Shown one piece after another: positions 1-64,000 of a DNA stretch of 64,000 nt. Numbering within the stretch: position 1 is the first letter of the stretch; each line of letters opens with the position of its first letter. The notes below the pieces were generated by a model that saw nothing but the letters and a program-made list of their open reading frames with translations, had not been told where the DNA came from and did not search any database. Origin of the DNA: Armatimonas rosea (lineage in GTDB: Bacteria > Armatimonadota > Armatimonadia > Armatimonadales > Armatimonadaceae); assembly GCF_014202505.1 (NCBI RefSeq), contig NZ_JACHGW010000005.1:248001-312000 (forward strand), given 5' to 3'. Position numbers and translations under genes: made by a program.

Positions 1-454
1 GCCGGATATCCATGCTGGCCTTCTCCGCCCCGTTGTCGTAGAGGCGCGCGGTCTTGCCGTCGTAGGTGTAGACCAGGTGGTGCCACTGTCCCGCGCGCGG
101 CGTTCCGTGCCAGCCCATGTCCGCCGCCCAGTGGGTCGCGCCGCCGTAGGCCCCGTTGTTGCCCCAGTTCAGCGCCAGATTGCTCGCAGTTGGCCCACCG
201 CGTCGGCCCCAAGCTACTAGCGTCTCTTCGTCGCCGCGGACCGATTCCTTAAATGCCCAGACCTCGATGGTTCTGGCGTGTGCGCCGCACAGCGCCGCGG
301 GCGCGGCGTGCTCGTAGGTATCGCCCTTGCCATCGAAGAAGACCGCGTACTGGCCGCCCATCAGCCGGAGGGTGGGGCTACCGACGCGGCGAAAACCGCT
401 CCAGAGCTCTCCCCCCGCATCGGGAGAGCGTGCATCGAGTTCAAAGAGCTTCAT
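1..454 (-). CDS. LamG/concanavalin-like domain protein (partial, runs off window)
   Basis: Reading leftward from an ATG at 454, about 151 codons are visible before the window edge. The translation contains VFFDGKGDTYEH, then TIEVWAFKES, then WHHLVYTYDGKTARLYDNG. These are the usual strands of a Laminin_G_3/concanavalin-like jelly roll, normally a glycan- or protein-binding module on extracellular proteins. A TGA lies two codons upstream of the ATG, so the start cannot be extended. No signal peptide is seen at the N-terminus. The C-terminal part is missing, so a catalytic domain may follow. The fold call is fairly secure; substrate and role are unknown. Confidence 0.7.
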   Translation of the reverse strand, partial: MKLFELDARSPDAGGELWSGFRRVGSPTLRLMGGQYAVFFDGKGDTYEHAAPAALCGAHARTIEVWAFKESVRGDEETLVAWGRRGGPTASNLALNWGNNGAYGGATHWAADMGWHGTPRAGQWHHLVYTYDGKTARLYDNGAEKASMDIR

Positions 455-575
455 GGCTCACAGAATAGCACTTAGAGCCCTATCCGGCCATGCGTCAAAC
501 GCAGGAAAATCTTCGTGAGAGCGCCGGAGGCCCTCTACTTAGTGGCCATCTCCCCCGGCCTCGTGCCTCGGCCAC

Positions 576-668
576 CCCCTCTTCCCCTCATGGCTCGTCC
601 CTCGCCGGGAAGAGGGGCTACCGGAGAGCCTCTCTTCCCGCGACGAAGGAGCAAAAGGGGAAGAGAGG
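576..668. repeat. Two tandem pyrimidine/purine hairpins
   Basis: The 262-bp gap between the LamG and GH127 genes (455-716) holds no convincing gene. It has two tandem hairpins with perfect 11-bp arms: CCCCTCTTCCC (576-586) with GGGAAGAGGGG (607-617), and CCTCTCTTCCC (629-639) with GGGAAGAGAGG (658-668). The same CCTCnTCCCTTCCCC-type arms occur at 23057-23187. A role in terminating the GH127 transcript is possible, but no T-run follows. Confidence 0.6.
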
Positions 669-716
669 TGCCTGAGCCGTACGAAGGCGGAGAGATGGTA
701 CACAAGCCGCCCCTCT

Positions 717-2954
717 CTACTTCTTCACCACACGCGCCCCATAGAGCCCGCCTGCCCACTTGCCAGGGTGTGCCTGGAGCCGCACCGTGATGGTCTTCTT
801 CCCCTTGAGAAGCTCCGCGGGAAGGGGATAAGCTTGGTCGAAAAAGACCTCGGGCTTGTTGTTTTCGAGGGTCTGTGTTGCGAGCTTAGTGCCATCGACC
901 AGAATATCAAAGACCCGGTTGCCGCGATCGCTGCCCCAGTAGGTGAGGATTAGGTCTTGTGGGCCATCGCCGGCGGTCTTGAGCACGAACGAGAACCAGC
1001 CGCCGTCGGTGGCGTGGCGCCACTTACGGGAGTTGAAGTCGCCCGACTCGGTCCTCTCGCCCTTGAGCTGATGATCCCGCTCGGGCTGCATCTCCCCGAT
1101 GGCGAGGTAGTCTGCGGTGCGTGCGGCCAGGGCCTTGGCCTCCGCCTCCTCCGCCCGGTAGCGTGCCTCCTGCGCCGCCCACTCGTCCTTGGTGAACAGG
1201 TCGAAGTAGACACTGTAGCGCTTGTCGTGAATCGCGTAGAACGGGGAGAAGGTCAGGGGGGCAGGTCGCACCGTGCCCTGCTTGGTCTCAAATGTCAGGC
1301 GCTTCGTGGCGGGCTTGAGGGCGCTCTCTAGCGGCTTGCCCTCGGTGAGGAAGACGGGGATTCGGGTGGGGGTGGGAGCGCTGGCTGCCCCGAGCTCTCC
1401 GGCAAGGACAATCGGGCCGTAGAGCGCCGCGACCCGCTTGGGGTTGTCGGGCATGGGCTCGGTGGTGAGGGCGAGGGGGAGCTTGAGCGAGAGCGTGTCG
1501 CCGGTCTTCCAGGTGCGCTTGACGGCGACGTAGCCATCGGCCTCGGGCGTGAGCGCCTCGGTCTTCCCGTTGACCTTGACCACTAGCTTGCCCGAGACCC
1601 ACCAGGGCTTACGTAGCCGCAGAGTCAGGGCTGTGGGTTGGTGGCAAGTAAGAGTCAAGCGCGTGCTCTGCTCCTCGGGGAAGCGCGTCTCCTGGCGCAG
1701 TGTTACTCCCTTCTCGCGCCAGTGCACCTCCGAGGCCACGTAGAGGTTCACCCAGAGCTGGCTGTCATCGTGGTAGTAGAGCCCGGCGCCGTAGCGGGCG
1801 TGGTTCTCCATCCCCGTGCCGACACAACACGTAAAGTCATGGTCGAGGCTCTGGAAGGCCTTGGTGCCACCGGGGGCCAGCGAGACAAAGTAGCAGACAC
1901 TCCCATTTACCGGACTCTGGCTGGCGAGGATATGGTTCCACTGCGCCCGCTCCATAAAATCCGCGTACTCGGCCTTGGGCTCCCAGGCGAAGAGGTGCGT
2001 CGTGAGCTTGAGCATGTTGTAGGTGTTGCAGGTCTCACAGGTCGCGGCCCCGAGGCGGGCGCTGAGCTTGCGTGGCTGTCCAAAGTACTCCCCAAGCCCA
2101 TGGCCGCCCATGGCATAGCTGTGCTCGTGCACCACGGTACTCCAAAAAGTCGTGGCGATGGTCTTCCAGCGCTCCTCGTGGGTGAGCTCGTAGAGCCGCG
2201 CGGCCCCGACAATCTTGGGAATCTGCGTGTTGCCGTGCTTGCCCGCCAGAATCCCACCGTCGCCGCGCCCCAGCGGATCGAGGATTGCCTTATGATCGAA
2301 CTTGCGGGCGAGCGCTAGGTACTTGGCTTGGCCCGTGCGCTGGCTCAGCTCCGCCAGCGACTCGTTGATCCCGCCGTGCTCGCAGGCCAGCATCTTCTGC
2401 CACTTGGTCTCATCGAGGTTCTTGGTCACGTCGATTGCCCAGTCCGCGAGCCGCTCGGCGACTTTGAGCGCGTCGGTGTTGCCGCACCACTGGTGGGTAT
2501 CGAGCAGGCCGGCAAAGAGCTTGTGGAGCGTGTACCAGGGCACCCAGGAGCCGTTCAAATCAAAGCCCTGGGAGCGAATCTCACCGCGGGCGATCTCCCC
2601 AAAGATCCGGTCGGCATCGGCAAACGCCGTCAGGCGGCCATCTTTGCGGGCGCTCTGGCAAGCCATGAGCTCCGAGACAATATAGGCGGCTCGCTCTTTG
2701 AACTTCACCTCGCCCGTGGCCGCGTACATCTGCGCGCAGGCCGAGAGGTAGTGTCCTAGCGAGTGCCCCGCGATCCCCTGGCTCTCCCAGCCGTCGTAGT
2801 GGACCGCCTTGGGCCTCAGGCCCGCATCGGTGCGGAACTTCGCCAGTAGTGAGTCGGCGTGGAGGCTCAGGAGCCACTTGGCATCGCGCTCCTGCGCGGC
2901 TTGAAACGGTCCCGCAAGCAGGCGGACATCGGTGAGCGGAAAGGCGGTCGGCAT
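717..2954 (-). CDS. Glycoside hydrolase family 127 (beta-L-arabinofuranosidase type, DUF1680)
   Basis: A 745-residue protein. The opening TDVRLLAGPF and the GHSLGHYLSA segment are typical of GH127 (formerly DUF1680), retaining enzymes that release beta-L-arabinofuranose from plant glycans. The zinc-thiolate site known from HypBA1 is present: E307 and C309 in CETCNTYN, and C376-C377 in FTCCVGTGMENH, one of this Cys pair being the expected nucleophile. The C-terminal ~150 residues form a beta-rich accessory domain like those in other GH127 proteins. No signal peptide is seen, so it is probably cytoplasmic. It diverges from the DUF1684 gene with 17 bp between start codons and has TATAAT exactly 6 nt before its ATG. 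Confidence 0.9.
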   Translation of the reverse strand: MPTAFPLTDVRLLAGPFQAAQERDAKWLLSLHADSLLAKFRTDAGLRPKAVHYDGWESQGIAGHSLGHYLSACAQMYAATGEVKFKERAAYIVSELMACQSARKDGRLTAFADADRIFGEIARGEIRSQGFDLNGSWVPWYTLHKLFAGLLDTHQWCGNTDALKVAERLADWAIDVTKNLDETKWQKMLACEHGGINESLAELSQRTGQAKYLALARKFDHKAILDPLGRGDGGILAGKHGNTQIPKIVGAARLYELTHEERWKTIATTFWSTVVHEHSYAMGGHGLGEYFGQPRKLSARLGAATCETCNTYNMLKLTTHLFAWEPKAEYADFMERAQWNHILASQSPVNGSVCYFVSLAPGGTKAFQSLDHDFTCCVGTGMENHARYGAGLYYHDDSQLWVNLYVASEVHWREKGVTLRQETRFPEEQSTRLTLTCHQPTALTLRLRKPWWVSGKLVVKVNGKTEALTPEADGYVAVKRTWKTGDTLSLKLPLALTTEPMPDNPKRVAALYGPIVLAGELGAASAPTPTRIPVFLTEGKPLESALKPATKRLTFETKQGTVRPAPLTFSPFYAIHDKRYSVYFDLFTKDEWAAQEARYRAEEAEAKALAARTADYLAIGEMQPERDHQLKGERTESGDFNSRKWRHATDGGWFSFVLKTAGDGPQDLILTYWGSDRGNRVFDILVDGTKLATQTLENNKPEVFFDQAYPLPAELLKGKKTITVRLQAHPGKWAGGLYGARVVKK

Positions 2955-2971
2955 GGCGGTATTATATCCGT
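2955..2971. promoter_or_regulatory. Overlapping divergent leaderless promoters
   Basis: The 17 bp between the two divergent ATGs contain TATTAT (2960-2965) for the rightward gene and, overlapping it on the other strand, TATAAT (2966-2961) for the leftward gene. Each hexamer is followed by exactly 6 nt and then the ATG. If these are -10 boxes, both transcripts start at or next to the A of the ATG. There is no room for a ribosome binding site. Confidence 0.6.
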
Positions 2972-3709
2972 ATGCAAACCTATTCCGACGAGCTGGCGGC
3001 GTTCCGAAAATCGCAAGAGGAGGAGCTCACCAAGGACGGTGGCTGGCTGAGCGTGGTGGGGCTCTACTGGCTGAGCGAGGGCGACAACGCTCTGCCGCCC
3101 GCGCTACGCAGCCTCGGGAAGCTCGTGCGGCAGGGGGAGACGGTGCGGCTCTACACGCCTGAGGGCGAGCGGCGCCTGCTGCGGCCCAATAGCGACGAAA
3201 AGCTGGCCAAGGGCTCGGTGACGGCGTTTATTTTGCAGCGCGGCAAGCGGTTTGGGGTGCGGGTCTACGATCGTGAGAGCCCGGCTCGCAAGAACTTCAA
3301 GGGCCAGCACTGGTATGCCCCGGACGAGGCCTACAAACTCACGGCGGAGTTCCATCCCTACCCGCAAGGCAAGACCCTCGCGATCACCAATGTCCTCGGC
3401 GACACCCAGCCCGTCCCGTGCCCCGGCTATGTCACCTTCCCGCTCAACGGCAGGCTCTGTCGGCTCGAGGCGCAAGGGACACCGACCGGGCTCTTCTTTA
3501 ACTTCCGCGACCTGACCAGCGGCAAGACAACCTATCCCGCCGGGCGCTTTCTTGAGACCGAGAAGCCCACCAACGGGAAGGTGGTGCTGGACTTCAACAA
3601 GGCGGTCAATCCCCCCTGTGCCTTCACGGAGTTCGCGACCTGTCCGCTACCTCCTGTTGCCAACTACCTCAAGATTGAGATTCCCGCGGGGGAGAAGAAG
3701 ACCCACTAA
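2972..3709 (+). CDS. DUF1684 family protein
   Basis: A 245-residue protein. It has the DUF1684 signatures GGWLSVVGLYWL near the N-terminus, then FRDLTSGKTTYPAGRFL, DFNKAVNPPCAFTEFATCPL and IPAGEKK at the C-terminus. Family members are beta-rich proteins of unknown biochemical role found across many bacteria. There is no signal peptide. The gene stands alone, diverging from the GH127 gene. Family assignment is strong; function is not known. Confidence 0.85.
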   Translation: MQTYSDELAAFRKSQEEELTKDGGWLSVVGLYWLSEGDNALPPALRSLGKLVRQGETVRLYTPEGERRLLRPNSDEKLAKGSVTAFILQRGKRFGVRVYDRESPARKNFKGQHWYAPDEAYKLTAEFHPYPQGKTLAITNVLGDTQPVPCPGYVTFPLNGRLCRLEAQGTPTGLFFNFRDLTSGKTTYPAGRFLETEKPTNGKVVLDFNKAVNPPCAFTEFATCPLPPVANYLKIEIPAGEKKTH

Positions 3710-3778
3710 ACAAAGGATAACCGGCGAAGGCAGGGGGTAAAATTTGCTAAGATTTTGTGGCTTCAAGTAACATTCGTT

Positions 3779-4543
3779 ATGTCTAGAGCCACCTCCCTGC
3801 GGCGAGGCTTTACCCTGATAGAGCTTCTTGTCGTCATTGCCATTATCGCCATCTTGGCCGCGATCCTCTTCCCGGTCTTTGCTCAGGCGCGGGAGAAAGC
3901 CCGCACGATTGCCTGCCTCTCCAACACCAAGCAGATCGGCAACGCGCTCCTAATGTACCTTCAGGACTACGACGAAGCCCTGCCCGCGCCGGACTGGGGT
4001 GCCGTGACTGCCACCAGCGGCCCTGAGCGGAGCGCCTTCGCTTGGGCGGGTGGGGGAACCGTTCCCCCCGGCCCGAACCTTCCTTGCTGGGCGGACCTCT
4101 TCATGCCCTACATCAAGAGCACCGATGTCTTCAAGTGCCCCGATGATGGCACGGGCAACCCCAGCGCAGGCGGCGTTTTCTACAAGGGCAAGCCCATCTC
4201 CTACGGCCTCAACACCTACTTCTACCGCACGCCGGAGGGCAACTTCTTTGGGACCAACTACAACGGCAGCGCGTCGTATGCCAAGATGGCCAACCCCGCC
4301 AGCAAGATCTATATCGCTGAGGTGGAGTCCGGACGCGGCCAGGAGCTGGTCTACCCGGCACGGCCTTGGGCGCTGACCCGCCACACCCAGGGGAGCAACT
4401 ATCTCTACGCCGACGGCCACGCCAAGTGGCACAAGATGCCTAGCTGGAGCACGACCACGACCTTCTGGAACGACCTGCCCACCGCGACAGCAACTCAGTA
4501 CCAGCAGTGGTTCCCCTGGACCGATGCTGAGGAGAAGTGGTGA
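3779..4543 (+). CDS. Type II/IV prepilin-like protein with H-X9-DG motif (DUF1559-like)
   Basis: A 254-residue pseudopilin. A short basic leader ([10 protein letters not shown]) precedes [17 protein letters not shown], the class III signal cleaved after Gly by prepilin peptidase. The hydrophobic helix ends in [12 protein letters not shown], a stretch I associate with Armatimonadota prepilins. Near the C-terminus [14 protein letters not shown] gives the H-X9-DG signature. A GTG at 3755 would place eight extra residues before the leader; the ATG at 3779, preceded by TAACAT 5 nt upstream, fits better. It is coupled to the next gene by TGATG. Its pilus or secretion partner machinery is not in the window. 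Confidence 0.9.
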
Positions 4544-5082
4544 TGCCCTTCCGACAAGACAAGCCTGCCCCCCAGGACAAGAAAGACCCGCAGTCGTTCG
4601 AGCCGCGCTCGGGGCCGGGGGCGGGACAGAAGTACATGGAGCAGCTTGTGGGGAACTGGGAGGTGCTTAAGACCCTCTCCCCCCCCGGCCGCGACCCGGT
4701 CAAGAGCAAGGGCAAGTGCCGCCAGACCATGATCCACGGCGGGCGCTTCTTACAGTCCGAGTTCACGTTTGAGCAGCCCGATGGCTCCAAGTCCACCGGG
4801 CTTGGGGTGCTGGGCTACGAGCCGACCACCGACACCTTCACCAGCACCTGGACCGACTCGCGCTCCACGAAGATCTCCCTGCGCCAGAGCAAGGACAAGT
4901 TCAACGGTAAGGAGATCTTCCTGTTCGGCAAGACCCTGGAGAACGGGGGAGCGGATGCGCGTCACTCCCGGACCTGGTCCCGCCTGGAAGACGGTGGCAA
5001 GACCTTGGTGCACAGCCAGTATGTCCCCGGGCCGGATGGCAAGGAGTTTGTCATCATGGAGCTACGCATGACCCGCCGCTAG
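4543..5082 (+). CDS. DUF1579 family protein
   Basis: About 179 residues. The core runs from MEQLVGNWEV through FLQSEFTFE and GLGVLGYEPTTDTF to the C-terminal beta strands, matching DUF1579, a lipocalin-like beta-barrel family of unknown function. The ATG at 4543 overlaps the prepilin stop (TGATG) and GAGGAGAAG just upstream serves as ribosome binding site, so the two genes are translationally coupled. There is no signal peptide. A strong terminator follows. The N-terminal ~25 residues are low complexity (many Lys, Asp and Pro). Confidence 0.8.
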   Translation: MPFRQDKPAPQDKKDPQSFEPRSGPGAGQKYMEQLVGNWEVLKTLSPPGRDPVKSKGKCRQTMIHGGRFLQSEFTFEQPDGSKSTGLGVLGYEPTTDTFTSTWTDSRSTKISLRQSKDKFNGKEIFLFGKTLENGGADARHSRTWSRLEDGGKTLVHSQYVPGPDGKEFVIMELRMTRR

Positions 5083-5094
5083 AGGCGCGGCTGG

Positions 5095-5796
5095 CTACGG
5101 AGAGAGCTGGGCGAGCGTGCGCTCCCAGCTCTCTTTTTTTTCGCTGCCCTCCCGTCTTCCCAGGCGGTAGGCCTCCAGCTCGGACTCTAATAATTCCCAC
5201 TTGGCAAGCTGCGTCTCGGTGAGCCAGCGTACCGAGGGCTCGTCGTGGGAGAGGCGGAGCAGGCGCTGGAAGTGGGGCAGGCAGGCACCGGGGCTCGCCT
5301 GGTAGAGCTGGGCGAGAGGGGCTTGGCCACCCTGCTCGCTCAGATCCTCGACAAGCTGCCCGAGCGCGAAGGCATCGTTTTCTTCCGCGTGCTCACAGAG
5401 CAGGCAGGGACCTTGTGGCTCCAAGCGTGTGGCAAGGCTCGCCCCAAGGGTGGGGGGAGCGGTGCGGCGCCAGCGCGATTTTGTGGGGGTCAAGGGGGCT
5501 TCTACGAGACCGGCAGCCAGCTCGGCGCGGACACTCTGTAGCACGCTGGAGTAGAGGGTCGCGACACCGCCCCCCTCGCCGCCGCGCTGGCGAACCAGGG
5601 CCTGAACGGTGGTGGCGTGAGCCGAGCAAAACCCCCGTGAGCGTGCGAGCCGCTGGTGGATATCGGCGGCGAGAGTCAGCTCCGTGAGCAAAGAGCCGAT
5701 ATAGCGCACGGTGGTGGTGTCGCGGAGGGCACAGAAGGGGCAAGTGGGGCTCTGCGCCGCGCGGCGAAAGTCGGCAAGAAAGAGGGTATCGGTCAA
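5095..5796 (-). CDS. Double-cysteine-motif protein, DUF6062-like
   Basis: A 233-residue soluble protein with two similar cysteine-rich units. The first is CPFC near residue 19 followed by GFCSAHA near 56. The second is CLLC near 130 followed by CLPHF near 170. The Cx2C...CxxH arrangement, repeated, suggests two metal sites, and the pattern resembles DUF6062 proteins of unknown function. The only suitable start is a TTG at 5796. It lies 28 bp downstream of the GGDEF/HD-GYP gene on the same strand and is probably co-transcribed, so a link to that signalling protein is possible but unproven. Confidence 0.6.
   Translation of the reverse strand: MTDTLFLADFRRAAQSPTCPFCALRDTTTVRYIGSLLTELTLAADIHQRLARSRGFCSAHATTVQALVRQRGGEGGGVATLYSSVLQSVRAELAAGLVEAPLTPTKSRWRRTAPPTLGASLATRLEPQGPCLLCEHAEENDAFALGQLVEDLSEQGGQAPLAQLYQASPGACLPHFQRLLRLSHDEPSVRWLTETQLAKWELLESELEAYRLGRREGSEKKESWERTLAQLSP
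5101..5142 (+). terminator. Intrinsic terminator of the prepilin/DUF1579 unit
   Basis: A perfect 11-bp stem, AGAGAGCTGGG (5101-5111) with CCCAGCTCTCT (5124-5134), is followed by a run of T through 5142. It lies 18 bp after the DUF1579 stop. It overlaps the last codons of the convergent gene at 5095-5796, so it is also coding sequence. Confidence 0.85.
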
Positions 5797-5824
5797 GGTG
5801 TAGGGCCAGTCTGGCTACAGCATA

Positions 5825-8197
5825 TCAAACCCTGATCTCTCTTGCTGTCAAAAAAGCATGAACCAGCTCCGCGTCCCACTGTACTCCTGCCCCTTCCTCT
5901 AGGATGCGCAGAGCACGTGCTTCTGGCATGCCCTGGCGGTAGGGGCGGTCCGTGGTCATGGCGGAGAAAGCATCTGCGACCGCCATCAGGCGTGCCAGAA
6001 AGGGAATCTGCTCACCGGCTAGACCGGTAGGATAGCCCAGACCGTCCCAGCGCTCGTGGTGGTGGCGGATACAGTCTAGGGTGAACCCAAGACCCGGGAC
6101 CGCACTGACAATGGCGGCACCCATCTCCGCGTGCTGCTTGACCACCGCAAACTCGGTGGCGGTGAGGGTGCCCGGCTTGCGCAGGATCGAGTCCGGGACG
6201 CCGATCTTACCCACATCGTGGAGCAGGGCCGCCACCGAGAGGGTCTGCTGGACATTGCTGTCGAGGCCCAGCCCGCGCGCGATCTGCAGGCAGTAGCTGA
6301 GGACATCTTCGGAGTGCCGGCGGGTGTAGCGGTCCTTGTTGTCCACGGCGGTCACGAGGGCATCCAGCATAGAGAAGCCCTCTACCTGGCTCTGAAAGAG
6401 AGCACGGGCACAGTAGGCCTCGTTCTTGCGCTCCGCTCCCGTCTTGGCGCGGCGGAGCTGCTCATCGGCGAGCGGGATCAACCGGGTGCGGTCTGCCGTT
6501 CGGTCGGGAAAGAGCACGAGCCCGAGCGAGAGGGTCAGCGGAATTCCGACCGCCTGTCCTTGTGGCTGGTAGACCAGCCCTTGGAGCGCCTGCAAGAGGC
6601 GCTCCTCCAGTGCCTCCGCTTCCATGGCGACACCGGGCATGAGAAGAGCGAACTCATCGCCGCCAAAGCGTGCCAGGATATCGTAGGGGCGACAGATCGC
6701 CTCCAGCCGCCGCGCGATCAGCTGGAGCACCTCGTCCCCGATCGCATGGCCATAGACATCGTTGAAGAACTTAAAGTTATCGGTGTCGAACATGACCACG
6801 GCGAGCTGACGGCGCTCGCGCTGGGCACGCTCGGTCTCTTCGTAGAGGCGCTTGTGAAAGGCTCGGTGGTTGAGCAAGTTCGTGAGTGGATCGCGGTCGG
6901 CGCGCTCCTGCGCCTCGAAGAGCGCCCGCTCCCGCTCGGCCTCGATCGCTTTCTGCTCGGTGATGTCCTGGGTGACACCGCTGAGATAGCGCACCACCCC
7001 GTCGGCATTGTAGAGAGGAACTGCCGATGTATGCAGCCAGCGCAGGCTCCCATCGGGCCGCAGGATCCGGTACTCGGCCTCGTAGCCCTCGCGGTGCTGC
7101 TGGGCTTCGTGGATACTGCGCGCCACCAGTGCCTGGTCCTCGGGGTGGATGCGCTGGAGAAAGTCGCTCAAGGTTGCCTGAGCTCCCTTCGGAATCCCAA
7201 AGAGCGCGTACCAGGTATCGGAGAGCTCGATATACTGCCCTGTCTCCACATCCCGACAGAACGTCCCCAGGCGTGCTTGGTTGAGGGTGGACTCCAGGCG
7301 CTGGTGGGTCAGGTGGTGCTTCTCCTCCATGGCACGCAGGGCCTCTTCGACCTCCTTACGCTCCGTGATATCCATCGTGGTGCCAACGACCTTAAGGACT
7401 TTGCCATGGTGGTCGGTAATGGCCTGTCCACGGCAGTGCATCCAGCGGACACTGTTGTCTCTGCGTAAAAACCGGAGATCCTGGGAGAACGAGGACGCGT
7501 CTTGGAGAATGGTATGGTATGCCAGGAAGGCTCGCTCGAGGTCATCGGGGTGGATTCGGCTGACAAACGCCTCGCGGGTCGGTGTACCGTCCTCCCGCGG
7601 AAAGTCCAAGACGGAAAAGAGCTCCTCGGACCAAAAGAGCTGGTTGTTGATAACATCCTGCTCCCAGCTTCCCATCCGCGCAATGGCTTGACCCTCGCGC
7701 AGGCGTGCCTCGAGGAGTTGGTACTCGATATTGGTGACGATCTGGCGGGCGAGGGTGTGCAGGTGGTTCTGCGACTCGGGGGAGAGGGTGCGTGGCTCCA
7801 AGTCGCCCACACAGAGAACCCCGATCACGAGACCGTTTTTTAGCGCCAAGGGGATACCGGCATAGAAGCTAAGCGGGCGGCTGCCGAGGCAGAGAACACT
7901 ACCCTCCAAGCGCGGGTCACAGGTGGCGTCCTCGATCACCAGGAGCTGTCGGTGCTGCACCGCTCGGTCACAGTAGGAGCCCTTGCGGGGAACCTCGGTG
8001 ATGGGGAAGCCCACACGCGCCTTGAGCCAGACACGCTCGGCATCGAGAAAGGTAATCGCCGCAAACTCCGCACCGCAGAGCTGGGCCGCGAGCTGGACGA
8101 GCTCGTCGTAGAGGGGATCGGGTGGGGTGTCGAGGAGACGGTAGGCATGGAGGAGGGAGAGGCGTGCTTGCTCGTCGGGGATGGCAACAGTAGACAT
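5825..8197 (-). CDS. GAF-PAS-PAS-GGDEF-HD-GYP cyclic-di-GMP signalling protein
   Basis: A 790-residue cytoplasmic sensor. Domains in order are GAF (about 25-160), two PAS/PAC units (about 165-290 and 305-430, each ending in a VVRYLSGVTQDITE-like block), GGDEF (about 440-600) and HD-GYP (about 620-780). The cyclase signature RFGGDEF is intact near residue 512. An RxxD product-inhibition site (RPYD) sits five residues before it. The phosphodiesterase half is also complete, with HDVGKIG near 659 and HHERWDGLGYP near 714-724. Both synthesis and degradation of cyclic-di-GMP are therefore possible. There are no membrane segments. It leads an apparent two-gene unit with the double-cysteine protein. 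Confidence 0.93.
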   Translation of the reverse strand: MSTVAIPDEQARLSLLHAYRLLDTPPDPLYDELVQLAAQLCGAEFAAITFLDAERVWLKARVGFPITEVPRKGSYCDRAVQHRQLLVIEDATCDPRLEGSVLCLGSRPLSFYAGIPLALKNGLVIGVLCVGDLEPRTLSPESQNHLHTLARQIVTNIEYQLLEARLREGQAIARMGSWEQDVINNQLFWSEELFSVLDFPREDGTPTREAFVSRIHPDDLERAFLAYHTILQDASSFSQDLRFLRRDNSVRWMHCRGQAITDHHGKVLKVVGTTMDITERKEVEEALRAMEEKHHLTHQRLESTLNQARLGTFCRDVETGQYIELSDTWYALFGIPKGAQATLSDFLQRIHPEDQALVARSIHEAQQHREGYEAEYRILRPDGSLRWLHTSAVPLYNADGVVRYLSGVTQDITEQKAIEAERERALFEAQERADRDPLTNLLNHRAFHKRLYEETERAQRERRQLAVVMFDTDNFKFFNDVYGHAIGDEVLQLIARRLEAICRPYDILARFGGDEFALLMPGVAMEAEALEERLLQALQGLVYQPQGQAVGIPLTLSLGLVLFPDRTADRTRLIPLADEQLRRAKTGAERKNEAYCARALFQSQVEGFSMLDALVTAVDNKDRYTRRHSEDVLSYCLQIARGLGLDSNVQQTLSVAALLHDVGKIGVPDSILRKPGTLTATEFAVVKQHAEMGAAIVSAVPGLGFTLDCIRHHHERWDGLGYPTGLAGEQIPFLARLMAVADAFSAMTTDRPYRQGMPEARALRILEEGAGVQWDAELVHAFLTAREIRV

Positions 8198-8266
8198 TAT
8201 GGTAGTGATTCTCCAGACCTATAGTTGGCATATTTCTATATTCTCTAGAGTGCGCCTCTCTTTTGG

Positions 8267-8278
8267 TACAATCGCGCT
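8267..8278 (+). promoter_or_regulatory. Leaderless -10 element of the serine hydrolase
   Basis: TACAAT (8267-8272) is followed by 6 nt and the ATG at 8279. It matches the arrangement seen before many genes in this window. Confidence 0.5.
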
Positions 8279-9448
8279 ATGGACAACTACTTTCCGCCGC
8301 CGGATAGTGCCGGTGGCTGGCGAACGCTCAAAGACGCGAAGGGACTGCGACAAAAGGCAGGGGTGGACAAGACCCGCTTGGAGCAGGCATGGGAGCAGTG
8401 CCAGCGCTGCAGCGCTAACTCCGGCCTTGTGATCGTCCGGCGTGGCTGGCTGGTCTCGGAGAACTACGCGGGCCGCGCTAGCCGGATGTGCAACCCGGAC
8501 ATGGCCTCGACCGGCAAGTGCTTCACGAGTATCGCCTGTGGGATCATGCTCAAGGAGTTTAGAGACAAGATTCCCCAGGGGCTAGATACCAAGGTCTTCA
8601 CCCGTGAGTTTCTCCCCGAGGCCTTCCCGCTCGACGATCCCCGAAAGGCGGAGATCACGCTGGGGCAGCTGCTGTGCATGTCGGCAGGCTTTCACGGCGA
8701 GGGGAGTAGCCCCGGATTCGCCGATGGTAAGATCGTCCCTCTGACCCCGGTTCCTGGCCAAGACATTCGCGATGTGGATGGCTCGTCGCTGCGGACCCCG
8801 CTCTGGTGCGATCCGGGCAAGGGCTACTCGTACTCGTCGCCGGCCCCGCATATTGCGTCGATGGTGCTGCGTCGTGTGACGGGCATGGAGCTTCGGGAGT
8901 ACATCGACACGCGCCTCGCCAAGCCGCAGGGCTGGGGGGCATGGGATTACTGCCTCCAGCGCGGGGACTTTCTCATGCCGCACGCCAACGGCGCGGGCAG
9001 CACGGCGCTCCACGCCACCGACGCCGTGCGCTTTGCCTACTGCCTGGCACGGGGCGGCAAGTGGGCGGGCAAGCAGCTCGTCCCGCCGGAGTACCTGGCG
9101 CTCTGCAACAAGATGCTCCCCTACAACCCGCACGCCCCGTTTAGCCTCCAGTTCGAGCACAACGCCGACGGCCACGTCGCCGGTGCGCCCCGCGATGCCT
9201 TCTGGAAGTCCGGCGCGGGCGGCTTCTGCCTCTATGTTGTGCCCTCGCTGGACCTGGTGCTCTACAAGATGGGCGGTGGTAACTTCCAGTACGACCCGTC
9301 TTACACAAAAATCCCACAGCCCCCACAAGACACCAGCCGCGACAATTGGAAGCCGACTCCCCGCAGCCTCTTCCACGACGGTACCCTCGGCGGCGACGAC
9401 GGCCTCCGTCGCGTCTTGGAGATGGCCTGCGCCGCGATTGTAGATTGA
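8279..9448 (+). CDS. Serine hydrolase, beta-lactamase/penicillin-binding (class C) fold
   Basis: A 389-residue protein. The SxxK motif is STGK (S77 to K80). A YSYSSPAP segment near residue 183 supplies the YxS-type catalytic tyrosine, and a C-terminal KSGAGG segment could act as the third (KTG-like) motif. This is the class C beta-lactamase, esterase or D-peptidase fold. There is no signal peptide, so a cytoplasmic esterase or peptidase is more likely than antibiotic resistance. The gene stands alone and is followed by a GC-rich hairpin. Confidence 0.82.
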   Translation: MDNYFPPPDSAGGWRTLKDAKGLRQKAGVDKTRLEQAWEQCQRCSANSGLVIVRRGWLVSENYAGRASRMCNPDMASTGKCFTSIACGIMLKEFRDKIPQGLDTKVFTREFLPEAFPLDDPRKAEITLGQLLCMSAGFHGEGSSPGFADGKIVPLTPVPGQDIRDVDGSSLRTPLWCDPGKGYSYSSPAPHIASMVLRRVTGMELREYIDTRLAKPQGWGAWDYCLQRGDFLMPHANGAGSTALHATDAVRFAYCLARGGKWAGKQLVPPEYLALCNKMLPYNPHAPFSLQFEHNADGHVAGAPRDAFWKSGAGGFCLYVVPSLDLVLYKMGGGNFQYDPSYTKIPQPPQDTSRDNWKPTPRSLFHDGTLGGDDGLRRVLEMACAAIVD

Positions 9449-9450
9449 TG

Positions 9451-9475
9451 AGCGAGGGGTTGAAAATCCCTCGCT
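9451..9475 (+). terminator. Hairpin after the serine hydrolase gene
   Basis: An 8-bp stem, AGCGAGGG (9451-9458) with CCCTCGCT (9468-9475), has a 9-nt A-rich loop. There is no T-run, so termination is only probable. The loop (GTTGAAAAT) resembles the GGATTGGAAATCC core of the repeat family at 56-62 kb. Confidence 0.45.
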
Positions 9476-9517
9476 AGAGGCGTTTCGCGCCGAATGCCCT
9501 CCGGGCAGGAGTAAGAT

Positions 9518-10378
9518 GTGACCAATCCGCTAGCTGCGGCCTTGCCACCAGCGCATCAGGCATTTCTCCTGCACACCAACGGCGGTGAGCTGGAGTTTCT
9601 CTCCGTCAAGCTCTTTGGGATTGATAGAGACGATGCGCTGGATTTTGCCGAGCAAGTTGCGTTTCTGAGCCGCTTTATCGAGGGCGTCTCGGAGAAGACA
9701 CGCCTGCCTTTTGCGGTGGATGCCGGAGGCAGCGTCTTCTGCTACGACCTCACGCGGCCCACGGAAAGCGGTGACTATCCCGTGCTCTACTGGAATATCG
9801 AGTACTCCGAAGAGCCTGACGATGCGCCAAAACTCTGGTCGGAGTATGCGCCCGGCTTTACGGCGTTTCTGCTGCGGCTACGAACCACAGAGGCAGAGAT
9901 GGCTCTTACAGAGGCTCTCCATGAGCGTGATTGGGTGATCCAGCACAGGCCCGATGCCGTGCTTCCTGAGGCAATAGTGAGCCGATACCCAAACCTGCCT
10001 GGGGAAGTGACTCGGTTTCTCAGCTCACTTGCAATCTGCCATAATCCCTCGCAGAGTGTTTGGTTTCTTATGCCAGATGACTATGCACGAACACCTAGCA
10101 ACCAGGTATTTGACTGGAATGAGCTGGAGCGCATGGGCGGTGCGAGCTGTTTCTGGGATCAGCACTTTCCTTTTCTTTATGCCGTCCACTCCAACTACGA
10201 CTACCTCGCAGTACGTCTTACTGACGAAGGCTTTGGTGCTATTGTCCATGGTTTCGCGCCGGAGTGGGAAGAGCCCAATGTGATCGCACCTGACTTGACA
10301 GCATTTCTGGAGGCGTTTACCACGGCGGCACAGTCCGATGTACCTGCGTGGCCATATAGCGTTTTCTTGAGACGATAA
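9518..10378 (+). CDS. SUKH (SMI1/KNR4-like) domain protein
   Basis: A 286-residue protein starting at GTG 9518, preceded by GGCAGGAG; an in-frame TAA just upstream rules out extension. The opening LPPAHQAFLLHTNGGEL is the characteristic SUKH start, followed by further SMI1-like blocks (LPFAVDAGGSVFCYDL). A second half ending in WPYSVFLRR is less clear and may be a duplicated or divergent SUKH unit. SUKH proteins often serve as immunity proteins against contact-dependent toxins. No toxin gene lies beside it, so the role here is open. Confidence 0.65.
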   Translation: MTNPLAAALPPAHQAFLLHTNGGELEFLSVKLFGIDRDDALDFAEQVAFLSRFIEGVSEKTRLPFAVDAGGSVFCYDLTRPTESGDYPVLYWNIEYSEEPDDAPKLWSEYAPGFTAFLLRLRTTEAEMALTEALHERDWVIQHRPDAVLPEAIVSRYPNLPGEVTRFLSSLAICHNPSQSVWFLMPDDYARTPSNQVFDWNELERMGGASCFWDQHFPFLYAVHSNYDYLAVRLTDEGFGAIVHGFAPEWEEPNVIAPDLTAFLEAFTTAAQSDVPAWPYSVFLRR

Positions 10379-10411
10379 AAAAGTCCCCTCGGAACACTCC
10401 AAAGGGACTTT
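10377..10411 (-). terminator. Intrinsic terminator between convergent genes
   Basis: AAAGTCCC (10380-10387) pairs with GGGACTTT (10404-10411). On the minus strand the stem is followed by six U (10382-10377), so it ends the lipoprotein transcript. On the plus strand only a short T-run follows. Confidence 0.8.
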
Positions 10412-10430
10412 CAAGCTAGCTTGTGGTTTG

Positions 10431-10688
10431 CTACTGGGTGATCTTGCTGCCACCCGCGGGAGCGCCGCCTTGCATCGCGGCGGAGGAACCTGCGGGGGGC
10501 GGGGCCCCGACTCCGGGGACATCCTTGGCATCCACGCCCTTGGGAAGCGCAGCTCCAGCGGCGGGAGCACCGGCAGCAGGTGGCATGGCATCGCTCTTGA
10601 GAGAGTCTGCAGGGGTGGGCTCACTCTTGCAGCCGACAAGGGCAAGTAGGGCCGCGAGAACGGCAGTGACAGTTAGTAAAGATCGCAT
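10431..10688 (-). CDS. Small Ala/Gly/Pro-rich lipoprotein
   Basis: An 85-residue protein. The signal peptide ends in a lipobox, LALVGC (Cys near residue 20), so the mature protein is a lipid-anchored chain of about 65 residues. The rest is low complexity (AGAPAAGAALPK and similar) with no recognisable fold. AAGGAGAA precedes the ATG, so this gene is translated from a normal leader. It follows the prolyl oligopeptidase gene on the same strand with a 19-bp gap and may be its operon partner. Function unknown. Confidence 0.75.
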   Translation of the reverse strand: MRSLLTVTAVLAALLALVGCKSEPTPADSLKSDAMPPAAGAPAAGAALPKGVDAKDVPGVGAPPPAGSSAAMQGGAPAGGSKITQ

Positions 10689-10707
10689 TATCTTTTCTCC
10701 TTGGGGA

Positions 10708-13700
10708 CTATCTTAACACAGCTTCCATCCCAAGGGCACGCATCACGAAGGCGAAGATATCCGCCTGCTCCTCAATGATCTTGCTCGTGGGCTTGCCGGC
10801 ACCATGTCCCGCCTTGGTCTCGATTCGGATGAGGGTTGGTGGGCCGTTGGGGTCTTGGGCGGCCTGAAGCCGTGCGGCAAACTTGTAGGAGTGCGCCGGC
10901 ACGACCCGGTCGTCGTGATCCGATGTCGTGATGAGAGTCGCCGGGTAGCGCGTCCCAGGCTTGAGGTTGTGGTAGGGCGAGTAGGCCAGTAGTGCCTTGA
11001 ACTCATCAGCGTTGGCTGGGTCGCCGTAGTCGCTCTTCCAGGCCCAGCCGATCGTGAACTTGTCAAAGCGTAGCATGTCCAGCACGCCTACAGCCGGCAG
11101 GGCGACTCCGAACAGATCGGGGCGCTGGGTCATGCAGGCCCCAACAAGCAGGCCGCCGTTACTCCCTCCAGCAATCGCGAGCTTCTCAGGGCGCGTGTAC
11201 TTCTGGGCGATCAGCCACTCCGCGCAGCCGATAAAGTCATCAAAGACATTCTGCTTGCGTAGCTTGGTCCCTGCCTCGTACCACTCCTTACCGTACTCAC
11301 CGCCACCGCGCAGGTTCGCCACGGCATAGACCCCGCCTTGCTCCATCCAGGTCAGGGCGGCCACGGAGAAGCCTGGTGTCAGGGAGATATTGAAGCCGCC
11401 GTAGGCATAGAGATAGACCGGATTGTTACCATTGAGCTCCAGGCCCTTCTTGTAGGTCAGGAACATCGGAACCTTGGTGCCGTCTTTGCTCGTGGTAAAG
11501 ACCTGCTTGGTCTCAAACTGCCGGGGATCGAAGGCCACTTTGGGGGCCTTGAAGACCGTGCTCACTCCCTCGGTGAGGTCGTAGCGGTAGAGGGTGGTGG
11601 GGCTGGTGTAGCTGGAGAAGGCAAAGAAGGTCTCGGTGTCTTCGCGCTTTCCATCAAAGCCCACCGCGGTGCCGATCCCGGGAAGCGCGACTTCACGGAT
11701 AAGCTCCCCCGTGGAGAGATTGTGGAGCCGCACGACCGAGCGGGCATCTTTGAGGTAGGTGGCCAGCACGGTCGAGCCAAAGAGGCTGGCACCTTGGAGC
11801 GTCTCCTTGCTCTCGGGGAGGACCGTCCGCCAAGCGCTGGGAGCCGGGTTGCTACTATCTACTGCGACAAGCCGCTTGAGCGGAGCATCACGGTCTGTCA
11901 CGAGGTAGAAGACACTGCCGTCGTTGCCCACGGGGCTGTAGGCCGCATCGCCTGCCGCCAGGAAGTCTTGTACCGGGGCACTGGGCTGGGTCAGGTCCTT
12001 CAAGAACAGGTAGTTGCGCCGTTCGGTTCCCTTGTTGGCTACAAGAACAAGCCAGCGGCCGTCGTCGGTGACCATCGCCCCGAGGTTCCAGTCAGGATGG
12101 TCGGGCCGCTCATAGACCAGGGTGTCGGCGCTCTGCGGAGTTCCTAGCTTGTGTAAGTAGACCTTGTGGTTGTAGTTGGCTCCCTGAAGGGCGGTTCCGG
12201 CATCGGGGGCGGCGTAGCGGCTATAGAAAAAGCCCGAGCCATCCTTGAGCCACGAGGCACCACTAAACTTGCTCCACTCAATCTTATCTGCAAGGTCTTT
12301 TCCGGTGGTGACATCGCGAACATGCCACTCTTGCCAGTCGGAGCCCGAGCGTGCGATTGAGTAGGCCAGCAGGTTGCCGTCCTCCGAGACACTCATGCCT
12401 GCCAGAGCGACCGTTCCATCGGTAGAGAGCATATTGGGGTCCAGTAAGACCCGGGGCTCAGCGTCCAAGCTCTCCGCGACATACTGGACAGCCTGGTTCT
12501 GGAGGCCATCGTTGCGGGAGTAGAAGTAGCGGCTCCCATGATGGCTCGGTAGCCCGAAGCGCTCATAGTTCCAGAGTGCCGTCAGACGTTTCTGTAGCCC
12601 CTCTCGTGCGGGGAGCGACTTGAGGATGGCACCAGCCGTGTCGTTTTGAGCCGTGATCCAAGCGACGGTCTCAGCGCTATTGGCATCTTCCAGCCAGCGG
12701 TAGGGATCAGCGACAGGCGTGCCGTGGTAGGTATCAACAACCTCCACTGTTCGCGAGGTAGGGTAGGTTACTTTGGTCATTGGATTTATCGAGCTCGGTC
12801 GCGGAGCGGGGGGAGTGGTCCGGACGGGAGTGGGGGGTGTTCTCTTGGTGGGCGAGGGAGTCGGGGTGGGCTTTACGATAGGGGGCGCTGACCTGACAGG
12901 AGCAGGAGTGGCGGGGAGGGCTATCCCAGTGGGCGGCCCCAACACTAGAGGAAGGGGAGTACCTGGTCCGACACGAGCAGAGAGGGTTGCCATTCCCCCT
13001 CCGATGCTATACTGCGCGAAGGCCTCTCCTGTCCCGGGAACCACTGCGGATGCCGTGAGCTTGGGGCCAATGGTTGCAAAAGGCTTCAGCTTCCCACCCA
13101 CCAAGAACCGACCACCCGGAAGCGCTCGGCTCTCTCCATTGACTAAGAGAAGCTTTGTGGTATCCCCCTCGACCTTTGCTTGAAGGCGAAGGTTTAAGAC
13201 AGCCGCACTGACCTCAGAGAGTGCTGCTCTGAGTCGCGCGACAGGGATTCCTGGAAGCGTATCGATATCGGAGAGGGCTTCATGGACCTTCTCCACGACC
13301 CGTTCCGGTTTCCCCCGTGAGCAGAACTCTTGCGCCTCTCCAATTCTTGTACGCGGCGCTACGAGCTTCCCTGGCAGTGCCTCCTGCGCAGCGCGACAGG
13401 CAGTATCCGCCTCCGCGAGGGTCTCGATTGCACGGACAAAGAGGGTCTCACCTGCCTTAACAAAGATCGTCTTAGTGACTATCCCTGGTTGTCCGAAAAA
13501 GACCCCACCTGCCTTCCAAGCTCGAACCGGCCCGTCAGGACTCCCCGCTGCAAACTCTAGTCGCCAGGCACCACGTTTGAGTTTTAGACTCACTGCCACA
13601 AGGGCATTTTCGGTGGTACTAGGATTCGTGATCGCGAGGCCGATATGGGCCTTGCTCCGTGCCACCCAGACCGTTACATCGCTCCGGGACGCCTGCCCCG

Positions 13701-13890
13701 CGCTTGGATTGTCTAAACCTGCCCAACCGGCAAATGGTTGCTGCCAACCCTCCATCGTGGCCCCCTTCGACTCATTTGGGGCTCCTCCGAGTTGATCCGC
13801 GACCACTGTATAGTTCAACGATGCCTGGAAAGTCTGCGCTTGTGCCGAGGTACCCAAGGCAACGCAAGCCACGATTCCTAACTTTCGCAT
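10708..13890 (-). CDS. Secreted prolyl oligopeptidase (S9A) with long N-terminal extension
   Basis: 1060 residues from the ATG at 13890. A further ATG at 13941 would add 17 residues in front of the clear signal peptide MRKLGIVACVALGTSAQAQ. Residues ~20-330 are a beta-rich region with no family I recognise, followed by a Pro/Thr-rich linker (~330-370). The S9A module begins near residue 371: beta-propeller start VVDTYHGTPVADPYRWLED, catalytic Ser in GGSNGG near 909, Asp in SDHDDRVV near 992 and His in AGHGAGK near 1028. The enzyme should cleave short proline-containing peptides outside the cytoplasm. An internal Met at the module start lacks a good ribosome binding site, so this reads as one fused protein. 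Confidence 0.88.
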   Translation of the reverse strand: MRKLGIVACVALGTSAQAQTFQASLNYTVVADQLGGAPNESKGATMEGWQQPFAGWAGLDNPSAGQASRSDVTVWVARSKAHIGLAITNPSTTENALVAVSLKLKRGAWRLEFAAGSPDGPVRAWKAGGVFFGQPGIVTKTIFVKAGETLFVRAIETLAEADTACRAAQEALPGKLVAPRTRIGEAQEFCSRGKPERVVEKVHEALSDIDTLPGIPVARLRAALSEVSAAVLNLRLQAKVEGDTTKLLLVNGESRALPGGRFLVGGKLKPFATIGPKLTASAVVPGTGEAFAQYSIGGGMATLSARVGPGTPLPLVLGPPTGIALPATPAPVRSAPPIVKPTPTPSPTKRTPPTPVRTTPPAPRPSSINPMTKVTYPTSRTVEVVDTYHGTPVADPYRWLEDANSAETVAWITAQNDTAGAILKSLPAREGLQKRLTALWNYERFGLPSHHGSRYFYSRNDGLQNQAVQYVAESLDAEPRVLLDPNMLSTDGTVALAGMSVSEDGNLLAYSIARSGSDWQEWHVRDVTTGKDLADKIEWSKFSGASWLKDGSGFFYSRYAAPDAGTALQGANYNHKVYLHKLGTPQSADTLVYERPDHPDWNLGAMVTDDGRWLVLVANKGTERRNYLFLKDLTQPSAPVQDFLAAGDAAYSPVGNDGSVFYLVTDRDAPLKRLVAVDSSNPAPSAWRTVLPESKETLQGASLFGSTVLATYLKDARSVVRLHNLSTGELIREVALPGIGTAVGFDGKREDTETFFAFSSYTSPTTLYRYDLTEGVSTVFKAPKVAFDPRQFETKQVFTTSKDGTKVPMFLTYKKGLELNGNNPVYLYAYGGFNISLTPGFSVAALTWMEQGGVYAVANLRGGGEYGKEWYEAGTKLRKQNVFDDFIGCAEWLIAQKYTRPEKLAIAGGSNGGLLVGACMTQRPDLFGVALPAVGVLDMLRFDKFTIGWAWKSDYGDPANADEFKALLAYSPYHNLKPGTRYPATLITTSDHDDRVVPAHSYKFAARLQAAQDPNGPPTLIRIETKAGHGAGKPTSKIIEEQADIFAFVMRALGMEAVLR

Positions 13891-13895
13891 GGTGC

Positions 13896-13927
13896 ATTGT
13901 ACCCTACACCAAGGTGCTCTGAGCACC
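13896..13927 (-). promoter_or_regulatory. Leaderless -10 and palindrome before the peptidase gene
   Basis: On the minus strand TACAAT (13901-13896) lies 5 nt before the ATG at 13890. Just upstream is a 15-bp palindrome, GGTGCTC-T-GAGCACC (13913-13927), placed across the expected spacer and -35 zone. It is a possible operator. Confidence 0.45.
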
Positions 13928-14036
13928 CTCATATTCTGCATCGCGGGCAGACCTTGGGCGGGTGAGCCTTGGCTTCATCGGGCTCTGTCAGCGTTGATGA
14001 TCCAAATTTGTGGATGGATTCTGTATACTGCCTCCC

Positions 14037-14290
14037 TATACTGCCCCCAGTTTGAAGTAGACCAGTTTTAGTCGTTCTGGGTATCCTCGGGATAGTCCCG
14101 ATTTAGAGGTTCAGGATGGCAGTATTGGAAGGGAATCGCCCTCGCTCGAGGGTAAGTCGGCAGTCGCTGAAGAGGAGCAGGCAAGCCGCTGGACCGCCAA
14201 GCGTCCCTCCTCCTTAGTGCTTTCACTTCTTCGAGGAGAGACTTCGGCCCAGGAAGCAGCGCGGCAGCATGGGTTACCTCGCGCCGGTCG
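14037..14290 (+). mobile_element. IS3-like element remnant (left end and start of orfA)
   Basis: The 460-bp gap between the peptidase and the polymerase gene contains no intact gene. TATACTGCCCCCAGTTTG at ~14036 resembles an IS3-family terminal repeat. Downstream, a plus-strand frame encodes SRWTAKRPSSLVLSLLRGET followed by SAQEAARQHGL, the usual start of an IS3-type orfA helix-turn-helix. The similarity stops near 14285 with no orfB, so this is a truncated fossil at the border of the AT-rich island. From ~14290 to 14403 I see nothing recognisable. Confidence 0.5.
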
Positions 14291-14403
14291 CGTGTCGTCA
14301 TCAAAAAGAACGGCTATTGGTGGCTGGACAAATAAAAGGCATTACACTTGGAACAAGATAAAGCCAATAAGTTAGTCGAAGGAATACTGTGAATTTATCT
14401 CCA

Positions 14404-15825
14404 CTATCTTTTTATAATCGCAATAATGTATATTGTAATTATAGAAATAATACATATGGAAATTATGTTTAAAGGTTTAATAGTATGGCTTTTGTGCGTG
14501 GTATTTACTTGCGTATGCGATATATAGTATGCTGTAGGCATAGACATCAATATGTAGAAATTAGAAATGTATGTTCTGGAAATCCAGAATATGGCAATTA
14601 AGTATCCTGAGAGAGCTAATTTTGATCCTGCTAGCGAAAGTGTTTCGGAGTTATTTGATGTGTAGTCTTTTTTGGGGTTTTTTGAGATTGAAATTGTCAG
14701 ATTGTATAAAATGCAACCAACCCAAAAGAAGTAACCTATTAGCCCCGTTTCGGTAAAGCATAGCACAAAAGAATTATGAGCTGTCATACCACCATTGATA
14801 TCGGGAAATCCGCCATATCCAATCCCTAATAATGGTCTTTGTATAAATACTTCAATGCCAGTGGACCAAAACCAAAATCTACTGTTTGCAGATGCTTCAG
14901 TGGAATCAAAATTAACAATTCTACCACCCAGTGAAGCAAGGATAAGTAAAGACGACATTATGATGATAATGATAGATATCTTTTTATTTTGTGATGTTTG
15001 GTATATGAACATATTAATTGTTAGAATCGTGGCTAATAAACCTCCACGAGAATTTGTTAGGGTAATCGCAAAAAAGAACAAGATCGATAGCACAAAGTTG
15101 ATAAACTTGACCGATTTTTGATCTGATCGAGTTTGAAATAAGGACATCCCCAACCCTGCGACGATAGTTGCCGATAGATCATTAGGGTCAGAAAAAATAC
15201 CCGTTGCTAGAGCTTGAAACTCGTTGTCACGTACTAATACACTTCCTGTTTGGTACAGATATATTGAATAAGTCGCAAGATATCCGGTTAGTAAAATCAA
15301 AAATTGAGAAAAGATTCTGAATTTCTTGGGAGTATTGACGAGATTGATGATAAGTAATACTAATATGGCGTTTTTAGATATATCTGTCATGGCTAATTCT
15401 AATTGATTTGATTGCATTGAAGATGCAATTGCGAAAAAGGAAAAACCCACGATGAAAAAATTTAACGGTGAATTTTGTATCTTTTCCCGATTGACTAATT
15501 TATGAATTAAAGCAGATAACAGGGTTGTTACAGAGATGATAAATGGTAATCTGATCCCTTGGATTTCCTGAATTGATTCTTCAGGACGTATATACAGTAG
15601 CATAACGAATAAAATGAGCCCCCAGAATGGACGTGCGAAAATTACTAATCCACCAATTGCGGCAAGTGTTATCGAAAAAACATATGTCTCCTTGACGGTA
15701 ATTAATTCATAGGATAGTATTATTGGAACCACTAATACTATCAAAAAGATCAATATTGGTGGGGTTTTTGAAGGATTGGTTGGGTCGGATTGTTGTGCTG
15801 GAGCTGTTTCGAATAACGATGGCAT
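14404..15825 (-). CDS. O-antigen ligase/Wzy-like polysaccharide polymerase
   Basis: A 473-residue membrane protein with about ten to twelve hydrophobic segments. The loop TNSRGG followed by a helix, and the later segment with PLLGIGYGGFP, TAHNSF and ETGLIGYFFW, are typical of the Wzy_C/O-antigen ligase family. It would polymerise or ligate lipid-linked repeat units on the outer face of the inner membrane. The gene is strikingly AT-rich compared with its GC-rich surroundings. It is the last gene of a three-gene exopolysaccharide unit, 40 bp after the sugar transferase. It lacks its own visible promoter. Confidence 0.8.
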   Translation of the reverse strand: MPSLFETAPAQQSDPTNPSKTPPILIFLIVLVVPIILSYELITVKETYVFSITLAAIGGLVIFARPFWGLILFVMLLYIRPEESIQEIQGIRLPFIISVTTLLSALIHKLVNREKIQNSPLNFFIVGFSFFAIASSMQSNQLELAMTDISKNAILVLLIINLVNTPKKFRIFSQFLILLTGYLATYSIYLYQTGSVLVRDNEFQALATGIFSDPNDLSATIVAGLGMSLFQTRSDQKSVKFINFVLSILFFFAITLTNSRGGLLATILTINMFIYQTSQNKKISIIIIIMSSLLILASLGGRIVNFDSTEASANSRFWFWSTGIEVFIQRPLLGIGYGGFPDINGGMTAHNSFVLCFTETGLIGYFFWVGCILYNLTISISKNPKKDYTSNNSETLSLAGSKLALSGYLIAIFWISRTYISNFYILMSMPTAYYISHTQVNTTHKSHTIKPLNIISICIISIITIYIIAIIKR

Positions 15826-15865
15826 TTTTTTGCTTGAAATAGTTTATAGTTTTGATTGTGAGTGC

Positions 15866-16933
15866 TTAGCACCCATTAGGTTTGAAAATCATATACTGAA
15901 GGGTTTTTAAAATAATTGTGATGTCGAGAATTAGTGATCTATGAGTTATATAAAATAGATCAAACCTAAGTTTTTCGCGTGCATCGGTGTGGTAATTTCC
16001 ATAGACTTGCGCAAGTCCCGTAATACCTGGTCTCACCTGATGACGGTAATTATATGTTGGCGTGTGGGCAACAAATTTGTCAACAAAGAAAGGTCGCTCT
16101 GGACGTGGTCCGACAATGCTCATTTCACCACGTAATACATTGATCAATTGTGGAATCTCATCTAATCGTACCAATCGTAACCAGCGACCAACCAATGTTA
16201 GGCGAGCATCCGCTTTTCCTGATGACAATACAGGGCCAGTATTATTTTCTGCATCTACATGCATTGTACGGAACTTCAGAAGAGTGAAACAGTTATTGTG
16301 TTTTCCTACTCTAACTTGTGTGAATAGTATTGGGCCACGGGATGTCACTTTGATGATGAATGCAATGGCAATAATAACTGGCGATAGTAAAATAATTGAT
16401 AATAACGCGATAGTGATATCGAAAAAACGTTTGACTGTGTCTGAAATCTTGTTTTTAGTTTCAGTAATTCGTAATATCCCGAATTCCCCTAGATTATACA
16501 AAGTACTGGAAGCTAGAATTATGTCATAAGAAGAAGGTAATATGTGGATATTAATATCCTTCTTTTGAATGAGTGTTTCATCAAGTAATTTTTGTTGCCA
16601 TGTTGGAGAGTATGCAATGAATATATCATCAATCGCATATTGAGTACTGATCTCAAGGATGTCGTCTTTTGAGCCTAGTACCGGCCACTCACAGCTGTCA
16701 AGGGCGACGCCTCCTTCATCGACAAAACCTACTACTTCAAATTTTGTATTTGCAGCGATTTCTGTTGCAAGAGATCTTGCAACAAAACCTGTTCCTACTA
16801 TGAGAACCCGTTGACGAGATGATGAAGGCTCTGACTTTTGAAATACGTTTTCAGAAATGGGGGAGTCTGGCTGAGACATTATTTGATCTGAAATTGTCTC
16901 TTGCTGTCTTGGGACTGTGGATCGGAATGCCAT
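15866..16933 (-). CDS. Undecaprenyl-phosphate sugar-1-phosphate transferase (WcaJ/ExoY type)
   Basis: About 355 residues. It should start exopolysaccharide synthesis by loading a hexose-1-phosphate onto undecaprenyl phosphate. An N-terminal Rossmann-like region (VLIVGTGFVARSLATEI) replaces the usual four-helix membrane part. A membrane hairpin (FFDITIALLSIILLSPVI) precedes the catalytic block: GPILFTQVRVGK, FTLLKFRTMHVDAE, RLVRLDEIPQLINVLRGEMS, IVGPRPERP and RPGITGLAQVYG. I prefer the ATG at 16933: it follows the copolymerase stop by 1 bp and has AAGGAG 8 nt upstream. An ATG at 16972 would overlap that gene. The coding sequence is AT-rich. Confidence 0.86.
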   Translation of the reverse strand: MAFRSTVPRQQETISDQIMSQPDSPISENVFQKSEPSSSRQRVLIVGTGFVARSLATEIAANTKFEVVGFVDEGGVALDSCEWPVLGSKDDILEISTQYAIDDIFIAYSPTWQQKLLDETLIQKKDINIHILPSSYDIILASSTLYNLGEFGILRITETKNKISDTVKRFFDITIALLSIILLSPVIIAIAFIIKVTSRGPILFTQVRVGKHNNCFTLLKFRTMHVDAENNTGPVLSSGKADARLTLVGRWLRLVRLDEIPQLINVLRGEMSIVGPRPERPFFVDKFVAHTPTYNYRHQVRPGITGLAQVYGNYHTDAREKLRFDLFYITHRSLILDITIILKTLQYMIFKPNGC

Positions 16934-16934
16934 T

Positions 16935-17286
16935 TTAGAGTGGCTCCTTTTTTTGCCCCTGTATTTCATCAACTCTAGTATCTTGATCCTGAGGTATATC
17001 TAATAGATTTTGAGATTGTATGCCACTCGAAATTCCATTGGGAACAGTTGAGACTCCTGGGGCATAGTAGTGTTGGTAGTTTTCATAACCAGCCACCATA
17101 GAAACAGGTACATCTGTAAGGACACCGCCTAAGACCGTTACATTGCTCTCATTAATGAGATCTAGTAAATGTTTTTCTACTCCAGTTGGTGTTTCAAGGG
17201 CCCGGACACACAAAAATGCACCATCGATAATTGGTGATAGGTTTAGTGCATCCGTGAACATAATTCCTGATGGGGTATCATATAAT
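16935..17286 (-). pseudogene. 3' part of IS-interrupted Wzz/BY-kinase copolymerase gene
   Basis: Codes for YDTPSGIMFTDALNLSPIID, then GAFLCVRALETPTGVEKHLL, then a tyrosine cluster in YENYQHYYAPG. This is the C-terminal end of a CpsD/Wzc-type BY-kinase domain. It is separated from its N-terminal part by the IS at 17287-18315. Removing the IS and one copy of its AAT duplication rejoins the two parts in frame (735 codons in total). The DTPSG segment is the expected Walker B equivalent. As it stands this fragment has no start signals except an internal ATG at 17261. Confidence 0.85.
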
Positions 17287-18318
17287 AGACGTTATCCTGT
17301 TTCATTGTCCCTCCATGCGTGGTGACGCTGTTCTCAATTGCTGATATTATTTCGGCATGTCGGGATTAACTTATACCAAAGCATGCGCCACCTCGGGAAG
17401 ACTATTGGCCCTCACGGGATTGGAGCCCAGCGAGTTCAGAACTCTACTGCCCTACTTTCAGAGTGCCCTAGAAGCGCACCTAGAGAACGTCACCGTCGAG
17501 GGCAAACAAAGAGAGGGAAAGAGCTTTTCCGTCTACAAAAATGCTCTCCTGCCTACCACGGAGGATAAGTTGCTCTTCGTTCTGACCTTCGTCAAACAGA
17601 ACCTCATTCAGGAGGTCATGGGAGCACTTTTCGATATGTCGCAGCCTAAAGTCAACGACTGGCTACAGCTCCTTGTAGTGGTCCTCAGAGAAGCACTTCG
17701 CCAAAGTGGCGATGCTCCCAGCAGAACCGTACAGGAGCTCAAAGCAAGCGTGGAAGCAGAAAACAGCCCCCTTTTTGTCTGGACGTTACGGAACGTCCCG
17801 TCCCCCGACCAACCGACCAGCAGCGTCAACGCGATCTTTACAGTGGAAAAAAGAAGCGCCACACCCTCAAAAATGCGATCCTAATAGATGAGGACTGCCG
17901 AATTGTGCATCTGAGTGAGACGGTCAAAGGCACGATGGCTGACAAAAAGATCGCTGAGTCGGTGGGCTATGAGTTGCCTGCCGATAGTGCCGTTCTACAG
18001 GATCTTGGTTTTCAAGGATTTGAAGTTGCTGATGTGGAAACCCTGATGCCCCACAAGAAACCTCGTGGGCGTGAACTGACTCCATTTGAGAAAGCTGTCA
18101 ATCGTATCATCAGTCGCTCTCGTGTCTACGTGGAACACGCCATCTCTAGTATCAAGCGGTGTCGAGCCGTTCGTGACTCTCTACGCCTGATTCGTGCCGA
18201 GATGTCGGACATGGTAATGGAGATTGCTTGTGGTTTGCATAACCTGCGTTTGCGGCTTTACCCCTGGCAAAAAGTCCCTATGCCGGGAGAGCCTTGGTGA
18301 ATCAGGATAACGTCTAAT
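17284..18318 (+). mobile_element. IS5-like (possibly ISL2-type) insertion sequence with target duplication
   Basis: The element spans 17287-18315 (1029 bp). Its ends are inverted repeats starting AGACGTTATCCTG that match at 17 of the first 18 positions. It is flanked by AAT at 17284-17286 and 18316-18318 (equivalently TAATA if the repeats are taken to start at GACG). The duplication and clean reconstruction of the disrupted gene show a recent, unrearranged insertion. Transcription of its transposase is opposite to the host gene. Confidence 0.9.
17357..18300 (+). CDS. IS5-family DDE transposase, two frames joined by -1 shift
   Basis: The N-terminal half (17357 onward) carries an HTH region (EDKLLFVLTFVKQNLIQEV and MSQPKVNDWL). 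It continues, after a -1 shift at the CTTTTTG run (17771-17777), into LDVTERPVPRP, SGKKKRHTLKNAI, LQDLGFQGF and VEHAISSIKRCR. The three catalytic acidic residues are the D of LDVTERP, the D of LQDLG and the E of VEHAIS; the first two lie in the second frame. Without shifting, the first frame ends at 17884. The T5 run could be a programmed frameshift site, as in some IS5 groups, or a one-base mutation. Combined length is about 314 residues. Confidence 0.8.
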
Positions 18319-20174
18319 ACATAATCAGCAATATCTCTTAGCTGTTTCGATACCATCCGCAAATTCGATGATCGGTATGTTTCCCAGGGGTTTTCGGGTG
18401 ACGTTCCACTTGTGATGATCTGGAGATTTTCAACGGTTGTCTGCATTAACGCTTTTTCAAACGAACTAATTGTCGGATTCATTAATAAATCGGTGAATCC
18501 AAAGTCATTTGGTGTCTTGAAAACTTGATGTAACTCTGCAGTTCTTGTGTTTGCATCGACTAATACTACTTTTTTACCCGCTTGAGCAAGAGTGATAGCA
18601 AGGTTTGTAATAGTTGTTGTACTGCCTTGTTCTGCCTTTGCTGAAATCACCATGATAGATCGCATATTAGGAGTCACATCATTTAACATATGTAATCCTA
18701 AAAAACGATATGCTTCTGTTGCTAATGCTCGTGGCTTTAATTCCGCGATTCTTGCTAAATCTGCGTAGGACATTGTGCCCTCGGGTTGAGGAATAGTTGC
18801 AAGTATGCGAACAGGATAGGAACGTTCTGCTTCTGAAACACTTTTAATTCGTTTGTCGACACTATCCAAGGCGATAATTAGGGCACAACTACCAAGTAAT
18901 GCACATATTGCGGACAGGCCAATCAGTTTAAATGTACGGCCTGAACTGATATTGACTGGAGGATTAAGACTGTTGACACGCTCTAAAATGACGAGTGGAT
19001 TTTCTCGTTGGGCAACGTCGTGGGCCATTAATGCTGCATTTAAACGGGCTAATATCGCAGCCCTTGACTCCGATTTCGAATTGACTTCATTCGCTAGAGA
19101 ATTTACAGGGTCGCTCAGGTTTTTTGATTCCATTGCACGACTCTCTTCGTTCGTAATTGCTTTTGAAAGCGTTTCTTGCCGTGCTTGTAACTCTAAAATT
19201 CGTGCTTGTGTATCTTTATTATTTTTTTGAATATCTGCTTGCTGAGATACTTTTTCATCGTAAGTAAGAATTGTGCGCTCTAAGTCTTGTGCTGTCTTTA
19301 AACGCTTAATAAGATCATCTCTGGTGATGAGAGACCGCTTGACTTCGGGGTATTCTGCACCATATCGTGCTTGTAGGGAGGCTAAAGTGCCTGTGATACG
19401 GTCGATCTCTGCTGAGATCGCCTTTGAATTTGCTCCCGTAACCGCAGGTCTAGGCGATCGCAACAATGACTCAATCTCAGCTAGACGGCGCTGATTATTG
19501 CTCAAACGCGTTTGACAGACTGCTAGCTCTTGCTGGACTCCATTAATCTCAGCCCGGTAAGTATCGATCTGGGTACGGGCACTTCGTGTTTCGTCATCAG
19601 ATGTCCCTATGACTTTATGTTCTTGTGAGTAATTGCTGTACTTTGTACGCGCCTTTGCAAGCTCAGCATCCGCTTTTCTGAGTTGCTCTTGAAGTATTTT
19701 GACAACGCTATATGTATCTTTGGTATTTAATACGTGGTTATATTCTACAAAGCTTTCAGCAAGGGCATTGGCAAGTAGCTCTGCTTTTTCAGCTTGATTG
19801 GTCGTAACCTGAATTTCGAAAAGGCGCGGTCCTACCACGACAAACTCAACCTGTTTAGGGAGCTCTCCTCCCGTTGGGAGGTTCTCCTGAATCTTCTTAA
19901 AAGCGGGCTCAACTACCTCCCTACTCAGGAGGATTGAGTTGTACATGGAGGTGATTGCTTTGCTGTTGGTAGGATTGACATCATAACCATCATGTCCCTG
20001 CTCTGTACCATTTGCCCGCGAGGCAGTTTGAGGAGCTAGCAATTTTACCGTTGCTTCCCACTTCGATCCCACAAGACGTGTCGCACCGAAGGTCAGAGCG
20101 GTTGTAATCACCACGCTAAATAAGATCAACCACTTACGCCGGTTGAGAATCGCCACCGCTCTCCAAATATCCAT
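18258..20174 (-). pseudogene. 5' part of Wzz/BY-kinase polysaccharide copolymerase, interrupted by IS
   Basis: Starts at the ATG at 20174 (GGAGAA 7 nt upstream). Layout is Wzz domain with a membrane helix at ~15-35, a long coiled-coil region (~170-400), a second helix near 430-450, then a CpsD-like ATPase domain. The native sequence stops at 18316; codons from 18315 to 18258 are read from IS sequence. The P-loop position reads EQGSTTTITNLA near residue 514, where family members have GxGKT/S, so the Walker A lysine is missing. Walker A' (VVLVDANTR) is present. Such proteins set chain length in Wzy-dependent polysaccharide export, so this insertion probably reduces or abolishes capsule or EPS export. 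Confidence 0.85.
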
Positions 20175-20282
20175 GAGTTCTCCAATACCAAAGTGCAGAG
20201 TAAAGAAGACACGTGCAAATTTTAGACACTTATTGGGCGTTTCTCTCAGGAGGGTGAAGGCAGGTACAATCCGGAAAGTGTT

Positions 20283-21320
20283 ATGAGACAACAACGAAAT
20301 TTGAAAGTTTTGGGGATGCCAGACTCTTTCCCGATCGCGGTGTGGCTACAGTCGCCAGAGAACGCACATCGATACCGGGCAGCGGGTATCAATCTCTATG
20401 TAGGTCTGTGGCAGGGGCCAACCGAGGCGCAGCTCGCGGCGTTGAACGCGGCGAAGATGCCGGTGATCTGTGAGCAGAATGCCGTGGGACTGGCCCACAA
20501 AGAGGACCCGATTATCGCGGCTTGGATGCACGGCGACGAGCCCGATAATGCACAGCTAGTGCGCGATCCCGTGACAGGCAAGAAGAGCTGGGGCCCTTGT
20601 GTACCTCCGCAGAAGATCGTCGCTGATTACAAGCGGCTTCGTGCCGCCGACCCGACCCGACCTATCTTGCTTAATCTAGGGCAAGGAGTCGCCAATGATG
20701 CCTGGAAGGGGCGTGGAGCGGGCGCGAAGCTCTCCGACTACGAGACCTATGTCCAAGGGGGGGACATTATCTCGTTTGATGTCTATCCTGCTGCAAATAA
20801 CCTCCCACTGGGGCTCGTCCCAAAAGGCGTAGACCGGCTCGTCGAATGGACAGAGGGAAAGAAGCCTATCTGGAACTGTGTAGAGTGCACGCGCATCGAC
20901 GGTAAGGGGAAAGCCACACCTCGACAGGTACGCAACGAGACCTGGCGGGCGATTATCCATGGCTCGCGGGGCATTATCTACTTTGTGCACCAGTTTCAGC
21001 CCAAGTTCAATGAGCACGCACTCCTCGATGACCCTGAGATGCTAGCCATGGTTACTGCCACGAACAAGCAAATCCGAGAACTTGCTGGGGTTATCAATAA
21101 CCCCCGGGGTAAGCGACGTGTGCAAAATGGTGTTGAGCTACTCACGGTCGAGCACCAGGGGGCGACTTATATCCTTGCTGCTGCCACGGGGGAGAGGACG
21201 GTGACAATCGAGCTGGACCCGTGCGGCAAGCTGGAGGTACTTGGGGAAGGGCGCACGGTCTCCGTGAGGGATACCTTTGCCCCCGACGACGTACACTTGT
21301 ATCGGATGACCGGGCAATGA
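20283..21320 (+). CDS. TIM-barrel glycosidase-like protein of unknown specificity
   Basis: A 345-residue protein without signal peptide. The alternation of strands (PIAVWLQS, INLYVGLW, PVICEQN, IIAAWMHGDEPDN, PILLNLGQG, IISFDVYPAA, PIWNCVECT, IIYFVHQFQP) looks like a (beta/alpha)8 barrel of the kind seen in GH42/GH5-related proteins, followed by a small C-terminal beta domain. HGDEPD and WNCVECT place acidic residues where catalytic Glu/Asp could sit. I cannot name a family. It heads a three-gene run with asparaginase (ATGA overlap) and the repair protein. TACAAT lies 12 nt upstream of the ATG. An in-frame ATG at 20316 is an alternative start. Confidence 0.6.
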   Translation: MRQQRNLKVLGMPDSFPIAVWLQSPENAHRYRAAGINLYVGLWQGPTEAQLAALNAAKMPVICEQNAVGLAHKEDPIIAAWMHGDEPDNAQLVRDPVTGKKSWGPCVPPQKIVADYKRLRAADPTRPILLNLGQGVANDAWKGRGAGAKLSDYETYVQGGDIISFDVYPAANNLPLGLVPKGVDRLVEWTEGKKPIWNCVECTRIDGKGKATPRQVRNETWRAIIHGSRGIIYFVHQFQPKFNEHALLDDPEMLAMVTATNKQIRELAGVINNPRGKRRVQNGVELLTVEHQGATYILAAATGERTVTIELDPCGKLEVLGEGRTVSVRDTFAPDDVHLYRMTGQ

Positions 21321-22369
21321 CCCTCCCTCGTATTGTGGTGATTGGCATGGGGGGCACGATCGGCATGGTGCGTGGGGGCGATGGGGCGCTTCGTCCCGCC
21401 GCATCGGTGGGGGAGCTACTGGACCAGGTGCCCGCCGCTGCACGCTACGCCGAGCTCACGCTCGTACCGCTGGCATCGCTGGACAGCACCAATCTCGCGC
21501 CAAGCCACTGGACCGCGCTGATCGACGTCGTGGCCCAAGTCCAAGAACGATGCGATGGTGTCCTCGTTCTGCACGGCACCGATACCATGGCCTACACTGC
21601 CACAGCGCTCTCGCTTGCCCTGCCGCGTGGTGGGCACCTACCCATTGTCTTCACGGGCTCGCAGCTCCCCCTGAAAAGTGACCACACGGATGCGGCTCGC
21701 AATCTCATTGGTGCTTTGCTCACCCTACGGCTTGCGATTCGTCGCCAGATCGCTGAGGTTATGATTGTCTTTGGGGATCGTGTTCTGCGTGGCAATCGTG
21801 CCATCAAGACCAGCGAGATTCACTTTCCCGCCTTCGACTCACCCGCGTTTCCTCTTTTGGGAGAGGTAACGGCAGCGGGGATTCGGCTCACGGGGCTCCA
21901 CACCGAGCGTACCCTAACTGCGCCTTTTGTCCCAGACACGCGCTTCGACGGGGCGATCTTAACCGTGGACATGACCCCAGGACTGCCGCCCGAGGTGCTG
22001 CGTGCGGTGCTCCACTCAAGGCACTGTCATGGCATTATTCTTCGCTCTCTGGGGACGGGGAATGTTCCCAATGTGGGGCCGCTCTCACTGGTTCCCGTGA
22101 TCCAAGAAGCAACGGACGCCGGCATACCGGTGCTGGTGACGACCAAGTTTGTGGGGGGCTCCACCCGTATGGGCCTCTACGAGCCGGGGCGGGATGCGCT
22201 CGATGCGGGGGCGCTTCCCACGGGAGACCTGACTGATGTTGCGGCTCAGGTCAAGCTCATGGCCGCACTGGGGCGTGGGATCGACGCGCGTGACTTCCTA
22301 CTCACCGATATCGCCGGTGAGCTCACGGTTACGGAGGACATGGAAGATGAGTCCCACGACGTTCTCTGA
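21317..22369 (+). CDS. L-asparaginase (type I/II family)
   Basis: 350 residues from the ATG at 21317, which overlaps the upstream stop (ATGA); a longer reading from 21221 lies inside the previous gene. The protein carries the asparaginase active-site blocks: GMGGTIGMV with the first catalytic Thr, VLHGTDTMAYTA with the second Thr and Asp, and the Lys in PLKSDHTDAARN. The C-terminal VTTKFVGGSTRMGLYEPG is also family-typical. It hydrolyses L-asparagine to aspartate and ammonia. Without a signal peptide it should be cytoplasmic. Confidence 0.92.
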   Translation: MTLPRIVVIGMGGTIGMVRGGDGALRPAASVGELLDQVPAAARYAELTLVPLASLDSTNLAPSHWTALIDVVAQVQERCDGVLVLHGTDTMAYTATALSLALPRGGHLPIVFTGSQLPLKSDHTDAARNLIGALLTLRLAIRRQIAEVMIVFGDRVLRGNRAIKTSEIHFPAFDSPAFPLLGEVTAAGIRLTGLHTERTLTAPFVPDTRFDGAILTVDMTPGLPPEVLRAVLHSRHCHGIILRSLGTGNVPNVGPLSLVPVIQEATDAGIPVLVTTKFVGGSTRMGLYEPGRDALDAGALPTGDLTDVAAQVKLMAALGRGIDARDFLLTDIAGELTVTEDMEDESHDVL

Positions 22370-23024
22370 GGCGGTCCAGGCCGCTCTGGAGCGACACCGT
22401 AGCCCCGAAAAAGCCGCGCCGATGGCGCGCTACATGAAAAATCGCTTCCCGTTTCTGGGGCTCAAGCGCCCGGAGTTTCAGCCGCTCGTCCGGCCGCTGC
22501 TTGTTGCTGCAAAGCCAGTCGCCGACGAAGCCTGGCTCGCCGAGGCCACACGTCTGCTCTGGGCGCTCCCCGAGCGGGAGTACCAGTACACCGCGCTGGA
22601 CCTTCTTGCCCGCTATGAGAAGCGGCTCACTACCCAGAGCCTCCCCCTCCTGCAGGAGCTGATCGTCACCCACTCCTGGTGGGACAGTGTCGATGGGGTG
22701 GTCGGGGCCGCGCTCAGCCCACTCACGCTGCGTCTCTCCGAGCTGCAAGTCTCTATGGATGCCTGGAGCCGCGACGATAACTTCTGGGTGCGCCGGGCGG
22801 CGATCCTGCACCAGCTCAAGCACCACCAAGCCACCGACTCTGAGCGCCTCTTTGCCTACTGCCGCGACAACGCCGCCGACCCGGAGTTCTTCGTCCGAAA
22901 AGCCATCGGCTGGGCGCTTCGCACCTACGCCTACACCGACCCGCTCGCGGTTCGGGCGTTTGTCGAGGCGAATAAAGCACAACTCTCCCGCCTCTCGGTG
23001 CGCGAGGCGCTCAAGCATCTCTGA
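22347..23024 (+). CDS. DNA alkylation repair protein (AlkD-like HEAT repeats)
   Basis: 225 residues from the ATG at 22347, which has GGAGG upstream and overlaps the end of the asparaginase gene by 23 bp. The blocks MARYMKNRFPFLGLKRPEF, LPEREYQYTALDLLARYEKR, WWDSVDGVVG, NFWVRRAAILHQLKH and FFVRKAIGWALRTYA are typical of the AlkC/AlkD superfamily. These all-helical HEAT-like proteins remove alkylated bases from DNA without base flipping. Its link to the two upstream metabolic genes appears to be positional only. No SOS-type operator was noticed. Confidence 0.88.
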   Translation: MSPTTFSEAVQAALERHRSPEKAAPMARYMKNRFPFLGLKRPEFQPLVRPLLVAAKPVADEAWLAEATRLLWALPEREYQYTALDLLARYEKRLTTQSLPLLQELIVTHSWWDSVDGVVGAALSPLTLRLSELQVSMDAWSRDDNFWVRRAAILHQLKHHQATDSERLFAYCRDNAADPEFFVRKAIGWALRTYAYTDPLAVRAFVEANKAQLSRLSVREALKHL

Positions 23025-23056
23025 GATCCCTAGCCCCTCGGACATCCCTCCCCCGG

Positions 23057-23187
23057 CCCCTCCCTTCGCTCTGTTTCCCGCTTCGCGGGGACGAAGGGAG
23101 GGGAGACGAGGAACGAGTGGGGGTGGGTTAGTTAGTCACCTCCTCCCTTCCCCCCGACGAAGTCGGGTTTCAGGGGAAGGGAGGAGG
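23057..23187. repeat. Two nested pyrimidine/purine hairpins between convergent genes
   Basis: The 180-bp gap 23025-23204 holds no gene. The first hairpin has 12-bp arms, CCCCTCCCTTCG (23057-23068) and CGAAGGGAGGGG (23092-23103), with a small inner CCCGC/GCGGG stem. The second has perfect 15-bp arms, CCTCCTCCCTTCCCC (23139-23153) and GGGGAAGGGAGGAGG (23173-23187), with an inner CCGAC/GTCGG stem. They belong to the same family as 576-668. Confidence 0.7.
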
Positions 23188-23204
23188 CAGGGGGGAGGGA
23201 TGTA

Positions 23205-24095
23205 CTACGGTGCCCCAACCTTTAAGTACCCCAGATCGGCGAGCCATTCTTGGAAGCGCACTTGCCACGTGCCAAACGGAATTCCCTTGCGCTCGCTGAT
23301 CGCGCCGCCGTGGCCGCCGTGGCCGTAGATGTGCAGCTCCGCGGGGACCTTGGCATCGAAGAGGAGGTTGTAGTACTCGACCGTCTGCTTGGCGTGGAAG
23401 GCATCGTCGAGGCCCGCGCTGGTGAGAAACGCGGGGCCGGCACCGGCGGGAATCTTGAACTCCATCGGGGCCCAGCCGGCGTAGACCAGCGCGACAAAGT
23501 TGGGGTAGCAGCTCTCCCGCTCGATGGGATCGGTGGCGTCGGGCTTTCCGGTGTCGTTGCGCATGTGGACCAGCGCGGCGAGCGCGCCCCCGGCGGAGAA
23601 GCCCAGAATCCCGACCCGCTTGGTATCGACGCCCCAGGCTTTGGCGTTGGCGCGCACGAGTCGGAAGGCACGCTGGGTGTCTTGGAGCGCCTCGCCCTCG
23701 ACCGTGTACTTGTAGCCGGGGGTGAAGGCCAGCCGGTACTTCAAGACCGCCGCCGCGACCCCGCGCTCATTGAGCCACTTGGCGATCTGCGTGCCTTCGT
23801 TGGGCCAGCCCAGCTCCCGGTGCCCCCCGCCCGGCGCGACAATGATCATCGTCCCCGTGGCCTTCTCCTGCGGCGGCAGAAAGACCTCGATAATCGGGTT
23901 GTGGACATTCTTGATATTGAAGTACTGCCCCGGCTTCGGGTTGGGCGGGGTGAGGATCTCCTTCTCGTTCTGCCCCTGGAGGGTGGGGTGGCCCGGTGGG
24001 TAGAGCGGGAGTACCTGGGACTTGGGCTGTGCCTTGGCCGGAGCCAGGAGCACGAGGGTGGCGAGAGCGAAAAGAAACGCAGCGCTGGTGTTCAT
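23205..24095 (-). CDS. Secreted alpha/beta-hydrolase, acetylxylan esterase/BD-FAE-like
   Basis: 296 residues from the ATG at 24095. A signal peptide (MNTSAAFLFALATLVLLAPA) ends near KAQ. The fold shows IIVAPGGGHRELGW (oxyanion hole), GFSAGG (nucleophile Ser), GLDDAFH (Asp) and HGGHGGAI (His), a complete triad. The family includes secreted esterases that remove acetyl or feruloyl groups from plant polysaccharides. TATAAT lies exactly 6 nt before the ATG, so it is probably a leaderless message. A longer reading to 24197 would bury the signal peptide and is rejected. Confidence 0.86.
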   Translation of the reverse strand: MNTSAAFLFALATLVLLAPAKAQPKSQVLPLYPPGHPTLQGQNEKEILTPPNPKPGQYFNIKNVHNPIIEVFLPPQEKATGTMIIVAPGGGHRELGWPNEGTQIAKWLNERGVAAAVLKYRLAFTPGYKYTVEGEALQDTQRAFRLVRANAKAWGVDTKRVGILGFSAGGALAALVHMRNDTGKPDATDPIERESCYPNFVALVYAGWAPMEFKIPAGAGPAFLTSAGLDDAFHAKQTVEYYNLLFDAKVPAELHIYGHGGHGGAISERKGIPFGTWQVRFQEWLADLGYLKVGAP

Positions 24096-24145
24096 GGGGG
24101 CATTATACTCCTGAAGGGGTGCTCCTGGGCAACGAGGTATGCCCG

Positions 24146-24270
24146 GACAACGAGTGTCCGGGCTTAAAAGGGCGACGACTGCCTTCGCAGCCAACAATTA
24201 CGAAACGCAGCCAACCGAATCTACTGCTCGCGAAGGCGAGCGTCGTCCTCTCAAGCCCAAAGACTTGTTC
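24146..24270. repeat. Cloverleaf-like palindromic repeat, copy 1
   Basis: Imperfect long inverted repeat: the left arm around 24146-24177 contains GTCCGGGCTTAAAAGGGCGACG, and the right arm (24240-24270) reads back as GGGCTTGAGAGGACGACG. Two smaller hairpins lie inside, one with GCTCGCGAAGGCGAGC near 24225-24241. The second copy is at 35345-35447. It fills the gap between the divergent esterase and transporter genes. Confidence 0.65.
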
Positions 24271-24320
24271 TTAGGGCTTCCTCGGGCGATTCGGGCGACT
24301 CAGGTTTGGTGAGAACGTGC

Positions 24321-24335
24321 TATAATTTCCCCGTC
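24321..24335 (+). promoter_or_regulatory. -10 element of the transporter operon
   Basis: A consensus TATAAT (24321-24326) is followed by 9 nt and the ATG at 24336. No ribosome binding site fits in between. Confidence 0.55.
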
Positions 24336-26000
24336 ATGACACCGTCTAATCCTCCTCAATCCTCCACCCTCACCCGGCGTGGGTTCTGTGCACTCAGTCT
24401 CTCCCTTCTCTCGCTGGCGCTGACCGGCTGCCCGTCGAGCAATAGCTCCGGGGGGGGAGCCGGAGGGGGGGGCTCTGTCCCCGGCGTCCTGCGCTACCCG
24501 ATCGCCACGGAGCCCTCGACACTCGATCCGCACCGCGCACAAGATGGCCCGACCATCGACCTGCTCCAGAACGCCCACATGGGCCTGGTGGGCTGGAACG
24601 ACAAGACCGAGGTAACCCCGCTCGCCGCCAAGGAGCTGCCTAAGATCAGCGCCGATGGGAAGGTCTACACGTTTGTGCTGCGCGACGGCCTCAAGTTCCA
24701 CAATGGCCGCGCGGTGACCGCCGATGATGTGAAGTACAGCCTGACCCGCGCCCTCGACCCCAAGCTCGCCTCGCCCGTGGCAGGGAGCTACCTCGACGAT
24801 ATCCAGGGGGCCAAAGAGCTTGCTGCGGGTAAGGCCACCGAGCTCACGGGCGTGAAAGTGATCGACAAGAGCACGGTCGAGATCACGCTGGTCGGCTCCC
24901 GGCCGTACTTTTTGGGCAAGTTCACCTATCCGACCGCCTACATCCTTGCCAAAGAGGAGATCGAGAAAGGCCCGACTCTGCCAAGCGGTGCCAAGACGAT
25001 CGGCTCCGAGAACGCGGCGACTGTCGGCTGTGGGCCCTTCAAGCTGACCAACTACACGCCCCAGAAGTCCGTGACCCTGGAGGCCAACAAGGACTGGGTG
25101 CTCGGGGCGCCCAAGCTCACGAAAGTGGAGCGCCCGATCATCCTCGACACCAAGACCGCCCGCCTCCAGTACGACTCGGGGCTCGTGGACATTATCGCGC
25201 TGGAGAAGGGCGACTACGAGAAGGACAAGTCCGACCCCAAGTACGCCGGTCAGGTGCAGACCTTCAACCGCGCCTCGACCTACTATGTCGGGCTGAATCA
25301 GAAGGCCTACGCCCCGTTCAAGAACGCCAAGGTCCGGCAGGCCTTTGCCCACGCTACCAATAAGGAAGAGATCAAGAAGGGCGTCCTCCTCGATGTCAAT
25401 ACCGCCGCCGAGTGTGTCGTCCCTGAGGGCATGCCCGGCTACGATCCCGCGTTCAAGGGGTACCCCTACGACGAGGCCAAGGCCAAGGCGTTGCTTGCGG
25501 AGGCAGGCTTCCCCGATGGCAAGGGCCTTCCGCCGCTCACCCTCTGCTTCCGCCAGCAGCAGCCGGATATCGTCAAGACCGCCCAGGTTCTCAAGGAGCA
25601 GTGGAGCAAGGTCGGGATTCCGGTGGAGCTGCGCGAGATGGAGTACGCCTCGCTCATCAACGCCATGGACCGCGATGAGGTTGTCTACTTCCACCGCTGG
25701 GGCGCGGACTACCCCGACCCGCAGAACTACCTCTCACTGCTCCTGACCACCACGGGCGCGGAGAACCATGTCGGCTACTCCAACCCGGAGTACGACAAGC
25801 TCTGCGCCGCCGCCGATGTGGAGACCGATCCCAAGAAGCGCCTGGAGATGTACGCCAAGGCCCAGCGCATGGTCGTGGACGATGCCCCGTGGATTCCGGT
25901 CTACTACCAGCGCGACATGGAGCTGATCAAACCCCACGTCACCGGCATCAAAGACGGCCTCCTCGGCCACCTTCCGCTCGTCACGGTTGAGGTCAAATAG
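24336..26000 (+). CDS. ABC transporter substrate-binding lipoprotein, family 5 (dipeptide/oligopeptide type)
   Basis: 554 residues. A twin-arginine-like start (LTRRGFCALSLSLLSLAL) leads into the lipobox LTGC, then a Gly/Ser-rich tether. The mature protein has the SBP_bac_5 pattern: EPSTLDPHRAQD, KVYTFVLRDGLKFHNGRAVTA and DVKYSLTRALDP near the N-terminus, and YYVGLNQKAYAPFKNAKVRQ AFAHAT later. It binds peptides or similar solutes and delivers them to the permeases at 27747-29557. Those permeases are separated from it by two unrelated genes. No ATP-binding subunits (DppD/F) are present in the window. Confidence 0.9.
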   Translation: MTPSNPPQSSTLTRRGFCALSLSLLSLALTGCPSSNSSGGGAGGGGSVPGVLRYPIATEPSTLDPHRAQDGPTIDLLQNAHMGLVGWNDKTEVTPLAAKELPKISADGKVYTFVLRDGLKFHNGRAVTADDVKYSLTRALDPKLASPVAGSYLDDIQGAKELAAGKATELTGVKVIDKSTVEITLVGSRPYFLGKFTYPTAYILAKEEIEKGPTLPSGAKTIGSENAATVGCGPFKLTNYTPQKSVTLEANKDWVLGAPKLTKVERPIILDTKTARLQYDSGLVDIIALEKGDYEKDKSDPKYAGQVQTFNRASTYYVGLNQKAYAPFKNAKVRQAFAHATNKEEIKKGVLLDVNTAAECVVPEGMPGYDPAFKGYPYDEAKAKALLAEAGFPDGKGLPPLTLCFRQQQPDIVKTAQVLKEQWSKVGIPVELREMEYASLINAMDRDEVVYFHRWGADYPDPQNYLSLLLTTTGAENHVGYSNPEYDKLCAAADVETDPKKRLEMYAKAQRMVVDDAPWIPVYYQRDMELIKPHVTGIKDGLLGHLPLVTVEVK

Positions 26001-26002
26001 TC

Positions 26003-27163
26003 GTGGCGGAACCGTTTCTGCGCGAGATTACTCCCGGAAACCTACTCTCCTTCGGCCCAAACCCGGAGCCTATCAAGCTCAATCAGCTCAATATCCTGAT
26101 TGGAGCCAACGGCTCCGGTAAGTCCAACCTCATTGAAGTCATCCACGTCCTCCGCTCCACTCCAATAAATTTAAGGAAAGCTTTCAGCCCTGGATTTGCA
26201 GATTGGATTTGGAAGGGGAATCCGACTGAATCGCCAGAACTAAGTGCCATTATTCGTTACGATGCTGCCGATAAAAAGTTTGATCTTGTACACTCGTTAC
26301 GATTTGACTCAGAAAGGCCGTTTGTTGAGATAGAGAACGAAGTTATAGGGATACCTTATAGAAACGACGACGAGAGCACATTTTATACACGAGATGGAAA
26401 TATTGCGATTCTGAGAAGTGCTTCTGGTGATGATGAATTGGTAAATGAACCTTTGCTAAAAGATTCATCAATTTTATATCAAAGACAAGACCCGAAAAGG
26501 CTTCCTGAACTGTATTTTTTGACTCAGAAATATAAATTTATTCGGATTTATCGTGAATGGCAATTTGGAAGAAATAGTGAGTTGCGGGAATCTCATAAAA
26601 CGGATTTACGGCATGAGGTTTTAGAGGAAGATTTCTCGAATTTGGCGATGTATCTGAATTACCTCCGAAGCTTTCCACCGGTTCGGCGGAAGCTGATTGA
26701 GAAACTTCAGAATGTCTTTGCGGGGATTACGGATTTTGATGTTTCCGTTGTCGGTGGGACGGCGCAGCTTTATCTGATCGAGGGGGACTATCGTATCCCG
26801 GCGACGCGGCTTTCGGATGGGACGCTTCGGTATCTGTGTCTGCTGGCGATTCTGTGTAACCCGGAGCCACAGCCGCTGATTTGCTTGGAGGAGCCGGAAC
26901 TGGGGTTGCACCCGGACTTGCTCTCTGGCTTGGTTGATCTCATTAAGGAATGTTCCGAGAGAACCCAGATGATTGTCACGACACACTCAGAGTTTATTGT
27001 GGATGGCTTTTCAGAGAATCCAGAATGCGTTGTTGTCGTTGATAAAGAAGATGGGATCACCAAAATGAAACGCCTAAGCCATGACTCTCTCAAAGTTTGG
27101 CTGGAAGAGTATAGCTTAGGGCAGCTTTGGAACCGTGGTCAGATTGGGGGAACGCGCTGGTGA
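26003..27163 (+). CDS. AAA/ABC-type ATPase of an OLD/PARIS-like kind (AAA_21)
   Basis: A 386-residue P-loop ATPase starting at GTG 26003, two bases after the binding-protein stop. Walker A is IGANGSGKSNLIE near residue 35. RLSDGTLRYLCLLAIL is the signature motif, followed by Walker B in ICLEEPELGLHPDLL and the switch histidine in TTHSEF. This architecture (SMC/Rad50-like head with a small insertion) is common in anti-phage systems whose partner gene carries a nuclease. The middle of the gene (about 26160-26700) is clearly more AT-rich than the transporter genes around it. It overlaps the next gene by GTGA. Confidence 0.85.
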   Translation: MAEPFLREITPGNLLSFGPNPEPIKLNQLNILIGANGSGKSNLIEVIHVLRSTPINLRKAFSPGFADWIWKGNPTESPELSAIIRYDAADKKFDLVHSLRFDSERPFVEIENEVIGIPYRNDDESTFYTRDGNIAILRSASGDDELVNEPLLKDSSILYQRQDPKRLPELYFLTQKYKFIRIYREWQFGRNSELRESHKTDLRHEVLEEDFSNLAMYLNYLRSFPPVRRKLIEKLQNVFAGITDFDVSVVGGTAQLYLIEGDYRIPATRLSDGTLRYLCLLAILCNPEPQPLICLEEPELGLHPDLLSGLVDLIKECSERTQMIVTTHSEFIVDGFSENPECVVVVDKEDGITKMKRLSHDSLKVWLEEYSLGQLWNRGQIGGTRW

Positions 27164-27750
27164 AGACGGTGACAGTTTATTTAGAAGGGGCTGAGAAGAA
27201 AAACAAAAAGCTGGTCAATGATTGCCGCCGTGGCTTCTCCGAACTTTTTGGGATGAGGCATGTTGTATTCGTTCCATGTGGTGGTAGGAAACAAGCTTTT
27301 GATGATTTTGAGGTGGCCTACAAAAATCCCGATGGCACTTGGCCAGTCTTGCTTGTAGATAGTGAGGACGAAGTGGTTGATGCATCAAAAATTGAACACC
27401 TCACCAAAAGAGATGGCTGGAAGTTCCCCGAAGGAGTCACCGAACGACAGGTTCAGCTAATGACAACCTGCATGGAGTCATGGCTGATCTACGAACGAAA
27501 CGGCCTCAGGACGTTCTACGGAAGCTGTTTACAGGAAAGTGGTTTGCCCTCCAAATTTGAGATGGAAACACGCCACCGTCACACTCTCTTCGATATACTG
27601 CGACATGTGACCCGAGATTGTGTGAGAGATAAAGTTTATGGAAAAGGGATGGCATTTCAAATATTAGCGCTGGTCGAGGGGGCGACGCTCCGCGAGTTAA
27701 AGTATTTCGAGATGGCCTATACAGCGATAAAGGGGCATACCAAGATATGA
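27160..27750 (+). CDS. DUF4276-like protein, partner of the ATPase
   Basis: 196 residues from a GTG at 27160 that overlaps the ATPase stop. Segments TVTVYLEGAEKKN, VVFVPCGGRKQAFDDF, WPVLLVDSEDEV and LMTTCMESWLIYE resemble DUF4276, a family thought to have a TOPRIM-like acidic fold (E of YLEG, DSED). In my experience such proteins pair with AAA_21 ATPases in presumed defence modules, the ATPase sensing and the TOPRIM-like subunit acting on nucleic acid. The 3' end overlaps the permease start (ATGA). Family placement is likely; function is inference. Confidence 0.7.
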   Translation: MKTVTVYLEGAEKKNKKLVNDCRRGFSELFGMRHVVFVPCGGRKQAFDDFEVAYKNPDGTWPVLLVDSEDEVVDASKIEHLTKRDGWKFPEGVTERQVQLMTTCMESWLIYERNGLRTFYGSCLQESGLPSKFEMETRHRHTLFDILRHVTRDCVRDKVYGKGMAFQILALVEGATLRELKYFEMAYTAIKGHTKI

Positions 27751-28706
27751 TTCGCCTCATCCTCACGCGTCTTGGGCTGGCGATCCCGACCCTCCTCGCG
27801 ATCTCGTTTCTGGTGTTCTTCGCCACCTACCTCTCGCCCGCCGATCCCACGGATATCCTGCTGGGGCAACACGCGACCCCAGAGAGCAGGGCACAGCTTC
27901 GGCACCAGCTGGGGCTCGACCTGCCGCCGCTGGTGCGCTACGGCAACTATGTCACGGGAATTGTCTTCCACGGGGACTTTGGGCGCTCGTACTACAACAA
28001 CGGCGAGGCAGTGACCGCGCTGATCAAGCGGGGCTTTCCCAACACGGGGACCCTGGCGACCCTGGCGCTTCTCTTCTCCTTGGGGATTGGGATTCCGATT
28101 GGGATTCTGGCGGCGGTGAAGGCCAACAAGGTGATCGACCGGGCGGCGATGAGTGTGGCGCTGCTCGGGGTCGCGGTGCCGTCGTTTGTGCTCGCGCCGC
28201 TCCTGACCCTCTTTTTTGCGGTGCAGCGGAACCTACTGCCCCCGATGGGCTTCGCGCTGGGAGACGCCGTCCGGGCACAGCCACAGTTCTTTATTCTGCC
28301 GGCGATTGTCCTGGGCGCACGCTCGGCGGCGCTGATGGCACGCATGACCCGCTCGGCGATGCTGGATGTGCTGGGGCAGGACTACATTAGGACGGCACGG
28401 GCCAAGGGGCTCTCGGATGGTGTGGTGCTCTTTAAGCACGCGCTGAAGAACGCCTTCCCCCCGATCATGACGGTTGCAGGGACGACCTTTGGGTACTTGC
28501 TCTCCGGCTCATTTGTGGTGGAGACCTTCTTCCAGATTCCGGGGCTGGGCTACCAGTCGATCTTTGCGATCCAGCAGCGCGACTACCCGGTGATCCAGGG
28601 GCTGGCGCTTCTCATGGCCTTTATCTTTGTGGTGGTGAACTTGATCGTCGATATTCTCTACGGCGTCCTCGATCCCCGAGCACGTGCGGCGGGAGGGAAG
28701 CGCTAG
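27747..28706 (+). CDS. ABC transporter permease, DppB/OppB type
   Basis: A 319-residue inner-membrane protein with about six helices. The start MIRLILTRLGLAIPTLLAIS is the family-typical first helix. The BPD_transp_1 domain contains the EAA loop, here DYIRTARAKGLSDGVVLFKHAL. It forms the channel together with the DppC-type protein that follows 2 bp later. The ATG overlaps the DUF4276 stop (ATGA), so its translation is coupled to a gene outside the transporter system. Confidence 0.92.
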   Translation: MIRLILTRLGLAIPTLLAISFLVFFATYLSPADPTDILLGQHATPESRAQLRHQLGLDLPPLVRYGNYVTGIVFHGDFGRSYYNNGEAVTALIKRGFPNTGTLATLALLFSLGIGIPIGILAAVKANKVIDRAAMSVALLGVAVPSFVLAPLLTLFFAVQRNLLPPMGFALGDAVRAQPQFFILPAIVLGARSAALMARMTRSAMLDVLGQDYIRTARAKGLSDGVVLFKHALKNAFPPIMTVAGTTFGYLLSGSFVVETFFQIPGLGYQSIFAIQQRDYPVIQGLALLMAFIFVVVNLIVDILYGVLDPRARAAGGKR

Positions 28707-28708
28707 CC

Positions 28709-29557
28709 ATGCAAGAGCTCAAGAAAAACAAGCTCGCCTTTGCCAGCCTGATCTTCCTCGGGGTGCTGGTGCTGATCGCGCTCTTTGCCAATGTGCTGGC
28801 GCCCTACCCGTTTGCGGAACAGAAGCTGGCCGACCGGATGCAGGGGCCGAGCGCGGCACACCGGCTCGGCACCGATGACCTAGGGCGCGATGTGCTCTCT
28901 CGGCTAATCTACGGCGCACGGATCTCTCTGTCCGTGGCGGTCTTGGTCGAACTCGTGGTGGTGGGTATTGGCGTCACCGTGGGGCTGATCGCGGGGTTCT
29001 TTGGCGGCTGGGCGGAGACCTTGCTCATGCGCCTCACCGACACGCTCCTGGCCTTCCCCGATGTGCTCCTCGCCATTCTCCTCTTGGGAACCCTCGGCGC
29101 GGCGGCATCCAAGCCCGAGGTCTCGCTCTTTCTGGTGGTGATGTCGCTGGGGATCACCGGCTGGCCCCCGCTGGCGCGTCTGGTGCGGGGCCAGGTGCTC
29201 TCCCTGCGAAAGCGCGAGTTTGTGGAGGCCGCGATTGCAATGGGGGCGAGCAATGGGCGGATTCTGCTGCGCCATATCCTCCCCAACCTGCTCTCCCCGA
29301 TCATTGTCGCGGTGACGGTCGATGCCGCCGGCGTGATCCTCTCCGAGGCGACCCTCTCGTTTCTGGGGATCGGTGTCCAGCGCCCGTTTCCCTCGTGGGG
29401 GCGCATGATCAACGACGCGCTCGACTACTACCGCTCCGAGCCGCGCCTCGTGGTCTGGCCCGCGGTCTGTCTCTCGCTCACCGTCATCGCCCTAAACTTC
29501 CTCGGCGATGGCCTCCGGGACGCGCTCGATCCCCGAAAACGCTCTGGCGGGCATTAA
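28709..29557 (+). CDS. ABC transporter permease, DppC/OppC type
   Basis: A 282-residue inner-membrane protein. The N-terminal helix (LAFASLIFLGVLVLIALFAN) and the following HRLGTDDLGRDVLSRLIYGA are standard for DppC/OppC permeases. The EAA loop is REFVEAAIAMGASNGRILLRH. It is the last gene of the operon. No ATPase subunit genes follow, so the energising subunits must be encoded elsewhere. The gap to the convergent gene (29558-29619) has a weak GGGC/GCCC hairpin but no clear T-run. Confidence 0.92.
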   Translation: MQELKKNKLAFASLIFLGVLVLIALFANVLAPYPFAEQKLADRMQGPSAAHRLGTDDLGRDVLSRLIYGARISLSVAVLVELVVVGIGVTVGLIAGFFGGWAETLLMRLTDTLLAFPDVLLAILLLGTLGAAASKPEVSLFLVVMSLGITGWPPLARLVRGQVLSLRKREFVEAAIAMGASNGRILLRHILPNLLSPIIVAVTVDAAGVILSEATLSFLGIGVQRPFPSWGRMINDALDYYRSEPRLVVWPAVCLSLTVIALNFLGDGLRDALDPRKRSGGH

Positions 29558-29619
29558 CGCCCACGGCACCGCTTCGCTGCTGGCGTCCCGCCACGATGTC
29601 GCTCCGCGACGGAAGGGGT

Positions 29620-31698
29620 TTAGCTTGGCCGTAGCTGTACCGCGATATCTCGTGTGAACGAGGGGAGCGTGAGCGTGAGGGGTTTATGGGGGGGCGAGAG
29701 GCGCTCCGTTTTGATGATCGTGCCGCGCCTGGTATCCCACCACTGAGCGGTGTACGGGGTAGCTTTAGGGACGGGGACGGTGAGCTGGACGCCGGTGAAG
29801 GTCTGGGGAGTCTTGCCGTCGCGGTCGTTTTTCCAGTTGCTCTCCGGGTCTTGAATCCAGATAAGGGTCTCGCCTGAGGCGGCGTCTTGGAGGGCGACCG
29901 TGCGTAGGTGGACAAAGCGCGATGACCACGCTCCGGTAAGCGTGTAGCCACCCAGGCTCACCCAGTCACCGTCGGTGTTCTCGATGCGGAGGGTGTGGGT
30001 TCCCGCGGGGAGCGCCACCTTGCGGTCCTTGTTGTAGAGCGCCTGATAGATCCCGCCGTACTCGGGGAAGTGCTTGGTGGAGGTGTAGTCTTGGCCCGTG
30101 TTGGGGGCGGCGTTGAAGGCAAAACTCGCGGCGGGCTTGTCGTCGATGGAGACAACGAGCTTGGCACGATCCGAGACTGTCAGGATGCGCAGGATCAGCT
30201 CGGCGGGCTGGGGGAGTGTCACTTTGAGTAAGAGCGGCGCACGTAGCTCGGGCTTGCCGGGGCCGTAGAAGAAACCAGGGAGAGCGCCGTTTACGGCTCC
30301 GTCGGAGGCGATGGTGGTGAGTCCTGTTGCCTTATCGCCCCAGCCGCCGGTTGGGGTGAGGACGAGGTCGCGAAAGGTCTCTTTGCCGCTGGCGGGGATG
30401 TGGGCGGCGGGGAGCGCGAGCGGCTCGAAGTGGCGCTGGTTCCAGGGGATGGTTGCGGCGAACTTGGCGAGGCCCGTGAAGGTCGCGTAGAGGTTCTTGG
30501 GGTGGACATAGCTATCCCACCACCAGATCGCCGCGCCCCCGGCGGCTCCCGAGAGCGCACTCGCCCAGAGGCCATTGTGTAGGTTGGTCGCGGTGTTCTT
30601 GGGATCGAACTGCGTGTCCGGGCCGCGCCAGGAGATTCCAAACTCACCCATCAGGTGCGGCTTCTGGAACGCCTCGTGCGCCTGCGTGTCGGTGACAACC
30701 AGCGGCGCGATATCCGGCACCGAGCCCTCGTCGCCGTAGCGGTGGGTCTGGGTGAGATCAAACTCGGGAAGCTGCCAGGCGGCGGCGGGGCCGGTGGTGG
30801 AGTAGGAGTGCGTGAGGGGGTGCTGGTAGGGATCGAGCCGCTTAATGGTCTTTGCCATCTCCGACAGCCAGGGAATGGGGGCGTCTTTCTCGTTCCAGAG
30901 CTCCCAGAACCCGAGGCTGGCGTAGGCGCTGTAGCGGGCGACCAGGTAGCGTAGGCGCTGCTTGTAGGCGGCCTTGGCGGCAGGCTCGGTGAAGAAGGCC
31001 TCGGGGTTCTTCTCGGGGACCGGGCCGCCGTTCTTGGCACTGTAGGGGCTCTCGGGCCACTTGCCCTCGTTGAAGTAGCCGCCGGTCGCCAGCTCGCCGT
31101 AGGTCATGAAGCAGAGCATGCAGCGGATTTCGTATTTTTCGGCGAGCGCGAGAACCGAATCGAAGTAGGCAGCGCTTGCGAGGTCGTAGCGCCCCAGGCC
31201 GGTTGCCTTGGTCTCCAGCGGCTGAAAGGCCATCCAGAGCCGTGCGAAGTTGCCGCCCGCCTTGCGCAACGCCGAGAACCAGTCGTCGTAGTCGGCGAGG
31301 CCGCGCTTGCCCGCCCAGCAGATATTCTCCCCGACCAGAAAGTAGGGTCTCTTGTTGGAGAGCTGGAAGTAGCGGGAATTTCCTGGGGGGCGCTCCACAA
31401 AGCCGGAGCGCGTGCCAGGAACTGCTTGGAGTTGGATAGGCTTGCTGGTCTCCGTACCGGCGCGTGCAACCAGGGTCCAGCGACCTGGCCCCGGAAGCAC
31501 GACCCGCAGCCGGAAGTTTGCGCCATCCCAGAACGCCGGGATCGTGAGCTTCTGACTTTGTGGCCCCAGCAGATACCCCTCGACAACGAGGGCAAAGGGG
31601 TTGCCGGTTGGGAGCGGTGCGAGCTCGATAGCGAGCTCAACCCGCTCCCAGACCTCGTAGGGGCGCAGGGGCGCGAGCGGCCGAAGCGTCAGGCTCAT
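29620..31698 (-). CDS. DUF5060-type glycoside hydrolase (GH5-like TIM barrel)
   Basis: A 692-residue enzyme. An N-terminal beta-sandwich (VWERVELAIELAPLPTGNPF, DUF5060-like) is followed by a (beta/alpha)8 barrel with RYFQLSNKRPYFLVGEN, the acid/base Glu in ELWNEKDA near residue 271 and the nucleophile Glu in MGEFG near 353. C-terminal beta domains complete the protein. It probably acts on plant or microbial polysaccharide. No signal peptide is seen. Its ATG overlaps the stop of the upstream TPR-redoxin gene (ATGA), so they are co-translated, although that partner is exported. Confidence 0.8.
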   Translation of the reverse strand: MSLTLRPLAPLRPYEVWERVELAIELAPLPTGNPFALVVEGYLLGPQSQKLTIPAFWDGANFRLRVVLPGPGRWTLVARAGTETSKPIQLQAVPGTRSGFVERPPGNSRYFQLSNKRPYFLVGENICWAGKRGLADYDDWFSALRKAGGNFARLWMAFQPLETKATGLGRYDLASAAYFDSVLALAEKYEIRCMLCFMTYGELATGGYFNEGKWPESPYSAKNGGPVPEKNPEAFFTEPAAKAAYKQRLRYLVARYSAYASLGFWELWNEKDAPIPWLSEMAKTIKRLDPYQHPLTHSYSTTGPAAAWQLPEFDLTQTHRYGDEGSVPDIAPLVVTDTQAHEAFQKPHLMGEFGISWRGPDTQFDPKNTATNLHNGLWASALSGAAGGAAIWWWDSYVHPKNLYATFTGLAKFAATIPWNQRHFEPLALPAAHIPASGKETFRDLVLTPTGGWGDKATGLTTIASDGAVNGALPGFFYGPGKPELRAPLLLKVTLPQPAELILRILTVSDRAKLVVSIDDKPAASFAFNAAPNTGQDYTSTKHFPEYGGIYQALYNKDRKVALPAGTHTLRIENTDGDWVSLGGYTLTGAWSSRFVHLRTVALQDAASGETLIWIQDPESNWKNDRDGKTPQTFTGVQLTVPVPKATPYTAQWWDTRRGTIIKTERLSPPHKPLTLTLPSFTRDIAVQLRPS

Positions 31699-33752
31699 CG
31701 CGACAACAGGCGCTGGGCCTCACCCAAGACAAACTTGGCATCGGTGAAGGGGGCAAAGCCCGTGTCCATCCAGCGCAGCTTGCCCGCCGGATCGACCACA
31801 AAGGTGCCGTGGAGCGCCATGTCCTCGAAGTCGTCGAAGGTGCGCCAGGCCTTGAAGGTCTTCAGGTCGGGGTTGGCAAGAATGGGGAAGGGGAAGGGCT
31901 TCATCTTCTTGACCTCGTCTTGCGGGTCGGGGCTGATGGCGACAATCTCAAACCCGGCCTTGCGGAAGCTCTCCGCCTCGGCGGCAAACGCATTGATCTG
32001 CTCCATGCAGCGCTCGCAGGCGGCCCCGAGGAAGAAGAGGACGATCACTGGCTTGCCCGCATAGTCCTTGAGGGAGACCTTCTTGCCGTTGCCGTCCTTG
32101 AGCGAGAAGCCAGGAGCCACGGGGGGGACCCACGAGAGCGGCCCCAACCCCTCGATCTTCGGGCGGGGAAGGGCGAGAGGGTCGGCGGGCGGTGTCCCGC
32201 GCCAGTCGCCTGCGGCCCCGCACTGCTGGGCGACCGGAGCGAGCGCCGCAAGGAGGGGCGTGTCTAGCTCGGCGCGGGCGGCGAGGGGACGGAGCTTCTC
32301 TAGCTCGGCCTTGGCTTGGTCGAGCTTGCCGTTGGCGTGGAGGACGCGCACCAGGGCGGCTTGGGGAAGCACCTGGTTGGGGCGGCTCTTGACCGCGCTC
32401 TGGGCGAGAGTGAGCGCCTTCTCCCGCTCCCCGAGCTGGAGCCGGATCAGGGCCTCGCGCTCGGCAGGGAGTCCGGCGGCATCGAGGTGCTTGCTCGCCT
32501 CCACGGTGTTGTTCTCCCCGAGCGCGGCGTAGCACTTCACCGCGGCGATTGCCTTCTCGCTGTCCTTGAGCTTGGTGAGCTCGTCGAGGTAGGCCATGCC
32601 CTGACCGCGCTTGCCGGTGGCGTAGGCGGCGCAGCCTAGCAGGCGCAGGCGGTTGCGCTCCTGCTCGGTCTTACTCGGGACACTCTCGATCTTCTCCGCA
32701 AGCGCGATCTCCCAGAGCTCGTAGCGCTCCAGGGTCTCGATCAGGCGCGGGAGGCCTTGGCTGGCGCTCCCGGAGAAGCCATTGGGGACATTGAGCTTGG
32801 GGTGGCGCGGGTTGGCGACCAGGTTTCGCGCGACTTCCAGCGCCTTCTGGGGCTGCCCCGTGAACTCCAAGCTCTCCGCGAGCCACTGGTTGTTGTGGGC
32901 GTAGTTGAAGATCTGGTCGGGGATGATCTGGACACGGCTCATGTGGGCATGGTCCACCCGCGCCGAAGCCTCTTGGGAGACCGCCGCATCGCCGTAGCGC
33001 TTGAGCTGGGTGTAGATATGCCCTTCCATGTGCCACATGTGGGCACTGGCCTGCTCCGACAGCCCGGACTTGTGCGCCGAGTCGAGTGCATTGGTGTTCT
33101 CCGGGCGGTCCCAGAGGTGGATTCGGTAGTGGTGGATCGGGTGCATCGGGTTGGTGGCAAGCACCTCTTGGGCTAGGCGCTCCACTTCGTCCTGGCGTGG
33201 CTTGTCAAATGCCCGCTCCTGCAGCTCATGGGCGAGCTGCGCCGTGGCCTCGATATCCAGCGGGTTGTCCGCGACCAGCTTGCGAAGCGCGGCGATATAC
33301 TCGTCGTTCTTGCCGTTGGCAAAGAGCGCGATGGCATCGATATAGCCCTGCTCGCGCTTGCTGGCGTTGCCGCGCTTCTCAACCGCCTTCTCCGCGAAGC
33401 CCTTGGCGCGGGTGCGGTTGTTCACATTGGCGCGTGCCATGCCCCAGTAGGCCATTGCGAAGTCCCGATCGAGGTCGGCGGCTTGGCGAAACGAGCGCTC
33501 GGCCTCGAAGTACCAGTAGGCGTGGATCTGCGCGACTCCTTGCTCGAAGAACTGCTGCGCCTTCTTGTTTTTGGTGCTGGTGGGAAACTCAATCTTCGGG
33601 ATCCCCTTCATCAGCACGGCTTTCTGGCGCGGTCCCTCGTTGAAGGCCTCGCCCTGCATCGAGTGCCCAAAGGCGGGCTTGACGGGCTCCTGGGCGTGGG
33701 TGAGGGCGCTCAGGCCCAGCAGAGCAAAGGCAGACAGTACGCATCGTTTCAT
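31695..33752 (-). CDS. Secreted TPR protein with C-terminal AhpC/TSA-type redoxin domain
   Basis: A 685-residue protein with a signal peptide (MKRCVLSAFALLGLSALTHA). Residues ~60-500 are TPR-like helices (AQQFFEQGVAQIHAYWYFEA and AFRQAADLDRDFAMAYWGMA-like repeats). From ~545 a peroxiredoxin/TlpA-like domain follows: APGFSLKDGNGKKVSLKDYAG, then FFLGAACERCMEQ with a CxxC near 579-582, and a conserved cis-Pro-type region. The combination points to an extracytoplasmic thiol oxidoreductase held by a protein-interaction scaffold. TAAAAT lies 6 nt before the ATG. Confidence 0.83.
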   Translation of the reverse strand: MKRCVLSAFALLGLSALTHAQEPVKPAFGHSMQGEAFNEGPRQKAVLMKGIPKIEFPTSTKNKKAQQFFEQGVAQIHAYWYFEAERSFRQAADLDRDFAMAYWGMARANVNNRTRAKGFAEKAVEKRGNASKREQGYIDAIALFANGKNDEYIAALRKLVADNPLDIEATAQLAHELQERAFDKPRQDEVERLAQEVLATNPMHPIHHYRIHLWDRPENTNALDSAHKSGLSEQASAHMWHMEGHIYTQLKRYGDAAVSQEASARVDHAHMSRVQIIPDQIFNYAHNNQWLAESLEFTGQPQKALEVARNLVANPRHPKLNVPNGFSGSASQGLPRLIETLERYELWEIALAEKIESVPSKTEQERNRLRLLGCAAYATGKRGQGMAYLDELTKLKDSEKAIAAVKCYAALGENNTVEASKHLDAAGLPAEREALIRLQLGEREKALTLAQSAVKSRPNQVLPQAALVRVLHANGKLDQAKAELEKLRPLAARAELDTPLLAALAPVAQQCGAAGDWRGTPPADPLALPRPKIEGLGPLSWVPPVAPGFSLKDGNGKKVSLKDYAGKPVIVLFFLGAACERCMEQINAFAAEAESFRKAGFEIVAISPDPQDEVKKMKPFPFPILANPDLKTFKAWRTFDDFEDMALHGTFVVDPAGKLRWMDTGFAPFTDAKFVLGEAQRLLSR

Positions 33753-33770
33753 ACTGGCATTTTACCTGAG

Positions 33771-35273
33771 CTACCACCAGTAGTGCGCGGTGTAGGTGAT
33801 GACTTTCTCACCATCGGGGGGGATTGTCACGGTGTACTCGATCGTGTTGCTATCTTTCTTGGCAAACTTCTCAGAGGGCTCTTTAATCTCCCAGTTCCAG
33901 CTGCGGTAGAGCTTCTCGACAACGCGCACGGTGACCGCCTCTTTCTTGCGATTGCGCACCTTGATCTCAAAGCTCTCATCAATGGTGCTCTTGCCGGAGC
34001 TGTCCGCGTAGTTGGTCTGGCGTCGCTCCCCGACAATGTCAAAGGCATCGCCCGTGTAGACCCGAACTTTTTCTCCTTGGGGCGTGTGGTCGATCGTGTT
34101 CTCTCCCACAAACTGGAGCGCCTCGCCGTCTTTGCGGTAGAAGCGAACACGGCCTTTGGGGAGCGGGATGCCAAGGTGGTTCTTTTCCGTGTTCTCAAAC
34201 TCCCGCATCACCCAGACCTTCGGGTTGCTCTGGGTGCCAAACTCTCGGGAGCTGCGGATGTTCTCGTAGCCCCAGCCTCGGTAGCGGTTGGGATCGATCC
34301 ACGCTCCGCTGTAGACATAGACCCGCTCGGAGTCGATCGTCTCGGAGCGAACAAACTCGACTTGCTTGGTCTCACCGTCTTGGAGCGTTGTCTTGCGGCT
34401 CAGCGAGTAGAGATGGTACTCATCGAAGGACTTCTGGGTAACGGGCGGCGGTCCCATAAAGGCTCCCCCCCCCATTCCTCCAAAACCACCTATCAGTGTA
34501 TTATCGCCATCGCTGCTGATGATCTCGTCGATTCCCGCGGGACGGAGCTTGCTCACATCGCCGGCCATGAGCTGAATCTGCGTATTGGGAAAGACCTTCC
34601 CGCTCCGGTTTTTCACGGTCACCAGGCCCGTCAAGCTGACTGTGTCGCCGGTCTCGGGCGCGACGAGGTTGTAGGCCGCCTCCCAGGTCATGCCACTGGT
34701 GAGGTAGGCCAGCTCCAGCCCGACCGGGCCAGCCTGCCCGGACTCCACGACAAGCGAGAGGGTGGGCTTGAGGATATCGTCGCCGCTCAGCGGGGGAAAG
34801 AGGGGGACACCGGGCAGGCCGAAGCGCGTCTTGCCCTCGACCTCAATGACGGGCTGTGCGGCCTGGGAGATCACCTGACCGTAGCGGCTGTACTGGGCAG
34901 CTCCTCCACTGCGGAGCACCTTGCCCGTGACTTTGCGCTTGCGACCGCCCGGCTCCATGACCTCAAAGTCGAGTAGCTTGCCTTCGTAGCGCTCCAGGAG
35001 CGTCTCGGGCGTGAGGGCGCTGGGGCGGAAGTTTTGCTCTAGGACACGCAGAGCGCGCTTGCCGGTCGGATCGCGGAGCACCACCGAGTCTGGCTCCAGG
35101 GTTCGGGTCACATCGGTGCGCGTGAGCGTGTTGATTCCCGCTTGGAGGTCCGTGGAAACAAGCTGGCGAACCACGGCGAAGTTCTGGTTGTAGATCGTCA
35201 GCTGGGTTTGCTCGGCTTTGGGCTGTGCGCTGAGGGAGAGAAGCGTAAAGAGAAGAGGAGCGACAACGTTCAT
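33771..35273 (-). CDS. DUF4139 domain protein, exported
   Basis: A 500-residue protein with a short signal peptide (MNVVAPLLFTLLSLSA). TQLTIYNQNFAVVRQLV and LEPDSVVLRDPTG begin the mucoidy-inhibitor-like N-terminal region. LELAYLTSGMTWEAAYNL, TVKNRSGKVFPNTQIQLMAG and IKVRNRKKEAVTVRVVEK mark the DUF4139 beta domain. Function is not established; relatives are periplasmic or surface proteins. A GGCTC-AAAA-GAGCC hairpin touches the start codon. The gene ends 18 bp before the promoterless-looking gap to the redoxin gene. Confidence 0.82.
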   Translation of the reverse strand: MNVVAPLLFTLLSLSAQPKAEQTQLTIYNQNFAVVRQLVSTDLQAGINTLTRTDVTRTLEPDSVVLRDPTGKRALRVLEQNFRPSALTPETLLERYEGKLLDFEVMEPGGRKRKVTGKVLRSGGAAQYSRYGQVISQAAQPVIEVEGKTRFGLPGVPLFPPLSGDDILKPTLSLVVESGQAGPVGLELAYLTSGMTWEAAYNLVAPETGDTVSLTGLVTVKNRSGKVFPNTQIQLMAGDVSKLRPAGIDEIISSDGDNTLIGGFGGMGGGAFMGPPPVTQKSFDEYHLYSLSRKTTLQDGETKQVEFVRSETIDSERVYVYSGAWIDPNRYRGWGYENIRSSREFGTQSNPKVWVMREFENTEKNHLGIPLPKGRVRFYRKDGEALQFVGENTIDHTPQGEKVRVYTGDAFDIVGERRQTNYADSSGKSTIDESFEIKVRNRKKEAVTVRVVEKLYRSWNWEIKEPSEKFAKKDSNTIEYTVTIPPDGEKVITYTAHYWW

Positions 35274-35287
35274 GGCTCTTTTGAGCC
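35274..35287 (-). promoter_or_regulatory. Hairpin abutting the DUF4139 start codon
   Basis: On the transcript GGCTC-AAAA-GAGCC ends directly at the ATG (35273). It could hide the start codon or mark a protein binding site. Confidence 0.4.
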
Positions 35288-35344
35288 GTTATTTGCCGCT
35301 CCCCTTCAATGTACGTCGCGCCAAAGTTGCCATAAGAGCCCAAG

Positions 35345-35447
35345 GAACAAGTCCTCAGGCTTAAGAGGGCGACGCGTCCCTTCGGACGCAGTAGATTCTC
35401 TTGGCTGCGAAGGCAGCCGTAGCCCTCTTAAGCCCGGAGACTTGTTC
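35345..35447. repeat. Cloverleaf-like palindromic repeat, copy 2
   Basis: Near-perfect 30-bp arms: the left arm (35345-35374) starts GAACAAGTC and contains GGCTTAAGAGGGCGACG; the right arm (35418-35447) reads back almost the same (27 of 30 positions). Two hairpins lie inside: GCGTCC-CTTC-GGACGC (35374-35389) and GGCTGC-GAAG-GCAGCC (35403-35418). It is located between two leftward genes. Confidence 0.75.
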
Positions 35448-35468
35448 TCTGGGAGCTGTTCTCATCGT

Positions 35469-36329
35469 CTACTTGCTGTGGACCCCGTGGGTGCGGGTCT
35501 TGATAGCGTAGAGTCCCTTGCTGGCGGTGATAAAGAGGGTCTTTCGGTCCTTGCCACCGAAGCTGACATTGGCGGTCCAGCCCTCGGGCACGGGGATGTT
35601 CTCGATCTGCTTGCCGGTTTTATCGAAGACCGTCACGCCCTTGCCCGTGAGATAGAGATTGCCCTCGCTATCGAGCGTCATGCCATCGGAGCCCAGTGAG
35701 CAGAAGAGCTTCTTATTGGCCAGCGAGCCATCTTTTTGAATCTGGTAGGAGTAGGTCTTGCCCGCCCCGATATCGGCGACATAGAGCGTCTTTCCGTCGG
35801 GCGTCCCTGTGATCCCGTTGGGCTGGGTGAGGTCGGTCGCGACGGCCCGGAGGGTCTTGTGGTCGGGGGCTAGGTAGTAGACATACTGTCCGGCGGGCTG
35901 CATCTTAGGATCGCGCTTCCAGTACGGCCGGGCATAGAGGGGATCGGTGAAGTAGAGGCCACCGGTTTTCTTGGGGTGCACCCAGACATCGTTGGGGCCA
36001 TTGAGTAGCTTCCCCGCCGGGTCGGTCAGCACCACAACCGTGACTTTCTTATCTTTTCCAATGCACCAGAGCTGGTTTAGGTCGTCGGCGCAGCTCCAGA
36101 GATTCCCGGCGGCATCGAAGTACATTCCATTGGAGCGTCCGCAGGGCTGCATAAAAGTCGAGAGCTTGCCGTCGGTGCTCCAGATAAGAATCCGGTCATT
36201 GGGCTGGTCGGTGAAGTAGACATTGCCCTGCGCATCGGCGGTCGGGCCTTCGGTAAACGAGAACTCTCCGGCCAGCTTCTCAAGAGCCGCACCGGGAGCA
36301 ATCACAGAGAGGATAGTTGTAGTACTCAT
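35469..36329 (-). CDS. SMP-30/gluconolactonase/LRE family beta-propeller
   Basis: 286 residues from the ATG at 36329 (TACACT 6 nt upstream); a reading to 36476 would cross the antitoxin promoter and is rejected. The segments FTEGPTADAQGNVYFTDQPN, RSNGMYFDAAGNLW, LLNGPNDVWVHPKKTGGLYF and QPNGITGTPDGKTLYVADI are the classic SMP-30 blades with the metal-binding Glu, Asn and Asp. Likely reaction is hydrolysis of a sugar lactone. No signal peptide. It diverges from the toxin-antitoxin pair with 55 bp between starts. Confidence 0.9.
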   Translation of the reverse strand: MSTTTILSVIAPGAALEKLAGEFSFTEGPTADAQGNVYFTDQPNDRILIWSTDGKLSTFMQPCGRSNGMYFDAAGNLWSCADDLNQLWCIGKDKKVTVVVLTDPAGKLLNGPNDVWVHPKKTGGLYFTDPLYARPYWKRDPKMQPAGQYVYYLAPDHKTLRAVATDLTQPNGITGTPDGKTLYVADIGAGKTYSYQIQKDGSLANKKLFCSLGSDGMTLDSEGNLYLTGKGVTVFDKTGKQIENIPVPEGWTANVSFGGKDRKTLFITASKGLYAIKTRTHGVHSK

Positions 36330-36357
36330 AGCCCTAGTGTACCTGAGTTTGACAAGT

Positions 36358-36384
36358 GTTATAACTAATGTTATAATTTTTGCT
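36358..36384 (+). promoter_or_regulatory. Promoter and putative autoregulatory operator of the toxin-antitoxin operon
   Basis: The 55-bp space before the antitoxin carries two copies of GTTATAA spaced 14 bp apart, each containing the palindrome TTATAA. The second includes the -10 TATAAT, 7 nt before the ATG at 36385. AbrB/MazE-type antitoxins usually bind such paired sites and repress their own operon. Confidence 0.55.
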
Positions 36385-36615
36385 ATGAAAGCAAAGATTA
36401 TTAGTGTGGGAAACTCGGCGGGGATTATCTTGCCTAAGGAAGTACTGGACTCAATGAAGGTGGAGAAGGGAGACACTCTCTATATTCGAGAAACAGTGAG
36501 TGGCTACGAAGTCTCCCCGTACGATCCTGACTTCGATGAGTATATGGAAGCAGCCCGTATTATCATGCGTGAGAACCGCGACGCACTCCGACGACTGGCA
36601 GGGCACGATGACTGA
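36385..36615 (+). CDS. AbrB/MazE-family antitoxin
   Basis: A 76-residue protein. MKAKIISVGNSAGIILPKEV is the swapped-hairpin SpoVT-AbrB DNA-binding fold, followed by VEKGDTLYI. The C-terminal DPDFDEYMEAARIIMRENRD is the toxin-neutralising tail. It overlaps the Doc gene by 8 bp. The start at 36385 is fixed by the fold; a reading from 36223 lies in the promoter region. Pairing an AbrB-type antitoxin with a Doc toxin is a known Phd/Doc-like variant. Confidence 0.9.
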   Translation: MKAKIISVGNSAGIILPKEVLDSMKVEKGDTLYIRETVSGYEVSPYDPDFDEYMEAARIIMRENRDALRRLAGHDD

Positions 36616-37000
36616 GCCCCGCTGGGTATCCCGGCGTTGGGTCTTGGCCGTTCATGATGAGCAACTTGCTGAGCATGGAGGGGGAGCAGGAGTACGTGAC
36701 GATGGGCTTTTAGAGTCGGCTCTTGCTCGTCCTCAGAACCTTTGGAGCTATGGTGAGCCTGCGCCTGATCTCGCAGCGCTTGCGGCGACCTATGCCTATG
36801 GTATCGCAAAGAACCACGCCTTTGTGGATGGAAACAAACGCACGGCGCTTGTGGTATCCTTTGGTTTCTTTTGGGTAAATGGCTATAAGATGACGACATC
36901 ACAGAGTGAAAATGCCGTTGTTTTTGAGCAGCTTGCGGCGGGAGAGCTTAGCGAAGAGGAGCTTGCAAATTGGTTTCGAAACCACTCGGAGCCGAGGTGA
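36608..37000 (+). CDS. doc: Doc-family (death on curing, Fic fold) toxin
   Basis: A 130-residue Fic-fold protein with the Doc-type active site HAFVDGNKRTA near residues 71-81. Doc enzymes phosphorylate elongation factor EF-Tu and stop translation. All motif residues (His, Phe, Asp, Gly, Asn, Lys, Arg) are present, so the toxin should be active. The start ATG at 36608 overlaps the antitoxin stop region. It ends 2 bp before nadC, joining the toxin operon to a housekeeping gene run. Confidence 0.9.
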   Translation: MTEPRWVSRRWVLAVHDEQLAEHGGGAGVRDDGLLESALARPQNLWSYGEPAPDLAALAATYAYGIAKNHAFVDGNKRTALVVSFGFFWVNGYKMTTSQSENAVVFEQLAAGELSEEELANWFRNHSEPR

Positions 37001-37002
37001 AA

Positions 37003-37845
37003 ATGAAATTACTACCCATTCAGTACGAAGAGACTGTCCGCGCGGCCCTGATCGAGGATATCGGGGCGGGGGATGTGACGACACTGCTCTCGGTGCCGGC
37101 GGAGAATCGCGCCCGTGGCGTCTTCTTGGTGAAGGCGGAGGGCGTGCTCTGTGGGCTGGAGGTCGCGGCGTGTGCGTTTCGGCTGGTCGATCCCGCCATT
37201 GAGTTTACGCCCCTGGTCGTCGACGGCACGCGGGTGAGCTACGGCGATATTGTTGCCAAGCTCTCCGGTCCGGCGCAGAGCCTGCTCACGGGCGAGCGGG
37301 TGGCGCTGAATTTTTCCCAGCGGCTCTCGGGGACGGCAAGTCTGACCCGGCGCTTTGTGGACGCCGTGGCGGGGACCAAGGCGCGGATTGTCGATACGCG
37401 CAAGACCACACCGGGGCTGCGGACACTCGAAAAATACGCGGTGCGCTGTGGCGGCGGGCACAACCATCGGTATGGGCTGGGCGACGGCGTGCTCATCAAG
37501 GACAACCACCTCGCGGCGGGCGGTGGGGTTGCGGCGTGTGTGGCGCGGGCGCGGGAGCACGCGCCGCATCCGCTACGCATCGAGGTCGAGTGCAAGACCC
37601 TGGCGCAGGTGGACGAGGCCGTGGCGGCGGGGGCGGATATTCTCTTGCTCGACAACATGAGCAATGAGCAGCTCCGCGTGGCCGTGGAAAAGATCGCGGG
37701 GCGTGCGCTGGCCGAGGCATCGGGTGGGGTGAATCTTGCGACCGTGCGCGGGATCGCGGAGACCGGGGTCGATATTATCTCGGTGGGGGCCTTGACCCAC
37801 TCGGCGGCGGCGCTGGATATCTCGCTGGACTTCGACGAGTCGTGA
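37003..37845 (+). CDS. nadC: Nicotinate-nucleotide pyrophosphorylase (quinolinate phosphoribosyltransferase)
   Basis: 280 residues. It converts quinolinate and PRPP to nicotinate mononucleotide in de novo NAD synthesis. Family blocks are EDIGAGDVTT, LSGTASLTRRFVDAV, IVDTRKTTPGLRTLEKYAVRC GGGHNHR, DGVLIKDNHL, IEVECKTLAQ, DILLLDNMS and ISVGALTHS. GAGGTG serves the ATG at 37003. It overlaps birA (GTGA). No promoter is visible between it and the toxin gene. Confidence 0.95.
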   Translation: MKLLPIQYEETVRAALIEDIGAGDVTTLLSVPAENRARGVFLVKAEGVLCGLEVAACAFRLVDPAIEFTPLVVDGTRVSYGDIVAKLSGPAQSLLTGERVALNFSQRLSGTASLTRRFVDAVAGTKARIVDTRKTTPGLRTLEKYAVRCGGGHNHRYGLGDGVLIKDNHLAAGGGVAACVARAREHAPHPLRIEVECKTLAQVDEAVAAGADILLLDNMSNEQLRVAVEKIAGRALAEASGGVNLATVRGIAETGVDIISVGALTHSAAALDISLDFDES

Positions 37846-38582
37846 GATTTGGGGGAACATGGCTGGCGTGTGGGAGTGTCCTCTCGACCATGGATGTCGC
37901 GCGGGAGCACCTCGCTAAGTCCGGTGAGTACGGCGCGGTGGTCCAGGCACAGGCACAGACCGCCGGGCGTGGACGGCAGGGGAAGGCGTGGTTCACCCCG
38001 CCGGAGGGAACTCAGGTCAGCATGACCGTGATCGGCCACCCGGTTGCGCTGCGGGATGCCTGGCGGCTGGCGCCCATGGCCGGTGTCGCGGTGGTGGAGG
38101 GGATCGAGGCGTGCCTCCCCGAGTGTGGGCTCCGGGTGCGGTTTCCCAACGACGTGCTTCTTAGTGGGCGAAAGCTGGCGGGAGTGCTGATCGAGACCAT
38201 GAGTGTCCCGGGAGAGCCCGAGCTCTGCACGCCGCTGATTGGCATCGGGGTCAATGTCAATGTGCCAGCCAGTGCGTTTCCTCTGGAGCTACAGACCCAG
38301 GCGACCTCGCTGCGCCGCGAGCTGGAGCGGGAGATCACCGAGCCGATCGCCGAGCAGGTTGTCCAGGCGCTGGGACGGCTCTGGGAGCTGCCGGCCGAGG
38401 ACTGGCTGGCACGCTGGCACGGACTGCTTGCTCCCCAGGCGACACGGGTCTTTGTTCTGGAGGGGCGTGCGCAGCGGTGTCGGGTGGTGCTGCTCGGTGC
38501 CGATGGGAAGCTCGTGGTGGAGACCGAGGAAGGGGAGCTGAGAGCGATCTCCGCCGCGCAGGTGATCCTGGGTGAGGAGTGA
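37842..38582 (+). CDS. birA: Biotin--[acetyl-CoA-carboxylase] ligase, catalytic type without HTH
   Basis: A 246-residue enzyme starting at GTG 37842. QTAGRGRQGKAWFTPPEGTQ is the biotinyl-AMP loop, RFPNDVLLSGRKLAGVLIE holds the catalytic Lys, and GIGVNVN follows. A short C-terminal SH3-like domain completes it. It lacks the N-terminal winged helix of bifunctional BirA, so it does not act as a repressor. It attaches biotin to carboxylase carrier protein. Confidence 0.93.
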   Translation: MRFGGTWLACGSVLSTMDVAREHLAKSGEYGAVVQAQAQTAGRGRQGKAWFTPPEGTQVSMTVIGHPVALRDAWRLAPMAGVAVVEGIEACLPECGLRVRFPNDVLLSGRKLAGVLIETMSVPGEPELCTPLIGIGVNVNVPASAFPLELQTQATSLRRELEREITEPIAEQVVQALGRLWELPAEDWLARWHGLLAPQATRVFVLEGRAQRCRVVLLGADGKLVVETEEGELRAISAAQVILGEE

Positions 38583-39372
38583 CCTGCTTGTCACGACCAG
38601 CCACAAGCCCGATGCGCTCCTCTGGGCACGGGCGGAGGCCTACGCGACCCAGCTCGCCTGTCCGCTCGCGAGCCGGCATGCGGAGGGAATGCCCGTGGTC
38701 TTTGGGCGCTACCCCGATGCCCAGCGCGCGCTGATTGTCCAGAGCCACCGCCTGCTCCTGGTGGATCGCGCGGGCACGCAGTTCTTCTTTCACCCTAACC
38801 TCGGGGCGATGCGCCTGCGCAATATCCTCCGCGGCCAGCCGGACTATCTCTTGGAGGCGATGCAGCTACAGCCGGGCGACTCGGTGCTGGACTGTACCCT
38901 GGGCTACGCCGGCGAGGCATCGCTGTGTGCCCATGTGGTGGGCGACGCGGGGGAGGTGCATGGGATCGAGGGCAACCCGGAGGTAGGGCTGGTCGTGCGG
39001 GAGGGGCTCCAGGTCTTTGTCACCGATAAGGCCCTGCTCAACGCGGCGATGCGCCGGGTCCGTGTCGTGCACCTGGGGCACCACCTGGAGTTTCTGCGCA
39101 CCTGCCCGGATAAGCGCTACGATATTGTCTACTTCGATCCCTTCTTCGATGTCCCGGTCGATACGGAGGAGACCCTGGTGCCGCTCAAGGCCTTTGGGGA
39201 GCACGCTCCCCTCACCGCCGAGGCCCTGACACAGGCACGGCGTATCGCGCGGCGGCGGGTGGTGGTCAAGACCGCCCGCTGGTCCGAGCAGCTTGCTGAG
39301 TTTGGGATCACGGAGCTGGTAGGAGGCAAGTCCGGGCGGGTGGTCTACGGTGTCCTCCCGGTGGCGGTGTGA
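38572..39372 (+). CDS. Class I SAM-dependent methyltransferase, RsmJ/SAM_MT_4-like
   Basis: A 266-residue protein starting at GTG 38572 inside the end of birA. Motif I is VLDCTLGYAGEASLCAHVVG, followed by the acidic EGNPEVGLVV position and the catalytic YFDPFFDVPV. This pattern is close to the RsmJ (16S rRNA guanine-N2) family and its Bacillus relatives. Substrate here is not certain. The N-terminal ~70 residues (SHKPDALLWARAEAYATQL) are a helical extension. Confidence 0.72.
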   Translation: MRSDLLVTTSHKPDALLWARAEAYATQLACPLASRHAEGMPVVFGRYPDAQRALIVQSHRLLLVDRAGTQFFFHPNLGAMRLRNILRGQPDYLLEAMQLQPGDSVLDCTLGYAGEASLCAHVVGDAGEVHGIEGNPEVGLVVREGLQVFVTDKALLNAAMRRVRVVHLGHHLEFLRTCPDKRYDIVYFDPFFDVPVDTEETLVPLKAFGEHAPLTAEALTQARRIARRRVVVKTARWSEQLAEFGITELVGGKSGRVVYGVLPVAV

Positions 39373-39998
39373 GAAATACGTGCGACCCCGACGGCTGGCG
39401 CTTGTCTCAAGAAAGCGTGAGATACGCCGCCCCTCTGCTCTGCCTGCTTCCCTTGCTTTCCGTGGGGTGTGGGCCGCGTCCGGGAGGCACTCCGACCCCC
39501 AAGCCTCTGGCGACCCCAAAGCCAGCCCCCAGCCCGCTGTCCGTGACCGGGGAGCTCACGCAGAACCGGACGGTCCTCTCCGATGGTAAGGGCAGGCGAG
39601 TTCTGGAGCTGACCGGCGGGCGCTTCGAGCTCGCACCGGGCGCGGCCCAGGCCACCCTGCGAGGGACCCACGCGACGGTCTACCGCGCCGGGCTACCGTC
39701 GCTGGCCATCGCGGCCAAGGAGATCAGGGTCGAGCGAGTGAGCCACAAGCTCACCGCGCAGGGAGGGGTCTCCGCGGAGGCCGCCGACGGTCGCAAGGTG
39801 CGCTGTGATACCCTGACCTGGGTTGCGGGAGAAAACCTCGCCGCGAGCCTGAAAAGCAAAGCCAAGAGCTGGCGCGACGAGCTAGGCGTTGTTACTGGGG
39901 CGGGAAATGTCGCGTTTACGTCGGGGGCGGGCATGGCAGTCTATGGCTCGCGGCTAACCACCGATACCCTCCTGGGAACCTTTCAACTAGAACCATGA
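39369..39998 (+). CDS. LptC-like lipoprotein of the LPS export system
   Basis: About 209 residues. A signal peptide and lipobox-like LLSVGC precede a Pro-rich tether (GTPTPKPLATPKPAP), then a beta-rich OstA-like region (LTGGRFEL, KEIRVERVSHKLTAQGG, VRCDTLTW). Position directly before LptA- and LptB-like genes suggests it is the LptC counterpart, though anchored by lipid rather than a helix. Start is ambiguous: GTG 39369 overlaps the upstream stop (GTGA) while GTG 39417 gives a tidier signal peptide. Confidence 0.65.
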   Translation: MRNTCDPDGWRLSQESVRYAAPLLCLLPLLSVGCGPRPGGTPTPKPLATPKPAPSPLSVTGELTQNRTVLSDGKGRRVLELTGGRFELAPGAAQATLRGTHATVYRAGLPSLAIAAKEIRVERVSHKLTAQGGVSAEAADGRKVRCDTLTWVAGENLAASLKSKAKSWRDELGVVTGAGNVAFTSGAGMAVYGSRLTTDTLLGTFQLEP

Positions 39999-40636
39999 AA
40001 ACTCGTCTACTCGCACTACTCTTTACGTCCCTGGCCGTGAGCGCACTGGCTCAGCAAGCCGGAGTGATCCAGCTTGAGGGCTATGAGATCGACTTTTCCC
40101 AGGGAACCTTCCAGGGCAATTTTCGCCCGTCGGGGAAGCTGAGCATCACCTACGTGGGGCGCAGTGGCCCCGCCCACGTGGTGGGTCAGGAGAGCGGGAC
40201 AAAGCGCCTCTCGGGGAGCAAGGTGCGCTCGATCCGGCGAGAGTTTAGTGCGCGAAGTATTGTCATCCACGCCCAAGAGGTCACGCGAGGCAAGCAGAAG
40301 GTCACCGAGCTCAAAGACGCGATCGCCAAGAACGAGGTCATGGTGCTCGTGGAGCAAGTCAACACCGACGGCCAAAAGTCGACGCTCAAGGTGCGTTGCG
40401 ACCAGGCGGTCTTTACGGCGGGGGCCAAGCCCAAGACCGGGCGTGTCGAGTTCTCGGGCAATGCCAAGGTCTGGGCCTATGGGATGAGCTTTTTGCAAGA
40501 TGGCGAGCTCAATACCACAGGCGGCTGGATCGACCTGGGCGACCCGGATGACCTCGAGAACAAGCCTCTGAACTTTAGCCTGGAGGGGCTCAGCGGGGCG
40601 GTAAAGGTGCGCGAGACCGAGGGCAAGAAGAAGTGA
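39995..40636 (+). CDS. LptA/OstA-like periplasmic protein
   Basis: A 213-residue protein with a signal peptide (MKTRLLALLFTSLAVSALAQ). The remainder is beta-rich with repeated strands (KLSITYVGRSGPAHVVG, RSIVIHAQEVTRGKQKV, LKVRCDQAVFTAG, GRVEFSGNAKVWAYG), consistent with the OstA/LptA jelly roll that bridges the periplasm for LPS. It overlaps the LptC-like gene (ATGA) and is coupled to the LptB gene (TGATG). The assignment rests partly on context. Confidence 0.72.
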   Translation: MKTRLLALLFTSLAVSALAQQAGVIQLEGYEIDFSQGTFQGNFRPSGKLSITYVGRSGPAHVVGQESGTKRLSGSKVRSIRREFSARSIVIHAQEVTRGKQKVTELKDAIAKNEVMVLVEQVNTDGQKSTLKVRCDQAVFTAGAKPKTGRVEFSGNAKVWAYGMSFLQDGELNTTGGWIDLGDPDDLENKPLNFSLEGLSGAVKVRETEGKKK

Positions 40637-41370
40637 TGAGCCCGGTGACGCGTCGCATTGAGGTGACCGAGCTCGCCAAGGTCTACCGGAAGCGCCGGGT
40701 GGTCGATGGGGTCTCGCTCAGCTTCGAGCAGGGGGAGATCGTCGGGCTGCTCGGGCCAAACGGCGCGGGCAAGTCCACGACCTTCTACATGATTGTCGGG
40801 CTGATCCGCCCGGATAGCGGCAAGGTCCTGCTGGATGGCACTGAGGTCACCCGGATGCCCATGTACCAGCGCGCCCGACGGGGGATTGGCTACCTGGCGC
40901 AAGAGGCGAGTGTCTTTCGCAAGCTCACGGTGCGCGAGAACGTGCTCTTGGTGCTTGAGATGACGGGCTTCCCGCGCAAAGACCGTGCCGCCCGCGCCGA
41001 CCAGCTCATGGAGGATCTCAAGATCACCCACCGTGCCAGCGCCCGCGGTGCCGAGCTCTCGGGCGGGGAGCGTCGCCGTGTCGAGATCGCCCGAGCCTTG
41101 GCCGCGAATCCCTCGTTCTTGCTCCTCGACGAGCCCTTTGCGGGGATCGACCCGCGGGCAATCGACGATATCCAAGAGATGGTCCAGGAGCTGAAAAACC
41201 GTGGGCTTGGCGTCCTCATCACGGATCACAACGCCGCCGCTACCCTCAACCTCACCGACCGTACCTACGTAATTGTCGATGGGAAGGTGGTCTTCGAGGG
41301 CACGCGCGACCAAGTGGCGCAGAACGAGGATGTCCGGCGCTTCTATCTGGGGGAGAACTTCAAGCTGTGA
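40636..41370 (+). CDS. lptB: LPS export ABC transporter ATP-binding protein LptB
   Basis: A 244-residue ATPase. Walker A is GPNGAGKST near residue 42, the Q-loop is YLAQEASVFRKLTV, the signature is LSGGERRR, Walker B is FLLLDEPFAGIDP and the switch His is in ITDHNA. RKLTVRENVLLVLEMTG is typical of LptB specifically. It energises extraction of LPS or a related lipid from the inner membrane. I take the ATG at 40636 (TGATG) over the GTG at 40633. Confidence 0.93.
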   Translation: MSPVTRRIEVTELAKVYRKRRVVDGVSLSFEQGEIVGLLGPNGAGKSTTFYMIVGLIRPDSGKVLLDGTEVTRMPMYQRARRGIGYLAQEASVFRKLTVRENVLLVLEMTGFPRKDRAARADQLMEDLKITHRASARGAELSGGERRRVEIARALAANPSFLLLDEPFAGIDPRAIDDIQEMVQELKNRGLGVLITDHNAAATLNLTDRTYVIVDGKVVFEGTRDQVAQNEDVRRFYLGENFKL

Positions 41371-42506
41371 CCCGCACGGACCGCATCGTCCTCCTAGAGA
41401 TCGTCGGGCCGTTTTTTGGCTCGGTGCTTCTCTTTACCAGCCTCTTTTTGGCGGCGGGGGAGCTGCAGAAGCTGGCGGAGTTTGCGCAAAAAGGGGTCCC
41501 GGTCACCGAGCTGCTCACGATGGTGGCCTACACCATGCCCTATGTCCTGGCCTACACGATTCCCATGGCCATGCTCCTGGCGACCCTGCTCGGCTTCGGG
41601 CGGCTCTCAGGGGACTCGGAGATTGTCGCGCTGTTTGCCTCGGGGACCAGCTTTCCGCGCATCATGGTGCCCGTGATTGGCTTCGCGCTAGCCATCGCCC
41701 TGCCCATTATCGTGGTCAACCAGAGCATGATCCCGATCGCCAACCAGCGCCGGGAGGAGATGGCCCGCAGTGTCCGCCAGCGTGGCTCCACTGCCGCCGC
41801 GACCAGCGACGCCTTCACGCTCGTGGTCAACGGTGCCCAGCAGGACCAGCGCTACCTGGTGCGCTCCGAGGGCGGGGTGCACTTTGGCAAAGACGGTACC
41901 GCGTTTCTGGACCGCGTGGGGATTCTCATCTTTGAGCACGGCCTCGCCGTCAAGGCCGTGGGAGCGGCGCGGGCGGAGTGGAAGCTGGGAACCAACACCT
42001 GGACCCTGGTCGATGAGAAGCAGAGCCCCCTCTGGATGGCCGACAGCGCTACCCTGCTTGTCAATACCAGCAAGAGTGTCGCCTTTCGCGAGGTGACCCT
42101 GGGCAAGCCTAAAGACCTCTCTACTCTTGCGCCCAAGGTGACAGAAGTTACCAGCGCGGAGCTACCGACCAGGGCGCGGGTGCTTCGGGAGAACGGGGAC
42201 CTGCCTGGAGCACGCGAGGCGGAGATCGAGCAACAGGGGCGCATCTCGTTTCCCCTCGCCGCGCTGGTCTTTGCGATGGTGGGCGCGCCGCTGGGCGTGC
42301 AGAGGACACGCTCGGGGAAGGGGATGGGGTTTGGGTTCTCGGTGCTGATTACCTTTGTGTACTGGACAACGGTGCAGATCTTCCAGGCAGTGGGCAAGGG
42401 CGGAGGGCTTCCTCCCGTGGCGGCCTGCGAGATTCCCAATGTGCTGGGGATTGTCGCGGGAATCTGGTTGATCTGGCGTGTGGCGCAAAAGGGCGCGGTA
42501 AACTAA
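41367..42506 (+). CDS. LptF/LptG (YjgP/YjgQ) family permease
   Basis: A 379-residue inner-membrane protein. Three helices at each end (about 10-110 and 300-375) flank a periplasmic beta-jellyroll, the LptF/G architecture. GPFFGSVLLFTSLFLAAGEL and FPLAALVFAMVGAPLG are diagnostic, the latter being the family block near the C-terminus. Only one permease gene is present here, whereas E. coli-type systems need LptF plus LptG. It starts at GTG overlapping the LptB stop. Confidence 0.9.
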   Translation: MTRTDRIVLLEIVGPFFGSVLLFTSLFLAAGELQKLAEFAQKGVPVTELLTMVAYTMPYVLAYTIPMAMLLATLLGFGRLSGDSEIVALFASGTSFPRIMVPVIGFALAIALPIIVVNQSMIPIANQRREEMARSVRQRGSTAAATSDAFTLVVNGAQQDQRYLVRSEGGVHFGKDGTAFLDRVGILIFEHGLAVKAVGAARAEWKLGTNTWTLVDEKQSPLWMADSATLLVNTSKSVAFREVTLGKPKDLSTLAPKVTEVTSAELPTRARVLRENGDLPGAREAEIEQQGRISFPLAALVFAMVGAPLGVQRTRSGKGMGFGFSVLITFVYWTTVQIFQAVGKGGGLPPVAACEIPNVLGIVAGIWLIWRVAQKGAVN

Positions 42507-42513
42507 GGATACT

Positions 42514-44142
42514 GTGAACACGACACTGATCTTCTTCACGCTCCTCGTGCCAGTCTCGGGCTTTATTGCCTGGGCCGGGGACAAGATCGGTCACGTGATC
42601 GGCAAGCGTCGCCACTCCCTGCTGGGGCTCCGGCCTCGTCACACCGCGACCCTGGTCACCATTCTCTCGGGTGTCGGGATCGCGGCGGCCTCGTTTGGGA
42701 TGATGTTTGCCTCCAGTGCCAGCTTCCGCGATGTGATCCAGCGGGGCGGTCAGCTCCGGCGTGAGAACGAGGAGCTTGGCCAGCAGATTCGCCAGTCCGG
42801 CCAGCGGGTTCGGCTTCTCCAGCACGAGGCGACCCTGGCCGAGCAAGAGCAAAAGAAGGCGGAGCAGGCACGGGCTGAGGCGACCAAGCGCCGCAACGAA
42901 GCGGAGGCAAAGTTTACCAGCGCGAGCTCATCGCTGACCCTGGCTGAGGTGAGCCTGCTGGAGGAGAAGAGCCGCCTCGGGCGCACTCAGGCATCGCTGG
43001 AGGCCGCCCAGGAGCGGGTCGCGCAGGCACGGAGCGCACTCGATGAGGCCCGTCAGCGCCGCGAGCACGCCGAGGTCGCAGCGAAACTGGTGGAGGGACG
43101 GCTCGCGGCGGCGCGTGAGGAGGCCCGCAAGGCGCAGGGACTTGCGGACCGTGCGACAAGCGAGTTCAACCTCGTGGTTCAGGAGCAGAAGCGGCGTCTA
43201 GAGGGGCAGCGCGGGGAGCTGGAGCGCCTCAACACTCAGGTGTCGGAGCAGACACAGCGGCTCAGTGACCAGCAGCGCACTCTGGAGAACCAGAGCACTC
43301 AGGCCACCCAGCAGAAGCGTGAGGTAGGGCGCCTCGCCATGGAGCTGGAGCTCCTGGAGAAGCAGCGGCAGGAGCTGGAGAAGCGCCGCAACGAGGCCCA
43401 GGACTCGCTCAACGAGGTCCTTAAGGTTACCATTGCGCTCCGCAACGGGCAGATTAGCTACCGTGTCGGGGAAGAGGTTGCCCGCCTCTCGGTGCCCAGT
43501 GGCAATGAGTGGAAGGTGCACAACATCCTCGAGGGCCTGCTGATGACCGCATCCCGCCAGGCAGAGAAGCGGGGTGCCCGCACGGCACCAGGAGGGATTC
43601 GGGCGGTCTGGATCCCCGAGCGGCAGATCCAGGGCGACGATGGCAAGGTGCAGAACCTGGCCGAGGTGGATGCCCTCCACACGGCGGCCAAGAACATCAG
43701 CAAGTCCAAAGAGGAAGTGGTGGTCGTGGTGACGGCGGTGGGCAATGCGGTGGTGGGGGAGCCCGTGCCCGTGGACATCAAGACCTGGCGCAACCCGCTC
43801 ATCCTCACGGCGGGACAGTCGCTGGGGGAGCTGACGGTCGATGGGAACAAGCCGGGGGCGGAGCTGGCGGAGACCCTCTCACGGTTTCTGCGTGGTGAGG
43901 TGCGCAAGCGGCTGCTGGAGGCGGGGACGATTCCCATCGGGGACACAGGGGAGCAGAGTGTGGGGGAGACCAGCTTGGACACGCTCCTGAAGGCGCTCGA
44001 CTCCGTGCGCTCCCTGCACGCCCGCGCCCGTGTGACTGTCCGCGCCGCCCGTGACCTGCGTGCCGCGGACCCGGTCGCGCTGGAGTTCGAGATCAAGCCC
44101 GTGGAGGCACCGGTCGTGCCCCCGTTCCAGCACCAGCCGTGA
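42514..44142 (+). CDS. DUF3084 domain protein with long coiled coil
   Basis: A 542-residue protein. Two N-terminal helices (IFFTLLVPVSGFIAWAGDKIG and TILSGVGIAAASFGMMFAS) frame a conserved segment HVIGKRRHSLLGLRPRHTAT. Residues ~80-310 are a charged coiled coil. The C-terminal half (~320-540) is a globular DUF3084 part. DUF3084 proteins occur in cyanobacteria and Deinococcus-like bacteria and are unexplained. Its place after the Lpt genes hints at an envelope job. TAAACT is 9 nt before the GTG start. Confidence 0.85.
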   Translation: MNTTLIFFTLLVPVSGFIAWAGDKIGHVIGKRRHSLLGLRPRHTATLVTILSGVGIAAASFGMMFASSASFRDVIQRGGQLRRENEELGQQIRQSGQRVRLLQHEATLAEQEQKKAEQARAEATKRRNEAEAKFTSASSSLTLAEVSLLEEKSRLGRTQASLEAAQERVAQARSALDEARQRREHAEVAAKLVEGRLAAAREEARKAQGLADRATSEFNLVVQEQKRRLEGQRGELERLNTQVSEQTQRLSDQQRTLENQSTQATQQKREVGRLAMELELLEKQRQELEKRRNEAQDSLNEVLKVTIALRNGQISYRVGEEVARLSVPSGNEWKVHNILEGLLMTASRQAEKRGARTAPGGIRAVWIPERQIQGDDGKVQNLAEVDALHTAAKNISKSKEEVVVVVTAVGNAVVGEPVPVDIKTWRNPLILTAGQSLGELTVDGNKPGAELAETLSRFLRGEVRKRLLEAGTIPIGDTGEQSVGETSLDTLLKALDSVRSLHARARVTVRAARDLRAADPVALEFEIKPVEAPVVPPFQHQP

Positions 44143-44525
44143 GAGTTCTCGCCATCGATCCGGGAAGCGCCAAGTGCGGAGTCGCAGTGGTGGAGCCCGG
44201 CCAGCTCTTGCACCGGGAGATTGTCGCCCGGGACCAGCTTCTTGTCAGGGTCGCAGCGCTTCGGGCACAGCTTACTCCTGATGTGATTGTCCTGGGCGAT
44301 GGCACTCAGAGTGGGGCGCTCCTCACCGCTCTGCCAGAGGCGCGGCTTGTGAAGGAGGCCTACACCAGCCAGCGTGCCCGTGAGCGCCTGCGTCGAAGCC
44401 TGCCTTGGTGGAGGCGCGTTCTCCCTCTGAGTGCCCCCTACGACGATCTCGTTGCCGTGATTCTCGCCGAAGACTGGCTGGCACAGCAGGAATCCCCGTG
44501 CGAGTCGCCGAACTCTCCGGCATGA
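44139..44525 (+). CDS. YqgF/RuvX-like RNase H-fold protein
   Basis: A 128-residue protein. The start RVLAIDPGSAKCGVAVVE carries the first acidic residue, VKEAYTSQRARERL the second, and YDDLVAVILAEDWL the last, the pattern of RNase H-fold nucleases like RuvX (pre-16S rRNA processing) and RuvC. It is slightly shorter than RuvX and diverged, so it may be a paralogue. It overlaps both neighbours (GTGA and ATGA). Confidence 0.75.
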   Translation: MRVLAIDPGSAKCGVAVVEPGQLLHREIVARDQLLVRVAALRAQLTPDVIVLGDGTQSGALLTALPEARLVKEAYTSQRARERLRRSLPWWRRVLPLSAPYDDLVAVILAEDWLAQQESPCESPNSPA

Positions 44526-46027
44526 AACGATTGCTTTTTCTTGCCGCAACGGTTGCCTTGGCGACAGCGGCGCACGCCGATGTCAAGCTCCCCGCGATCC
44601 TCAACGAGGGCATGGTCCTCCAGCGAAGCGCCCCCCTGAACTTCTGGGGCTGGGCCGATGACGGGGAGCAGGTGACGGTAGAGTTCCTCGGGCAGAAGAA
44701 GACGGTCACGGCCAAGAACGGCAAGTGGGAGCTCACGCTCAAGGCCATTCGTACCGCAGGCGGCCCCTTCCCCCTGACCATCTCCGGTAAGAACAAGATC
44801 GAGTTTAAGGATATTCTAGTGGGAGAGGTCTGGGTCTGCTCGGGGCAGAGCAACATGGAGTGGACACTCAAGAACTCGTTCCAGTCCGACGGCGATATCG
44901 CCAAGTCTGCCAACCCGAACCTGCGGCTCTTCATGGTCAAGAACACCCGCTCCGATAGCCCCAAGCAGGATGTCGAGGTCCAGCAGCCCTGGGGAGCGGC
45001 CTCGCCGGAGACCGCCGCGGGGTTCTCGGCGGTGGGCTACTACTTCGGGCGGATGCTCCAGGAGAAGCTGGGGGTCCCCATCGGCCTGATCTCCTCCGAC
45101 TGGGGCGGCACCCCCGCAGAGGCCTGGACCCCGGAAGAGAGGCTCACGAGCAACCCCGAGCTGAAGAAGATTGTCGAGAGCTACCCCGCGGCCCGGGCCC
45201 GCTACGACGAGCAGCTGAAAAAGTGGGAGGCGGACTCCGCGCAGGCAAAGGCCGAGGGCAAGCGCGCACCAAACCGCCCCAACCTCTGGCGCTACTCCGA
45301 GCTCTACAACGCCATGATCGCCCCGATCACCCACTTTGGGATTCGTGGCGCGATCTGGTACCAGGGCGAGTCCAATGCCAGCCGCGCGATGCAGTACCGT
45401 GAGCTCTTCCCGACCATGATCGAGAGCTGGCGCTCGGTCTGGGACAAGAAGGACATGCCGTTCTATCTCGTCCAGCTCGCTCCCTACCAGGGAACCGGCT
45501 CGCCCAAGACCGAGTACGCCGAGCTTCGGGAGGCCCAGACCCTCGCGACCCAGCGCCTCAAGAACGTGGGGATGGCGGTGATCACGGACGTGGGGGAGGA
45601 GAAAGATATCCACCCCAAGAAGAAGCAGCCCGTGGGGGAGCGCCTGGCGCTACTGGCGCGGCGCGATCTCTACAAAGAGAAGGGCTTAGTGGCTCAGGGG
45701 CCCAGCATGAAGAAGGTGTCGTTCGACGGGGCCAAGGCGGTCGTGACCTTTGAGAACACGGGCACGGGCCTAATGGCAGCGTCCACGGACTCGCTGGGCA
45801 ATAGTGTCGAGGCGGGCAAGGTGGTCGGCTTTACGGTCGCGGGCAGTGACGGTGTCTTCTACCCCGCCGAGGCCGTGCTGGAGGGGACGGACCGGGTCGT
45901 GGTGACCTGCGCTCAGGTACCCAGCCCCAAGGCGGTGCGCTACGCCTTTATCAACTTCCCGATCACCAATCTCTGGAACAAGGAAGGCCTGCCCGCCAAC
46001 CCCTTCCGCTCGGACATGCCGAAGTGA
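44522..46027 (+). CDS. Secreted sialate O-acetylesterase (SGNH/DUF303 type)
   Basis: 501 residues from the ATG at 44522. A signal peptide (MKRLLFLAATVALATAAHA) is followed by LPAILNEGMVLQRSAPLNFW GWA, a family-typical N-terminal beta domain. The catalytic Ser is in CSGQSNMEW, with WYQGESNA and GEEKDIHPKKKQPVGERLA supplying the remaining SGNH residues. It removes acetyl groups from sialic acids or other acetylated sugars. An in-frame extension back to 44405 would cover the previous gene. Confidence 0.92.
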   Translation: MKRLLFLAATVALATAAHADVKLPAILNEGMVLQRSAPLNFWGWADDGEQVTVEFLGQKKTVTAKNGKWELTLKAIRTAGGPFPLTISGKNKIEFKDILVGEVWVCSGQSNMEWTLKNSFQSDGDIAKSANPNLRLFMVKNTRSDSPKQDVEVQQPWGAASPETAAGFSAVGYYFGRMLQEKLGVPIGLISSDWGGTPAEAWTPEERLTSNPELKKIVESYPAARARYDEQLKKWEADSAQAKAEGKRAPNRPNLWRYSELYNAMIAPITHFGIRGAIWYQGESNASRAMQYRELFPTMIESWRSVWDKKDMPFYLVQLAPYQGTGSPKTEYAELREAQTLATQRLKNVGMAVITDVGEEKDIHPKKKQPVGERLALLARRDLYKEKGLVAQGPSMKKVSFDGAKAVVTFENTGTGLMAASTDSLGNSVEAGKVVGFTVAGSDGVFYPAEAVLEGTDRVVVTCAQVPSPKAVRYAFINFPITNLWNKEGLPANPFRSDMPK

Positions 46028-46548
46028 GTCCGACCCAAGGCCTCGCTCAGCAGCCCTTGAATTCCTTCCTAGAGGCCGATGCGGCGCGCGCCGATGACGA
46101 GCTCAACCGGGTGTATGGGCTGCTGGTGGCGGCGCTTGCGAAGAATCCGAAGGGCACGACGGCGCTCCGCAGTGCCCAGCGTGCCTGGCTGGTCTTTCGC
46201 GATGCCGAGGTAAAGGCGGCGGGCGAGGCCTTTGGCGAGGGCACCGGGCGGCGTCAGGTAGAGGCGGGGACCCTGGGGCGCTTGCTTCAGGAGAGAAATG
46301 CCTGGCTCCTGCTGGCGCTGGCGGGCAAGTCGGCACTGGGCTCGGGCAAGGAGCGCGCGGCGGCAGATGCCCAGCTCAATGCCCTATGGAAGACCCATGA
46401 GGGGACGAGCCGGGGGCCGCAGCGGGCTTGGCTGGCCTGGCGCGATGCCGAGGTCGCGTTCTGGAGTGTCTACCGCGGGGAGAGCACCAAAGACGCTGTC
46501 CTTACCCGGCTGACCTGGGAGCGCTGCCGAGCCCTGAGCGGGGGCTAA
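46024..46548 (+). CDS. Duplicated DUF1311 (LprI-like) protein
   Basis: A 174-residue protein starting at GTG 46024. It has two DUF1311-like units: ADDELNRVYGLLVAAL...LRSAQRAWLVFRDAEVKAA and ADAQLNALWKTH...PQRAWLAWRDAEVAFW. DUF1311 (LprI) proteins are usually exported lysozyme-inhibitor-like proteins, but no signal peptide is seen here. Its TAA overlaps the TAG of the convergent regulator gene by 2 bp, so no terminator can exist between them. Confidence 0.78.
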   Translation: MSPTQGLAQQPLNSFLEADAARADDELNRVYGLLVAALAKNPKGTTALRSAQRAWLVFRDAEVKAAGEAFGEGTGRRQVEAGTLGRLLQERNAWLLLALAGKSALGSGKERAAADAQLNALWKTHEGTSRGPQRAWLAWRDAEVAFWSVYRGESTKDAVLTRLTWERCRALSGG

Positions 46549-49190
46549 GCCTTGGGGAGTGCGTGGACAAGCTGATCGAGCTCCTCCCGCGAGGCGGGAA
46601 GTGCCCCCAGAGGCCCCACACGCTCTAGGAGCTGCTGGGTGCCCTGGCGCTCAAAGGCCGTGCGGTGGTAGGGCAGAAGCGTCTCCACCGCCAGCAAGAT
46701 CCGTAGATAACCGGGCGTCAGGTGCTTGCGATCTGGGAGCCAGGAAGCAGCGGCGAGCGTGTCGAGACAGACCAAGACACGCCCAAAGTCCCGCTGCTGC
46801 CACAGGGGGAGCAGGCACGCGGTGGCACGCTCCCACGCCGCCTCGTAGTGCCCCGATGCCAGGAGCCAGGTCGCCTCGATCGAGCAGACAATGTTCTCCA
46901 CCGAGGTAAAGCGGAGCGTGTCCAGCACCGCTTGGCTCTTGTCGAGCAGGAGCCGTGCAGCAGGCAGTGCCTCTTGCTGGAGGTGGGCGATCGCTTGCAG
47001 GTAGTACAGGGTGGCGACCTGGCTATCGGGAGCTGTGGTTCTCTGGAGGTGCTGAGTGAGGGTCTGCTGGCACTGCTGGAGTGCTTCTTGCGCCCGACCG
47101 AGCCGCAGATAGGTCCAGATCTGGCTAATGCGTGCCTGCTCGCGGATATGGGCGGGGGTCTGGGGGTGGCTTTCGCAGCGACCGTTGAGCACCAGGGCCT
47201 CGTCGAGCTGCCCCGCTTTTTCATGCCAGTGTGCCAGCGCCAGCAGCCACTCGGGATTGTTCTCGCGCTCGGAAGCCGACAGGAGAGAGTCCGCCTTTGC
47301 CAGCCAGGTCGTTGCGGACTCCAGCCGCTGCTGGTAGAGCTCGAGGTGGAGCAGGTGTGCCAGGAGGGAGAGAGGAGTCTCGCCCCCCGCTCCTGCCGCC
47401 AAGCAAGCATCGATGTAGCCCCCGAGCTGCTCGCGTGCCTCGTCGAAGCCTGCGTAGACCCACCAGTAGCCCAGCTGGCTCAGGAGCATCGTAGCCAGGG
47501 AGTCGAGCTGCTGGGTCTGCCGAAGGTGCGCCATGGCTTGGAGGATATTCTCCCGCTCCCGTGGCGACTTCATCTGCGGGGAGTCCTGGCGAAGCTGGGC
47601 GAGGTACCACTCCGCGTGCCGCTGGCGTGCTTCGTCCCACGCCTCCGGGGCGAGCTGGGAGCGCGCAAAGCTACGAACTGCCTCCAGCAGGCGGTAGCGC
47701 GGCTCCGGCGTGGTCTCAATCACGAGCAGCGAGGCCGCCTGGAGCTCATCGCTGGCATCGAGGGCGAGCTCTCCTCCCACGGCCTCGGCGGCCTCCAAGC
47801 ACCAGCCGCCCCGGAAGACCGCGAGGAGGGGCAGGAACCGCTGTGCCTCGGGGGAGAGCAGCTCGTAGCTCCACTCGATGGTTGCGTGGAGCGAGAGCTG
47901 GCGTGCAGGGACATCCTTGCTGCGGTTGACCAGGAGGTCGAAGCGGTCCTCGATTCGGGCAAGGATCTGCCCCAGAGAGAGAACTCCCGTGCGTGCCGCG
48001 GCCATCTCCAGCGCGAGGGGAAGTCCATCGAGGCGCTGACAGAGGGTGCGTATCTGTGCGACAGTCTCGTCGCTGGCCTCAAACTCGGGGCGGAGCTGGC
48101 GCACTCGCTCAAGAAAGAGAGCCACCCCCGCCTCGGTGCTAAGGGGGGAGAGCGTGATCACTTGCTCGCCGCGCAGGCTGAGCCGGCGCCGGGAGGTCAC
48201 CAGGAGCCGCACCGACGGGGCCTGCTCCAGCAGAAAGCGCAGGATGGGGTGGAGCGTCTGGTTGTCGAGCTGCTCCAGGTTGTCGAGAACCAGCAGGGTG
48301 GGGTAGCGCCCGAGTGCTGCGACCACGCGGCGGGGGATATCCTCGGGGCCACTGCCGGGCAAGGGGCTGGGAAGCGCGACCCCGAGGCGCTCGAGCTGGC
48401 TTGCCAGCAGGGGCCAGAGGCGCAAGGGATCGGTCTCCTCCTCCATGCCCAGAAAGAGCACCAAGAGAAAGTGGGCTGTGGCGGCGAGCTGATGGGCGGC
48501 CTCCAGGGCTAGGTGGGTCTTGCCCGTGCCTCCTGCGCCAAGGAGAGTCAGCAGGCGCGCTTGTGGCACCCGCTCACAGAGCAGTGCCCGCTCCGCCTCA
48601 CGGCCCACGAGGGAGGTGAGCGGAGTGGGCAGTGACGACCGTCGGCTGGGCTCGGTGCGGAGCGGGGGGAACTCCGAGAGGAGCTGGGGGTGACAGAGCT
48701 GGTAGATCGTCTCGGGGTGCTCGATATCCTTGAGGGTGTGCTGTCCTAGGTCGCGTAGGGTGCAGTCAGCAGGACACGCCTCGCCCAGCACGCTTGTGGT
48801 GGTCTCTGAGAGTAGGACTTGGCCGCCATGCCCTACGGCGAGAAGCCGGGCCACACGGTTGAGGGTCGGGCCAAAGTAGTCGTGGTCCCGTGCCTCCGCA
48901 GCCCCACTATGAAGCGCGATGCGGACACGGAGCTCAGAGTCTCCCGCGAAGGTCAAGGGCTGGCTCTGGAGCGCACGCTGGATCTGCAGGCTAGCACGGA
49001 GCGCCGCGACAGGCTCGGGAAAGACCGTACAAAACGCATCGCCGATTGTCTTGAAAACCTGCCCCCCTGCCGCTTCGACTTGGGTGCGGAGGAGGGCATC
49101 GTGGTGCTGGAGAGCCTGCCGCATCTCCTCAGGATGGCTCTCCCAGAGACGTGTGCTGCCCTCAATATCGGTGAAGAGGAAGGTTTGCAT
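46545..49190 (-). CDS. Class III adenylate/guanylate cyclase fused to NB-ARC ATPase and TPR region
   Basis: 881 residues from the ATG at 49190. Residues 1-160 are a class III cyclase domain: FTDIEGSTRLW (metal Asp), GGQVFKTIGDAFCTVF (substrate Lys and Asp) and LNRVARL (transition-state Asn and Arg). A signalling ATPase follows, with the P-loop GAGGTGKTHLALE near residue 217 and TLLVLDNLEQL as Walker B. The C-terminal ~400 residues are TPR-like helices. This STAND architecture is common in actinobacteria-type regulators. It should couple ligand binding on the TPR to cyclic nucleotide synthesis. Confidence 0.88.
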   Translation of the reverse strand: MQTFLFTDIEGSTRLWESHPEEMRQALQHHDALLRTQVEAAGGQVFKTIGDAFCTVFPEPVAALRASLQIQRALQSQPLTFAGDSELRVRIALHSGAAEARDHDYFGPTLNRVARLLAVGHGGQVLLSETTTSVLGEACPADCTLRDLGQHTLKDIEHPETIYQLCHPQLLSEFPPLRTEPSRRSSLPTPLTSLVGREAERALLCERVPQARLLTLLGAGGTGKTHLALEAAHQLAATAHFLLVLFLGMEEETDPLRLWPLLASQLERLGVALPSPLPGSGPEDIPRRVVAALGRYPTLLVLDNLEQLDNQTLHPILRFLLEQAPSVRLLVTSRRRLSLRGEQVITLSPLSTEAGVALFLERVRQLRPEFEASDETVAQIRTLCQRLDGLPLALEMAAARTGVLSLGQILARIEDRFDLLVNRSKDVPARQLSLHATIEWSYELLSPEAQRFLPLLAVFRGGWCLEAAEAVGGELALDASDELQAASLLVIETTPEPRYRLLEAVRSFARSQLAPEAWDEARQRHAEWYLAQLRQDSPQMKSPRERENILQAMAHLRQTQQLDSLATMLLSQLGYWWVYAGFDEAREQLGGYIDACLAAGAGGETPLSLLAHLLHLELYQQRLESATTWLAKADSLLSASERENNPEWLLALAHWHEKAGQLDEALVLNGRCESHPQTPAHIREQARISQIWTYLRLGRAQEALQQCQQTLTQHLQRTTAPDSQVATLYYLQAIAHLQQEALPAARLLLDKSQAVLDTLRFTSVENIVCSIEATWLLASGHYEAAWERATACLLPLWQQRDFGRVLVCLDTLAAASWLPDRKHLTPGYLRILLAVETLLPYHRTAFERQGTQQLLERVGPLGALPASREELDQLVHALPKA

Positions 49191-49266
49191 GAGTTGCGTG
49201 TGAACCGGAGGCGACTGGAGTGGTCCCGAGGCTATTATAGCAGAACGAGAATTTTCTGAGAAGCGG

Positions 49267-49295
49267 TTGACGGCCGTGGGACAACCAGGTATGAT
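49267..49295 (+). promoter_or_regulatory. Sigma-70-type promoter of the PEP-CTERM gene
   Basis: TTGACG (49267-49272), a 17-bp spacer and TATGAT (49290-49295). The coding start is 62 bp downstream with GGAGAAGGGA as ribosome binding site, so this gene has a real 5' leader, unlike many neighbours. Confidence 0.65.
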
Positions 49296-49357
49296 CGCCG
49301 GGTAGCCCTCTCCGCAAGGTGGCAGTGTGTGGCACATGTCGGAGAAGGGAACTTAGA

Positions 49358-50107
49358 ATGATATATCGGATTTTGACGGGTGTGCTGTGTGCCTTGGTCT
49401 TTGCGGGAGCTGCCCAAGCGCAGACGACTGTCTTTGACTCCTTGACCAATCGGACGTCGACAAGTATACCGGCGGCGACCAATACGTTCATGGGGCAGAT
49501 CTTTAGTGTGGCGTCTCCGGGGAGCTTCTTGCTCAGTAGCTTTCAGGTGGCGATTGTCAACGGGACCGGAACCAACTTCGCCAGCACCACGACATTTCGG
49601 CTCCGAACCCAGTTCTACGGTGCGGCAAATACCGGTGCCTCTCCTGTCTTTAGTAGCCCGGTAGGCTCGACCATCTCGGTGAACTTTACCAACTTTGCTT
49701 GGACATCAGGAACCTTCACGACGCTCACGGTCAACCTAGGCACTCCGCTCCTGATTCCCTCCACACCGACAACCAACCTGGGTGTGGTCTTTAACCTTCA
49801 GGCCGATACCGGAGCTGGCTTCGTCTCCCAAGACAACTTGACCGTCGCTGTTCGGGGCGGTGGCACCAACCCTGCCCCCCTGATCGGTGCCTTTACCGGC
49901 TACACCAGCCCCAACTACGGCTACCTGCGCAACGCCTCGGGGCGCACCGACTTTAACTTCGACTCCACCGATGCCCGCAGTATCGGTGTCAATAGTGGCC
50001 TCGCGTTCCGGTTGATCGCCGCGGCACCGGAGCCTTCCACCCTCGCCCTCTCTCTCTTGGGGGTAGCAAGCGCTGGGGGGCTGCTGCGACGCCGGCGGCA
50101 AGGCTAG
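49358..50107 (+). CDS. PEP-CTERM sorting-domain protein
   Basis: 249 residues from the ATG at 49358. A signal peptide (RILTGVLCALVFAGAAQAQ) starts it and the C-terminus carries PEPSTLALSLLGVASAGGLL followed by RRRRQG, the tripartite PEP-CTERM signal (PEP motif, helix, Arg cluster). Exosortase would cut it and attach the protein at the surface or into an extracellular matrix. The middle is Ser/Thr/Asn-rich and beta-like with no known domain. No exosortase gene lies in this window. Confidence 0.9.
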   Translation: MIYRILTGVLCALVFAGAAQAQTTVFDSLTNRTSTSIPAATNTFMGQIFSVASPGSFLLSSFQVAIVNGTGTNFASTTTFRLRTQFYGAANTGASPVFSSPVGSTISVNFTNFAWTSGTFTTLTVNLGTPLLIPSTPTTNLGVVFNLQADTGAGFVSQDNLTVAVRGGGTNPAPLIGAFTGYTSPNYGYLRNASGRTDFNFDSTDARSIGVNSGLAFRLIAAAPEPSTLALSLLGVASAGGLLRRRRQG

Positions 50108-50145
50108 GCAAACTACTGGCAAACGGACGGGCTTGACGGTACGAT
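50106..50145 (+). repeat. Promoter-containing direct repeat, copy 1
   Basis: About 40 bp beginning on the stop codon of the PEP-CTERM gene, containing CTGGCAAACGG, CGGGCTTG and CGGTACGAT. The last six bases (TACGAT) lie 5 nt before the antitoxin start. Copy 2 is at 50743-50783. Confidence 0.7.
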
Positions 50146-50150
50146 ACGAC

Positions 50151-50387
50151 ATGTCTATTACGATCGAAGTGTCTGAGGAAACGGCTGCTGCGATACAGGC
50201 AACCCCTGAGGGGCTGGAGCGCGCCCGTGAGCTTCTGGAGGCTGCGTTCGAGGCTCCTGACGAGGAGACGCTTGCAGGGCTTCGGCGCGGGCTCGCGGAC
50301 ATTGTCGCAGGCCGTACAGCGCCACTAGAGGAGTCCTACACACGGGGGCGGGAAGCGCTTGTGGCAAGGATGCAACAAACAAAGTGA
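50151..50387 (+). CDS. Putative antitoxin
   Basis: A 78-residue acidic protein. MSITIEVSEETAAAIQATPE opens with a short beta strand that resembles the ribbon end of small DNA-binding antitoxins, followed by Glu-rich helices (LERARELLEAAFEAPDEE). It overlaps a RelE/ParE-like toxin gene by GTGA, the usual antitoxin-toxin order. No specific family is certain. The flanking direct repeats suggest the pair arrived as a unit. Confidence 0.6.
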   Translation: MSITIEVSEETAAAIQATPEGLERARELLEAAFEAPDEETLAGLRRGLADIVAGRTAPLEESYTRGREALVARMQQTK

Positions 50388-50742
50388 AGCGCTATGCTAT
50401 CCGTTTCTCTCAAGAAGCGGAGCAAAATGCAATCGCTGAGGCGCACGCACTCTTTGAGCACACAGGAGACCAGCAGGCTGGGCAGCGCTCCACGAGGCGT
50501 TTTATCGTGCGGCAGGGGCACTGGCGACCCTGCCCGAGCGCCATTCCATCCGTGAGAGTGAATCAGAGCTCCTGGGCTTTGAGGTGCGGCGGCTCCTAGT
50601 CCAAGGGCGATTTCTGCTCTTCTATCGAGTCGAGGAGGCGCTGGATGGTCCCGTTGTCTTTGTCGTCTTTATTCGGTCCGGATTTCGTGATGGTTTAACA
50701 TCCGACGAAGCGCGACGTATCCTGCAAAACCAGCTACCCTAG
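50384..50742 (+). pseudogene. RelE/ParE-like toxin, broken by a one-base deletion
   Basis: The first frame gives MKRYAIRFSQEAEQNAIAEA to position ~50478. After one base is skipped the second frame gives WAALHEAFYRAAGALATLPE, FEVRRLLVQGRFLLFYRVEE and VVFVVFIRSG, ending at a TAG at 50742. Joined they make a complete ParE/RelE-type fold of about 119 residues. The region is 359 nt long, one base short of a whole number of codons. The toxin is therefore probably inactive while the antitoxin is intact. Confidence 0.8.
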
Positions 50743-50783
50743 AGGCAAACTTGCTGGCAAACGGGCGGGCTTGGCGGTAGGAT
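50743..50783 (+). repeat. Promoter-containing direct repeat, copy 2
   Basis: About 41 bp, with roughly 36 matching positions to copy 1 and one gap, beginning directly after the toxin stop codon. It ends in TAGGAT, 8 nt before the helicase ATG, so it also supplies a promoter. Confidence 0.7.
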
Positions 50784-50791
50784 GAAGGCGC

Positions 50792-52939
50792 ATGTCCGAC
50801 TCCCCCTTGCCCTCTCCCACCCCAAAATCTATCGATCTGGATGAGCTCTCCGCAGGGCTCAATGCCCAGCAGTTTGAGGCCTACGCGCACACCAAGGGCG
50901 CGGCGCTTGTGTTGGCGGGGGCGGGCTCGGGCAAGACCACGGTGCTCATCCGGCGGATCGCACGCCTGATCGCGGAGGGCGTGCCTCCTGAGAAGATCCT
51001 GGTCACGACCTTTACCCGCCGCGCCGCCGATGACATGAGCGAGCGCTTGGTCAAGCTCCTGGGAGAAGAGGCGGTGGTCGGGCTGTGGATCGGGACGTTC
51101 CACTCGCACTGCCTGCGGATTCTGAAAAAAGAATGGGCCGAGCGCTTCGGCAAAGAGGGGCGCTTCGACCTGGCCGACGAGTACTGGCAAAAGCGGGTCT
51201 GTCGCGCCATTCTGGGCAAGATGGGCGACTACAAGTCCCTGCCTCAGCCGCCCTTTGGCCAGAACATGAAGCTCGATCCCAAGCTGGCGCTCCTGGCGAT
51301 CTCAACCGCCAAGAACAGCGGCTTCGACTGCGAGCAGGGCGAGACCGCCCTCACCAAGATCTACCCGGACTGGGAGGAGCCGCAGGTACACAGTGTCGCC
51401 AAGTTCTGGCGCTGCTACGAGCAGGCCAAGCAGAAGGAGTTCGATGTCCTCTCCAAGGTGCCCGCCCGCCGCCTAGACTTCGACGATCTTCTCGTGGAGG
51501 CGCTGTATCTCCTGCGTGACGATAAAAAAGCCCAGGAGGAGTACCTCAGCAAGTTCGACTATCTCTTGGTGGACGAGACCCAGGACACGAGCGAGGTGCA
51601 GTGGCAGCTGGCCCGGCTGCTTGCTAAGAAGCACGGCAACCTGTTTATTGTGGGGGATGTGGGGCAGAGTATCTACGGCTTCCGTGGCTGTGATCCCAAG
51701 CGCACGGTGATGGGCTTTCAGGCGAGCTACCCCAACGGGGAGATCATCCGCCTGCCCGCCAACTACCGCTCGCAAGGGACTGTCGTGACGGTCGCCAATG
51801 AGCTGATCGCCCACGCGGACCTCGACGACCGCTACCGCCTCCTGATGGAGCCCACCCGGCTCTCGGCGCAGGAGCCCTGGCTCTCGCAGCACCTGGATGC
51901 CGAGGCGGAGGCCCTCTGGGTGGTGGAGCGCCTGCGGGAGCAGCTGAGCACCGAGCCCAACATGGCCTTCCGGGACTTCGCTCTGCTCTACCGCACCAAT
52001 GCCTACTCGCGCTGCTTCGAGGACGCGCTCATCAACGCGGGGATTCCCTACCAGATCACCGGCGGCACGAGTTTTTACAATCGCAAAGAAGTCAAAGACC
52101 TGCTGGCCTACCTGCAGCTCTCGGTCGATCCCAACTCCGAGGCGGGCACGGAGGCGTGCAAGCGTATCCTCAATATCGCCAGTAAGAAGTTTGGCCGCCC
52201 GACCCGCTCGCTGGGGATGGGCTTTATCAAGAAAGTGGAGGAGCAGGCGGAGAAGAACAAGTGCTCGTTCTACGAGATGCTGAAAAAAGGGGTCTACACC
52301 ACCCAGCAAGAAGTGGCGATCCTAGACTTCCGCAAGCAGATCAAGGAGATCCACGAGGCAGGCGAGACCGCCCAGACCCGCCTCATGGCCGCGCGGCTCT
52401 CGGGCTACGACGACTTCATTGTCAATGAGGACGGCGACAGCGAGGACGAGGGCGAGGGCTCTAGCCGCCTGGACAACCTCGATGAGCTGGTCGCGGCGAG
52501 CCAGCGCTTCTTCGCGCCCGAGGCGATGCTGACCTTTGTGGGCGGGCAGATCCGCAAGGCCAAAGACGCTGGCAAGGGGCAAGACGCGGTGAACCTGATG
52601 ACGGTGCACAAGTCCAAGGGGCTGGAGTGGCGCTGTGTCTTTGTGGTCGGCTTTGCGATGAACCTGCTCCCGCACCACCGCAGCCTGCGCTATGTCGATG
52701 GCGAGCTCCTCCCGGACTCGCTGGAGGAAGAGCGCCGGATCGCCTACGTGGCCATCACCCGCGCCAAGGAGCAGTTCGCCCTCTCATGGCCGCAGTACCA
52801 CAACGCCAAGGCCCTGGGACCATCGCCGTTTCTGATCGAGATGCCGACTCTGGCCCCGCTAGTGGACGATGCCCTGCGCTCGCAGCACAAAGAGGACGAC
52901 GATGCCCAGGCCCTCGCCGACGAGGAGTTCGAGGAGTAG
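50792..52939 (+). CDS. UvrD/PcrA-family DNA helicase
   Basis: A 715-residue superfamily 1A helicase. Motif I is AGAGSGKTT; Ia is VTTFTRRAADDM; motif II is LLVDETQDTSEVQ; motif III is GDVGQSIYGFRG; IV reads LPANYRSQG; V is VNLMTVHKSKGLEW; VI is RRIAYVAITRAKEQ. It unwinds DNA 3' to 5' in nucleotide excision or mismatch repair and clears replication blocks. Motif II has DETQD instead of the common DEYQD. A Glu/Asp-rich stretch near 550 is an insertion. Confidence 0.93.
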   Translation: MSDSPLPSPTPKSIDLDELSAGLNAQQFEAYAHTKGAALVLAGAGSGKTTVLIRRIARLIAEGVPPEKILVTTFTRRAADDMSERLVKLLGEEAVVGLWIGTFHSHCLRILKKEWAERFGKEGRFDLADEYWQKRVCRAILGKMGDYKSLPQPPFGQNMKLDPKLALLAISTAKNSGFDCEQGETALTKIYPDWEEPQVHSVAKFWRCYEQAKQKEFDVLSKVPARRLDFDDLLVEALYLLRDDKKAQEEYLSKFDYLLVDETQDTSEVQWQLARLLAKKHGNLFIVGDVGQSIYGFRGCDPKRTVMGFQASYPNGEIIRLPANYRSQGTVVTVANELIAHADLDDRYRLLMEPTRLSAQEPWLSQHLDAEAEALWVVERLREQLSTEPNMAFRDFALLYRTNAYSRCFEDALINAGIPYQITGGTSFYNRKEVKDLLAYLQLSVDPNSEAGTEACKRILNIASKKFGRPTRSLGMGFIKKVEEQAEKNKCSFYEMLKKGVYTTQQEVAILDFRKQIKEIHEAGETAQTRLMAARLSGYDDFIVNEDGDSEDEGEGSSRLDNLDELVAASQRFFAPEAMLTFVGGQIRKAKDAGKGQDAVNLMTVHKSKGLEWRCVFVVGFAMNLLPHHRSLRYVDGELLPDSLEEERRIAYVAITRAKEQFALSWPQYHNAKALGPSPFLIEMPTLAPLVDDALRSQHKEDDDAQALADEEFEE

Positions 52940-52954
52940 AGCAGGGCCACCCGC

Positions 52955-54676
52955 TTAGCGAAGCTCCCATACCTCGACTTGGTTGGCCTGAAAGACCCGC
53001 GTCCCGCGCTCCTGGGCGAGGCGCTGGCTGAAGCGAACCTGGTTCTCGGTGGGAAAGAGGGACGGGGCAGGCTGCGGTGCGCTCCCCACGACGAGATGCG
53101 TGATGCCTGCCTTGCGGACATCGGAAACAAAATCTTCGTAGCGGACGAGCCGGATCGCACCTTGCAGGTAGGGATGGGGGAGCCAGCAGGGGCGGTCGCA
53201 GTAGTAGGCCGTGTCCGCGACAAGAAGAATCCGAGCCGTGGGCGCGGTGTTCTGGTTGATCCAGGCAAGAGCCGGGTAGAGCGGTAGCTCACGGCGGAGA
53301 AAGCGCTCCCGCTCCTCCCTGCCCCCGATAATCGCCGGCAGAGCACGGGGCACGTCCCGTAGCGCTTGTGCCCCCACCAAGAGTGCCAGCAGGGCGGCAA
53401 CCGCGGCGAGTGGGCGCACGTGCTGCAGGCGAAGTACGGCCAGCAGGGCAAGAACTGGGAGCGACGGGATCAGGTAGCGCGGGTAGGGCCCAACCAGCCA
53501 GAGAGTCAGGGCGAGCACCCCGAGCACGCTCCCCGCGAGCCGTCTCTCGACCACCGAAGCGGAGCGCCAGAGGCCAAAGGACAGCAGCGTGAGAGCGATC
53601 AGCACCCCACGAATCCCCTGCCGCGTGGTGGCGTCCCAGCTCTGGCTGCTTCCCCAGTTGTAGAGCTGGTTGAACGCCATGAAGATCTCGGACTGCCCCG
53701 ACGGCCAGTCGCGTGTCGGGAAGACATGGGCTAGCGTGGGGTAGAGCGGGTTTCCGGTGAGCAGGGCCGCGCGGATAAAGTAGGGCAGTGCCGGCGCGAG
53801 CACCAGCGCTAGAAAGAGCACGCGGTCTCGGCCGGTGCGTGTGCCGCTGGCAAGGAGCAGAGACGGCCCCAAGGCGAGCATCGTGAGCTTGCACGAGCCC
53901 GCAAACCCGCTGAGGAGCGCGGCTAAGAGCCAGAGCTGGCGGTTGTCGCGCTGGAGAGCAAGCGTGAAGGCAAGCAGCGCCGCCGACACTTGAAAGGCAA
54001 CCCCCAGGTCGATATAGGCCGAGCAAAACTCCCCGCGCGCCAGCAAGACCAGCGCCGCTCCTCCCAGCAAGCCCGCGGTTCGGTTTCCCAGGGCCGTCCC
54101 GAGTGTTGTCAGGGCAACCAGCGTCAGCGCCCCGAGTGCAAAGTGCAGCAGCTTGGCCGCCGTATCGCTCCAGAGGGCGAGCGGAAGTCCAAAGAGCATG
54201 TCCACGCCCATCGGCCACTGGGTCATGGTGAGGGTGGGGAGGTAGTCGAGGCGGCCTGTCCCCAGCCAGCGCTTGAGCGCCGTGAGGTGGTAGAACTGCC
54301 CATCGTGGTCGGTTACGGGAGCGGCTGCGAGCGGCAGGTAGCAGACGAGGGTAACCCCAAGCGCCCAGGCCAGCGGCTCACGCGGAAGGGAAATCTTCGG
54401 GAACGGCAGAAAGTCCCGTCGTGCCCAGAGCGCAAGGGCGAGCAGGCCAACCACAAGAGCAAGCGGCCGCGCCAGCCCGACCGCTCCCAGCCCAAAGAAG
54501 ACATACGGAAGCGCCCCCAGTCCCAGTGCCAGTGCCAAAATCGGCTCCGCAGAGAGACCTTTCCCGAGGCGCACCAACCGTCGCCCCAGCGCCAGTGCCA
54601 GCCAGAGCAGTGCACTCACAAAGAGCGGATCGGTGAGCAGAGGGCAGGGAAGCATCGCCCCATTCTCCGGTGGCAT
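52955..54676 (-). CDS. GT-C-type glycosyltransferase membrane protein (ArnT/PMT-like)
   Basis: A 573-residue membrane protein with around ten hydrophobic segments. The first extracytoplasmic loop contains AAPVTDHDGQFYHLTALKRW, where an Asp follows the first helix as in GT-C polyprenyl-dependent glycosyltransferases. The C-terminal ~130 residues form a soluble domain (VEVWELR end). Donor and acceptor are unknown. Its start overlaps the stop of the upstream lipoprotein (TAATG). Confidence 0.72.
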   Translation of the reverse strand: MPPENGAMLPCPLLTDPLFVSALLWLALALGRRLVRLGKGLSAEPILALALGLGALPYVFFGLGAVGLARPLALVVGLLALALWARRDFLPFPKISLPREPLAWALGVTLVCYLPLAAAPVTDHDGQFYHLTALKRWLGTGRLDYLPTLTMTQWPMGVDMLFGLPLALWSDTAAKLLHFALGALTLVALTTLGTALGNRTAGLLGGAALVLLARGEFCSAYIDLGVAFQVSAALLAFTLALQRDNRQLWLLAALLSGFAGSCKLTMLALGPSLLLASGTRTGRDRVLFLALVLAPALPYFIRAALLTGNPLYPTLAHVFPTRDWPSGQSEIFMAFNQLYNWGSSQSWDATTRQGIRGVLIALTLLSFGLWRSASVVERRLAGSVLGVLALTLWLVGPYPRYLIPSLPVLALLAVLRLQHVRPLAAVAALLALLVGAQALRDVPRALPAIIGGREERERFLRRELPLYPALAWINQNTAPTARILLVADTAYYCDRPCWLPHPYLQGAIRLVRYEDFVSDVRKAGITHLVVGSAPQPAPSLFPTENQVRFSQRLAQERGTRVFQANQVEVWELR

Positions 54677-55176
54677 TACTCTGGCCGAGGAGGCAGGCCG
54701 GCGTCTTGGGTATCGGCGGGGAGGGCAATGGCGGGGCGGCGCTCGGGGCGGGCGAGGTTGGCGAGCTGGTCAGGATTAAGAGGAGGAAAGGGTGGGAGAA
54801 CCGGAGCCACCCAGAGCGTCCCCGGGCTAACAAACTCGGGACGCCCCAGAAGGTTGGAGTTGCGTGTCCAGACAGGAATCGCGTTCCAAGGATGGAGCCG
54901 GAGCTTCAGGAGGCGGTCGTCGCTGGTGAGTGAGCCAAGATAGCTCCCATCCCGCCGGAAGGTCTCCGTGCTCTCAGGGGCGACCCAGCCAATCGCCTTT
55001 GCCTGGTTGTCGTAGAGCAGGTTGCCCGCCTGGAGCGCGATCCAGTTGCCCTGGGAATCGAAGAGGTAGCGCACGTCGCGGCTGGTTCCCGGCGAGAAGC
55101 CCTCGGTGGCCACACCGCCGCCACAGCCAGAGAGCATGAGGCAGGCGAGCCCGGCGAGTAGTCGATAACGGTTCAT
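54676..55176 (-). CDS. Lipoprotein of unknown function
   Basis: 166 residues from the ATG at 55176, with AGGAGG 11 nt upstream. The signal peptide ends in the lipobox MLSGC. The mature part begins GGGVATEGFSPGTSRDVRYL and is beta-rich with a tail rich in Pro. No known domain is recognised. It is coupled to the GT-C gene (TAATG), so the two may act together at the outer face of a membrane. Confidence 0.75.
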   Translation of the reverse strand: MNRYRLLAGLACLMLSGCGGGVATEGFSPGTSRDVRYLFDSQGNWIALQAGNLLYDNQAKAIGWVAPESTETFRRDGSYLGSLTSDDRLLKLRLHPWNAIPVWTRNSNLLGRPEFVSPGTLWVAPVLPPFPPLNPDQLANLARPERRPAIALPADTQDAGLPPRPE

Positions 55177-55204
55177 AGGACAAACCTCCTGAGACAATTC
55201 TACC

Positions 55205-56098
55205 CTAGAACGTCGTGCCGAAGAGCGAGGCACCGGCCAGGTCGGTGCCGGTGAGGTTGGCCCCTTCAAAGGCCGCGCCCTCTAGGTCGCCGTCGGTGAA
55301 CAGGGCGCGGGTGCAGTTGGCGTTTTCCAGGTGGGCGTTGGAGAGATTGGCGCGGGTAAAGTCGGCGTCGGTGAGGTTGGCACCCTCGAAGTGGGCATCC
55401 CGCAGCTTGGCGTCCACGGCCCTGAGGCCCGTCAGGTCCCGCCCCCGCAGGTCCACGCCACGCAGGTCGAGGCCGGAGAAGTCGCGGGTGGCGAGCGCGC
55501 GCTCCAGCACCTTGGGGTTGACGGTGGAGGCGATATAGCGCTCCTCGCGCCAGGGATCGGCACCGTTGTGGTAGCCGATCTCCCCCTCCCAGTACCCAAG
55601 TTTATCTTCCGCAAGCAGCTCGATCCGCTCCAGCCACTTGACCGACTTGTAGAAGTACCGCCCCGGCGTGACAATGCGCACCGGCCCGCCATGAATCTCG
55701 TCCAGCGGCGCGCCATCGGCGGTAAAGGCGACCAGGCAACCCAGCTCCAGCGCCTCGGCGAGCACCAGCGAGGTGCTGTGCTCGCGGTCCGAGCGTGCCA
55801 CAAACGAGACAAACTGTGCCTCGGGGAGCGGGCCGCCACAGAGCGCGAGCAGGTCGGCCAGCAGAATCCCGGTGAAGGTCACGCCCAGCTTACTCCAGCG
55901 CGTCACACAGTGAATGTCGTGGGTCTGTGTCTGCTGTGGCAGGGCAAGGAGCGCCTCTAAACCAAACACCCGCCGTTCGGTCACGGCTCCGTGTACGGTT
56001 ACGGTCCACGGCGCGGTGTCTCCCGCACGCGGCACCTTCTCCCCGACCACGGGCCACTTCCCCGGCGCGGCAAGTTTTTGGTTCGGCGGCAAGTTCAT
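55205..56098 (-). CDS. Molybdopterin-dependent oxidoreductase fused to pentapeptide repeats
   Basis: A 297-residue protein. Residues ~30-200 match the sulfite-oxidase/YedY catalytic core: C64 in HCVTRWSKLGVTFTG is the molybdenum-ligating Cys, and RYFYKSVKWLERIE is the family-typical end. Residues 206-297 are about 18 tandem pentapeptide repeats (LRGVDLRGRDLTG, FEGANLTDADFTRANL), a right-handed beta-helix. No signal peptide is seen, unlike exported YedY. TAAAAT is 6 nt before the ATG. The fusion is unusual; the repeat could act as a docking platform or mimic DNA. Confidence 0.85.
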   Translation of the reverse strand: MNLPPNQKLAAPGKWPVVGEKVPRAGDTAPWTVTVHGAVTERRVFGLEALLALPQQTQTHDIHCVTRWSKLGVTFTGILLADLLALCGGPLPEAQFVSFVARSDREHSTSLVLAEALELGCLVAFTADGAPLDEIHGGPVRIVTPGRYFYKSVKWLERIELLAEDKLGYWEGEIGYHNGADPWREERYIASTVNPKVLERALATRDFSGLDLRGVDLRGRDLTGLRAVDAKLRDAHFEGANLTDADFTRANLSNAHLENANCTRALFTDGDLEGAAFEGANLTGTDLAGASLFGTTF

Positions 56099-56258
56099 GG
56101 GGCTATTTTACCGGGGATTTGTGCGGGGATTGTGCGGGGATTGGAAATCCCCGGCACAGGGGAGGGAGCGCCCCGGGGGCGCGGAGAGGGCTTGTCTCTG
56201 CGTGTCCACGAGACGCTCCTCTTCTGTGCTGGGTAATTTATGCCCGGCTACTGCCCAG
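56099..56258. repeat. Intergenic palindromic repeat family, copy A
   Basis: Runs from CCGGGGATT at the gene start side, through GGGGATTGGAAATCCCC, GGAGCGCCCCGGGGGCGCG and a partly inverted second arm (GACGCTCCTCTTCTGTGC) to GGGTAATTTA. The outer end supplies the TAAAAT promoter element of the adjacent gene. Copies B and C share most of its sequence. Confidence 0.75.
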
Positions 56259-56259
56259 C

Positions 56260-57285
56260 TCAGAACCGTGCTAGTGGCTTCACCCCGCGCTCTGTCTCTG
56301 AGAGTGTTCTGATCTCTTGCCACAAGTCGTAGGTGAGGAGGGGCTCCCGTGCCCAAAAGCTCGCGTGGTACTCACCGTCGCCGCCGCCCCAGCTCCAGCT
56401 GTAGGCCCAGCCGGCTGTCTCTCCGAGCCGGATCAGCTCCTGTAGGTCGCTGTGGTCGGGGCGCTCAACATAGTCCTCCGGGTGCTTCTTTCGCGGCTCG
56501 TTACAATCGGCAAGTTGGCGTAGGAGAGCTCTGGGGTTGGCTAGCCCGGAGAGAACATAGCCTGAGAAGGGATCGTCGTGCTGACTCGTGCCGCAGAGAG
56601 TGTGAAAGATTGTTTGGTCTTTGCAGGTCACAAGCAACGCCCCAAAAGTTCGTCCATGGCTATCCCGCCACTCCCGACGACCCACTTCTGGGCACCAGCG
56701 CAGCGCCTTTTGTTGGGTGGGTGTGCCACATTCCAGCCCGTTCAAGAGGAGATACGGTGGGTTTTGCTCAACGATGCTCCGTCGCCATGCCCAAGTCCCC
56801 TCTGTCTTATAGTCGAAGAAGATCGCGCCCTTGAGCTGTTCCTCAAGGTTGGTTAGATTATCGTAGCGGGCAGAGATAATGTGATCAAGGGTATTGAGTT
56901 TCTTCCAGCTGCGGGTCTGCTTTTGGGCGGCGCAGTGGGCCACAAGCGCATCGGCGAGGGCGGCGTCCTCGGTGACAAAGGCGGTGATGTGCTCGCTGTA
57001 GCTGAAGTTCCAGGAGCAGAGTGCCCAGGTGAAGCTCGCCGCGAGGAGGTGGGCTTTTTTGATCAGTGCCTCTCGGTAGAGCGTCCCACTCGGAAACTCG
57101 ACGGTGACTTCTGGCACGTCTCCGCGCCGTGCCCCGTGTAGTGCCTGGAGATTTGCGGTGGTGGTGGGGATGCTCTTGAAATCCTGCACGAAGAACGCGG
57201 GCTGGCCCTCGGCGGCGACAAACGCGGTGAGCGCGGCTTGAAGGTGCTCACTATGATGCCGTGGACTAAACAAGAGCAGGTGCAT
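56260..57285 (-). CDS. Unknown protein with weak phospholipase D-like trace
   Basis: A 341-residue soluble protein I cannot place. One stretch, IKKAHLLAASFTWALCSWNFS, followed by SEHITAF, is reminiscent of the HxK...GSxNxS core of phospholipase D-like nucleases, but both key positions differ. The remainder includes DYVERPDHSDLQELIRLGE and GWAYSWSWGGGDGEYH. TAAAAT lies 6 nt before the ATG. It is flanked by repeat copies A and B. No partner gene suggests a role. Confidence 0.5.
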   Translation of the reverse strand: MHLLLFSPRHHSEHLQAALTAFVAAEGQPAFFVQDFKSIPTTTANLQALHGARRGDVPEVTVEFPSGTLYREALIKKAHLLAASFTWALCSWNFSYSEHITAFVTEDAALADALVAHCAAQKQTRSWKKLNTLDHIISARYDNLTNLEEQLKGAIFFDYKTEGTWAWRRSIVEQNPPYLLLNGLECGTPTQQKALRWCPEVGRREWRDSHGRTFGALLVTCKDQTIFHTLCGTSQHDDPFSGYVLSGLANPRALLRQLADCNEPRKKHPEDYVERPDHSDLQELIRLGETAGWAYSWSWGGGDGEYHASFWAREPLLTYDLWQEIRTLSETERGVKPLARF

Positions 57286-57415
57286 GCCAGGATTTTACCG
57301 GGGATTGTGCTGGGATTGGAAATCCCTGGCACAGGGGAGGGAGCGCCCCGGGGGCGCGGGGAGCAGAGTGCCTCTGCGCGTCCTCGGGACGCTCCTTTCT
57401 CTTCTGCCGGGTAAT
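57286..57415. repeat. Intergenic palindromic repeat family, copy B
   Basis: Same order of blocks as copy A, from CCGGGGATTGTGCTGGGATTGG to GCCGGGTAATTTAC. It fills the whole gap between two leftward genes and carries the TAAAAT of the gene at 57285. Confidence 0.75.
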
Positions 57416-58444
57416 TTACTTCCCGGGCAGTGTGATGGGCTTGAGGGGCACCGTGCCGCCTGAGGGAAGCTTGACGGTCTCACTCTGGTGGTTGGGGCTG
57501 ATTCCATTCTTGCCCTCTTTGCCCGCCCCGACCCAGTAGTGCTCACCCGGACGAAGCCCGGAGAAGCGGTAGTGTCCGGTGGCATCCGTGACTGCCTCGC
57601 CTTCCTGCTGTGAGTAACCGAGACCGCCTAGGCTTCGCGAGAGACGGACCGGGATACCCGCGAGTGGGGTGCCATTGGGGGCAACTACGGTACCTGTGAG
57701 CACTCCTGGCTTCTTGGTGAGGGAGAGCGTGAGCGCTTGACCTGGCGCGATAGAGATAGGCTCGCTGTAGCGTCCGTGGCTCTCCGCGGCGAGGGTGAAC
57801 GGCTTGCGTGTGCGTAGCGGGATGGTGAAGCGCCCTGCGGCATCGGTCGTTAGGCCCTGAAAGGCGAACGCGTCCTCGAACTCCTTGCCTTCGATGCGTA
57901 GGGTTGCTCCCGCGACCGGCGCACCGCTGGTATCGCGCACGGTGCCGGTGACGGGTGGGAGAATCTCAGCCGTGGGGAGGATAAAGTCCTCGGTGTGGGC
58001 GGCATTTTGGGCAAGGGTGAAGGTGCGGTCTTTCTCCTTGGGGAGCGTGTAGCCCAGGGGAGGCTCGCCGCCTTGTAGGTAGAGATACTGCTCACCGGCG
58101 GGGACGCGCAGCTGGTAGCGACCGGCGTGGTCGGTCTTGGTCGTCTGTACCCACGCCGACGACTTGGGGTGCGCCGGGCCGTAGACACCGACGGAGTACC
58201 CGACAAGGGGGCGGTCGTCGGCACCGAGGACACGGCCCGAGATCAGGCAGCCACGCTCTAGGGTGAAGTCGATCCCCGTCAGGTTTTTTCCTGAGCGCAC
58301 CGCGACTCCCTCGTGGGCACGCGTTGTCCAGTCGGGCGTCCCCGCAAGGTCGAGCGCGATGTTATAGTTTCCCGGAGGAACCCGAAGCGTGTAGTTCCCA
58401 TGCCCGTCGGTCAGGCTTGTTCCCCAGCCCTCACTGTTGTTCAT
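57416..58444 (-). pseudogene. 3' part of an interrupted carboxypeptidase-regulatory-repeat protein
   Basis: Encodes carboxypeptidase-regulatory-like beta repeats (GVLTGTVVAPNGTPLAGIPV, TDATGHYRFSGLRPGEHYWV, PVTGTVRDTSGAPVAGATLR). The first in-frame ATG is at 58444, but the repeat it belongs to starts earlier (VSGRVLFPDGTPRTLVRVDA), directly after an in-frame TAG at 58511-58513. This is therefore the downstream half of one longer gene, 57416-59323. Confidence 0.75.
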
Positions 58445-58510
58445 CCCTTGCGCATCGACTCGGACGAGGGTGCGGGGGGTGCCATCGGGGAAGAGGACGC
58501 GCCCGGAGAC

Positions 58511-59323
58511 CTAGACGGCGTGGGGGAAGACAACGGGAGAGGGGGTGGTTTGTGTGGCACCCTGGCGGTAGTCGTAGGCGAGGAGCTTGGCAGCGTTGCA
58601 GTAGAGCTCACTGCCGATGCCAAGACGAAGCTGTGCCTCGGGAGGGAGATCGGTAAGCGTCGCAATACCCTCCGCGTCGGTGTGCGCAGTGACAAAGGGT
58701 AAGTAGGTCGCGTAGGATTCTGGCCCACCGAAATCCCCTGTTGAGAGGGTTTCGACGCCGATGCTTAGGTTGGCGAGGGGGCTTCCTGTCTCGTCTACGG
58801 CCTTCACTTGCAGACTCGTAGCGGTGGTGAGGGTGAGGTCTGCATCGGTTCGGTAGGTTCCCGCGGGGCCAAAACCGGCCTTGGTGACCACGATTGTAAA
58901 GCTCTCTCCTGTGTCTGTGATGGGAAACCGGTAGCGCCCCTCTGTATCGGTATCGCCAAGCCGGGCTATCTTGCGGTTTTCCCTTGTGCTACTCCGAAAC
59001 CAGACCGTGGCTCCCACCGCAGGCGAGCCATCCGGCAGAGAGACACGTCCCCGGACTTCTTTGGGCCAGGTAGGTTCCCAAGAGTTAGCGGGGACAGGCT
59101 TGCCCTTGCCTGGAAGCGAGCGCTTGGGGGCGAGCAGCGCCACGAGACTAACCGAAGCGGCGGTGCCCAGCCCAATGCCGATGAGGGCGCGGCGGGTGAG
59201 GAGCTCCCGGCTGCGCGAGGTGTCGAGGATGGAGCGCACCCGCGCCTCCAAGCCCTTACCACTCTCTAGGGCGAGGGTGAGCCCAAGGGCTTCTTTGATC
59301 CAGAACGAGCGTAACGGTTTCAT
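58511..59323 (-). pseudogene. 5' part of the interrupted carboxypeptidase-regulatory-repeat protein
   Basis: Starts at the ATG at 59323 with GGAGGAAA upstream and overlaps the M56 stop (ATGA). A membrane helix (LIGIGLGTAASVSLVALLA) follows a short segment (LEARVRSILD) that resembles the part just after the peptidase domain in BlaR-like M56 proteins. Beta repeats follow (VRGRVSLPDGSPAVGATVWF). It ends at TAG (58511), probably a C-to-T change of CAG. The reading frame continues unchanged into the downstream part. Confidence 0.75.
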
Positions 59324-60204
59324 GACTTTCCTCCCGAGGCAGTGCGAGCAAACGAGACGAGATAGCCGGCGTAGTCCGGGGCCTGGACGCCGGAGCGTAG
59401 GACACGGTCGTCGCAGGCGGCTTCCAGCTCGGCGCGGAGCTGGCGGACGAGTAGATGGACAAGAGGGTGGAACCACCAGAGCGCGGCGCTGGCACGGGCC
59501 AGCAAGAGCACGAGCCAGTCCCGGCGGTGCAGGTGCACCAGCTCATGGAGCAAGGCAACCCGAAGCGCGGCGTCATCTGCCAGCGACGATTCCGGGAGCA
59601 GGACAACCCCACGCCACCAGCCAAAGGTCAGCGGAGAGGCGAGCGCTAGTGACTCACCAGCAATCCGAACCTGGGGGACACGCGCTAAGCGCAGGCGCTG
59701 TGCAAGGGCCACGACTTCGTCTCGGACCGCAGCAGGCGCGGGCTGGCTCTGGCGCACGAGCTGCTGCAGGCCGATGAGCCCAAAGACAAGCCGCAGCAGG
59801 CAGAGCACACTGCCCGACGCGAGAAACACCATACCGAGGCCCTCCCAGGGAAACGGGGCGGGTGGGGGAAGCGGCGTGGGCTCGGAGAGAGCGATGAACT
59901 CGGCGGCTGGTGCAGGGCGCAGGCTCGGCGTGCTCGTTGTCGTGGGCACTGGTTGTTTCGCGACAAGGGGCACAGGCTGAGGTTGTGCCTGCACCAGAAT
60001 CGGAGCGGGTTGTAGTGGCTCGGTTGGGAGCGGCACGGAGATCAGCGGCGGAGCGACGAGGTGCAGAATCGGAAGCGCTGCCAGCCCGAGCAAGCCTGCG
60101 GTGTAGAGAGCGGCTCGGCGCGCGGCACTGGCACGTCGGAGGAGTCGGCCCAGGAGCAGAACCACCGCCAGCAAGAGTGTCGTCTTAGTGAGAAGAAGGA
60201 GCAT
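59320..60204 (-). CDS. M56-family (BlaR1/MecR1-like) membrane metallopeptidase
   Basis: A 294-residue membrane protein with three to four helices. HELVHLHRRDW near residue 221 is the zinc site, and the third ligand is in ELEAACDDRVL. M56 sensors cleave or release their BlaI-type repressor when an outside signal arrives. It overlaps blaI by 20 bp. The protein ends shortly after the catalytic region, where relatives continue; the continuation seems to be in the next reading frame. Confidence 0.88.
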   Translation of the reverse strand: MLLLLTKTTLLLAVVLLLGRLLRRASAARRAALYTAGLLGLAALPILHLVAPPLISVPLPTEPLQPAPILVQAQPQPVPLVAKQPVPTTTSTPSLRPAPAAEFIALSEPTPLPPPAPFPWEGLGMVFLASGSVLCLLRLVFGLIGLQQLVRQSQPAPAAVRDEVVALAQRLRLARVPQVRIAGESLALASPLTFGWWRGVVLLPESSLADDAALRVALLHELVHLHRRDWLVLLLARASAALWWFHPLVHLLVRQLRAELEAACDDRVLRSGVQAPDYAGYLVSFARTASGGKS

Positions 60205-60592
60205 CGTCGCTCTCCTTCCGTGCCGCCGCGATCAGCGCCTCCAGTGCCTCTAGCTCCGTCGGACTGACCGTGGTTTCGTCGTCGTTGAGCAGGGTCGCCA
60301 TGAGCTCACGGGGCGAGCCGCCAAAGAATGTCCCGAGGAGCCCACGCAGAGCGCTCCGTGCCGCGGTTTTCGGGGAGCGGGTCGGGGCATAGATATACTG
60401 CCGCCCCGCCTCCCGGTGGCTGAGATGTCCTTTTTCCTCCAGAATCGAGAGCAGCTTACGGACGCTGTTGTAGCTGGGGCCAGTGCCGTCTGGGGCCGAG
60501 AGCGCTGCATGGATCTCCGCGACACTCGCCTCGCCTCGGGCATAGAGAATGTCCATGAGCTGTCGCTCACGTCGTGAGAAGTCACCGTTCAT
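60185..60592 (-). CDS. BlaI/MecI/CopY-family transcriptional repressor
   Basis: 135 residues from the ATG at 60592. SRRERQLMDILYARGEASVA and YNSVRKLLSILEEKGHLSHR form the winged helix, the C-terminal helices the dimer and cleavage region. It should repress its own operon through the paired palindromes just upstream. An ATG six codons earlier (60610) would lie inside the proximal operator, so 60592 is preferred. Confidence 0.92.
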   Translation of the reverse strand: MNGDFSRRERQLMDILYARGEASVAEIHAALSAPDGTGPSYNSVRKLLSILEEKGHLSHREAGRQYIYAPTRSPKTAARSALRGLLGTFFGGSPRELMATLLNDDETTVSPTELEALEALIAAARKESDDAPSSH

Positions 60593-60653
60593 TTGCGAAT
60601 ATTTTCGCACATTGGGGATGTTGTGTCAAGGCGTATTGCGAATATTTTCGCAA
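60593..60653 (-). promoter_or_regulatory. Paired BlaI-type operators around a leaderless promoter
   Basis: The palindrome TTGCGAATATTTTCGCAA occurs at 60636-60653, and a copy with one change at 60593-60610. Their centres are 43 bp apart, about four helical turns. Between them on the minus strand are TTGACA and, 17 bp further, GAAAAT, which overlaps the proximal operator and ends 8 nt before the ATG. Binding would block polymerase directly. Confidence 0.75.
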
Positions 60654-60680
60654 TTAATTCTTGTGTGGGTGGGTGCGGGC

Positions 60681-60800
60681 AATAAATTACCCGGCACAGG
60701 AAAAGGAGCGTCCCGAGGACGCGCAGAACACAAGCGCTCCCCGCGCCCCCGGGGCGCTCCCTCCCTTGTGCCGGGGATTTCCAATCCCCGCACAATCCCT
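60681..60800. repeat. Intergenic palindromic repeat family, copy C (inverted)
   Basis: Same blocks as copies A and B in the opposite orientation, from AATAAATTACCCGGCACAGG through GGAGCGTCCCGAGGACGCG and GCGCCCCCGGGGCGCTCC to GGGGATTTCCAATCCCC. Confidence 0.75.
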
Positions 60801-60802
60801 GG

Positions 60803-61420
60803 CTATTGCCGCGTGGAGTAGATCTCTAGCACACGCTGAAAGACTGCGTCGGAGTGGAGCCAGGCCACATAGCGCGTGTAGCCCGCACTTCGCTTGTCCC
60901 AGAAGCTATTTCCGCCGTCGTTTTCATGGAGCGTGAGCAGGTTCGCACAAGCGGCAGCTGTGTCCTGCAAGAGAATATTAAGGCGCTCCGGCAGGTCATC
61001 AAGCAGGCTTCCCAGCCCACAGACTCGGTCGGCGGTGTCCCACTGCGCCTCTTCGGCAAACGAGGCAACCACGGCATCGAGGTAGCTCTGGAATGCCTCG
61101 CGGCGCGGCATGGGCCAGTGTTGCCAGCCATCCTGCGCCACTTTCTGGTAGATCAGCTCCGTGCACAAGACGCTCGTTTCATCGTGGGTGAGCTCGACCA
61201 GGCGGGGGAGAAAGTAGGCGAAGCTGTCTTCCGTAATCGTATTAAAGACCCCAAAATGGTAGTCTGAGAGGTCTTCGTCGGTGAGGGCACGCAGGGGCTT
61301 GGTGAGGAGCGGAGCGGTGTCGAGTTGCTTGAGGGGGCTATGAGGAATCACCGTCGGCCGTGGCGCATCGGCGAAGGCGGTGTAGAGCGCCTCAAGGGCA
61401 GCGGAAACGGCGGCTGTCAT
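60803..61420 (-). CDS. Hypothetical protein, DUF6714-like
   Basis: 205 residues from the ATG at 61420, which has TATAGT 9 nt upstream. FGVFNTITEDSFAYFLPRLVEL is reminiscent of DUF6714 proteins of unknown function. The rest is helical (LNILLQDTAAACANLLTLHEN). It is divergent from the DUF4926 remnant. There is no signal peptide. An ATG 22 codons upstream is unlikely because it lies in the promoter. Confidence 0.55.
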   Translation of the reverse strand: MTAAVSAALEALYTAFADAPRPTVIPHSPLKQLDTAPLLTKPLRALTDEDLSDYHFGVFNTITEDSFAYFLPRLVELTHDETSVLCTELIYQKVAQDGWQHWPMPRREAFQSYLDAVVASFAEEAQWDTADRVCGLGSLLDDLPERLNILLQDTAAACANLLTLHENDGGNSFWDKRSAGYTRYVAWLHSDAVFQRVLEIYSTRQ

Positions 61421-61476
61421 CTCGCCAAAACTATACCGCCTTTGAGGCAGGCGCCGTATTATTTGGGATAACTGAG

Positions 61477-61690
61477 ATGGATACACTCAAACTTTTCGAT
61501 GTGGTTGCGCTTTTGAAGGATCGGCCTGAAGAGGGGCTTGTGCGTGGGCAGGTCGGGGCCATTGTGGACGAAGATGCACCTGGTATCTTCGATGTGGAGT
61601 TTTCGGACACAGGGGAAAACCTACGCAATGGCGATTGTTCCTGCGGCTGAGCTAATGCGGCTTTGTCATCAGCTTGCTCATGCGGCATAG
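61477..61690 (+). pseudogene. DUF4926 protein broken by a one-base insertion
   Basis: MDTLKLFDVVALLKDRPEEG and LVRGQVGAIVDEDAP are typical of DUF4926, small proteins often found beside toxin or immunity genes. After VEFSDT the frame is lost in a GGGG run (61609-61613 area). With three Gs the frame would continue GKTYAMAIVPAAELMRL and end at the TAG at 61690, giving 70 residues. The 214-nt region is one base longer than a multiple of three. Confidence 0.78.
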
Positions 61691-61697
61691 ATGGTTT

Positions 61698-62282
61698 ATG
61701 GATAGAGAAACGATTGAATCTGTTTTGGCAGCGGCACAAAGCTATGTGGCCTCGCTAGATGACGATGAAATGGGCTATGAGGAAATTGAGGCCGAAACTC
61801 AGCTCATTGATGCATTTGGGATTCAGGAAATAGGGAATGACGCTCATCGCTGTGTCACATGGCTCTGCGTGCTTGCTTCGCAGAAAGTGCTCTACGGTTG
61901 GGCAGCTCTGGAGTGTGAGGGCGATCTTCCCAGTCAAACGATTGAGGCTGTCTCCAAATGGGTTCAGGGAAAAGTCCAGCCCGCCGATTGGGAACCGCTA
62001 TGTAATCCCGCTGAAGCCCGTCGCAACGGACGAGTTATCGTGGACTGCGATGCCTGCCGCGCGGAGCCTATCGCGAGTGCCGCTGCTCATACCGCTCGAT
62101 TTGCGATAACTGCTTCTCCCGAAGATGCAGTTCAGGTGCTCAGTGATGTTTTTACGGCGATTAGTGAGGGAGTGTACTGGTCTGAGCGAGACCCGATGGA
62201 CTTTCAAAAGTGGGTTGGGATGGTTGCCATACCTGCCGCTCTTGAACTTCGGCACCTCTCCGAAGCAGAGCTGTATTCGTAG
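61698..62282 (+). CDS. Hypothetical protein, possibly Imm5-like
   Basis: 194 residues from the ATG at 61698, 7 bp after the DUF4926 stop. Helical and acidic at the N-terminus, with DAHRCVTWLCVLASQKVLYG, LPSQTIEAVSKWVQGKV and IASAAAHTARFAI. This pattern loosely recalls the Imm5 family of immunity proteins, but I am not certain. The pairing with a DUF4926 gene supports a polymorphic-toxin immunity context. No toxin is nearby. Confidence 0.45.
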   Translation: MDRETIESVLAAAQSYVASLDDDEMGYEEIEAETQLIDAFGIQEIGNDAHRCVTWLCVLASQKVLYGWAALECEGDLPSQTIEAVSKWVQGKVQPADWEPLCNPAEARRNGRVIVDCDACRAEPIASAAAHTARFAITASPEDAVQVLSDVFTAISEGVYWSERDPMDFQKWVGMVAIPAALELRHLSEAELYS

Positions 62283-62299
62283 GCGACGAAGCCTATTCG

Positions 62300-62360
62300 C
62301 CGCGCCCACGGGGCGCTCTCTCCCTTGTGCCGGGGCTTTCCAATCCCCGCGCACAGCCCC
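62300..62360. repeat. Intergenic palindromic repeat family, copy D (half copy)
   Basis: Only one arm is present: CGCGCCCACGGGGCGCTC, then CTCCCTTGTGCCGGGG and CTTTCCAATCCCCGCGCAC, in the orientation of copy C. The region from 62361 to 62485 shows a short direct repeat (AAAGATTCTT twice near 62382) and a TATGAT at ~62432, which may be the promoter of the next gene. Confidence 0.6.
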
Positions 62361-62485
62361 ATCGACTGCCGCCGCCGCGCTAAAGATTCTTAAAGATTCT
62401 TCGGGGGCACTCATAACTATTCGGGAGATGAGGTATGATTTGAGCCAAATAAGCACCACTAGAGCTCTTGGACGTACCTTCGCAC

Positions 62486-64000
62486 ATGAACACCCGACGA
62501 CAATTCCTGTCCCTAACTGCTCTCTCCCTTCTCTCCGCCGGTTGTGGCGGGGGCGGCTCGTTGGTTCCTGAGGCCTCCACCGGCCGTGCGACCATCCAGA
62601 TCCTCTGGCCGGCTCGGGGCACGACACGGCTGATCCCCCTCCTGGCGCTGAGTATCCTGGTGGTAATCCAGCGTCCCGATGGCTCTGAGCTAGAGCGGCG
62701 TGTTCTGGACCGACCCGCCGTGGGAGACATCTCCACCACGACCTTCACGGCCCTCCCCAGTGGGACGCTCAATGTCGTGGCGACTGCCTTTCCCGAGCAG
62801 GGAGGGCTTGGGATCGCGCAGGCACGGGGGACGGCTGAGGCGGTCATTCGGACGAACACGACGACACCTCTGACACTCACGATGGGGACGACGATCACCC
62901 GGCTTGAGGTGATTCCCTCGCAGCTGATCCAGAACGAGACCGTGTTTCTGCGTGTCACGCCACGGGATGCGAGTGGCAATGTCGTGCTCACACCGCCGGA
63001 CCGCCTGACCTTCACGTTCGAAGAGGGGGGGAGTACCGTGCAGTGGGACGCCGCGACAGGGCTGCTGACCCCGCAGAGTGTGACGACTGTCCGGGTCCGT
63101 GCGACCGAGGGAGAGTCCGGGGTCTCGGCGTCCCAGACCTGGAGTGTCCTCCCTTTGGTCGAGGGCCTTCAGACCTGGCAGATTCCTCACCTGGACCTTG
63201 CCTACGATCCGGGGCGCTACCTGCTCTGGCTGAGTGTCGCGGCCGACGGCGGCTCACGACCCAACTCCTTGGTCGCCGTTCACCCCGACACAGGCCAGGT
63301 GGTTCGCTCGATCACGCTCCCTTTCTCGCCCTTTCTGCTCTCGCTGAGCTCCGATGGCGAGACGATGCAAGTGGGGCAGCGCGACCGTACCCGTGTCTGG
63401 GCAGTGAACTTGACCACGGAGATCGTCAGCGCCACCGCGCTCACCCCGAGCCAGGCACACTACAACTTCACGGCACTCCCCGGGAGCCCCAGCAGCCTCA
63501 TTAGCCTCGCCACGACCAAGGCCCTCACGGTCTACGACAGCGGGACGGCACGCACGGCCGCGGGGCAGGGCGAGCTCTCCCAGCCTCTGGCGACCGCCGA
63601 TGGGAAGGCGGTCTTTGTGGGGATCGGGGGGGAGCTGCGACGCTATGCCGTGGCGGCGGGGGGGCTCACCCAGACCCATAGCATTACCTCGTCTGCCGTG
63701 CCCAACTACTTCCCCTACTCCACCACTCCGACCTTGCTGTTTACCAACGCGCTGGAGCTGCGGAGCCCCAGCACGCTGGAGGTTGTCCGCACCCTGGAGA
63801 GCCCCTTCTCGGGTGCGTTCACGGTCTACCCCGCCTATATTCTGGGCCACACGGTCGCGCCCGAGCGTGACCGAAACTATATCCTGTTTTGGACGGAGGG
63901 GGACTACCTGCACTTGCTTCGGTATGAGACCAGTACGGGCAACTTCCTCGGGGGCTACCGCCTGCCCACACCGAGTGTCGGAGGGGGCTTTGCCTACCTC
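62486..64000 (+). CDS. Lipoprotein with Ig-like and beta-propeller-like regions (partial)
   Basis: 505 codons are visible from the ATG at 62486 to the window end without a stop. The start MNTRRQFLSLTALSLLSAGC is a signal peptide with lipobox, followed by a Gly-rich tether. The first ~230 residues look like Ig/Big domains (TRLEVIPSQLIQNETVFLRV and SGVSASQTWSV). The rest contains repeated short blades (SLVAVHPDTGQVVRSITLPF and LLSLSSDGETMQVG) like a beta-propeller. It would be a surface or periplasmic protein. The C-terminus is outside the window. Confidence 0.82.
   Translation, partial: MNTRRQFLSLTALSLLSAGCGGGGSLVPEASTGRATIQILWPARGTTRLIPLLALSILVVIQRPDGSELERRVLDRPAVGDISTTTFTALPSGTLNVVATAFPEQGGLGIAQARGTAEAVIRTNTTTPLTLTMGTTITRLEVIPSQLIQNETVFLRVTPRDASGNVVLTPPDRLTFTFEEGGSTVQWDAATGLLTPQSVTTVRVRATEGESGVSASQTWSVLPLVEGLQTWQIPHLDLAYDPGRYLLWLSVAADGGSRPNSLVAVHPDTGQVVRSITLPFSPFLLSLSSDGETMQVGQRDRTRVWAVNLTTEIVSATALTPSQAHYNFTALPGSPSSLISLATTKALTVYDSGTARTAAGQGELSQPLATADGKAVFVGIGGELRRYAVAAGGLTQTHSITSSAVPNYFPYSTTPTLLFTNALELRSPSTLEVVRTLESPFSGAFTVYPAYILGHTVAPERDRNYILFWTEGDYLHLLRYETSTGNFLGGYRLPTPSVGGGFAYL

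Follow-up and report, generated by a model that had tools for sequence, protein, structure and literature searches.

A pair of genes matching candidate defence system HEC-01 in a dipeptide-type transporter operon of Armatimonas rosea, and the recurrence of its family at host-operon junctions

What is a two-gene module with an SMC-like ATPase doing in the middle of a nutrient operon, and how did it get there? The question is raised by a plus-strand operon (positions 24336-29557) in the window, i.e. the stretch of 64,000 nucleotides analysed here, which stems from an Armatimonas rosea genome of 6.3 Mb (98% complete, 19 contigs). The operon starts with the gene for a family-5 extracellular solute-binding protein (24336..26000, +; Pfam SBP_bac_5, 7e-86) and ends with the genes for a DppB/OppB-type permease (27747..28706, +; BPD_transp_1, 3.5e-46) and a DppC/OppC-type permease (28709..29557, +; BPD_transp_1, 7e-34; OppC_N, 8e-12), and between them lie the genes for an ATPase and a small partner protein. 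These flanks had been named correctly from the sequence alone, and no defence genes are among them. As a dpp-type operon it has a binding protein and two permeases and no adjacent transporter ATPase subunits, as is also the case in a pair-less genome (L081).

The junctions are tight, exactly as the sequence-only reading had given them together with their coordinates. The stop codon TAG of the binding-protein gene (25998-26000) is followed by TC and then by the GTG start of the ATPase gene at 26003, i.e. by a gap of 2 bp. The stretch directly ahead of this GTG (25987..26002, +; gaggtcaaaTAGtc, read from the sequence) contains a Shine-Dalgarno (SD)-like GAGGT within the final binding-protein codons, 9 nt upstream of the ATPase start, which would serve as ribosome site for the ATPase. 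As this GAGGT is also found in the pair-less genome of the same genus (L005), it predates the pair. The ATPase stop codon TGA (27161-27163) overlaps the GTG start of the partner gene at 27160 (GTGA, -4 bp), and the TGA of the partner gene (27748-27750) overlaps the ATG of dppB at 27747 (ATGA, -4 bp). An alignment of 19 relatives shows that the partner starts at GTG 27160 and rules out a longer version starting at TTG 27127. The start codon of dppB is ancestral; the alignment to the pair-less genome L081 picks up at dppB codon 1.

The first gene of the pair (26003..27163, +; 386 aa, GTG start) encodes an SMC/Rad50/OLD-type ABC ATPase, HEC-01A. The PADLOC HEC-01A model PDLC04177 matches residues 4-386 with E=3.1e-144 (profile 3-393 of 393), Pfam AAA_21 scores 1.9e-33 and SMC_N is strong as well, and ABC_tran reaches 17.2 bits at a cut-off of 25, which is near noise. 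All ABC/SMC head motifs are present, namely Walker A (GANGSGKSN), signature (LSDGTLRY), Walker B (LICLEEPELGLHPD) and H-switch (TTHS), and they are conserved in the alignment. The predicted model (pLDDT 89) resembles the heads of SMC, Rad50, PtuA and OLD proteins (Foldseek E~1e-13 to 1e-11), and the ATPase profile retrieves SMC, retron-Eco8 OLD, PtuA and AriA chains by sequence, so that the SMC/OLD-like P-loop ATPase proposed at the outset is well founded.

The second gene (27160..27750, +; 196 aa, GTG start) was assigned by PADLOC, its predicted structure and Foldseek. The HEC-01B model PDLC04201 matches with E=1e-52 (profile 3-197 of 202). The protein had been called DUF4276-like, which is true of its relatives in a stricter sense than of the protein itself: DUF4276 (PF14103) scores 17.7 bits on the window partner, below the cut-off of 30.2, whereas the aligned relatives in L058 and L242 pass (56 and 75 bits, respectively), and the partner is thus a divergent DUF4276 relative, not a recognised member. 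The limited literature search found no paper naming DUF4276. In Foldseek the best PDB matches of the AlphaFold model (pLDDT 95.1, pTM 0.90) are the TOPRIM regions of the OLD nucleases of Xcc and Bp (6njv, 6njx, 6nk8), followed by GajA; the match to the OLD C-terminal regions is modest (probability 0.98-0.99, E=3e-3, TM about 0.46-0.52), and the partner profile has no sequence matches among PDB chains. Across 19 relatives E9-G10, R43, V66-D67, E69 and E106 are invariant and G41 is nearly so. In Bp OLD, E400, D455 and D457 are metal ligands, E404, T506 and E508 hold a second metal and K562 is the catalytic lysine (PMC6755086). Residues E9, D67 and E69 of the partner plausibly correspond to E400, D455 and D457, and E106 would match E508, with the mostly conserved lysine of a YxKG motif in the place of K562. 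The TOPRIM pattern consists of a glutamate after beta-1, a glycine after beta-2 and DxD after beta-3; the partner carries DxE (D67-x-E69) where DxD is canonical, and the equivalent of E404 is not conserved among its relatives. Taken together, the model supports a TOPRIM-like fold, as the sequence-only reading had considered possible; a predicted structure with neither a TOPRIM-like nor a nuclease fold, which that reading had named as counter-evidence, did not arise. With DxE in place of DxD and a weak counterpart of E404, activity as a nuclease is putative.

Both proteins thus match, over their full lengths, the candidate defence system HEC-01 (Hma-embedded candidate 01, PADLOC-DB; preprint by Payne et al. 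2024, doi 10.1101/2024.01.29.577857, cited in PMC12988326), with which the pair also shares the gene order and the overlap of the genes, and the suspected defence-type module thereby receives a name. As reported in PMC12988326 with reference to Payne et al. 2024, HEC systems were nominated for being embedded in antiviral systems. HEC-01 was nominated from antiviral operons, whereas the window pair is found in a dipeptide-type transporter operon; the embedding is how the HEC family was discovered and is not part of the sequence models. A literature search found no activity report for HEC-01.

Several named systems are built in a similar way. PARIS (AriA/AriB) also encodes its OLD/SMC-type ABC ATPase and its TOPRIM protein in two genes, and on sensing an anti-restriction protein the ATPase switches on a tRNA-cleaving TOPRIM nuclease (summarised in PMC12839542). 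However, the window ATPase scores 3e-144 with HEC-01A and 2e-34 with AriA, i.e. about 110 orders of magnitude apart, and AriB is a DUF4435 TOPRIM, whereas the window partner is DUF4276-related, is matched by HEC-01B models only and gives no match with the AriB model at E<=10. OLD nucleases (class 1/2; Gabija GajA) share the ATPase head and a TOPRIM-like domain with an E and Dx(D/E) motif, and it is the class 2 OLD structures that provide the TOPRIM fold match to the partner. Yet in OLD and GajA ATPase and TOPRIM are on one chain, whereas the window has two polypeptides and DxE for DxD, and in Gabija a UvrD-like GajB helicase stands beside GajA, whereas the neighbours of the window pair are transporter genes. 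TOPRIM-linked OLD-ABC dyads embedded in BREX operons, described in 2026 (PMC12839542), have the same architecture inside a host operon, but that work describes dyads of defence operons only, whereas the operons that host the pair in the window and in four or more further lineages are metabolic or housekeeping ones. Elements encoding 23S rRNA intervening-sequence proteins (23S-IVP; PF05635) are also found at a gene-gene junction of the Methylobacter cys operon, but they are single small genes with no ATPase or nuclease and are unrelated in sequence to HEC-01. A limited literature search found no paper on ATPase-TOPRIM pairs inside housekeeping operons. The pair thus belongs to a candidate family that is already known, but is located, as far as this search shows, at a type of site that has not been reported.

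The history of the junction can be read from genomes without the pair. In G001, the one other genome of the genus that was compared, the binding protein is 94% and DppB 93% identical to the window proteins, the pair is absent and a 136-bp spacer separates the two genes. The DNA alignment between the window and G001 stops at the binding-protein stop codon and restarts at the dppB start codon, with 85.8% and 84.7% identity on the two sides of the break. The spacer itself (L005:3193-3328) contains an imperfect inverted repeat (CCTCCTTCCCAACCTCCTCCCA / TGGGAGGAGGGGCTGGGGGAGGAGG), and repeat-bearing spacers of this kind are present at the same junction in L020 and L027. In five members of the family without the pair, binding protein and dppB are 9-19 bp apart. 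Within the 64-kb window, on which the codon statistics are based, GC3 is 0.48 for the ATPase and 0.505 for the partner, as compared to 0.784 +/- 0.067 in the 46 other genes (z = -4.5 and -4.2, respectively). Since the operons of the genus and the family lack the pair and GC3 is aberrant, these comparisons support horizontal and recent acquisition. The sequence-only reading had argued for acquisition and named a common gene order with matching codon use in all related genomes as the finding that would speak against it; this finding did not occur.

Homologs of the partner are found in 21 of the 291 genomes of the phylum, a sporadic distribution that is in keeping with acquisition. Some partner homologs in the phylum contain in-frame stops (L042, L044, L046, L052, L054, L056) and are possibly decaying copies. 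In a quick tree of 92 ATPases the sequences of the phylum are scattered, at least three label changes being forced by well-supported branches and 11 by parsimony, and the HEC-01 family spans Bacteria and Archaea at 40-49% identity. Plasmids or phages as carriers were considered and rejected, as 72,556 plasmids gave no match at E<1e-40 and the phage search returned one relative, 27% identical, in phage RCS47.

The middle of the ATPase gene had been described as AT-rich, which is correct (GC3 0.26-0.31 at codons 53-200), but AT-richness covers both genes. The low stretch (26159-26600) begins abruptly after codons 1-52 (26003..26158, +), which are host-like with a GC3 of 0.71 and C-ending codons and end at a possible mosaic boundary; sliding GC3/C3/G3 values also show a G-ending patch at codons 250-300. 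None of the 96 homologs compared has as strong a contrast between codons 1-52 and the middle, and the gene may be a mosaic. The ATPases of two Methylobacter copies that go back to one shared insertion (L138 and L242) are 100% identical at the N-terminus, nearly identical over the first 60 residues and 97% identical in the Walker B region, as compared to about 33% at alignment positions 91-150, the difference being concentrated in residues about 80-170. Either a swap or diversifying selection could underlie this hypervariable middle. We picture the ATPase as a conserved frame with a fast-evolving or replaceable middle, which would be the likeliest site of trigger recognition. The genome of the window encodes a second AAA_21 ATPase on contig C7 (L083:6544-9274; 30% identical, HEC-01A-like with 1e-53), whose gene overlaps a 209-aa gene of no known family by 4 bp and has an FKBP-domain gene upstream.

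What the sequence-only reading missed is recurrence: the HEC-01 family is lodged in several other housekeeping operons. A HEC-01 pair interrupts cysD-cysN in Methylobacter (L174, identical to L138; L177, identical to L136; a diverged copy in L242), a junction that is near-unoccupied, with 45-48 bp, in L245 and in second copies of the Methylobacter locus. It interrupts lutA-lutB in Limisphaerales (L084), where the junction measures -4 or +2 bp in 10 relatives and holds spacers of 116-338 bp in about ten others, and ubiX-pheA in Bryobacterales (L097), where pheA directly follows ubiX in 22/24 relatives. In the window's own order a Capsulimonadaceae genome (L058) has the pair between darA and holB, which are adjacent in L209. 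The family is accordingly present in operons for sulfur, lactate, amino-acid and DNA-replication functions, in unrelated bacteria. Defence operons are hosts as well, with a pair between HsdS and HsdR of a type I restriction-modification (RM) system in the verrucomicrobial L086, whose neighbours cluster by BLAST with those of L089, L091, L127 and L161, and with pairs within BREX-like operons in L103, L115, L116, L121, L128, L139 and L164. The copies in the lut operon (L084) and between HsdS and HsdR (L086) form one clade (support 95, branches about 0.1) and, being near kin, indicate that one lineage moved between a metabolic and a defence operon. Two independent insertions at the Methylobacter cysD-cysN junction, suggested by 68% ATPase versus 96% CysD identity, were dismissed, since a leader of 46-47 bp ahead of cysN is common to both copies.

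In 85 loci with both neighbours visible, which rely on simple codon-based gene calls, come mostly from metagenome-assembled contigs and are partly non-independent, the pair runs in the same direction as both neighbours in 52 cases and antisense to both in 10 (p = 6e-8); after pooling of the RM, BREX and Methylobacter cases the bias is 40:10 (p = 2e-5). Unusually tight junctions, in contrast, were dismissed as a family trait: both gaps are <=20 bp in 18% of the HEC-01 pairs versus 26% of the ordinary operon pairs in the same loci, and thus tightness alone shows no special mechanism. Many members of the family are not tightly lodged. HEC-01 behaves like any other gene of an operon, a noteworthy trait in a module that was acquired, and its family settles repeatedly and co-directionally between the genes of host operons, of the defence as well as the metabolic kind.

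The cysD-cysN junction has several kinds of tenant across Methylobacter genomes, i.e. HEC-01, HEC-02, an unnamed pair, 23S-IVP elements or short repeats only. The HEC-02 pair (L243:4329-5947, genome G319; HEC-02A 3e-153, HEC-02B 1.7e-54) has gaps of 20 and 26 bp to cysD and cysN, respectively. The unnamed pair (L244:1719-2845, genome G301) consists of overlapping genes for a 190-aa protein with a weak Mrr_cat match (E=0.0012) and a 185-aa protein with TOPRIM-like motifs (VEGNNDE..FDTDT, i.e. VEGxxD..DTD); it has no match in PADLOC and is possibly a new defence pair. All two-gene tenants are oriented like the operon; their upstream gaps measure 4-20 bp and their downstream gaps 23-47 bp. The 23S-IVP-like ORFs, which encode four-helix proteins of 113-114 aa and have repeat-like ends, occupy the spacers L175, L183, L185, L186, L188, L190 and L200; PF05635 matches the copy in L188 with 3.5e-33, and the other Methylobacter ORFs were assigned by similarity. 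These ORFs sit within the cys operon, outside rRNA genes.

Based on these findings we regard it as probable that the pair is a HEC-01 module gained by horizontal transfer and encodes a TOPRIM nuclease of abortive-infection type, gated by an ABC ATPase and expressed by riding a nutrient operon. HEC-01 would be a split OLD/PARIS-like pair in which the SMC/Rad50-type ABC ATPase holds and gates the small TOPRIM nuclease. The divergent middle of the ATPase probably senses a signal of infection; this would release or activate the HEC-01B nuclease, which would then cleave nucleic acid of the host or the phage. By this means the pair presumably gives phage defence, and by analogy with PARIS abortive infection is the most likely mode of action. 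The pair would have settled at the binding-protein/dppB junction, with its flanks trimmed after insertion. In the simplest reading a single transcript starts from the binding-protein promoter and translation proceeds by termination-reinitiation at each junction: the SD-like GAGGT near the end of the binding-protein gene would serve the ATPase, and coupling would serve the partner at GTGA and dppB at ATGA, so that the module draws its expression from the nutrient operon. If so, immunity would always be expressed along with the transporter, and any loss of the pair other than a clean deletion would harm dppB. Coupling of dppB to the pair is plausible from the ATGA overlap and the missing intergenic space, and dppB translation would then depend on the pair. 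Two promoter-like matches on the plus strand within the ATPase gene (26973-27066) may leave room for separate expression of the permeases.

Other readings have to be weighed against this one. The pair might be an ordinary defence pair that landed between two genes by chance and had its flanks trimmed by compaction, with neither a habit of lodging nor a link to the transporter. HEC-01 gaps at least as large as those found in background operon pairs, the absence of a terminal-repeat signature across loci and the many relatives that stand alone or at operon ends are all in keeping with such a bystander. It is nevertheless rather unlikely in view of the same-strand bias at co-directional junctions (52:10), the recurrent interruption of housekeeping operons that are otherwise contiguous, in five lineages that have relatives without the pair, and the three types of pair at a single cysD-cysN junction within one genus. 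We likewise consider it unlikely, and a little more so, that the ATPase silences a TOPRIM toxin and that lodging in the operon mainly secures the maintenance of the pair itself instead of phage defence. Such a toxin-antitoxin or addiction module would account for the split of ATPase and TOPRIM, a layout shared with AriA/AriB of PARIS, in which a toxic nuclease is under the control of the ATPase (PMC12839542), for the disturbance that loss of the pair would cause to a coupled host operon and for the chromosomal habit seen in the plasmid and phage searches. By sequence, however, it is indistinguishable from defence, and the nomination of HEC systems for embedding in antiviral systems, as PMC12988326 relates it from Payne et al. 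2024, speaks for the latter.

Inverted repeats at some of the loci suggest that the module might be cargo of small MITE/IVS-like elements that prefer operon junctions. The Limisphaerales pair lies between short inverted repeats (TTTAGCCACAGATGGACACAG ... TCTGTGGTTAAAA; L084:2485-2560 and 4400-4455) that resemble those of the 116-338 bp elements at the lutA-lutB junction of its relatives, 23S-IVP elements with repeat-like ends are present at cysD-cysN and the G001 spacer at the dpp junction has an inverted repeat too. Across 94 loci, however, there is no excess of repeats over mismatched flanks (maximum 12 versus 13 in controls) and the junctions of the window have none, which makes this origin improbable; flanking inverted repeats were thus rejected as general insertion mechanism, L084 being the lone case, found by eye, although such elements may have acted in individual lineages. 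The small elements at lutA-lutB in Limisphaerales (spacers L220, L222, L225-L229, L236) are bounded by the inverted repeats CCACAGATG..ACACAGAT / ATCTGTGG. Finally, the position of the ATPase gene between binding protein and permeases, together with the lack of an ABC-transporter ATPase gene directly downstream in the window and in L081, might suggest that the ATPase was recruited to power or regulate peptide uptake in an operon without DppD/DppF. This is hardly credible, as G001 and the family relatives have operons with neither the pair nor an adjacent ATPase, and HEC-01 relatives adjoin unrelated genes; a DppD/DppF-type transporter subunit was dismissed on the ABC_tran score (17 bits at a cut-off of 25) and the SMC/Rad50 head fold. 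Thus, an acquired HEC-01 defence module carried by the transporter operon is the reading that we prefer.

The sequence comparisons suggest that defence genes can dock in housekeeping operons. In its most general form, which we put forward tentatively and with more doubt than confidence, junctions of housekeeping operons would form a general and exchangeable class of sites at which two-gene defence modules without a promoter (HEC-01, HEC-02 and unnamed pairs of the ATPase or nuclease type) can dock. These modules would be chromosomal, lie outside defence islands, be expressed by the host operon, be protected from loss by coupling to the downstream gene and be renewed by swaps of whole pairs as well as by replacement of the ATPase sensor segment in place. 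Most discovery of defence systems relies on defence islands or mobile elements and, if defence pairs routinely hide in housekeeping operons, would miss them. The expression of immunity would then be tied to nutrition, i.e. to peptide uptake in the operon described here and to sulfate activation or lactate use elsewhere. A testable question follows from this, namely how genes enter operons without a scar and whether such modules escape loss through translational coupling to a gene of use to the host. The Methylobacter cysD-cysN junction, with its unoccupied form and several tenants in one genus, offers a natural system for it.
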